DNA of 32,349 bases, from the IMG/VR virus record IMGVR_UViG_3300009506_000128, positions 1 to 32,349 of that record; one strand, 5' to 3'. Positions 1 through 32,349 of this stretch are shown in pieces; within the stretch, counting starts at the first letter, position 1; every line of letters begins with the position of its first letter. The notes under the pieces were generated by a model. The model was not told where the DNA came from. It saw nothing but the letters and a program-made list of their open reading frames with translations, and ran no database searches. The translations under genes were made by a program, and so were the position numbers. The stretch comes from a virus.

Positions 1-64
1 ATATTGTTATTAAGGCAATAATCAAAAATATAGAAATCGCGATAAAAGTTTTAAGTTTGCTCAT
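1..64 (-). CDS. N-terminus of a small membrane or secreted protein (cut by window edge)
   Basis: Only the first 21 codons are in the window, from an ATG at 64-62. The peptide starts MSKLKTFIAISIFLIIALIT: a short basic start followed by an uninterrupted hydrophobic stretch, which is either a signal peptide or an N-terminal transmembrane anchor. The start lies one base after the TAA of the upstream gene, so translation is probably coupled. It sits at the end of a run of three other small membrane proteins, which suggests membership of the same cassette (lysis or membrane function). Without the rest of the gene no family can be named. Confidence 0.55.
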   Translation of the reverse strand, partial: MSKLKTFIAISIFLIIALITI

Positions 65-65
65 G

Positions 66-548
66 TTATTTATCCAGTAATCTTACTGCTAAATAAGTAG
101 TTCCCATTATCACTACTGCTCCGGACACAAAACCATATATGTACATAGCTTCTGAGCTATTATACCACGAATGAGTATTAGTTATCTTAGATAGATTATT
201 TGTAGCAGTATTATACATGGCCATATTTAGCTTTGACAGTTCTAAATATTGGCTGCTGGATAATTTATATGAATCAACAGCTGACTTCAGAGCATTTATT
301 TGAATATTTTGATTGTCTATAATATCTAACGACAATTTTAATTTAGAAGAAACGAGATCTAATAATATCTCAGAGTCAGATGTTGATAACCATATACCTT
401 CTTTATTTTGATATTTTAATGGAACAGAAGTAATAGTTGATAATGATTGATTTATTTTAGATCTGTCTAAATTAACGTCTGTGACGTTAAACGTGAAGAT
501 TATTGATGCGAGTAGAAATATCATCGGCAGCCATCCCCTGTTCTTCAT
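66..548 (-). CDS. Small protein with two transmembrane segments; possible lysis-cassette member
   Basis: This 160-aa protein has an N-terminal hydrophobic segment (about residues 6-22), a mostly helical and polar middle of about 110 residues, and a second hydrophobic segment near the C-terminus (about 136-157). The likely topology is two membrane passes with the middle domain outside the cytoplasm. No lipobox cysteine is visible, so it is not an obvious outer-membrane spanin lipoprotein. Its start overlaps the 3' end of the upstream gene by 62 bases in another frame. A second in-frame ATG at about 524 is preceded by AGGGG and may be the true start, cutting the overlap to about 38 bases. The neighbours are also small membrane proteins. 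A lysis role is inference from position and architecture; no family is recognised. Confidence 0.6.
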   Translation of the reverse strand: MKNRGWLPMIFLLASIIFTFNVTDVNLDRSKINQSLSTITSVPLKYQNKEGIWLSTSDSEILLDLVSSKLKLSLDIIDNQNIQINALKSAVDSYKLSSSQYLELSKLNMAMYNTATNNLSKITNTHSWYNSSEAMYIYGFVSGAVVIMGTTYLAVRLLDK

Positions 549-825
549 ACTTCTTTTGAAGATCTTCTTTCTGCCGAATTATTGCCTCCTCTATTGATTT
601 GGCAATGCTTTCGGCCTCCTCAGCAGATATCACACCTGCTTCGGCTTTAGTCTGGGCACGAGCTGCCTTTTCTTTCAGATCACTTACTTTATTGCTTACA
701 AATTTCTCCAATAAAAGTGCTTCCAGTTGTATACGAAGATTTTTATTTATGCCAAATAAGAATAGTAAAATGATTAGCCCAATAGCTAATATGCCAAAGA
801 GCAACCACCTACTATACTTTTTCAC
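487..825 (-). CDS. Single-pass membrane protein with coiled coil; inner-membrane spanin-like
   Basis: This 112-aa protein has a basic start, a strongly hydrophobic segment at about residues 8-25, and then a charged Ala/Glu/Lys/Gln-rich helical region (about 40-100) that reads as a coiled coil. An N-terminal membrane anchor plus a periplasmic coiled coil is the architecture of Rz-type inner-membrane spanins, and an overlapping downstream gene in another frame is also typical of spanin pairs. The architecture is seen directly; the spanin assignment is inference, and many small phage membrane proteins look similar. Its start overlaps the end of the upstream gene by 4 bases (ATGA). Confidence 0.6.
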   Translation of the reverse strand: MKKYSRWLLFGILAIGLIILLFLFGINKNLRIQLEALLLEKFVSNKVSDLKEKAARAQTKAEAGVISAEEAESIAKSIEEAIIRQKEDLQKKYEEQGMAADDISTRINNLHV

Positions 826-1178
826 TGGCCCTTCGTTCCTTTAAAAATGGATACCATAGATTCTAAAGTTTTACCTCCAAGTAGACCCCAGAACGTCCAC
901 AGTAGTTTATCAGGAACTTCTGATGCCTGCTTAAGAGCCATTGGAACATCAATATTGGCTGCTTCAAGAACTGTCTTGACAGAATCATCTACCTGTCCAG
1001 TAACGCCACCCCATTTCCAGACTAACATACTAAAACAGAACAGCGCTAAAATTCTAGTAAGAGAGATAGCCTGCTCCCCATCTTTCTTTTCCATGAACAT
1101 AGCACCAAAATACTTCCAGATACTCTTTCTTGTAACTTTGGTTGTTTTTGATATAAAAGCCTTTACTTGTTCACCCAT
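822..1178 (-). CDS. Holin-like small membrane protein
   Basis: This 118-aa protein has a basic, Lys/Thr-rich N-terminus and two hydrophobic stretches: about residues 42-57 (LTRILALFCFSMLVWKW) and about 91-112 (LLWTFWGLLGGKTLESMV). Two membrane segments, small size and a place next to a possible spanin are compatible with a class II-type holin. It overlaps the upstream gene by one base (TAATG), so translation is likely coupled. No holin family can be named from sequence alone. A structural membrane or tail-tube accessory protein is the main alternative. Confidence 0.6.
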   Translation of the reverse strand: MGEQVKAFISKTTKVTRKSIWKYFGAMFMEKKDGEQAISLTRILALFCFSMLVWKWGGVTGQVDDSVKTVLEAANIDVPMALKQASEVPDKLLWTFWGLLGGKTLESMVSIFKGTKGQ

Positions 1179-1579
1179 TATGCACCTCCCGGAGCAGCTG
1201 CTGCCAGCATGTATACAGAAATAACTACAGGGTTAGCACCTTTATTAGTTATTTGAAGTTCTGACTTAATTATGAATGGTATTTGAGTGGGATCTGATAT
1301 ATTAAATCTTGTTGCTGGTCGAAGCTCCTCTGGTGTAACTTGAAATACTTTCTTTACACCAGAGGAGCTAAAATTTACAACAGCACCATCATTTGCACCA
1401 CCAATAAGTGGCTGGACATCTACATTTATGATGCCAGCTCCAGCCACATGCACCCAACTCGTACAGTGTCTGTAGGGAGTACCAGATTCTAACGTGAAGA
1501 GTGCAGCATTTGCCGGGGCACCTGCTAGCGCAGCAAGTTCTACCTTCTTAACTAACTGTAGATATTCAGCAAATGCCAT
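1178..1579 (-). CDS. Small beta-rich virion protein of unknown function
   Basis: This 133-aa protein starts with a short amphipathic helix (MAFAEYLQLVKKVEL), followed by an Ala-rich stretch and a region of alternating hydrophobic residues typical of beta-strands. It ends in a low-complexity Ala/Pro/Gly tail. AGGGG lies about 9 bases upstream of the ATG. It follows the post-capsid gene in the same operon. There is no transmembrane segment or catalytic motif. A structural role (decoration, connector or fiber component) is inferred from position only; no family is recognised. Confidence 0.6.
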   Translation of the reverse strand: MAFAEYLQLVKKVELAALAGAPANAALFTLESGTPYRHCTSWVHVAGAGIINVDVQPLIGGANDGAVVNFSSSGVKKVFQVTPEELRPATRFNISDPTQIPFIIKSELQITNKGANPVVISVYMLAAAAPGGA

Positions 1580-1589
1580 GTTTCACCCC

Positions 1590-2351
1590 TTATGCAGAAG
1601 CTTCTTCCAGATCATCTGCATCAGTTTGTTCTTGTTCTTGAATCATACGGGCAGTTTCCATCTTTGCCCACTTTTTCACACTCTTGTAGTAACCATGAGC
1701 TCTAACGTGTTCATAGTCATCGATTCGAAGATTGGGGATTTCCTGCAAAGCTTCGAGAAGCTCTGCAGCTGGCATGCGCTCATGCTCTTCAACTTCAGCC
1801 TTTACTTGATTACAAAGGTGAAGAACTCGAGGATTGATAATCTCATCCTCAGCAATCATTTCAGATGCCGACACTCGCTGTTTTTCACCAAACCTAGCAG
1901 CTCCACCAGGACCAGTCCCCTTTTCTACTACTTCATGAATTGGTTCTGGCTTGGTGTCTGTAATTGACTCACGAAGATGCTTGTCCGATGTTCTACGTCG
2001 TCGCTCTTCCGATGCATCAATAGCAGCATCGATATCAGGCTTACCATCAGATGTCATCATATTGCGAGCCTTGGCTTTTTTGGCAAAATATGCCTCGTAT
2101 TCTTCCTGTGTTAACAAGTTTAACACAGGTGGCCTACGGCTTAGCAATTTTCTAAAATCCATCGAGTTCTTGATGGCTGTAAAAGGAATGTGCTGCGAAA
2201 GATTGATTGGATCTCTCGACGGTGGAACAGTGAAACCTTCCACTCTTCCTTCACCAAAGTTGAATTCTAGAGACAACTGCGCATTCGAGATATTTTGAAT
2301 GTATACGTCGTGCTCTTCCCTGAAATACTCCGTAAAGTTCTTGACTGCCAT
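1590..2351 (-). CDS. Post-capsid head/neck protein, internal start (MAVKNFTEYF...)
   Basis: This 253-aa protein begins at an ATG with AGGAG 8 bases upstream, a much better ribosome site than the more upstream in-frame ATG at 2534. The N-terminal half looks beta-rich and contains VPPSRDPINLSQHIPF. The middle is charged (DASEERRRRTSDKH) and may be disordered. The C-terminal part is helical with Glu- and Gln-rich stretches. It directly follows the major capsid gene. Its place suggests a head-completion, neck or internal head component, but no family is named. The reading frame is open for another 61 codons upstream, which encode an RRXRR/PLMP-like segment (separate entry), so a 314-aa fusion is also possible. 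Confidence 0.7.
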   Translation of the reverse strand: MAVKNFTEYFREEHDVYIQNISNAQLSLEFNFGEGRVEGFTVPPSRDPINLSQHIPFTAIKNSMDFRKLLSRRPPVLNLLTQEEYEAYFAKKAKARNMMTSDGKPDIDAAIDASEERRRRTSDKHLRESITDTKPEPIHEVVEKGTGPGGAARFGEKQRVSASEMIAEDEIINPRVLHLCNQVKAEVEEHERMPAAELLEALQEIPNLRIDDYEHVRAHGYYKSVKKWAKMETARMIQEQEQTDADDLEEASA

Positions 2352-2534
2352 TGTCTTTCTCCTGATTGAGGAAACTGACTTGGAATGGAAAAGCTGGATA
2401 GCGAATGGATTCTTCGAGAAAACCCTCGCCTTTCCTTCCTTGAGGTATTTCCGCGCTAGTGCGGGTCTGGTGTATTCCAAGAATCTCTTCTCGGAATCCA
2501 TCACTAAAACCTCTTCGGAAGGCTGCCTCGCCAT
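2352..2534 (-). CDS. RRXRR/PLMP-like domain (IscB N-terminus-like), in frame with the next gene
   Basis: From the ATG at 2534, 61 codons precede the internal start at 2351. The residues VLVMDSEKRFLEYTRPALAR and KYLKEGKARVFSKNPFAIQL follow the layout of the RRXRR (PF14239) or PLMP domain that opens IscB-type nucleases: beta-strand, acidic residue, a PL(M)P-like turn, PARAR-like helix, KEGKA, basic patch, NPF-x-IQL. After IQL the family normally enters the RuvC domain; here only LFHSKSVSSIRRKT remains before the next gene's start. RuvC and HNH motifs are absent. GAGG lies upstream of the ATG. A strongly folded RNA ends exactly at the ATG. It may be a remnant, a domesticated stand-alone domain or an N-terminal extension. 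The domain match is by eye, not by profile. Confidence 0.55.
2359..2363 (-). promoter_or_regulatory. Ribosome-binding site AGGAG deciding the internal start at 2351
   Basis: On the minus strand AGGAG is followed by AAAGACA and then ATG. This is a near-consensus spacing and supports initiation at 2351 even though the frame is open upstream. It overlaps one copy of the 11-bp direct repeat. Confidence 0.7.
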
Positions 2535-2622
2535 GCACAGGCCGTTCCTCTTTTCTGTGCTCCGTAGAGCACGGGTCTTTCACCCACCGTGTCCTGCTCA
2601 ACCAGCCTATTCTGATTGAGGA
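2362..2622. repeat. 11-bp direct repeat pair flanking the RNA/RRXRR module
   Basis: The plus-strand sequence CTGATTGAGGA occurs at 2362-2372 and again at 2612-2622, exactly 250 bases apart. After one mismatch both copies continue with AC. The left copy overlaps the ribosome site of the 253-aa gene; the right copy forms one arm of a hairpin in the leader RNA. The copies bracket nearly all of the RRXRR-like ORF and most of the RNA. They could mark an insertion or a duplicated leader; chance similarity of two ribosome-site regions cannot be excluded. Confidence 0.6.
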
Positions 2623-2651
2623 GACAGTTTGTATTGCTCAATAAGCAAACT
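2535..2651 (-). ncRNA. Structured leader RNA upstream of the RRXRR-like ORF; omega-RNA/HEARO-like arrangement
   Basis: Four hairpins are packed into about 100 bases. In minus-strand order: AGTTTG/CAAACT with an inner TATT/AATA stem (2626-2651); CTCAATCAG/CTGGTTGAG, nine pairs with one G-U and a 6-base loop (2597-2620), extended by TGTC/GACA; GGGT-GAAAG-ACCC (2573-2585); and GTGCTC-TACG-GAGCAC (2557-2572), stacked directly on the previous one. The last GCAC can instead join GCACAG/CTGTGC (2535-2560), which ends at the ATG and leaves the GAGGAA ribosome site in its loop, so two mutually exclusive folds exist. HEARO/omega RNAs sit just 5' of IscB ORFs; identity with that family is inference. Confidence 0.5.
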
Positions 2652-2667
2652 CCCCGTATAACGGGGG

Positions 2668-2707
2668 TAAAATCTGGTGCGGTGACGGTGGAATCACCGC
2701 ACCAGAT
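2668..2707 (-). terminator. Rho-independent terminator after the major capsid gene
   Basis: A perfect 14-bp stem, ATCTGGTGCGGTGA pairing with TCACCGCACCAGAT (2672-2685 with 2694-2707), encloses an 8-base loop and is followed on the minus strand by TTTTA. It starts about 20 bases after the capsid stop codon. A smaller hairpin, CCCCGT/ACGGGG (2652-2666), lies just beyond it. This is the strongest terminator in the window and should set capsid transcripts apart from the downstream genes. Confidence 0.85.
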
Positions 2708-2726
2708 GATCGCTACCAACTACGTA

Positions 2727-4007
2727 CTACTTGTGACCCTTGGCGACCGCTCGAGCATTCGGGATACCGAAGCCGACCATTTCGCCGAACGCCCAGCCCT
2801 TGACGAGGCGACGGTGCGAGAACATATTGAACGGCTCAGAGAACAGTTCAATACGAACGCCCATCTCACCAAGGTATTCACTACCAGTGGCTGCGTAGAA
2901 CGTGCCAGCGGGAACGACTTCTTCAACGCCGGTACCAGCCGCAGTAATGATCTGCGCGTTCAAGATGTTGCCGATGTAACCGGCGAGGATGAGTTCGCGC
3001 TCGGTCACAGGGTCAACTGCCGTGGACATCGTTTTCACGACATCCGAGAGTTCCTGACGGTTGATGAGGAACTTCTCAACCATCAAGCGGTGACGCTCAA
3101 CCTGGTACCGAACGTCTTCAAACGCCGAGATACCGAGGGTGGCAAAGATGGTCTCGGCATTAACCGTGACCGCAGCACGATCGAGGAGTGCAAGACCGCG
3201 CTTGTCTTCCTCGAGTTCGATCTCTTGACGTGCCGTGTCCTGCGCACGATCAAGAACATCGTAGTTCATCTGATAGATGTCTTCGATGTCCACGGTCGGG
3301 AATGCCGTAACCTTGAACTCAGAAGGCTGGATGTAGCGACCATGCAGGCGAGACTCGATGGACTGACCATCTTGCCCAACCACCCACGCGGTAGCACGAA
3401 CGTCCTTCGCGATACGGAACAGCTCGCCCTGAGCGAGAGGTCGCACGCGATAGACCTTACGAGCCCAACCTTCGTAGTCGATGATGTCCTTGATCGGGAG
3501 CAAGAGTTCCTGACCAACGATAGCAAATCCCTCTCCCGTAGGATCGGTCATTGCCGAAGCCAGGACCTTGCGTCGATCATCGGCTTCCATCGAGTTCGAA
3601 GCTTCACGGTAGAACGTGCCAGGCGAAGCCTTCTTCGTAACCGTGTTCAACAAGTACGCGATTTGCTGCAAAGCGTCCTTGTCATCGTAAGCATTGACTT
3701 CACCAGACTTATCGAACATACGCTCGGAAAGTTTGGTACTGCCAACTGCCTGACGAATGCCACCACGGGTCTGCTCGCCAGCGTACGAAGTCGGGTTATA
3801 CGTTCCCGACTCATCCCATGTCTGCTCTTGCTCGTGCGAGGTAAAGTGTTGACGGCTCATAGCCGCAACACGATCTTGGCGTTGACGGTTTTGATGAACG
3901 GCCTTGTCAGTCACCGAATTGGCAGCCGCTTGGCGTTCTGCCTGGGTAGGCTGACGTGCCGCTGCACCGGCTGCTGCAACGCGTCGGTAAGGGTTCTTGA
4001 CCTTCAT
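2727..4007 (-). CDS. Major capsid protein (candidate)
   Basis: This 426-aa protein starts at an ATG with AGGAG about 8 bases upstream. The first 100 or so residues are basic, polar and Gln/Arg/Ala-rich (NPYRRVAAAGAAARQPTQAE), resembling a removable or flexible N-arm. The body has the mix of helix and beta segments expected of an HK97-like fold, with a long helix (about residues 205-230), a domain rich in YQMNYDVLDRAQDTARQEIE-type helix, and a late segment GTFYAATGSEYLGEMGVRIE typical of phage capsid cores. It lies downstream of the portal, protease/scaffold and decoration candidates and is followed by a strong terminator. Its base composition is clearly more GC-rich than its neighbours, consistent with codon bias for very high expression. 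Capsid identity comes from context and overall pattern. Confidence 0.8.
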   Translation of the reverse strand: MKVKNPYRRVAAAGAAARQPTQAERQAAANSVTDKAVHQNRQRQDRVAAMSRQHFTSHEQEQTWDESGTYNPTSYAGEQTRGGIRQAVGSTKLSERMFDKSGEVNAYDDKDALQQIAYLLNTVTKKASPGTFYREASNSMEADDRRKVLASAMTDPTGEGFAIVGQELLLPIKDIIDYEGWARKVYRVRPLAQGELFRIAKDVRATAWVVGQDGQSIESRLHGRYIQPSEFKVTAFPTVDIEDIYQMNYDVLDRAQDTARQEIELEEDKRGLALLDRAAVTVNAETIFATLGISAFEDVRYQVERHRLMVEKFLINRQELSDVVKTMSTAVDPVTERELILAGYIGNILNAQIITAAGTGVEEVVPAGTFYAATGSEYLGEMGVRIELFSEPFNMFSHRRLVKGWAFGEMVGFGIPNARAVAKGHK

Positions 4008-4050
4008 TTCTTTTCTCCTAGGTTAAAAATCAAAAACTCAGAGTGAAGAG

Positions 4051-4079
4051 AATGGCGGACCCATTACAGGCCCGCCATT
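4051..4079 (-). terminator. Hairpin between decoration and capsid genes (weak terminator or processing site)
   Basis: AATGGCGG (4051-4058) pairs with CCGCCATT (4072-4079), extended by CC/GG across one mismatch, with a 7-base loop. On the minus strand a TTTTT run follows only about 15 bases later, so it is not a canonical terminator. It begins at the end of the decoration gene and precedes the capsid ribosome site. A partial terminator, an RNA-processing or an mRNA-stabilising element is plausible. Confidence 0.5.
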
Positions 4080-4093
4080 GCCGGATTCACTTC

Positions 4094-4882
4094 TTACGGA
4101 ACCACAACAGGATCGCCACCAAGACGAACGCCGAGGAACGGATCATCAGCGGACGGAACCTGGATGACGTGTCCCACAAATTCACCTTCCGCACTGTCAG
4201 TGGTAAACAGACCGGCCAAAGCCGCCGTCACACCACCAGCGCAGTACAGATTCTTTCCAGTACCAACCAGCGAATAAACCTGTGCGGTATCAAACGCTGA
4301 CGTGAACAGGATAGAAGCATCGGTGATCACCGTGATCTTGCCATCAGCAATACTGACATCATCGGTGAAGTTGAAGAAGTTGCGACCCTGGAACTCAAGC
4401 TCTCGCTGTGAAAGCTCATAGGTGTACGAAACGTACACAGGGGTTGCAACCGGAATCGTACCAGCACCCACCTGAGTAATGGTACCGTTGACTGCCGACA
4501 CCGTATAATCGGTGGTAACGGTATAAGCCGTACCACCAAAATCCATGGCGTCGCGAACCTGAAGATTGCTCACATTGGAGTGCTTCAGATTGACTGTAGC
4601 ATTGGCCAACGGGAACGAGACAACTTCATCAACAGCAGATCCCTTGTAGGTGTTGACCTTGTTCCACTTGGCAACACCAAGGACCGGACGGCCAGCAGCC
4701 GCCACAATGTACCCATCTGCGTCTTGTGCGACCAGCATACCAGCTTCGAACGAAGCTGCTTCCGCAGCACTCCAAATACCAGTGTCCTGCAGGATCACAC
4801 ATCGTCCTAAATCCAGTCCGCGCGGGAAAATATCCGACTGGAACGCGCCAAGGCGTGGACTATTTAAACCGACTGCACCCAT
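4094..4882 (-). CDS. Head decoration / capsid-stabilising protein (candidate)
   Basis: This 262-aa protein starts with a strong AGGAGG site. It is Gly/Ala/Val/Thr-rich with almost continuous beta-strand pattern (for example TVTTDYTVSAVNGTITQVGA and TPVYVSYTYELSQRELEFQG) and few charged residues. It has the look of a trimeric beta-rich capsid decoration or stabilising protein. It precedes the capsid gene, the usual place for such proteins, and shares the capsid gene's raised GC content, suggesting it is also made in large amounts. No enzymatic motif is present. Head fiber or minor capsid protein are alternatives. Confidence 0.65.
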   Translation of the reverse strand: MGAVGLNSPRLGAFQSDIFPRGLDLGRCVILQDTGIWSAAEAASFEAGMLVAQDADGYIVAAAGRPVLGVAKWNKVNTYKGSAVDEVVSFPLANATVNLKHSNVSNLQVRDAMDFGGTAYTVTTDYTVSAVNGTITQVGAGTIPVATPVYVSYTYELSQRELEFQGRNFFNFTDDVSIADGKITVITDASILFTSAFDTAQVYSLVGTGKNLYCAGGVTAALAGLFTTDSAEGEFVGHVIQVPSADDPFLGVRLGGDPVVVP

Positions 4883-4893
4883 GGTAAATCCTC

Positions 4894-5130
4894 CTATAGG
4901 TTAAGTGGATGCTCCCCTGCTTCAGTAGTGCCACGCTCTGGCTTTAAATCTGAGGCAGGAAGTTTAAAAACGCCACAAACAGAAATTGTATGTGACGATA
5001 CTTCACTTTTTGAGTCAAACACTTCAGCTAGTGTCAGTCCCCATCGTACATACCTCGGAATAGAAGACATCATATGATGTCTTGAATTTCCGTGTAGCAT
5101 CAATCTGCTACATTTACTACCATTCTTCAT
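4894..5130 (-). CDS. Small protein of unknown function between protease and decoration genes
   Basis: The 78-aa frame starts at an ATG 3 bases after the stop of the upstream gene; a TTG one codon earlier is also possible. The ribosome site is weak (GGAA), so translation is probably coupled. The N-terminus is basic with several His and Met residues (GNSRHHMMSSIPRYVRWGL), followed by a short beta-like section with one Cys and a charged C-terminus. It fills the gap between two convincing genes with no alternative minus-strand frame, which supports it as real. No family is recognised. Confidence 0.55.
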   Translation of the reverse strand: MKNGSKCSRLMLHGNSRHHMMSSIPRYVRWGLTLAEVFDSKSEVSSHTISVCGVFKLPASDLKPERGTTEAGEHPLNL

Positions 5131-5133
5131 CAA

Positions 5134-7800
5134 CTAAATTCCGAAACTAGACTTGCTCGATGCAACCTTGGTGGAACCAACAGCATTCCTGATAGCGTCG
5201 CGCTTGCCATTCTTTGATGCTACATGCTCCAAATTCCTAGTAGTCAATTGAAGATTACCAGCAGTCATTTGATGACGCAGGCCATTTGCTTCATTACGAG
5301 AAGCAGAGCGCGACTGACTGACAGGCTCAGTAGGAATAGACATTGCAACCATGTTTGATAGATCAGATTCAATCTGCATTAGAGCTTCATCACTCATCTT
5401 CATAACTTCGGATGTGCGATGAATGAGACCATCAATATGAGCTTCCCAAGCAGCCTTATCTGTTCCTTCAATTAGAGGCTCATTAATGGAAGCTTCAACC
5501 AGATGAACTGCAAGGTTCTCATCCATAGGCTCATATTCAAAACCACCAGTCAATGGACGTGGGTTAAGAAGAGCTTCGGTCATAGCCTCCTTAATAGGAG
5601 AATGCTCAAGGTTCAAAGCTTGTCGACGAGCTACAATTTTCATTGCGCGCACAAACCGATTGGTAAAATTGCTGAGATAATCTTCTTTTTCCTTCTGAAC
5701 CTCAGCAACCTTAGCTTCGAGACGTTTTTGGTATAACATCTCAAGACGAGCAGCATGTTTCTTAGTATCAATCTTGGTACTAGCCTGCTTTTCTTTGTGG
5801 TCTAATGTTACATCATCAAGAGCAGATTGGCTCAAATCCCAATCCTTATTATCATCACGCTTATCTGAATCATGCATCTCGGTAGAAGATAGATCTTTGG
5901 GATCACGGTCATGCTGTTCATCTTCGAGATCTGTTTCACGCCCTTCCAGCGTGTTATCTTTCTTATAATCCTTGGTCTCATGCTTCTCTTTGGTATCGGT
6001 TTCTTCGCCGTTACCAGTAGCAGTTTCAGTCTTCTTGTCCTTAGTACGTTTCTCAACAGAGTCCTTATCTGCATCATCCAATACAGACGAAGATTCAGGG
6101 TTACGATCTAAATTCAGCATATCGTCCATATAATGCTCGAGAACTTGAGCAACACGTGGACCAACAATAGCATTAGTTCGTTTGATTGCCCCACCAAGAC
6201 CGTATTCAGCAATCATGGTAAGAACAGCCTTAGCCAAATCATGGCCTGACTTATTAGCTGCTTTGCTGTCATTAGGAATATTTCCAGGCTTAACCACAAA
6301 CAGCGTGCCTTCTTTATCGAAAACACGAATGTTACCTACAGATGTAATTTCAGCCTGAAGATGCCGATAAGAATTTGCAAAACGGAGCATCGGTGGTCCT
6401 CCAACAAGGTTGTCTAACGCACGTGACAGGGTTTTTCCTTCATTCGAGCCACGCTTGGGAGCCGGAGGCTCAGATATACCAGCACTAGCTGGCGACATCT
6501 GCTGACCCGGACCTGTGGGCGTGAGACCCATCGCTTCTGGTGTTAAATTTTCAATAGGTGTTCCAAGAGCAGGCTCTGGTTCTAAAGGACCACTAGCCCC
6601 AACTTCAACATCTTCATCATCTCCAACATTGACATTAATTGTCACGTCAGAGCCATCATCATTAGGTGACACATCGATCTCAGATGTATCTTCAGGTGGA
6701 ATTGGTGGTGCACCGGCAGCTGGTGCACCACCTGGCGACGGAGCAAGGTTCTGAGGAGAAAGCTGAGCAGATTTCTGCATTGATGCTATCTTAGCATCAA
6801 CCTTTTTTTCAAGTTGATTAAGTCGAGACTGCAATACCAAAAGCTCAGACTCATTACGGAATGCATCACCCTTCTCTAGCTGTGCTACTTTAGCACTTAG
6901 CTGAAGAATTTCATACTGTTCAGCTTTAACATCGGCTGGATCATGAACTCTACTGTATTCATCAAAGACAACACCCTCACACCACTCAAAAGCTTTTGCT
7001 ATTTTACGTGGCTTTCCAGCAGTCTTATCTTTTGAGGCTTCAATAATAAATGCAACAGGATTGAAATCTGGATCTGAATCATCATATACTTTACCCTTAT
7101 TACGGGCAATATGACCACAGAACTCACTCCGTGTATATGCTACCTTACCACAGACATTACATCTAGTACGAACGCATGAACAGCCCATAGATCCATGACG
7201 AAGAATACCAGATTTTACGCCACTGGCAAACGAAGGATCTTTGGCTGAATCGATTGCAACAAGAAGCTCTACAAATTCATCTTTTACAATTTCACCACAT
7301 TTGCGACAATGAATACCAGTTTCAGGATCTCTACCATCCTCGGATGCTGTCTTACTATGACAGTTTGGGCACTCATCAAGAGGTGGAGATGAATCATTAT
7401 AGTGAGCGTCAACAATGAAACCACGTGCATTTCGTGGGTTATCGGCACGATGATTTATATGGTGTGGTTTGTTTTCGTAAGTTCGATAGACTTGCTTACC
7501 GAGTCTATGGTCAAAACGTAGCAATTCATGCTTGTGGAAAGCATCTTTATTTTCGTTAGCTACGTTAGCTGTATTCCCTCGAATTGCCTCAAAAATATAA
7601 TCTTCTGGATTTGGCGAGATGTCATATTCATCTGCCAGCATAGCCAATTTCTCTCTAAGATCTATTGGCTTCCTACCTGTTAAGAAATCACTGCTTTCGT
7701 TATTTTCATAACCAGCAGTTCTATTAAATGTGTTATTTTCTGAAACAGCAACGGCCAAGGTTTCCGCTGAGGCTATCTTGATGAAACCTTTTTTATTCAT
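5134..7800 (-). CDS. Zinc-bearing prohead protease fused to scaffold-like region (candidate)
   Basis: The 888-aa frame is started at the ATG at 7800, just inside the end of a 42-aa gene and after GAAGG; a 29-codon extension upstream is less likely. Residues about 40-295 resemble phage head-maturation proteases: a His cluster PHHINH (112-117), GFIVDAHY, then VELLVAIDSAKDP, GSMGCS with candidate Ser204, and VVFDEYSRVHDPAD near 277-290. A zinc ribbon (C144xxC147, C165xxC168) and a second Cys group (C207, C209, C214, C217, C228 and H230) are inserted. After it come a coiled coil (about 295-340), a Pro/acidic linker, a conserved-looking domain, a highly charged Asp/Lys/Glu stretch and a helical C-terminus, fitting a scaffold that the protease removes. 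It sits between portal and capsid. The protease call is by pattern only. Confidence 0.6.
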   Translation of the reverse strand: MNKKGFIKIASAETLAVAVSENNTFNRTAGYENNESSDFLTGRKPIDLREKLAMLADEYDISPNPEDYIFEAIRGNTANVANENKDAFHKHELLRFDHRLGKQVYRTYENKPHHINHRADNPRNARGFIVDAHYNDSSPPLDECPNCHSKTASEDGRDPETGIHCRKCGEIVKDEFVELLVAIDSAKDPSFASGVKSGILRHGSMGCSCVRTRCNVCGKVAYTRSEFCGHIARNKGKVYDDSDPDFNPVAFIIEASKDKTAGKPRKIAKAFEWCEGVVFDEYSRVHDPADVKAEQYEILQLSAKVAQLEKGDAFRNESELLVLQSRLNQLEKKVDAKIASMQKSAQLSPQNLAPSPGGAPAAGAPPIPPEDTSEIDVSPNDDGSDVTINVNVGDDEDVEVGASGPLEPEPALGTPIENLTPEAMGLTPTGPGQQMSPASAGISEPPAPKRGSNEGKTLSRALDNLVGGPPMLRFANSYRHLQAEITSVGNIRVFDKEGTLFVVKPGNIPNDSKAANKSGHDLAKAVLTMIAEYGLGGAIKRTNAIVGPRVAQVLEHYMDDMLNLDRNPESSSVLDDADKDSVEKRTKDKKTETATGNGEETDTKEKHETKDYKKDNTLEGRETDLEDEQHDRDPKDLSSTEMHDSDKRDDNKDWDLSQSALDDVTLDHKEKQASTKIDTKKHAARLEMLYQKRLEAKVAEVQKEKEDYLSNFTNRFVRAMKIVARRQALNLEHSPIKEAMTEALLNPRPLTGGFEYEPMDENLAVHLVEASINEPLIEGTDKAAWEAHIDGLIHRTSEVMKMSDEALMQIESDLSNMVAMSIPTEPVSQSRSASRNEANGLRHQMTAGNLQLTTRNLEHVASKNGKRDAIRNAVGSTKVASSKSSFGI

Positions 7801-7921
7801 CTTTTTTGGCCTTCTTCTGATCTGAAGTATCGGATTTAGGTACATCTTTTTTAGGATCTTGTTGTCCTTTGGAACTATCAGATACACCTAAAGTGGTCGT
7901 CTTACCTGTCTTTTTGAACAT
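7793..7921 (-). CDS. 42-aa lysine-rich microprotein
   Basis: ATG at 7921, stop TAA at 7795-7793. The product starts MFKKTGKTTTLGVSDSSKGQ and ends KKAKKDE: hydrophilic, rich in Lys, Asp, Ser and Thr, probably disordered. AAGGG lies about 9 bases upstream. Its stop overlaps the start of the protease/scaffold gene (GATGAATAA), the close packing seen throughout this operon, which supports it being translated and coupled to the next gene. It may be an internal head or scaffold-associated peptide; nothing in the sequence shows a function. Confidence 0.6.
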   Translation of the reverse strand: MFKKTGKTTTLGVSDSSKGQQDPKKDVPKSDTSDQKKAKKDE

Positions 7922-7941
7922 GTTCAAGCCCTTATTGAACA
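7921..7941 (-). promoter_or_regulatory. Hairpin presenting the ribosome site of the microprotein in its loop
   Basis: TGTTCAA (7921-7927) pairs perfectly with TTGAACA (7935-7941) around a 7-base loop that contains the AAGGG ribosome site. The stem touches the first base of the start codon. It could hold the site open for ribosomes or control access to the start. The 82-base gap up to 8003 holds no other clear signal and no convincing promoter. Confidence 0.5.
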
Positions 7942-8003
7942 ATATTCAGTACAAGTTTAACGCTAGTAATATTGAAGTATGTCAGGAATAATGTACGAAT
8001 GTA

Positions 8004-8579
8004 CTATCTATTGTCTATTATCATATCAACTTCTTCTTTAGAAGTTGCGGCTCGAACTAAATCTTTTAAAGCTGTTCCAGCGTCTACATGAGATCTATAC
8101 GTAGCCACAGATGTCATATAAAAAGTATGCAAATCTGTAGAATCAATTATTTCATAATAATCATTATCATCAATTGTATTCCAACGAATTGGATATGTTA
8201 AATTTGGATCAGTTCTAATTTGATGAGTGCCCATAATTTTTACTTGTGCCATAGCTGACAAACTAAATTTTTTACCAGAATAAGTGAATCCCTCAGATAT
8301 TAATTTATCTGTACGTCTATCTATACTTGAATGTTTTAAGTGCTTGTAATAAGCAAGTCCATCAATGCCATCATGGATGCTTATTGCATTATTTATTAAA
8401 ATTATATCGCTAGAAGATGGTGTTTTATCAAATAAAACATTGCATGTAATATTATCTTTAACTGTAATACCAAGAAATTGTGCGCTATTTATATTAAGAT
8501 CTTTTATTTCTTTATGTAGTAAAACTGGGTTTACTCCATTTGAAAAATTTGTGTTTATATTGTAGCTAGGAAAAGGCAT
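8004..8579 (-). CDS. Fiber-associated protein, DUF4376-like C-terminus
   Basis: This 191-aa protein overlaps the end of the fiber gene by one base (TAATG). The N-terminal part is Asn/Ile/Ser-rich and beta-like. The C-terminal 60 residues (YYEIIDSTDLHTFYMTSVAT, then a helix ending TSKEEVDMIIDNR) resemble the helical DUF4376-type domain found at the end of many small tail-fiber or assembly proteins. It is strongly AT-rich compared with the capsid genes. Coupling to the fiber gene suggests a fiber chaperone or a short companion fiber. The similarity is weak and by eye. Confidence 0.55.
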   Translation of the reverse strand: MPFPSYNINTNFSNGVNPVLLHKEIKDLNINSAQFLGITVKDNITCNVLFDKTPSSSDIILINNAISIHDGIDGLAYYKHLKHSSIDRRTDKLISEGFTYSGKKFSLSAMAQVKIMGTHQIRTDPNLTYPIRWNTIDDNDYYEIIDSTDLHTFYMTSVATYRSHVDAGTALKDLVRAATSKEEVDMIIDNR

Positions 8580-10600
8580 TAATTAACCCTCCATATAGAC
8601 AATCTAGCACGTCTTATGTAAGAGGTGGAGCCTCCAGTATTCCAATAATCAAGATCTACTGTGTGAATACCAGCAGTTAATGCTCCTTCATAAAAACCAG
8701 ATCTCATATAGTAGGCTGGTGGTGTAAATGCTGTGTACTTCTTTTTGATTGCCTCAATTGCAGTTGCTATGGTTGTTGTGTTATCAATTTGTGCTTGAAC
8801 CCCAACACCATTATTTTCATCATCTGATGAAAATTCATAATACCATTCAATACGATAAGTCCCAGCTTCTATAGAAGGTGTTGTTAAATTTAATTTCTGT
8901 TGTGGAGTAGCTGACGTTGTAGAACTTTCAGCTTCATCTGATGTGTATTGTTCTCTTCTATGAAATCCTATTAAATTAGTTCCAGATCTTTTAACATAAC
9001 TACTATCTACCACGCTGCCAACTGTTAAATCTGTTGGACCACTAGTTTCACGGATACTGTGATTATGATCCGAGCGAGATATAGTAGAAGCTATGCCTTC
9101 TGAATTACCACCACCAATGCCTTGTGCTGGAGCAGATGTTGATATGTCGTGTTTATGATCAGCTCTAGCTGGCTCGCCAGATGTACCTATAGCCGCAGTA
9201 GCCTTAGTAACATTAACTGGTGCCGTATTCGCCTGATGCGTATGATCAGAACGAGCAACAGTAGTAGCAGTCCCTTCGCTAGAAGTAGTGCTCACACCTA
9301 TGGTTGCTGGTGCAGCTGTGGATATATCATGTTTATGATCTGAACGTGCTAGTGTGCTTGATACACCCTCAGCATTTGCAGCCCTTGTAACGTTTACTGG
9401 CACACCAGTATCGATATCATGTTTATGATCTGCTCTAGCTGGTTCACCAGATATGCCTATAACAGCAGCCGTCTTTGTAATATTAACGGGAGCAGTATTT
9501 GCTCTATGTATATGATCTGAACGAGCTAGTGTAGTAGCTATACCTTCAGAAGATGCCGTTCCAACTCCTATATTTGCAGGAGCAGCAGTTGATACATCAT
9601 GTTTATGATCTGAACGAGATAATGTGGTTGCTGTACCTTCGGCATTTGCTGCTTTTGTAACATTTACTGGCACACCAGTATCGATATCATGTTTATGATC
9701 TGCTCTAGCAGCAGAAGATGAAGTACCAGCAGATGCAGTATCTTTAGTTACATTTACTGGTAATCCAGGAGCAGCAAAAGAGTGTACGTGGTCTGAACGA
9801 GACAATGATGTAGCAGTGCCTTCTGCAGACACCCCACCCACAGTAATTGCACCAGCAGCTGCTGTATCTATATCGTGTTTATGATCTCCACGAGATGCTT
9901 GACTTATTATACCAGCAGAAGCAGGGCTCTTATTTACATTTAAGGGTGGATCATCTTCAAATGGACCAACAGCCGTTGTTCCAATTAAATTATTTCCAGA
10001 TCTTAATAATATTTGTCCATCACTAATAGAACCTATTGGAAGTCTTTGACCACCACTTTCATGTATGGCTACAACATCTGGATTTGGATATGTACTTCCA
10101 AGATCACCACCAGCAGAACCAATTGGAGTACGAGAATTAGTATTTCTCGGATCGCTGTTTGTTACATATCTATTAGTATTTGATGGTGTTCCACTTGTTC
10201 CTTGAAGGGCATTTTTTTGATCTGCTGTGGGAACGCTTGTTGCAGATGCACCACTATCTTTAATAATAAGGCCACTTGGACCATTAAATGAGGCAATATT
10301 ATCTGGCGTTGCCCCAACAGGACCTATAACGCCACCAGCACTAGGAGCAATAGGAGTACCACGATATTCAATGGTTCCAGCTTCTTGATCTAATGTGTAA
10401 TCGCCAGGAAATGATCCAACTAAACTAACAAATTCCTGTTGAATTCTCTTTTGGTTGACTAAAAGTTGTATTTCTTCACGATATCTATCATACTCTTCTG
10501 GCGTAATATCAACAGTTACATCACCTTTTACCTGTAGACGTGGTAATGGTCCAGGGAGTGATATAGGACCTGCTGTATTGTTTATGAATCTTACTTTCAT
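8579..10600 (-). CDS. Fiber/whisker protein with DHxH repeats and C-terminal beta domain
   Basis: This 673-aa protein starts at an ATGA overlap with the portal gene, with GGAG 7 bases upstream. Residues 1-60 form a small N-terminal domain (INNTAGPISLPG...), probably the attachment part. Residues about 60-235 hold Gly/Pro-rich sequence like that linking phage fibers (for example GSAGGDLGSTYPNPDVVAIH). Residues about 236-515 contain ten DHxH motifs (DHKH, DHVH, DHIH, DHTH, DHNH) at about 30-residue spacing; His-x-His repeats bind metal along trimeric fibers such as T4 gp37. The last 130 residues are a beta-sandwich-like domain ending LSIWRVN, likely the receptor-binding or capping tip. Its place between portal and protease, not in a tail module, suggests a head or neck fiber, though a tail fiber is possible. 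Confidence 0.8.
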   Translation of the reverse strand: MKVRFINNTAGPISLPGPLPRLQVKGDVTVDITPEEYDRYREEIQLLVNQKRIQQEFVSLVGSFPGDYTLDQEAGTIEYRGTPIAPSAGGVIGPVGATPDNIASFNGPSGLIIKDSGASATSVPTADQKNALQGTSGTPSNTNRYVTNSDPRNTNSRTPIGSAGGDLGSTYPNPDVVAIHESGGQRLPIGSISDGQILLRSGNNLIGTTAVGPFEDDPPLNVNKSPASAGIISQASRGDHKHDIDTAAAGAITVGGVSAEGTATSLSRSDHVHSFAAPGLPVNVTKDTASAGTSSSAARADHKHDIDTGVPVNVTKAANAEGTATTLSRSDHKHDVSTAAPANIGVGTASSEGIATTLARSDHIHRANTAPVNITKTAAVIGISGEPARADHKHDIDTGVPVNVTRAANAEGVSSTLARSDHKHDISTAAPATIGVSTTSSEGTATTVARSDHTHQANTAPVNVTKATAAIGTSGEPARADHKHDISTSAPAQGIGGGNSEGIASTISRSDHNHSIRETSGPTDLTVGSVVDSSYVKRSGTNLIGFHRREQYTSDEAESSTTSATPQQKLNLTTPSIEAGTYRIEWYYEFSSDDENNGVGVQAQIDNTTTIATAIEAIKKKYTAFTPPAYYMRSGFYEGALTAGIHTVDLDYWNTGGSTSYIRRARLSIWRVN
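9054..9895 (-). repeat. Coding repeat array (ten DHxH units), including two 270-bp super-repeats
   Basis: The units are about 90 bp (30 residues). Three consecutive units form a 270-bp super-repeat present twice in tandem: 9416-9685 and 9146-9415. For example CACACCAGTATCGATATCAT recurs at 9401 and 9671. The divergence between copies shows an old duplication kept in frame. Confidence 0.8.
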
Positions 10601-12957
10601 CTTTCATCTCCAAGCATGCCACTAATATCACCACTCCACCCAGAGCGTTGATCGTTACCATGTCCTATAAATAATGAAGATGAATCATGTAAACTTACAA
10701 TATCTCTATCACCGTCTAGTTGCGTTGATAAACGATCCATAGCATCGTCATCATTTAATCTACCAACATCATCGCTGATATTCTTTTCAACAGTTTTTAG
10801 AATTTCAACTTCACCATCAGCTATGTCTCGTAAAACACCTTCAGAATCCAACAATTTACGGAGATGTCTGACATCTGATTGCGGATATCCTTCTTCCAGC
10901 AGATGTTCTTCTAGTATATTTAAAACCTCCCAAACATCTCCAAATTTAAGTGCTGCTCTAAATTTAGGCGTGTCTAAATTATCCCATATTGGCAACTGTG
11001 GTCTTTGGCCTTCTTTAATTAAACCAATAAGGTCTTCAACCTCAGTTGCTGACCAATTGCCAGATCTGCCTTTATGATCCCACAACACTGAATCAACATC
11101 TTTAGTTGCTGGATCTCTCTTTCCCGATGGGCCGGTACCCCCACCACCAGCCTCTTTATCGGCTGATGGTCCAGCAGCTCCACCTGTAGGAGCATTAGGG
11201 ATGTTTCCACCACCTGGAGGGGTTGGCATGCCACCAGCTGGAGGAGCACCGGGGGCACCGGTAGGTTTAGGTCCTGTTTTCGGCAGCATAGGGGGAGCGC
11301 CACCAGGAGCAGGACCAGCCTGAACTTGATCAGCTGGAATATATTGATTGAGTTCTGCTTCGTACTGTTGCTCTTCTTTAATTTTATTAACTTCTTCCTC
11401 AAATTTTCTACCAACAGATGCATATTTGGTAGTCTTTGAGAATTTAATACCCATTTGCTCGAGAGTGTTCATAGCACTAACAAGTTCACCATCAGTCTCA
11501 CTATCTAATCGCTTTTCCCATTCGAGCTTAGGTATGATCCATCGATTCTCTAGTTCTATTTCCCTTTGAGATCGTTTGATCCTATATCTGTAATTCAGTT
11601 CTTTCTTATCACGCTTTACCCAGCCATTTATCATGGATATTGGTTTGAAAAACTTGGGTAACAGCCATGTATTAACAAAGAAATTACGTAGAGACTTCAT
11701 CCTCTGCAAAAATACCGATAGTCCAGTAATCGATGATGCGTATGTAACTTCACCATGAAGAAATGATTTTGATATACCAAGAGCTATCAGCTTGATACGC
11801 TCAATTACTTCGTGATGCTGGCTGATATTCATAATGCGGTCAGTGGTTCCGACCATTTCAAAATTTATACCATAATGATATACTAACCAGGCATTAACAT
11901 CCAATTCCGCTTGCGCCAGCAATTGAAGCAAACGTTTTTCATGTTCTTCTGATGGAATCCAACCAGTTTGCGGATTACCTAATTTTGCAACTTTGATTGG
12001 ACCAGCATGACGACGGGCTGTAGCAATGGATGCATTGTAAATAGCATCCTCATACATCAAAATACGCCACATTCTAGATATAATTGATGTTCCACGTGTG
12101 TCATATGGATGCATTCTACGTGGAATGAAGGTCATATTTATTGGACTTAATGGGATATTTTGTCTAGCCACCAACCTTGAAATCAACTCTGGCGGCATCT
12201 GATCTCGAACTTGTTTCAATAAATGATTACTCGAGGTAAGAACAGCACGAAGCCTATCATCTGGGATAAATTCGACGATTGGCTCCATTTTGATAAATGG
12301 GGCGTCTATTACTTCTAGTTGATCCGGGTTATGGAGTGCTGTATATGTCCAAATCCCCTTCCTATCATCAAAGAAGTTGTGTGGCACAGCTTCTCCAATA
12401 ACTAAAAATTCTTTTACCATATATTCCAAGACACGTAATACGTTAGTCTCAGAACACATTGTCTCGAATGCTTCTTTAATTTCCCCGGTTACACCTTCTC
12501 CAGAAAGCTGAAAGTTGGAGAAAGGCATAGTGGAGTACATGTCCACACAGTTGCCAATAACAGGATCGAGTTTATAGAACAAACGCCAATATCGATTAGC
12601 TAAAATACGATGTACTGGATATTGTTGTCTATCAGGGCTTTCAAATTCTGGCTGGTACGGACGTTGTGGTGAAATCATGGTTCCACCACCACCCCCACCA
12701 CCCATACCACTTGAAAAACCAGTACCTGTTGGACAATTTCCAGCAGCATTCCTGGTCATCGGAGACAATTCCGAGCCCTTAGGCAACAAACCATCGAAAA
12801 ATTGTTTTGACGCAGCACCATGGGTGTTAGACAGACCAGGTAAAAACTGCTCAAATCTGTCACGTAGCTGCTCAATGGTATTAGGAGTCAGGCCATGTGG
12901 AGTATCAGTAGCAGCTTGCTTTCTAACATCGCCGTATGTGCTACCTTTAACTAACAT
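10597..12957 (-). CDS. Portal protein
   Basis: This 786-aa protein has AGGGG about 7 bases upstream of the ATG. Residues about 100-500 have the portal layout: RYWRLFYKLDPVIGNCVDMY (helix near the start of the clip/wing), EFLVIGEAVPHNFFDDRKGI, a PDQLEVIDAPF segment, and MRKSL-type late helices with SKSFLHGEVTYASSITGLSV followed by RMKSLRNFFVNTWLLPKFFK. The C-terminal third adds a Pro/Gly/Ala-rich linker (about 555-640) and an acidic, helical tail of about 150 residues, longer than in typical portals. It follows the terminase and precedes the capsid block. It forms the dodecameric ring at the head vertex through which DNA is packaged. Confidence 0.85.
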   Translation of the reverse strand: MLVKGSTYGDVRKQAATDTPHGLTPNTIEQLRDRFEQFLPGLSNTHGAASKQFFDGLLPKGSELSPMTRNAAGNCPTGTGFSSGMGGGGGGGTMISPQRPYQPEFESPDRQQYPVHRILANRYWRLFYKLDPVIGNCVDMYSTMPFSNFQLSGEGVTGEIKEAFETMCSETNVLRVLEYMVKEFLVIGEAVPHNFFDDRKGIWTYTALHNPDQLEVIDAPFIKMEPIVEFIPDDRLRAVLTSSNHLLKQVRDQMPPELISRLVARQNIPLSPINMTFIPRRMHPYDTRGTSIISRMWRILMYEDAIYNASIATARRHAGPIKVAKLGNPQTGWIPSEEHEKRLLQLLAQAELDVNAWLVYHYGINFEMVGTTDRIMNISQHHEVIERIKLIALGISKSFLHGEVTYASSITGLSVFLQRMKSLRNFFVNTWLLPKFFKPISMINGWVKRDKKELNYRYRIKRSQREIELENRWIIPKLEWEKRLDSETDGELVSAMNTLEQMGIKFSKTTKYASVGRKFEEEVNKIKEEQQYEAELNQYIPADQVQAGPAPGGAPPMLPKTGPKPTGAPGAPPAGGMPTPPGGGNIPNAPTGGAAGPSADKEAGGGGTGPSGKRDPATKDVDSVLWDHKGRSGNWSATEVEDLIGLIKEGQRPQLPIWDNLDTPKFRAALKFGDVWEVLNILEEHLLEEGYPQSDVRHLRKLLDSEGVLRDIADGEVEILKTVEKNISDDVGRLNDDDAMDRLSTQLDGDRDIVSLHDSSSLFIGHGNDQRSGWSGDISGMLGDER

Positions 12958-12959
12958 GT

Positions 12960-15425
12960 TTAACCCCTACCATAGGTTTCTTTATCGTTATCTCGTGGAA
13001 TATCGCGATTTTCTCTATCCTCGGTTCCATCGGTATATTCATTTTCAAATATATCATCTTCAGGCCATGTTTTAGTACCACATTTAATCATAGCGTGAAT
13101 AATTTTTTGAGTACCAGTTGGCCCAATAGAACTCTCTAAATTTTCGAGTTCTTCTTCTGAAACATCTGGATATTGTAAATGTGGACGTGTTGATGGAAAT
13201 ACTAAAGATTCAATTTTCTGTTTTAATGAATCATCTTTAAGCATGGCTCTTGATAATTCATCTATCATACCCACATAACCTACAGATGGATCTACCACTT
13301 CAAGTATTATTATAGACAAAGGTGATATATTTGCTTGATTTATTGCTCTCATAGCTAAGTCCGAATAACTAGCAATTATTCTAAAAGCAATAGTCTTATC
13401 GAGTTCTTCTTTAGGAACTTCGTCTTCTTCACCACGTCTATCTTCTGGCTCTCCATATAGCGCATTTACTAGTCTTTCGACTGGAATTTCTCTTATATCG
13501 CCAAGCATATATTCTGGCATATGTTGCAAATAAATATCGGCAGCCTCACCCTCAGAATATGCACCTAATACAATTTTATCTTCGTCATAGCTACCATCAG
13601 CTTTTAATTGTTCAATAATATATGCTGCTGGAGAATCGCTATCTCTATCAACAAGATATATATCTAGTTCTTCACCATCGTTTCCTTCTACTCCTCGAGC
13701 ATATCCATAGTCAGCTTTCATATGAGTAACATATGTATCCTGACCTTCATATGATCTAATAGATCCTCTGGGCCATTCAACATCCATCTTGATACCGTGA
13801 TAGTTTACCTGATCTTTAATAGGGTCATTAGCTATCTTAGCCAATTCTTCATCCCATTGGGTAACATATTTACCAGCGGACAAATCATCAAGCAAAGTTT
13901 TATCAATTTTAGTTAGCGCATTAAGATAATCAAGCATATCACCATTATTATGTGCCAACATTAGTGCTTCATGAAATAATATGATATCCATATTGGTATT
14001 TTGTAATTTTATTAACATGCTTTCTATATCTTCATCAGCTTCATTCCACTCCGAATCATCAAATTCTTCTCTCATACCTATACGCATCTCATATGCGTCT
14101 ATTAAGGTTTTTGATGTCTTATTTAATAATAGTCTAAGTTCCTCTGTCATTTGGAACTTTTTAATATTAGCATTATCAGATATTTCACCCCTGTTTCGTA
14201 ATTGAGATAATTTATATTCGAGTTCGTATATCCTAATTAGGTCATCAGGTGTAATATATTCTGATTGTGATTCTTTTACAATCTTAAATTGTTTTCTTTT
14301 ACCCAATGTTTTGATTTGACTTAATATCTTCCTTTTGAGTATGGATGCTATGTGTTTTTGATCTTGTTCATCTGACTCTTCGGCAATACGATAATAATTT
14401 GAAGTTGTACAATAAAAATCTTTCAGCTGTGACACATCATCAATATTGGAAATGGAATTTGATAATTGTTCGAATTCCATCTCTGTTAGATACATGTCTG
14501 TTGGAATAAAACCAGCTTCTTTACGAGATTTCTCTTCAAGTTTCTTTCTTACTGTGTCAATGACCATATCCCAATCGCCATCAAACGGTGGGATAGTTCT
14601 ATCATCAACATAGAAATGTGCTGGTGGTTTCTTTCCTATATAGATATCTGTAAATGGAATATCATTTTCGATAAGAGCTTCTTCTACTTGAAATTCAAGT
14701 AACTGATCTGGTGACATTCCAAGAGCTTTACTTACTTCGGATTCTTCATCAAAATACTGACGTGCAGTATAAATAGATACCCTAGCACCATCGTCTATCA
14801 ATTTTTGTAGAGCCTCTGAAGCTCCTGGCAGCGCTGTGCCAAAAATATGATTGCCATGATCATCAAGATATTCATCAGGCTTACTAAGTAATGTGCCATC
14901 TAGATCCATGCACACCCAAAGTTTATCAAAATCATGATCTCCTGAGTTTTTGGCATGAAGTGTTATATCGTATGTATCTTTATCAACATCTTCATACCTA
15001 GAATCAACAGGACTATGCTCATTTGAATATGGTGGATATATTGGATCATCTAACTCACCCAATTTCATATCTGCATCTTCAAAGCGATTCTCATCATGAT
15101 AAGAATCGCTCCACATACCATGTTGCGTATCTTTCTGTTTAGTTTTACCTTGTTCACGTTCAGTGGTGAGGGGTGTAATTCCTTGACCGATCTCTGCTTG
15201 TCTTGGTCTTTTATACAATCCTTCAGCAGCGCTGTTCTGATTATCTGGTATCTCACCAGCTGGAAATTCTTCAGGAAAATCTATTGTCTGTTGACCACCA
15301 ATGTCGCCATCAGTTGGCATGTCAACAACATTTACCGCAGCCAGTTTTCCAATTTTACGCTTTAATTCTTTAGTGGCGATTCTTTTTGGGTAAAATCGAT
15401 TTAATCTTGTATTTCGTATTACCAT
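12960..15425 (-). CDS. HAD phosphatase + pyrophosphatase-like (InPase) multi-domain phage protein
   Basis: The start is set at MVIRNTRL (ATG at 15425, GGAG 9 bases upstream, overlapping the terminase stop by 7 bases); an ATG 5 codons earlier has no good site. The product is 821 aa. Residues about 165-300 are a HAD domain: VCMDLDGTLL (motif I, nucleophile and acid Asp), IYTAR (motif II), GKKPP (motif III Lys) and FYVDDRTIPPF (motif IV). Residues about 540-660 match the InPase-type domain of phage polyvalent proteins: GIKMDVEWPRGSIR, ADYGYARGVEGNDGEELDIY and a C-terminal EIPVERLVNAL. The middle (about 310-535) is helical and charged. The N-terminus is acidic and disordered. Lying between terminase and portal, it could be packaged and injected, or act on nucleotides; role unknown. 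Confidence 0.75.
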   Translation of the reverse strand: MVIRNTRLNRFYPKRIATKELKRKIGKLAAVNVVDMPTDGDIGGQQTIDFPEEFPAGEIPDNQNSAAEGLYKRPRQAEIGQGITPLTTEREQGKTKQKDTQHGMWSDSYHDENRFEDADMKLGELDDPIYPPYSNEHSPVDSRYEDVDKDTYDITLHAKNSGDHDFDKLWVCMDLDGTLLSKPDEYLDDHGNHIFGTALPGASEALQKLIDDGARVSIYTARQYFDEESEVSKALGMSPDQLLEFQVEEALIENDIPFTDIYIGKKPPAHFYVDDRTIPPFDGDWDMVIDTVRKKLEEKSRKEAGFIPTDMYLTEMEFEQLSNSISNIDDVSQLKDFYCTTSNYYRIAEESDEQDQKHIASILKRKILSQIKTLGKRKQFKIVKESQSEYITPDDLIRIYELEYKLSQLRNRGEISDNANIKKFQMTEELRLLLNKTSKTLIDAYEMRIGMREEFDDSEWNEADEDIESMLIKLQNTNMDIILFHEALMLAHNNGDMLDYLNALTKIDKTLLDDLSAGKYVTQWDEELAKIANDPIKDQVNYHGIKMDVEWPRGSIRSYEGQDTYVTHMKADYGYARGVEGNDGEELDIYLVDRDSDSPAAYIIEQLKADGSYDEDKIVLGAYSEGEAADIYLQHMPEYMLGDIREIPVERLVNALYGEPEDRRGEEDEVPKEELDKTIAFRIIASYSDLAMRAINQANISPLSIIILEVVDPSVGYVGMIDELSRAMLKDDSLKQKIESLVFPSTRPHLQYPDVSEEELENLESSIGPTGTQKIIHAMIKCGTKTWPEDDIFENEYTDGTEDRENRDIPRDNDKETYGRG

Positions 15426-17446
15426 CGCCTCTTGCTCCATAAATTCATTCTACCTGGACTAAATAAAGATCCCATCCTACCCATTTGAAATTGCTGGCTT
15501 CCAATCTCTTCTCTCTTAAGGCGTGCTTCTCTTGATCGAATTTTAGCACCAGTTGGAGTAACTTGGGAATCCTGTATCATTTTATGAAGATGTACTAAAC
15601 ATACTGCAACGTCATCTGAATTATAGCCACGCCGTTTACCTTTTTGTGAGTTATATACTCGTTTATCGTCTAGAGATCGTTCAAGTCTACATATTTCATA
15701 TAATCCAACAGCTGCTGGGGATTTGAATGGTGGATCTAATTCATCATCGCCTTCTTCTTTGGGTAGAAGTCGTACTCTTCCCATAATAGCATCTGCTACA
15801 AACTTTATATAATCATCAGCTTTAACACTTTGTTGTTCAGCTCTAATTCCTTCATTTCGTATTTGTTGAATTAATGTGACACTGTTCCAACGATCGAATT
15901 CTACAAACGCAATTTTTTGATATCTTTTCTGATATTTTATTATGTCAACACATGAATCAAACCAAACTTCCATGTCTTCACTTGGAAGTACACGCATAAT
16001 CCAATCAACAACTGTAATATATTCTACAATACCATCCTCAAGCTGCCGCATTTCTAAGTGTCCACATGCACCAGCAAATGAATCGAAATTTTTACCAGCA
16101 TCAAAAACAATATATCGACTAGCATCACGTAACAACGAGCAATCTGTCATTACAGCCTTATGATATTTTTGACCAGTTTTGTCTATAAATGGAATAATTT
16201 CTAGGGTAGCTGTTGGTTTCAAATATAGATCAACAGCCCTTTCCTCAAATTTCTCAATGTCTGTGATCAATGGGTTAGCTGCAAGTGGTGGTTTTGCACC
16301 AAAATCGCGCTCTGTACCAACAGGATCCTTTTCAAATTGTTCATCATAGTATTCACGTTTTTCTTCTGGATTAAAATCCCAGGTAGCATAATGAAATGAA
16401 TACATTTTCTTAATATGCGTTGATTTATATAATAAATCCATCCCTTTATCTTCAATAGAAATAGGGGATGAAATAGATGCTATGAGACCAAACCAGTCGA
16501 CTAAATTTTTATTTTCCACCTGTGATCTGATGGTACGTAACGAGTTCTCCATAACACGATACGCCTCATCAGCACCCATAGATGATTCAGTTTGTTTAAA
16601 TCGTGATAATTCATCAATAAATGATCCAATACGAGTACGACCAGCAAGACCAGAAGAGTTAGAGTTTTTCGAGTTAAATTTAATTCCCATATGACCATTT
16701 TCAATCTCTCGTATGGTCTCTTTATATACCCACTTTTCCATGGGAGTATTTTGTAATTTTTCTTGCTCTTTTACCCATGTAACGTATCGTTTAAACCATG
16801 GCGAATCCACACGCATACTCTTGAAATACGCCCAAACCGTATCATTGGACTGTACTTCTGTAGATGCGATAAATGTTACTTCGAATGGCTGTTTTGGTAA
16901 CAAACCAAAATAATTAGCGAGTCTATATCCAGGTTGTGCTAATGATATATTAATTAAACGATGTTCTAGATAACAGCCCATCATTCCGACTGTGGCCGTT
17001 TTCCCAGAACGCATACCAACTATACCATGTAATTGGTTGTATTTCTTTAAAAGACCATCTTCTTTGAATTCAGCTCGAGTTGTATTACATCGTGGACAGA
17101 CATCATCCTGATATTTTACGGACCATACCAATAGATTTTCTGATTCCAGATATTCACGACTCTTATTCCAACAATCTATTGAATCTGGATCTGATGGATT
17201 GCAAATAGGACATCGAAATTGATAAAAGTCCCTCAATACCTGATACTGTCTTGTATAATGATATACAGACGGAATATTCAGGTACTGAGGGGACGCAACA
17301 AATTCAATTATGTTTGGTGCTGGGACAGCTAGATAATCCTTTTCAGGATCTGTTATATCAATTTTCTTGGGAGTCAATACAGAGGTAACTATAGACTCTA
17401 CTATAGAACCTATGTCACTCTTAGTATTTGACCCTAAAGAAATCAA
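15419..17446 (-). CDS. terL: Terminase large subunit
   Basis: This 675-aa DNA-packaging motor starts at TTG (17446), sharing TTGA with the stop of the upstream gene; no other in-frame ATG precedes the Walker A motif. ATPase domain: GMRSGKT (residues 144-150, Walker A), SFIDEL (275-280, Walker B with D278 and E279), and SISSP (325-329) as coupling motif. Nuclease domain: YIVFDAG (D449), FVEFDRWN (D518) and SDDVA (D611/D612), the usual three acidic positions of the RNase H-like fold. An N-terminal Cys set (C79xxC82, C117xxC120) forms a zinc ribbon before the ATPase, which is uncommon. The product docks on the portal, translocates DNA and cuts it. Length fits large terminases. Confidence 0.93.
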   Translation of the reverse strand: MISLGSNTKSDIGSIVESIVTSVLTPKKIDITDPEKDYLAVPAPNIIEFVASPQYLNIPSVYHYTRQYQVLRDFYQFRCPICNPSDPDSIDCWNKSREYLESENLLVWSVKYQDDVCPRCNTTRAEFKEDGLLKKYNQLHGIVGMRSGKTATVGMMGCYLEHRLINISLAQPGYRLANYFGLLPKQPFEVTFIASTEVQSNDTVWAYFKSMRVDSPWFKRYVTWVKEQEKLQNTPMEKWVYKETIREIENGHMGIKFNSKNSNSSGLAGRTRIGSFIDELSRFKQTESSMGADEAYRVMENSLRTIRSQVENKNLVDWFGLIASISSPISIEDKGMDLLYKSTHIKKMYSFHYATWDFNPEEKREYYDEQFEKDPVGTERDFGAKPPLAANPLITDIEKFEERAVDLYLKPTATLEIIPFIDKTGQKYHKAVMTDCSLLRDASRYIVFDAGKNFDSFAGACGHLEMRQLEDGIVEYITVVDWIMRVLPSEDMEVWFDSCVDIIKYQKRYQKIAFVEFDRWNSVTLIQQIRNEGIRAEQQSVKADDYIKFVADAIMGRVRLLPKEEGDDELDPPFKSPAAVGLYEICRLERSLDDKRVYNSQKGKRRGYNSDDVAVCLVHLHKMIQDSQVTPTGAKIRSREARLKREEIGSQQFQMGRMGSLFSPGRMNLWSKRRW

Positions 17447-17802
17447 TTCGGTACCACTCTAGTGGTTGGTAGTTGTTGTGCTACAGATAAGCCAGACCTT
17501 GCAGCCCTAATTTGTGTGCCAAATTTTTCATATGAACTAATAAGTCTCTCGTCTGTTACTTCATGAAAGCCAGACCACTTGAATTCCCACGTATCAATAT
17601 TGAACGTGTGCATTATTGGAGAAATGTTAATTGCTATTTGTTGTTGCTGAGAGTTTGGTTGTGCCATTACCCTCTCAACAATTAGAAGTGGATCACGCAG
17701 TTTACAAGTTCTATCGTTTTTTTCAAGCAGTTTACCAACAAACTGCCTACCTGTTCCTTCTTCGACGACTAAATATAGACTTGCACTCTCCTGCTTCTTC
17801 AT
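17443..17802 (-). CDS. Small beta-barrel protein upstream of terminase (Sm-like pattern)
   Basis: This 119-aa protein has AAAGGAG 7 bases upstream of its ATG. The first 70 residues alternate short strands (SLYLVVEEGTGRQFVGKLLE, then TCKLRDPLLIVERV) in the way of a small Sm- or SH3-like barrel, ending with a Gln-rich segment and INISPI. The C-terminal 40 residues are helical and basic. Short barrel proteins like this are common near terminase genes of large phages, but their function is mostly unknown. The terminase start lies within its stop region, so their translation is coupled. The fold is inference. Confidence 0.6.
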   Translation of the reverse strand: MKKQESASLYLVVEEGTGRQFVGKLLEKNDRTCKLRDPLLIVERVMAQPNSQQQQIAINISPIMHTFNIDTWEFKWSGFHEVTDERLISSYEKFGTQIRAARSGLSVAQQLPTTRVVPN

Positions 17803-17829
17803 AACTACTCTCCTTTACCCAAAGGGACT

Positions 17830-17867
17830 CCCCTTGCGGGGGTGTGTCACTAGTTTATTCTAGTGAC
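17830..17867 (-). other. Two adjacent hairpins at the end of the 506-aa gene
   Basis: GTCACTAG (17846-17853) pairs perfectly with CTAGTGAC (17860-17867) around the stop codon of the 506-aa gene. CCCC-TTGC-GGGG (17830-17841) follows. No T-run comes after, so they are not a classical terminator. They may protect the 3' end of the upstream message or mark a processing point between the gene blocks. Confidence 0.5.
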
Positions 17868-19375
17868 GATAAAACTTCATCTGCTTGTTCTGGATATTTA
17901 CGTTTGATAGCTTCTTTGATATCAACGTTTCCATATCCCTCACGAAGCATAGCTTTAATCTCATTCTCAATTTGATCAGCAGCAGCTGCGGTCTTGCTCC
18001 AAATGACATTAGAGTCCATAAGCGGGAGCGCATCTGCATTCACATATATTTCCCATTTTTCTTTATTTAAATATTCAGCTGCTTGTTTACTACCTTGATC
18101 ATTACTCCATGGAAACCATGTTCCATCTTTGAAAAATACATATCCGGATGAAGTAATCATCTCTTCAGGATCATATTCATCAGGAGCTTCTATTGATACA
18201 GAAGCCCCAATGTAATAATTACCGCCATCGCTCATCATGTAAGATTGATCAACAAAGTCAGGCTCAACCTGTGCCTTAACTTTGATAAGAGAAGCATTTC
18301 GCAGCATTCTCTTTGGAACAGGTGTTGTTACCTGCATTTCTTTGAAATCAACATATAACATTTTGCCATCGCCTTCCATATCCTTGAGAACCTTACCACG
18401 TTCTCCGCTAGGAATGACAAAATGTTTACCACCACGCTGACGAGCTTCAATGTCTTCTGTTAAAACCACATCAGCGCCAATTCCATAGAGCTTATCGCGT
18501 CGTCTCTCTGCTGGATCTAACATCTCATCTTGAACATCATGCTCCCACAATTCAGGAACTTCAGTAGGAACATCAATGTTAGTACGTTTACGTGGTTCTT
18601 TAGCAGCAGTTACTTCTTTTCCTGTTGATTGATCTACAATTTTGCCACTGACACCCTGATCTTCAAGGATACTAAGTGCATCGTCATATTTATCAACAAC
18701 TGCTATTGGCGCAAGACCACCGGTTGGATATACAGCAAAGCCAGTTTGTGGTAATAGTTGTGCTTCCTTATCATATTGACGACGGAAGTTAAACGGATTA
18801 CGCGGACCAGGACTGAACATGTGCTCGAGATTATGGATTCTTTCACGTGAAACATTCCCGTTAGATCCATTAGGCGGTGAAAACATACGTCTAAATTGAG
18901 AATTCTTTTCCAAAGATCCTCGTTTAATAAGATCTTCGAATGCCTGCCTGCACATTACATATGGAGCACTCTCATAAAAGAATATTGCAGGCTCAAGAAG
19001 TCGATTTGCTTTAACAATGACAGGAATATCAACATGGGCCTTGTGACCCATCATAGTGCGAACAACAGCACCAAGCTTGATTATTCCCTCATTAATTCCG
19101 CCATTACTATCAACAGCGTTTTTAATCATACCATGATATTCGAGTCGTGGTCGGACAGGAAGTGAAAAACTATCCAAAAGAGACGACACAAGCTCAACAG
19201 CCTTAATGTTGGCACGCTTGTTTGTACTCAAATGTGTAGTATCTTCATCACGACTTAAATCAAATACCAAACCAGCAGAACGAGGAGTAATCCCAGACAT
19301 TGCCTGTTTAATATTGGCGTGGTTAAAAGCTCTACGCTCGCGCATCGCATTTTTAGCTTTGTGAAAGAGATTCAT
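17855..19375 (-). CDS. Virion-module protein of unknown function, 506 aa
   Basis: It starts with AAGGGG 7 bases upstream. The N-terminal 120 residues are basic and helical (FHKAKNAMRERRAFNHANIK). The region about 130-250 is rich in Arg, Asn and Pro (SPGPRNPFNFRRQYDKEAQL). A beta-rich domain at about 290-360 contains GADVVLTEDIEARQRGGKHF and a GERGKVLKDMEG segment, which resembles an SH3/KOW-type barrel. The C-terminus is a three-helix, UBA-like stretch (IENEIKAMLREGYGNVDIKE). No catalytic motif is visible. It is in the same operon as the terminase genes; a DNA- or portal-associated structural role is possible. No family is recognised. Confidence 0.6.
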   Translation of the reverse strand: MNLFHKAKNAMRERRAFNHANIKQAMSGITPRSAGLVFDLSRDEDTTHLSTNKRANIKAVELVSSLLDSFSLPVRPRLEYHGMIKNAVDSNGGINEGIIKLGAVVRTMMGHKAHVDIPVIVKANRLLEPAIFFYESAPYVMCRQAFEDLIKRGSLEKNSQFRRMFSPPNGSNGNVSRERIHNLEHMFSPGPRNPFNFRRQYDKEAQLLPQTGFAVYPTGGLAPIAVVDKYDDALSILEDQGVSGKIVDQSTGKEVTAAKEPRKRTNIDVPTEVPELWEHDVQDEMLDPAERRRDKLYGIGADVVLTEDIEARQRGGKHFVIPSGERGKVLKDMEGDGKMLYVDFKEMQVTTPVPKRMLRNASLIKVKAQVEPDFVDQSYMMSDGGNYYIGASVSIEAPDEYDPEEMITSSGYVFFKDGTWFPWSNDQGSKQAAEYLNKEKWEIYVNADALPLMDSNVIWSKTAAAADQIENEIKAMLREGYGNVDIKEAIKRKYPEQADEVLSSLE

Positions 19376-19386
19376 AAACTTTCCCC

Positions 19387-21156
19387 TTATTGGTAGAGCA
19401 GTAAGTCGCTGTCAAAAATTTCGTAGTTACTAATCTTATGGGCTGCTATAAGAGCATCACCCAATAGAACTTTGTACGAATCCGTAAACATTGTCTCTCT
19501 TAATTTATTTTCTGAATCACTATCAAAACCAAGAGAATCAATCCAATTTGAAAGTAGTTCATCATTAATAATGGCTATCTTATCATAGCCTGGATCTCCG
19601 CCATATTCCTCCCCACCATCATAGTCACTCCATTCAGGACCATAACGATCGAAGAGTGTTAAAGATCCATTAGCAAGTTTAATCATATCAACGTTTTTAT
19701 CATCGAAATTTTTTAAATCGATACGCTGTGCTGGTCTAATTGGAACACCTTCTTGCAAATATTCAGTTTTAGGGCTTGGCCACCATCCACGCTGATAGTC
19801 AAAATGTTTACCATACCCATTTGAAAGATTTTTATCATGACCATCAGGACCATTACTGATAGCTTCTAATGGATCAACATGTCTAGAATCACCATCTCCG
19901 AATGGATTACTGGTGTCAGGTAAAGTATTATGCTTGAATCTGGTTTCCGGATTACGTTTATCTACTTCACCAGGATCACGCCTATCTGTGGTGTCAGGCT
20001 GCCTGTGTTCTTGTGCCTCTTTTAAAAATGGGAAAGTTGAAAGCATTCTTGATTCAAAATCGTCTTCACCTTCTGCCGTAGTTATAGTTCTCAAAGTATC
20101 ATATGAATTTGTTGATTCTTTATCTGATACTCGAGCGTCCTGTGGTCCAGACCACGATGTATTTATTAACTTTTCTATTTCGCTGTACGATGCTCGTTTT
20201 TTACCTGTTAAAGGTGTATTAATGATATCACCAACCCTAACATTATTCTTTTGACACCAACCACCATTTACTTCAATGACATCTGTACAGATAGATTTCC
20301 ATGAACCCATCTGTCTCGGTTGAACATTTGCGACAATCTTATTGATTTTAGAATCATCAATAAAAATAATGTCGATTGGAAATTTAACCTCTCCCATATG
20401 AAAAGAGGCTATACGCTTATTTGTAAATGGAAACCACAGACCCTTATTACCAGCTAGCGATGCATATGATTGAAGACCACTAGCCTGCTGTCTCGGAGTA
20501 GCTGCAACATCACAAGTTAATTCTGTATTTTTAACAGCAATTTTGATATTTGCTATTTCTGGTTTTACCCAATGAACAGAAGCGACAGATTGCATCATCT
20601 GCATCTGCATATTCTGCATGGTTTGATTTTGTTGCATTGTCTGATCTTGCATTTCCTTATCTTGTTGCATCTTTTGTTGAGCAAGATCTGTGGTCTGCTG
20701 CTGCTTTGTGTTTTGAGTGTCAGCCTGATCGATTCTATCCAAATCTTCCATACTATTACCACCTGGTTGATTTGGATTCGTCTGAGCGACTAATTGCTGA
20801 AGATCATTCATCTTAGTTTGAAGCATCTGTATTTGTTTTTGTGTAAAATCAAGATCCTTTTTATACATTTGCTTCTGTTTTTCAGTATCATTGTTATTTG
20901 TAGTTGGAACATCTTCAACTTGTGTTTCTTGAGGTACTTTCCCAGGAATCACTAGTCCGGGCGATATTTGAGAAATCTTTTTCATAGTCGTTCCCGTAGC
21001 AGCCACGGTTTGCCCAATTTGAAGCTCATCAACTGATTTAGTGATTTTTACAACGAACCCGTGAAATCCAGCTCGTTCACGTTTACCTATTATGACGCCT
21101 TCTCTGCCATCACCTAGACGAACTTTATCGCCTTTTGAGAAGGATGTGTTTGCCAT
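19387..21156 (-). CDS. KOW/SH3-like + coiled coil + DUF192 domain protein
   Basis: This 589-aa protein begins with a small barrel (residues about 7-55, KGDKVRLGDGREGVIIGK), then a Gln/Met-rich coiled coil (about 95-190). Residues about 204-315 match DUF192: KIAVKNTELTCDVAATPRQQ, GLWFPF, SFHMGEVKFPIDIIFID and a VNGGWCQKNNVRVGDII ending. The last 270 residues are polar with RRDPGEVDKRNPETRFKHN-type linker and a C-terminal domain. DUF192 proteins are small and mostly bacterial or archaeal, with unknown biochemistry; here the domain is part of a large phage protein. No clear ribosome site precedes the ATG, so translation may depend on the upstream gene. Function unknown. Confidence 0.65.
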   Translation of the reverse strand: MANTSFSKGDKVRLGDGREGVIIGKRERAGFHGFVVKITKSVDELQIGQTVAATGTTMKKISQISPGLVIPGKVPQETQVEDVPTTNNNDTEKQKQMYKKDLDFTQKQIQMLQTKMNDLQQLVAQTNPNQPGGNSMEDLDRIDQADTQNTKQQQTTDLAQQKMQQDKEMQDQTMQQNQTMQNMQMQMMQSVASVHWVKPEIANIKIAVKNTELTCDVAATPRQQASGLQSYASLAGNKGLWFPFTNKRIASFHMGEVKFPIDIIFIDDSKINKIVANVQPRQMGSWKSICTDVIEVNGGWCQKNNVRVGDIINTPLTGKKRASYSEIEKLINTSWSGPQDARVSDKESTNSYDTLRTITTAEGEDDFESRMLSTFPFLKEAQEHRQPDTTDRRDPGEVDKRNPETRFKHNTLPDTSNPFGDGDSRHVDPLEAISNGPDGHDKNLSNGYGKHFDYQRGWWPSPKTEYLQEGVPIRPAQRIDLKNFDDKNVDMIKLANGSLTLFDRYGPEWSDYDGGEEYGGDPGYDKIAIINDELLSNWIDSLGFDSDSENKLRETMFTDSYKVLLGDALIAAHKISNYEIFDSDLLLYQ

Positions 21157-21162
21157 AACATG

Positions 21163-21960
21163 TCAGTTAGGAAGTTTAAATTCCTTCCTTGTGATGTCCA
21201 TTGCAATGATTGCTTCTTCAACAAACATTTGTGTTAATCGTTGAGTTGCAATTCCTTCAAATGCTTCAACCACATCATCATTAACACTTTGCCGTTTCAT
21301 AATACTAGCAAAGCTATCAAATTCACTCTTTAACTTACCAATCAAATTACGAGTGAACGTTTCAATGATAAACTTAGTAGCAATAGCAATAAGCTTATCA
21401 CCCTGCCGCATCTTGGAAATCTCGGCAAGAATAGATTTTTGCGTATTGACCATCGACACATAAGTTTGAATCTTTGGTTGAGACCAACTTTCATGACCAT
21501 CTTGTCTTATAGTCTTTAGTGAATCTGTATATTCATATATCTTATTATTAATATCTTTGAATCGTGTATACAACTTACACAATTCATCATATTCATCAAA
21601 ATTCTCTTTGCTAACAAGAGCCAAAATCCTCTCATCAACAATTGGGACATTTTTACTATTACTAGGAACCCATTGATCTCTTGCAGCATGAATAGTAGTT
21701 AGCTGTTGCAGTGAGACATGCTTTTCAAAATGATTCCATATTGATGGCCTTGTTAACGGTTTGTAATCAAGACGCATCTTCTTTATATAATCATCCATAT
21801 TGCGCTTAATAGCACTATATGAAATGCCCTGCATTGCTTGATCTCTCAAAAACTTATGAAGATCGAATTCTGGTGTTTCAGGAGGTGCTTTAGATAACTG
21901 ACAGAGCCTGCATTGAGGCTCGTATCGGTCAACTTTTTTCTCCTTGTCGGAATCAGCCAT
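21163..21960 (-). CDS. DNA-binding helical protein; small-terminase candidate
   Basis: This 265-aa protein has GGAG 7 bases upstream of its ATG. An N-terminal CRLCQLSKAPP motif is followed by two helix-turn-helix-like segments: DLHKFLRDQAMQGISYSAIK and PLTRPSIWNHFEKHV. The middle is a long coiled coil (about 115-185, KLYTRFKDINNKIYEYTDSL), and the C-terminus is helical. HTH plus coiled coil and a place a few genes upstream of terL is the layout of terminase small subunits, which recognise viral DNA and load the large subunit. No family match is claimed; a regulator or core protein is an alternative. Confidence 0.5.
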   Translation of the reverse strand: MADSDKEKKVDRYEPQCRLCQLSKAPPETPEFDLHKFLRDQAMQGISYSAIKRNMDDYIKKMRLDYKPLTRPSIWNHFEKHVSLQQLTTIHAARDQWVPSNSKNVPIVDERILALVSKENFDEYDELCKLYTRFKDINNKIYEYTDSLKTIRQDGHESWSQPKIQTYVSMVNTQKSILAEISKMRQGDKLIAIATKFIIETFTRNLIGKLKSEFDSFASIMKRQSVNDDVVEAFEGIATQRLTQMFVEEAIIAMDITRKEFKLPN

Positions 21961-21963
21961 AAA

Positions 21964-22581
21964 CTACTCCAATAGTTTAGCGGCATTCTCCTTGATATCC
22001 TTAGCTTTAGGACCAACTAACTGCTCAAGAACATCAAGATCAGCATTTGCCACTTTTTCAAAAGTATTTAGGCCAGCTTCTTCAAGCTTCTTTGCTATAG
22101 TAGCACCAACATATTTAATCTCAGTAAGATCATCAGTTGGATCTTCTACTTCATCCTCAAATTCTTCTTCCATCTCTTCGGAATCTTCAGATTCGTCTTC
22201 ATATTCTTCTTCAAAATCTTCACTATCGGATTCTACAGGTGTTTCTTCTTTAACTGGTGCTGATTCCACAATTTCTACAACTGGATCTGCACCAAGTAAT
22301 TTATCAATATCGATCTTATCGCCATTGTCATTGCAGACGTAAGACGCAAGCATATTCTTACGTTTGTATGCTAAGATATCTGGACTAAATTTAACTGACT
22401 CATGTGCTGCTTCAACATTCCCACCAAAATGACCAAGAATATCAACTACTTGGCCACGTGCAATATTTACAGAAAGAATTGTCCCAGGGCGATGAAGATT
22501 TTTCCTGTTATATGTGGGGTTGGGACTCAATAATGCAACCTGCAGACCACCTGGGCTCGTATTTACCAGAATGTACTTCAT
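21964..22581 (-). CDS. Acidic protein with C-terminal helix-hairpin-helix domain
   Basis: This 205-aa protein starts after AAGGAGG. The N-terminal half is beta-rich (MKYILVNTSPGGLQVALLSP) and contains a VNIARGQVVDILGHFGG segment. A stretch of about 55 residues (about 95-150) is almost entirely Glu, Asp and Ser. The C-terminal 55 residues are a helix-hairpin-helix pair: IKYVGATIAKKLEEAGLNTF with a GVG-like turn (YVGATIA), then LEQLVGPKAKDIKEN. HhH pairs bind DNA non-specifically or mediate protein contacts. An acidic linker between a barrel-like head and an HhH tail suggests a head-tail connector or DNA-mimic contact role; this is inference. Confidence 0.6.
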   Translation of the reverse strand: MKYILVNTSPGGLQVALLSPNPTYNRKNLHRPGTILSVNIARGQVVDILGHFGGNVEAAHESVKFSPDILAYKRKNMLASYVCNDNGDKIDIDKLLGADPVVEIVESAPVKEETPVESDSEDFEEEYEDESEDSEEMEEEFEDEVEDPTDDLTEIKYVGATIAKKLEEAGLNTFEKVANADLDVLEQLVGPKAKDIKENAAKLLE

Positions 22582-22592
22582 AGCTATCCTCC

Positions 22593-25500
22593 TTAACGGA
22601 TTCCTGTGGTTGGAATTGGACTGTCACTATCACCGGTATACCCAAGTGTAGGTACGCCACGCGTCTCACTACATCGGACTTTGATACGTGCAACTCCAGC
22701 ATCTTTATCAAAATCCACAATCCTAACTCTACCCATAATACCAAAATCATGAAATTCTTTATTGCTCTCGAGACCCTTCACATAAGAAATGACTTGCTGC
22801 TGGATATTTTGATCGCTCATATCCTCAAGATATTCAGGATCCCACGCTAATTCCATAAAGATATAGCCATTATCAGACGATGATGTTGTTGAATACATAC
22901 GAGTAATTTCAAACCTCGTACATGCCTTTGACGGCTGCTTTCTCATATCCTTATGATCGTAATCTTTCTTATCATCTTTCCCAGGAGCATTATGGGTAAC
23001 TGGTCCAGGAGCGGCATCTGCCTTTTTCTTTGCATAGACCATTTGGTATTCCTCTGGTGAAGTGCTTGTCGTGCCACTCGGCTGGAGCCAATTACCAGCC
23101 TGTTGTTGTGGTGAAACTTTCCTTAAATCAAATGGCTGCTTTGGTTTAGGCTCTTCAAGTAAAGCAGCTGGATTATCCTCCTCCATAGCCTCTGGAGGTA
23201 GGGGTGGTGGTTTAATTGACGACTTTTCTTCTGACGGTGGCTTAGGAGGTTGAGCAATAGCCGCTGGTTGCTCCTTACCTTGCATCTTTTCAAGTTCTTT
23301 TGAATAGAAATCAAATCTTTCATTTAGTTTATTTTCTAACTCTGGCGATTTAATAGCATCATATATTTCTTTATTATCACCTATTGAATCCTCAAGATGC
23401 TTGTATTGCTTAACCACTCTATCCATGCCAATTTCCCCATTTAGATAATCTTTATCTACTTTGAGGAATGACTTGATAGAGCTAGCTATCGATTGTGCTG
23501 TTTGCTTGGTTTGTGGATCATTTAAATCCACACTAGGACCAGCATCTTCAACCTGCAAATCTTCTGGATCTAACTGTATCGTTGGTTCTGATTTTTGAGA
23601 TGGCTTTTCTTTCTCAGGCTTCTTCTTTTGTTCTTCTCGCCATTGTTTAGCAGAATCACCCATTTCACGCCAGAAACCCTTCTGCCATCTGGAGTGATAT
23701 TTGTTCACAGCCTTTTTCAAACTATTAAATGCTTTTGGTGAACTAGCTAAAGCATATGCTAATGTGTAACCAACACCCTCTTCTGTTAATTGATTGGTAT
23801 CAAGCTTATTTTGTAAAAATGTCGGGTACCTTCGCAAGAAATCATACACAAGCGAATAAACAGCATTGTGCATGTTTTCATCCTTTTTTGCAACATCTAA
23901 TGCCCATGTGGCAACATTATATACATCGCGAAGTGGGATGCCGGTACTAGTAGGTTGCTTTCTACGATGTGGGTAGGTACGACCAAAAACAGCCTCTATA
24001 TCGTCAGCACTCTTATGAATTAAATCATCGAGTATTACACCAACGACTGTCATTTGACCGATAAAATCATCAGTGGGTTCAAAACCATCATAAGCACATG
24101 CTTTCTTAGCCATGTGTTTAAAGGTTTCAACTTGCTTCAGTCTCTTTTCAGCTTCAGCCTTAGTATCATAACACCCACCAGACCAATCCTTATTATGTTT
24201 ACTCTTTACACAATATTTCCCGTGCTCTTCTTTAATATATCCTTCATAATCTGAGGAAGCTTCTTTTTTGGCATGTGGTGAAGTGTTATCACCAACTAGT
24301 CGTCGTGGGATATCACGAACAAGTGCCTCACCATACCAAGCACCATCAATCAGACCAAAATATTCGATCCAATATCTTTTAGCGTTCTCATCTATAGCAA
24401 CTTTTTTCAATGCTGACTTGTGTTTTTTCTTTTTAATATTACGAGTCATCATCTTGCCATAGTCTTTAAAATACCCACCCCAATATTCTTTGGCAGTGGG
24501 ATCTACAGCAAGTTTAACTAATCTAGCATCAAAATCAGCTTGAGCTTCAGAAGTGTATCCACCGAACTTATCGAGAACTTCGTTAGCTAGCGTTCTACAT
24601 GCATCATAATCAGCTAGCTTCTCGATTTCACGATTTGCAGAAAAATCAAACCCATATTCTTGAACGCTCTCTGGACCCATTGGCGTATACAGCATTACCA
24701 TGGGTAGATTTCCTTCAGAATCAACTTGTACAAAGCCACGGACTGGCTCCATACCTGGTTGTTTCTCAATTTCTGGTACAATCTCTCCAGCACGCGAAAT
24801 ATATAGATGGCTGAGTCGATCTTCATCATCCTTCTTTTGAAGGATGAATGACAATCTCAACACTCGATTCTCATTATCACCAGCTTCTTCAGATTCTTGT
24901 GGAACAGCATAATAATCAGGATTGCTGTCATTGAATCGCGCAAGTACCCAACGAGAAGCTCGTAGTAGATCCTTAAAATCTTCCCCAGCACCAGGCTCAC
25001 CAAGTTGTGCCTCATGCCTTTTATTTATCTTAACCACATCACTAAGTGTATATGTAGTAGGAAGTGGATCGACATCATCAAATGTTACAATTGATGCCTT
25101 TTCCAACTTCTTTTCCATCTCATCAAGCCCTTCATAATAGTCAGAGCTTATGGGTTCTTCTGAAGTTGGATTTTCAACCATATGATCCATAGTGATTTCT
25201 GTAGCAATCTCTGGATCATCTGTGTGTTCCATTTCGACTTTGACACCCTTTTCTAATTCTTTGGGATCAAAGTCGTCAGGATCTTTATCATCTGCTAAAC
25301 CACCAGGCAGCTGATCTTCCCATTCAGCATCAGCTGTTACACCAGTACCTTCAACGAGCTCGCTTGATAAAGGACGCCCACGAGAAACTTGGTCTCCACC
25401 TTGCGGCTTAACATCTTCAGCTGCAGTTTTCTTTACTTTACCCCATGAATACATTACACCCCACATGGTATCAAACTCATTATTCATTTTAAGACCATGT

Positions 25501-26252
25501 GTTTGAGCAATATTATTTATTTTAGATAGTATATTTGAAATTTCTTGATGCTTTTTCCAATCTGAATTGTCTACTGCTATAGCAATACCATCATTATGAA
25601 GTTCTATTAAATCAAATACACCCAACCCATTTGTCGCATCAAGAATCGGAGTTACATCATCTACAAATGAATTAGTCTGTGCTACTATCTCAAAAATGAG
25701 ATTGATGTGTCTATCACTATCATCGACAGCATCAACTAAACGCCAATCAGGATATTGGCTTTCAGACCACTTAACCAATTCTTGTTCTGTTGGTCGTCTG
25801 GTCTTATATGCTACTCGAGCAATACATCGATTAGCAATTTCGATAGATGGCTTTGCTACCAATTTAATATCTGGATCAGTGTAACGCCTCATTGCCTCCT
25901 TAATCTTTTCAGACTCAGGAGTAACTTTGGAAAGCTTTTGTACCGGAACCAAATACGATTCCCCAAAAGAAACATCTACTACGTAGTCAGAACCACTTTT
26001 TGATGCTATTTTTCCATTGTATTTGGTACCATCAGGAGCAGTAAATTCTACCATGGTGCCAAGAGGCATTGAATCATCTTGGCTATTCTTCTCAGGAAAC
26101 ATCTTGGAAACCATTTGCATGGCCTCCCATTTATCCTGATTGCCAATACCTGCTAATTTAGATCTATCATAATTCTTCTGATTAAATATACCTTCAGAAG
26201 TATGATTATCTAAATTCTGGCGTATAAATCTGTCATCATTGATGACTGCCAT
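22593..26252 (-). CDS. Giant multi-domain virion-module protein, 1219 aa
   Basis: GAGAGG precedes the ATG. Seen in order: an SH3/KOW-like barrel near residues 60-110 (GTMVEFTAPDGTKYNGKIAS); an alpha/beta region about 130-280; a long acidic linker (about 285-410); a domain with LRLSFILQKKDDEDRLSHLY; the motif AKEYWGGYFKDYGKMMTRNI (about 584-603) and a related AKRYWIEYF...VRDIPRR (about 622-650); then a segment KYCVKSKHNKDWSGGCYDTK (about 680-700), followed by AEAEKRLKQVETFKHM, a short motif that recurs near head proteases of other phages. A helical domain (about 730-860), a Pro/Lys-rich linker and a C-terminal beta domain (about 1120-1219) follow. No enzyme motif is recognised. It looks like a packaged, composite virion protein. 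Confidence 0.6.
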   Translation of the reverse strand: MAVINDDRFIRQNLDNHTSEGIFNQKNYDRSKLAGIGNQDKWEAMQMVSKMFPEKNSQDDSMPLGTMVEFTAPDGTKYNGKIASKSGSDYVVDVSFGESYLVPVQKLSKVTPESEKIKEAMRRYTDPDIKLVAKPSIEIANRCIARVAYKTRRPTEQELVKWSESQYPDWRLVDAVDDSDRHINLIFEIVAQTNSFVDDVTPILDATNGLGVFDLIELHNDGIAIAVDNSDWKKHQEISNILSKINNIAQTHGLKMNNEFDTMWGVMYSWGKVKKTAAEDVKPQGGDQVSRGRPLSSELVEGTGVTADAEWEDQLPGGLADDKDPDDFDPKELEKGVKVEMEHTDDPEIATEITMDHMVENPTSEEPISSDYYEGLDEMEKKLEKASIVTFDDVDPLPTTYTLSDVVKINKRHEAQLGEPGAGEDFKDLLRASRWVLARFNDSNPDYYAVPQESEEAGDNENRVLRLSFILQKKDDEDRLSHLYISRAGEIVPEIEKQPGMEPVRGFVQVDSEGNLPMVMLYTPMGPESVQEYGFDFSANREIEKLADYDACRTLANEVLDKFGGYTSEAQADFDARLVKLAVDPTAKEYWGGYFKDYGKMMTRNIKKKKHKSALKKVAIDENAKRYWIEYFGLIDGAWYGEALVRDIPRRLVGDNTSPHAKKEASSDYEGYIKEEHGKYCVKSKHNKDWSGGCYDTKAEAEKRLKQVETFKHMAKKACAYDGFEPTDDFIGQMTVVGVILDDLIHKSADDIEAVFGRTYPHRRKQPTSTGIPLRDVYNVATWALDVAKKDENMHNAVYSLVYDFLRRYPTFLQNKLDTNQLTEEGVGYTLAYALASSPKAFNSLKKAVNKYHSRWQKGFWREMGDSAKQWREEQKKKPEKEKPSQKSEPTIQLDPEDLQVEDAGPSVDLNDPQTKQTAQSIASSIKSFLKVDKDYLNGEIGMDRVVKQYKHLEDSIGDNKEIYDAIKSPELENKLNERFDFYSKELEKMQGKEQPAAIAQPPKPPSEEKSSIKPPPLPPEAMEEDNPAALLEEPKPKQPFDLRKVSPQQQAGNWLQPSGTTSTSPEEYQMVYAKKKADAAPGPVTHNAPGKDDKKDYDHKDMRKQPSKACTRFEITRMYSTTSSSDNGYIFMELAWDPEYLEDMSDQNIQQQVISYVKGLESNKEFHDFGIMGRVRIVDFDKDAGVARIKVRCSETRGVPTLGYTGDSDSPIPTTGIR

Positions 26253-26268
26253 AGTAGCAATCCTCTCT

Positions 26269-29200
26269 TTACTTTGATTGCATCGACTTCGGAGCGTTCT
26301 TGCTCTTAGAGTCCATGTCTCTCATAACCTTGCCCATTTCGGAATCAGAATGGCTACCAAGGTTGGTATCAGACAACGAGGTACCAGATTGATCAGTTGC
26401 AGGATGTTGAGATTTTGGTTTACTAGCACCAAAATCACCAGGATCTTTATTATCAGAATCGGCTTCTGTACTAGTATTGGAGAACGTGCCCTGTGGCTTT
26501 ACCTGAGTTTTTGGCTTACCAGGATTCGGAATTTCACCCTTCGTTTCAGAGTCAGGGCCAGGAACATCGTTACCAATACTAATCGCATCAGGCTGCTGTT
26601 GATTTACAGAAGTCGAAGGTAAATCACCAGCTCTCCTCGTCATACCAACCTTGATTTGATCAAGGCCAATTCCAAAGACAGCAGATGCCATCTGCATAAC
26701 AGTTTCAGGATCATAGCCATCACCATATTCTTTATTGAATTCAGTAATAGCTTCTACAACATTTTTACCCTGTGCCTGATAATGCATCATTGCAGCTTGG
26801 ATCATCTGATGGTCTGCCCAGGCATAATTTCCCTGAGGCGTGTCACCAAGATCAGGCAATGTTTGATCGATACCAGCTGGTGACATCTCTTCCATAGGGA
26901 TGTCCATTTCAGGCATCTCGTCAGTTGCCATCATGCCACCAGCTGGCATCGCAGGTGTTGACATTTCCTGAGCGAGTGGCTTAAAACCAGATTCGATCAT
27001 GAAATCCCATACATCTGCTTTCTTTTCAGTAGTAGTAATCGCAAACGCTTCGGCTCGGCATCCGTCTGCTTCTACGCTATCAGCGCCAAGCATTTCCGCT
27101 GCTTTAGCAAATTTATCACCAAATTCATCTTGTTTTGATTTGGGGACAAATGCTATAAGAGCCGTTTCTTCACTGGCGGTCTGTGACTTAAATGCTGCTG
27201 TAACCGCCGATGGGGGAATTACAGAACCACAATTGTTGCAGGCTAATGCCATCGGCTCATCAGGCATCTCATAGCTGTTAATGCTATTGCAGCCAAGACA
27301 TGCGATCCTAATACCTTCTTTAAAATAGAAGGCTGGTGCTGGAGGATCGGTCATCTTCTCTGTTCCCACAAGATACATGAAATCAGAGATTGCATTATCC
27401 ATCTCAAGGAGCTGATACTGCTTAGTTCCTAGTTTAGTCGTAAGTTCGATAACATTTTGACCAGTAGACTTCATAGCAATCTTCATTGAGAAGTTGCTAA
27501 AATCAACAGAGGCACCACCAGTCAGCTTCTCTTCTATCGCAATTGCTGAAAATCCACGTTTCGAAGACTTAGCAAACGGATTCTCCGATTCTTCTTTTTC
27601 GCCTTTTTCATCTTTCTTCTTTTTCTTATGTTTCTCAAATTGTGGTGGAATATCACCAGCTTCTTTAATCAATGCCGCGCGAACTTCTTTGATTAATTCA
27701 GCGGCAGATCCAAGCCACCAATCAGGAACAACGACCATACTATCAATATTCTCCATAACCGCTTGAGCAGCAGTTATAGAGAAGATCGGGATGTGATCTT
27801 TACCATCATCAACAAGTGCATGATCCTTGCTAATAATATGAGCCTTCAATACTTTAAGACCATCAGATGGCTTAATATTCTCTTGTGGCTCCTGCTGCTC
27901 ATTTACCTCTGGCTCGAATTCAGGCTGACTAGGCTCACCACCTTCAGCTGTCTTCGAAGCCATGGCAGGAATCAATGCAGGATTCTGCTGAGAAACTTCA
28001 TACGATTGTGATTGCTGTTGTGGAACCATCTCTTGATTGGTTTCACTCATCAGAGATTGATACATTATCTTTTTAAGCTTATTGGTCATACCAGGATTTG
28101 CCTGTAGACCATAAGCCAGAAGCTCACCAAATTGCTTGCTTCCAGGTTGCGGCATGGTCATTTGCTGCTTATTAGCAAAATCCTGAACAATTTTATTGGC
28201 GAGCTGCATTACCTGAGGATTGGACATCTCGGACATAACATCATTCGCAAGCTCAACCATGTTTTCAGCAGACCACCCTTGTCCATATGGTGTCTGAGCA
28301 GTCTTTTCAGAACCACATTCATCAGCAGCACACTCATCCTCAGACTTCTTATCCTTACCACCAGGATGGTAGCCTTTGCCCTTCATCCACCACGCAAGAG
28401 CCCAAGGATTATCAATATCTTTTTCTTTCTTAAGGTCTTTTACTGTACCTTCCCATCCAGGAGGGGCAACAGCAACCTTAGGCAACTTATTGCCTGTTTT
28501 CTGAGCCCAAGCTTTCATAGCGGCCTGTTCCTTGATGAAGGCATTGGCAGACAAAACGCCAGTACCATCAATACCCATACCCATCTCCTCTGGATCGGCC
28601 ATGTCATCTTCGGTATCTTTGTCTGGACCTACTTCTTGCGCAATCCTTGCCATTACACGGTTTGCAGCAACACCAGAATAATTTCGACGAGCTATTCCCA
28701 TACTAGCTTGTTTATCTTCAAGTTCAATATTAGAAAGCTTGCGGTTCACAAGTTCTCGAACCAAGGCCCTTGCCCGAATACTATGTAGATCGTCACGATT
28801 TAAACCATGACGGACAATAGCAAGATCATAATCTTCTTGACTGTTAACTTCAGCGGCAATTCTAGACAATTGTGCTACCGGAAGATTATTGAAACTAACC
28901 TTAGGAATTACATGATCCGTAGCTTTTCCAACCACAGACATGGGATTTTCCGATTGATAGTGATCACGTAAACGTGTCAATGCTCCAGCTGTCAGTGTTC
29001 CTACAGGATCTTCATGCCACAGTCTTTCAAGATGTGTGGCAAATCGACTAAGCCCAACATCTTTGGGATTACCCTTAGAGGCATGCTTTATAACACTGAA
29101 CGCGTCAAAACGAGTAACGATAGGTACGTCATCTGGCAATACGCGTTCACCAACAACTTGCTGTAGCCTTTGACGAGCAACCTCGAGAACTGGCAAGGAG

Positions 29201-29364
29201 GCAGCAAAATCATGCCGATCTTGCTGTTTCTTAATATCAGCTTCCCTAGCACTTTGCCGCTGAAGTAGCTCTGTAGCATGTCTTGCAAGTGGCCCATTAT
29301 CACTTACACGATCATAGCTAATTTTGTCTTTGCTAAAGCTCTTCAGTGCTCTACGAGTCTGCAT
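26269..29364 (-). CDS. Giant protein with zinc ribbon and long disordered segments, 1031 aa
   Basis: The start is placed at MQTRRALKSF (ATG at 29364), with GGAG 7 bases upstream; an ATG six codons earlier overlaps the upstream stop but has no site. The N-terminal 230 residues are helical and basic. The segment WEGTVKDLKKEKDIDNPWAL, followed by AWWMKGKGYHPGGKDKK, is a short motif near residues 310-345. A Gln/Met-rich helical region follows. Residues about 684-712 form a zinc ribbon: IACLGC ... ACNNCG. The last 130 residues are Asp/Ser/Pro/Lys-rich and probably disordered. It overlaps nothing and lies between the J-domain gene and the 1219-aa gene. Function unknown; virion or internal-core protein is inferred from context. 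Confidence 0.6.
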   Translation of the reverse strand: MQTRRALKSFSKDKISYDRVSDNGPLARHATELLQRQSAREADIKKQQDRHDFAASLPVLEVARQRLQQVVGERVLPDDVPIVTRFDAFSVIKHASKGNPKDVGLSRFATHLERLWHEDPVGTLTAGALTRLRDHYQSENPMSVVGKATDHVIPKVSFNNLPVAQLSRIAAEVNSQEDYDLAIVRHGLNRDDLHSIRARALVRELVNRKLSNIELEDKQASMGIARRNYSGVAANRVMARIAQEVGPDKDTEDDMADPEEMGMGIDGTGVLSANAFIKEQAAMKAWAQKTGNKLPKVAVAPPGWEGTVKDLKKEKDIDNPWALAWWMKGKGYHPGGKDKKSEDECAADECGSEKTAQTPYGQGWSAENMVELANDVMSEMSNPQVMQLANKIVQDFANKQQMTMPQPGSKQFGELLAYGLQANPGMTNKLKKIMYQSLMSETNQEMVPQQQSQSYEVSQQNPALIPAMASKTAEGGEPSQPEFEPEVNEQQEPQENIKPSDGLKVLKAHIISKDHALVDDGKDHIPIFSITAAQAVMENIDSMVVVPDWWLGSAAELIKEVRAALIKEAGDIPPQFEKHKKKKKDEKGEKEESENPFAKSSKRGFSAIAIEEKLTGGASVDFSNFSMKIAMKSTGQNVIELTTKLGTKQYQLLEMDNAISDFMYLVGTEKMTDPPAPAFYFKEGIRIACLGCNSINSYEMPDEPMALACNNCGSVIPPSAVTAAFKSQTASEETALIAFVPKSKQDEFGDKFAKAAEMLGADSVEADGCRAEAFAITTTEKKADVWDFMIESGFKPLAQEMSTPAMPAGGMMATDEMPEMDIPMEEMSPAGIDQTLPDLGDTPQGNYAWADHQMIQAAMMHYQAQGKNVVEAITEFNKEYGDGYDPETVMQMASAVFGIGLDQIKVGMTRRAGDLPSTSVNQQQPDAISIGNDVPGPDSETKGEIPNPGKPKTQVKPQGTFSNTSTEADSDNKDPGDFGASKPKSQHPATDQSGTSLSDTNLGSHSDSEMGKVMRDMDSKSKNAPKSMQSK

Positions 29365-29378
29365 TTCTAATCTCCATA

Positions 29379-29843
29379 TCACTGAGCAGTGTCAGTTTTA
29401 ACACCTAGAAATGACCCAAATTTGGTCTGACCTTTAATGTGTGAAAACTTTCTTGGTGGCGGTTCAAGAAAACCAGAACAGGTAACTGTTATGCATGATA
29501 GAGTAATATCACTCCACCTATTACATTTAGAGCATTGTTCTGAGCCAGGGTCATAATATTTTGTTAGAGATTTCTTTTCATCATCAATAGCACTAACAAA
29601 ATCTCGGCAATTAGCCTTTTTGATTGTATCATATGCTTCTTGAATCTCTAAAAAATTGTACTTGTCACCACCAACATCAGGATGATGATTAAGAGCTAGC
29701 TTCTTATAGCATTTCTTAATCGTTTCCTTCATGTCCGACAATGACTCAGTGTGATCATTATTGTTAGATAGTGACCACACACTAGCGCGTGCCTTTGCGA
29801 TATTCCAAACACCAAGCCTAATGCATGCGCTATATACGTTCAT
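29379..29843 (-). CDS. J-domain (DnaJ-like) co-chaperone with C-terminal zinc-finger-like Cys
   Basis: This 154-aa protein has a J domain at residues about 37-78: MKETIKKCYKKLALNHHPDV, with the essential HPD at 54-56, followed by GGDKYNFLEIQEAYDTIKKA. Helix I is short or degenerate. A C-terminal CSKC (104-107) and two more Cys (117, 122) may bind zinc. J domains bind Hsp70 (DnaK) and stimulate its ATPase. A phage copy in a virion operon may recruit host DnaK for head or tail assembly, or redirect it during infection. The ribosome site is weak. The 36 bases between this gene and the next contain nothing notable. Confidence 0.85.
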   Translation of the reverse strand: MNVYSACIRLGVWNIAKARASVWSLSNNNDHTESLSDMKETIKKCYKKLALNHHPDVGGDKYNFLEIQEAYDTIKKANCRDFVSAIDDEKKSLTKYYDPGSEQCSKCNRWSDITLSCITVTCSGFLEPPPRKFSHIKGQTKFGSFLGVKTDTAQ

Positions 29844-29879
29844 GTTTGCTCTATGTGATCAGAGAATACATGACCCTGT

Positions 29880-30191
29880 TTATTTAACCCTATTAGCTTC
29901 GAACTTGAGCATACGTCCATGCTCATTGAATTCGGCTGTCACAAGTACAACCGAGGGCGCACCATCGATATCTCCCTTGAATGCTGCTTCAAGAGATAAT
30001 GTGCCATCTTCAGACACATTATGTGCAAGGGGTACTACCGTACCATCAGCAGTCTTAGCTTCGATGTTACGTGTACGTACCATAGCTGTCTTGATTCGAC
30101 GTGGAATATCTCTAGTCCACATCTGGCCATATTCCATAAAATAATTGTCCCAATATTCTTTGGTGGCCTTGTCAACAGCGGTCTTATTCAT
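29880..30191 (-). CDS. Small protein with YW-YF-DIPRR motif
   Basis: The start is set at MNKTAVDK (ATG at 30191) with AAGGAG 7 bases upstream; the ATG at 30212 overlaps the upstream stop but gives only a short extension. The 103-aa product opens with ATKEYWDNYFMEYGQMWTRD followed by IPRR, the same motif found twice in the 1219-aa protein. After it comes a beta-rich half (LSLEAAFKGDIDGAPSVVLV, TAEFNEHGRMLKFEANRVK) like a small barrel. It may be a stand-alone module sharing a partner with the giant protein. No known family. Confidence 0.65.
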   Translation of the reverse strand: MNKTAVDKATKEYWDNYFMEYGQMWTRDIPRRIKTAMVRTRNIEAKTADGTVVPLAHNVSEDGTLSLEAAFKGDIDGAPSVVLVTAEFNEHGRMLKFEANRVK

Positions 30192-30208
30192 CTTTGATCT
30201 CCTTAAGA

Positions 30209-31885
30209 TCACTGATTTACAACTCTTTGACCTTCTTCTCTAGAACCCCAGAGTTTGTCAGAGTTTACGTCCCAAATCTGTTCGTCAAATGGATCTTTAG
30301 CATCAGGTACCTCCACCAACAATGACCCATCATCACGAATCTCTTTAATTCGACCAACACTATACTTGTTGATCTCATTTTTAGTCAAGCCATACTCATC
30401 TTTGATTTGTTGGAATATTTGTCTTGCCGACTGATTAAATACTTCATCACCAACACCAACTTCAAATGTCTTTTCCCTGGTGTTAGGATCTAGAATTTTT
30501 ATCTTCTGTTCTAACACTTCTTCAATCGGACGTCTTGGTTCTTCTGCAGCAGCTGGTGGTTGAACCACATCCTCACGTGGCTTCGGAGGCTTATAATCTT
30601 CATAATCTTCAATAGATACGGCTTCTGGTAGATCTTCTGGAGATGGTTCTTCTTCTGGAACATTCATCTCTTGGAATATTTCACCAAGCGATGGTTGGTA
30701 TTGTTCTCCAACATCAAGTTCTTGTTCCCAATTTTCTTTGTAATCATTACGCCATCCTGGATTATAATTCTCGTAAATTCTATCCCAATTAGAAACAGTA
30801 TCATTTGATGTCAAAAAATCATATACGCTCTTAAAAAATTCAAGACCTTCTCTAGCACCTTCCTGTTTCCTATTCGCCCATAGTTCACGAACGTTATTTT
30901 CAATGTCTTTTAATATATATTGTCTTGACAATTCTGGTAACTCTGATAAGATCCTATCAGTATCATTACCAAGTTCTTTTAAAGCATATCCAGTAGCTTC
31001 ATCAAATAAGCTATTTAAATAGTCATTAGATTGAAGAGCCTGTTGTGTCTGTGGAAATTTTTTATCGGCTCGTCTATAAAAACCAATTATCTTATCTACA
31101 ACATAATCTTTAAATAGATCACTGTTAGTAGATGCAAATTTATCAAATTTATTAGATAAGTCTATTAGGGTATTTGCAAATTTGATATAGTATTGTATTA
31201 TATTTTGGCGAGCAACAATGGCTCTACGCCCTATACGAACACCTGTTGGCAGCCCACTAATACCAGTACCTGTTGATGGCTGTTGACCTTCACCCGATTG
31301 ACGAGTAAGTTGATCGGCAAGCTGCATATACTCTGCACCTAGACTAGACACCGCCATTGCAAATGGCTGTGATAATCCAGGAGTTTTAGCGATAGTCTGA
31401 AGTTGTTGTGCAGATTGGTGGTATAAACCCTGATTGGGCGCTGCTGATTCTACATTCATGATAACTGTAGATGCTTGACCATATGCCTGAGAATCAGCAG
31501 TATTTGAAATAAGACCAGCTAGTCCTTCTGCTCCAATAAAGCCTTTAGCCTCACCTTGACCCTGTTGTATTTGTTGGAAAGACTGTTCTAATTCATCACC
31601 AATAGGTCTATTACCATCAGCATGTACAATGATTGACCTAATAGTATCTATAACATCTACACCAAATATCTTAATAATATCATCAGATTTGACTGCTAAT
31701 CTTACAGGTGTATTACCTTCGACACCATCATAAAATGACGAAATAGCCTCGAGCATAAGGCTAGTCCACATTTCATCTGTTAATTTTATATTCGATTTAG
31801 ATGTTTTAATGGTATTTGGGCTGTTTAAACTAAATTGAAAATGGGCGAGATCAAATGCCACTTTTCTCGCCTGTTCAAAATTCAT
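30209..31885 (-). CDS. Virion-module protein of unknown function, 558 aa
   Basis: AAAGGG precedes the ATG. The first 330 residues are mostly helical with Gln- and Ala-rich stretches (AQQLQTIAKTPGLSQPFAMA). The next 130 residues hold helices and an aromatic-rich segment (NWDRIYENYNPGWRNDYKEN). A Pro/Glu-rich linker (about 405-455) leads to a C-terminal domain of about 100 residues beginning KIKILDPNTREKTFEVGVGD that looks barrel-like. Similar helical N-terminus plus linker plus small C-terminal domain occurs in other proteins of this operon. No family or catalytic motif is recognised. Confidence 0.6.
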   Translation of the reverse strand: MNFEQARKVAFDLAHFQFSLNSPNTIKTSKSNIKLTDEMWTSLMLEAISSFYDGVEGNTPVRLAVKSDDIIKIFGVDVIDTIRSIIVHADGNRPIGDELEQSFQQIQQGQGEAKGFIGAEGLAGLISNTADSQAYGQASTVIMNVESAAPNQGLYHQSAQQLQTIAKTPGLSQPFAMAVSSLGAEYMQLADQLTRQSGEGQQPSTGTGISGLPTGVRIGRRAIVARQNIIQYYIKFANTLIDLSNKFDKFASTNSDLFKDYVVDKIIGFYRRADKKFPQTQQALQSNDYLNSLFDEATGYALKELGNDTDRILSELPELSRQYILKDIENNVRELWANRKQEGAREGLEFFKSVYDFLTSNDTVSNWDRIYENYNPGWRNDYKENWEQELDVGEQYQPSLGEIFQEMNVPEEEPSPEDLPEAVSIEDYEDYKPPKPREDVVQPPAAAEEPRRPIEEVLEQKIKILDPNTREKTFEVGVGDEVFNQSARQIFQQIKDEYGLTKNEINKYSVGRIKEIRDDGSLLVEVPDAKDPFDEQIWDVNSDKLWGSREEGQRVVNQ

Positions 31886-31913
31886 GTTCCGTGCCCTTTA
31901 AGTATATAGAATA

Positions 31914-32078
31914 CTACCTAACGAAAGGAATAGTCACCCTTACAGTGTTTTTAGTAACGTTAAGATATTCCAAACACCCACCTGGCATATCACATGCATT
32001 ATCTATCATACATGGATCACAAAAAACAGTGTGAATATAAAGTATGTCGCGAATGCAAACAGCGAATTCGAAGACCAA
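31914..32078 (-). CDS. Possible small Cys-rich protein (start uncertain)
   Basis: A minus-strand frame ends at TAG 31916-31914. Its last 40 codons read TVFCDPCMIDNACDMPGGCL, followed by EYLNVTKNTVRVTIPFVR: four Cys in a CxxC-x5-C-x5-C spacing and a beta-like tail. This looks coding. A TTG at 32078 gives 54 aa, an ATG at 32009 gives 31 aa; neither has a good ribosome site, and there is an in-frame stop just upstream. An opposite-strand frame (31994-32185) with CRECKQRI...HFNC competes for the same bases. Which one is real cannot be decided here. Confidence 0.35.
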   Translation of the reverse strand: MVFEFAVCIRDILYIHTVFCDPCMIDNACDMPGGCLEYLNVTKNTVRVTIPFVR

Positions 32079-32147
32079 TTGATCATTTCAATTGCATAGG
32101 AGCAACAGATCAATGGTTTCTTGATACTGTGATAGAAGACAGTGCAA

Positions 32148-32342
32148 TTACACCCAGCAATCAGAAGGAGCACTTGTCAGATTAGGATTTTTCCAATCCA
32201 ATGTTATACCAGTAATATTATCTGACATGTAACACCTACCAATATGCCCACTAAGTAACAAGCACATTACTTTCACACCAAATATCTCATCGATGTCTGG
32301 GTGCTTGCTAGCGCATAATGATTTCTTTTTATTGTTTTTCAC
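32148..32342 (-). CDS. Small Cys/His protein at the window edge, zinc-binding pattern
   Basis: This 64-aa frame starts at GTG 32342-32340 but stays open to the edge, so it may be longer. It contains VMCLLLSGHIGRCYMSDNIT and ends SAPSDCWV. The C-x5-H-x3-C spacing (CLLLSGHIGRC) occurs in many short phage proteins that are thought to bind zinc. Its strand agrees with the rest of the operon. Function unknown. Confidence 0.5.
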   Translation of the reverse strand: MKNNKKKSLCASKHPDIDEIFGVKVMCLLLSGHIGRCYMSDNITGITLDWKNPNLTSAPSDCWV

Positions 32343-32349
32343 ACTATTT

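What the first reader, a model, noticed from the sequence alone, without database searches (positions are those of the whole stretch)
2352..2651. RNA plus RRXRR/PLMP-only module: a possible reduced IscB/omega-RNA locus in the capsid operon
Seen: a densely folded RNA of about 115 bases ends exactly at an ATG whose first 60 codons resemble the RRXRR (PF14239)/PLMP domain, with no RuvC or HNH sequence after it. Known: HEARO/omega RNAs lie immediately 5' of IscB ORFs that start with this domain. Inference: the module is a remnant or a domesticated RNA-binding derivative of IscB inside a phage morphogenesis operon, or a new stand-alone RNA-plus-PLMP regulator.
Basis: partly seen in the sequence, partly recalled or inferred. 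Interest (0 to 1): 0.85.

Follow-up and report, generated by a model that had tools for sequence, protein, structure and literature searches.

The report
Nuclease-free IscB domain with leader RNA
A family of large phages carries, next to the capsid gene, only the small RNA-binding head domain of the gene-editing enzyme IscB, preceded by its own conserved folded RNA and with no nuclease attached; it probably uses this pair to regulate its own translation, which hints at what the domain did before or after it belonged to RNA-guided nucleases.

Summary
On the minus strand, a conserved folded RNA (about 2535-2708) ends at the ATG at 2534. That ORF's first ~50 codons are a genuine PLMP/RRXRR domain: Pfam PF14239 37.9 bits (cutoff 25), AlphaFold/Foldseek best match IscB, then IsrB and IF3 N-domains. 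No bridge helix, RuvC or HNH follows.

The RNA is not HEARO: no hit at E=10, while 12 of 12 real IscB loci hit with 117-165 bits. It is real: 25 of 41 pairs show compensatory changes, and a model built without it finds a held-out relative (L095, 63 bits) exactly at its PLMP start codon.

Every relative found that encodes the downstream protein (about two dozen distinct contigs) carries PLMP fused in frame. All 21 scored have a second, Shine-Dalgarno-led in-frame start at the junction. So this is no recent mobile remnant. Distant phages (PaBG, Motura) carry the downstream family without PLMP.

Published structures show PLMP contacting the terminal hairpins and Shine-Dalgarno of its own omega-RNA. 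Best explanation (inferred, untested): PLMP binds its own leader to set the ratio of long to short protein. A second, separate PLMP-only family in two other phages (L064/L065) has the same layout.

The parts
2535..2708 (-). Whole conserved leader RNA, from after the capsid gene stop to the PLMP start codon
   Evidence: 8 relatives align; 41 pairs, 25 with compensatory changes, 95% of cells paired against 40-49% when slid
2672..2707 (-). H1: 15-bp hairpin with invariant loop bases CCACC
   Evidence: 14 of 15 pairs with both-side changes; loop C22-C26 invariant. Stays with the PLMP gene when another gene separates it from the capsid gene (L011, L014) or when the capsid gene is not adjacent (L015)
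2652..2666 (-). H2: hairpin CCCCG-UUAUA-CGGGG (ACC...GAG motif, also in the distant clade B leaders)
2535..2633 (-). Leader core used for covariance model R1
   Evidence: R1 finds exactly one copy in each of 6 clade A phage records, always abutting the PLMP ATG, and held-out L095 at 63.3 bits, E 6e-14
2590..2626 (-). Helix 3 (UGUCU/GGACA) with inner stem
   Evidence: further covariation to UACUC/GAGUA in held-out L095
2555..2585 (-). Tandem hairpins GGG-UGAAAGA-CCC and GUGCUCU-ACGG-AGCAC
   Evidence: helices 4 and 5; helix 5 has 6 of 7 pairs with both-side changes; helix 4 is invariant in clade A; the similar clade B hairpin covaries
2539..2550 (-). GAGG (Shine-Dalgarno-like) in a small hairpin, 12 nt before the ATG
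   Evidence: helix 6 (one-side changes only); G-rich SD-like stretch and GUGY before the AUG conserved in clade A
2385..2534 (-). PLMP (PF14239 N-terminal) domain, beta-beta-alpha-beta-beta
   Evidence: Pfam; PDB sequence profile; AlphaFold pLDDT 85-90, strands 9-12, 18-22, 36-41, 44-48, helix 24-32; Foldseek IscB/IsrB/IF3-N; dN/dS well below 1
2349..2363 (-). Internal Shine-Dalgarno AGGAG (2359-2363) and in-frame ATG (2349-2351) at the PLMP/C-part junction
   Evidence: in-frame start with SD at codons 53-64 in 21 of 21 relatives
1590..2351 (-). C-terminal part, 253 aa, phage family related to phrog_17686, function unknown
2727..4007 (-). Major capsid protein gene, upstream neighbour
   Evidence: phrog_2522, E 1.6e-57

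Best explanation
The locus is a PLMP-only derivative of the IscB/IsrB family: the PLMP domain and a structured leader RNA, with nuclease and guide absent, fused to a phage protein in the capsid operon. The gene makes two proteins from two starts: a long PLMP-containing one from the structured leader, and a short one from the internal SD+ATG. The PLMP domain binds the tandem hairpins and SD of its own leader, as it does at the 3' end of omega-RNA, and so represses (or tunes) translation of the long form when free protein accumulates. Shown: PLMP homology, conserved covarying RNA, in-frame fusion under purifying selection, universal second start. Inferred: use of both starts, PLMP-leader binding, sign of regulation.
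For: PLMP identity by three routes: Pfam, PDB profile, predicted fold. RNA covariation in two clades and a held-out hit abutting the ATG. The leader stays with the PLMP gene rather than with the capsid gene, one copy per phage. Two starts in 21 of 21; PLMP under purifying selection. Literature: in IsrB, PLMP contacts tandem hairpins SL7/SL8, SL7 carries the SD of the ORF, and the authors suggest expression control (PMC9581776); in OgeuIscB the terminal hairpins are recognised by PLMP (PMC9640706). A second PLMP-only family, L064/L065, has a near-identical two-hairpin leader with GAGGU just before its ATG.
Against: No binding or expression data. The leader shows no sequence similarity to IscB/IsrB omega-RNA beyond shuffles and no HEARO score, so the RNA side rests on layout only. 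Tandem hairpins near a start codon are common; folding energy does not set them apart from controls. Clade A and B leaders are not recognisable as one RNA by model R1.
Confidence: 0.5

Rival explanations
1. The leader is an independent cis element (transcription attenuator or translation control by host factors); PLMP is an N-terminal domain with another job, for example IF3-like ribosome contact or binding other RNA.
For: H1 is a strong hairpin followed by UUUU, terminator-like by eye. PLMP resembles the IF3 N-domain (PMC9581776). Single-sequence folding of the last 75 nt is not special.
Against: Does not explain why the conserved RNA keeps abutting the PLMP start when gene order changes (L011, L014, L015), nor why unrelated PLMP-only genes (L064/L065) and IscB/IsrB show the same hairpin+SD layout.
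Confidence: 0.28
2. The leader is processed into a stable non-coding RNA that PLMP carries in trans as an RNP, perhaps into the virion or assembly machinery, as omega-RNA is carried by IscB.
For: Leader size (~175 nt) and multi-hairpin form with conserved single-stranded bases (AAACUGU, GGUGGG, ACAAA) fit a folded RNP RNA; IscB/IsrB do carry their own 5' RNA (PMC9640706, PMC9581776).
Against: No transcript data; no guide-like variable segment recognised; the clade B leader is only ~60 nt beyond H1.
Confidence: 0.15
3. Decaying remnant of an IscB insertion.
For: PLMP homology without nuclease.
Against: Present in every relative, dN/dS far below 1, covarying RNA, single conserved position.
Confidence: 0.02
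4. A minimal, still functional RNA-guided DNA-targeting system.
For: PLMP plus upstream RNA.
Against: No RuvC, HNH, bridge helix, WED or TI domain recognised; no HEARO; only PF14239 positions 1-53 matched.
Confidence: 0.01

Closest known systems
IscB (OMEGA, IS200/IS605-type) with HEARO/omega-RNA, RF02033
   Same: N-terminal PLMP domain (Pfam, PDB profile, fold); structured RNA immediately 5' of the ORF; hairpins and SD just before the start codon
   Different: No bridge helix, RuvC, HNH or TI; the RNA is not HEARO and has no sequence similarity; fused to a phage protein; fixed position in the operon
IsrB (DtIsrB) and its omega-RNA
   Same: PLMP of the clade B phages reads 'RVPVL...' like IsrB 'RVPVV...'; tandem terminal hairpins with SD contacted by PLMP in the IsrB structure
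   Different: No RuvC/TI; only the 3'-terminal hairpin layout is shared, no demonstrable RNA homology
IshB (PLMP plus HNH, as recalled from the OMEGA literature)
   Same: A reduced relative that keeps PLMP
   Different: IshB keeps HNH; this keeps neither nuclease
TldR (nuclease-dead TnpB in temperate phages; PMC13418256)
   Same: OMEGA-derived, phage-encoded, proposed regulatory role
   Different: TldR keeps the guide RNA and DNA binding; here all DNA-targeting parts are missing and control is proposed at translation
Translation initiation factor IF3, N-terminal domain
   Same: Same small fold (Foldseek ranks below IscB/IsrB; HHpred link reported in PMC9581776)
   Different: Sequence places the domain with IscB/IsrB PLMP
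Autogenous translational operators (ribosomal-protein leaders, phage coat or RegA repressors; from general knowledge)
   Same: Proposed logic: a protein binds its own structured leader
   Different: Different protein fold and RNA; untested here

Membership tests
IscB / RRXRR (PF14239) | PLMP domain at the N-terminus | tested here: met
   37.9 bits over cutoff 25; over cutoff in 13 of 15 related phages; fold match to IscB
IscB / RRXRR (PF14239) | Arg-rich bridge helix (RRXRR motif) and RuvC motifs | tested here: not met
   Only model positions 1-48 of 174 matched; no RuvC in Pfam, PHROGs or Foldseek for the rest
IscB / RRXRR (PF14239) | HNH domain | tested here: not met
   No HNH hit in the 253-aa C-part
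HEARO / omega-RNA (RF02033) | Covariance-model match | tested here: not met
   No hit to E 10 in the window, none meaningful in 15 records; positive controls 12 of 12 at 117-165 bits and a phage IscB at 136.9 bits
HEARO / omega-RNA (RF02033) | Structured RNA directly 5' of the PLMP ORF, hairpins and SD at its 3' end | tested here: met
   layout only, no homology shown
HEARO / omega-RNA (RF02033) | Variable 5' guide segment at a transposon end | tested here: inconclusive
   No guide-like segment recognised in the leader alignments; no RNA ends known
IS200/IS605-type mobile element | Presence/absence at the same site among close relatives | tested here: not met
   Present in all relatives encoding the C-part
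Autogenous translational regulator | Protein binds its own leader and changes its translation | not testable with these tools
   Needs binding and reporter assays
Dual-start gene | Conserved in-frame second start with SD | tested here: met
   21 of 21; use of both starts not shown

The most novel reading that the evidence does not exclude
PLMP plus a hairpin/SD leader is an autonomous, ancient translational autoregulatory module; omega-RNA and IscB/IsrB were built on it (the guide RNA began as the 5' leader of a PLMP gene), and PLMP-only phage genes such as this one and L064/L065 are free-standing forms of that module.
Probability: 0.12. Interest if true: 0.92.

Novelty: new variant of a known kind. 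Interest (0 to 1): 0.72.

Why it matters
PLMP is the one IscB/IsrB domain that Cas9 lost, and its origin and separate function are unknown. Phage lineages that keep PLMP and a structured leader but no nuclease allow its RNA-binding and regulatory role to be tested on its own, and bear on how a messenger's 5' leader could have become a guide RNA. It would also be an exaptation of an OMEGA part as a structural-operon component rather than as a DNA-binding regulator. The paper searches made here showed no report of PLMP-only proteins; they cover open-licence papers only.

Tried and rejected
HEARO by Rfam at gathering and permissive thresholds: negative, with working positive controls. Local sequence alignment of phage leaders to 25 IscB/IsrB leaders: not above shuffles, except borderline cases such as a 13-nt identity GCCGAGGCGACAA in Virus Rctr197k and the L017 leader. 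Folding energy of the last 75 nt as a discriminator: no difference from other window genes. R1 model against clade B, IscB and IsrB leaders: no match. Weak PDB profile hits to phage tail tube proteins (E 0.7-0.8): treated as chance. Genome-contig scan for the C-part: none. Direct 11-bp repeat CTGATTGAGGA at about 2361 and 2611, first thought to be a target-site duplication: by eye not kept in relatives, dropped. Assignment of the C-part to PaBG gp078, between capsid and sheath: wrong family (phrog_17324); the true relative lies elsewhere in PaBG.

Full report
1. What is there. Reading the minus strand, the major capsid gene (2727-4007; phrog_2522, E 1.6e-57) is followed by about 190 nt without a gene and then a 314-codon ORF (2534-1590). 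Residues 9-56 of that ORF match PF14239 (RRXRR) at 37.9 bits against a curated cutoff of 25, E 2e-9, over model positions 1-48 of 174, the PLMP part. A profile of five relatives finds TbaIscB and OgeuIscB among PDB chains (E 6e-6 to 3e-5). AlphaFold2 on 18 relatives gives beta-beta-alpha-beta-beta for residues 9-48 at pLDDT about 85-90, and Foldseek ranks IscB structures first (E 9e-4, probability 0.99), then IsrB and IF3 N-domains. So the domain is real. Bridge helix, RuvC and HNH are absent.

2. The RNA. Seven leaders (window, L010-L015) share 41 pairs, 25 of them with compensatory changes; 95% of cells pair, against 40-49% when the partner is slid by 1-3 columns, and 0 of 500 shuffles reach the observed paired percentage or covariation score. 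A covariance model of the 99-nt core (R1) finds one copy in each of six clade A records, always abutting the PLMP ATG. It also finds L095, which was not used to build it, at 63.3 bits, E 6e-14, at 1881-1982 with the ATG at 1983. A distant set of phages (clade B: L017-L029, L047-L056) has a shorter leader with its own covarying hairpin (7 of 11 pairs with both-side changes). Clades A and B are not joined by R1.

3. It belongs to the PLMP gene. In L011 and L014 another gene lies between the capsid gene and the leader, and in L015 divergent genes do; in each case the leader, including the long hairpin H1, stays in front of the PLMP start. In L016 a tRNA-Met gene sits in the gap.

4. Always present, always fused, two starts. 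A scan with the C-part found 20 loci and PLMP scans found more, some of them repeats of the same contigs. Every relative encoding the C-part has PLMP in frame. PF14239 is over cutoff in 13 of 15 records, once each, at this place; Virus Rctr197k (15 bits) and L024 (no hit) are degenerate. In 21 of 21 genes scored an in-frame start with a Shine-Dalgarno of at least 4 matching bases lies at codons 53-64. PLMP codons are under purifying selection (for example W-L010 dN 0.09, dS 2.2), so PLMP is translated. Distant phages PaBG, Motura, Yoloswag and Sen-NF carry the C-part family (phrog_17686) elsewhere, with no PF14239 match in the genome (no control genome rang, but the same search rings in the relatives). 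PLMP was therefore gained in, or lost outside, the lineage of the window.

5. Not HEARO. No meaningful RF02033 match in the window or relatives, while 12 of 12 plasmid IscB loci score 117-165 bits and a phage IscB scores 136.9. Leaders share no sequence with 25 IscB/IsrB leaders beyond shuffles, apart from borderline cases.

6. Mechanism. In the IsrB structure PLMP contacts tandem hairpins SL7 and SL8 at the 3' end of omega-RNA; SL7 carries the Shine-Dalgarno of the IsrB ORF, and the authors suggest a role in its expression (PMC9581776). In OgeuIscB the terminal hairpins are recognised by PLMP (PMC9640706). The phage leader has the parts this contact needs: tandem hairpins and an SD-like GAGG in a small hairpin directly before a PLMP start codon. 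I therefore propose that PLMP binds its own leader and controls the long form, while the internal start supplies the short form. Binding and regulation are inferred, not shown.

7. A second case. Two other phages (252 kb and 204 kb; L064, L065) have a PLMP-only ORF (58 aa alone in L065; followed by other sequence in L064) unrelated downstream, with a nearly identical leader of two short hairpins ending in GAGGU before the ATG. On a weakly resolved tree its PLMP falls among IscBs, away from the family of the window. The L064 phage also has a complete IscB with HEARO. PLMP without a nuclease may thus have arisen at least twice.

8. Verdict. Observation confirmed; interpretation partly supported: a PLMP-plus-RNA module, not a HEARO and not a mobile remnant. 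Mechanism plausible, about 0.5.

Noticed in passing
L064 2498 onward, L065 2498-2674 (also L075, L076): A second PLMP-only gene family in two large phages with a two-hairpin, SD-bearing leader nearly identical between them; a further upstream hairpin differs in sequence but still pairs.
   Followed up: partly
L097 (G015:C1:131000-133200): The phage of L064 also carries a full-length IscB with a HEARO RNA at 136.9 bits, so complete OMEGA and PLMP-only genes coexist in one genome.
   Followed up: partly
window 2672-2707 loop and 2583-2588: The invariant H1 loop CCACC is complementary to the invariant GGUGG in the core; a pseudoknot or conformational switch is possible, but the bases never vary in the 8 leaders, so it cannot be tested by covariation.
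   Followed up: no
L016 1442-1518: A tRNA-Met gene lies between the capsid gene and the PLMP leader.
   Followed up: no
L013 about 5640-5690: The H2 hairpin unit is duplicated in tandem in this relative.
   Followed up: no
L006 (Virus Rctr197k), about 25 nt before its PLMP-like start: 13-nt identity GCCGAGGCGACAA with the IsrB omega-RNA 3' region; borderline against shuffles.
   Followed up: partly
window 5134-7887: 917-aa ORF whose first part matches a head maturation protease (phrog_18299) and the rest unknown families; looks like a fused protease/scaffold-type gene.
   Followed up: no
window 490-825: 112-aa ORF with a weak HNH endonuclease match (phrog_8446, E 0.006).
   Followed up: no
L088 7591-8667 (Yoloswag) and L089 1288-2337 (PaBG): Genes annotated 'CRISPR/Cas system associated' lie near the PLMP-less C-part relatives, next to DNA primase and resolvase genes.
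   Followed up: no
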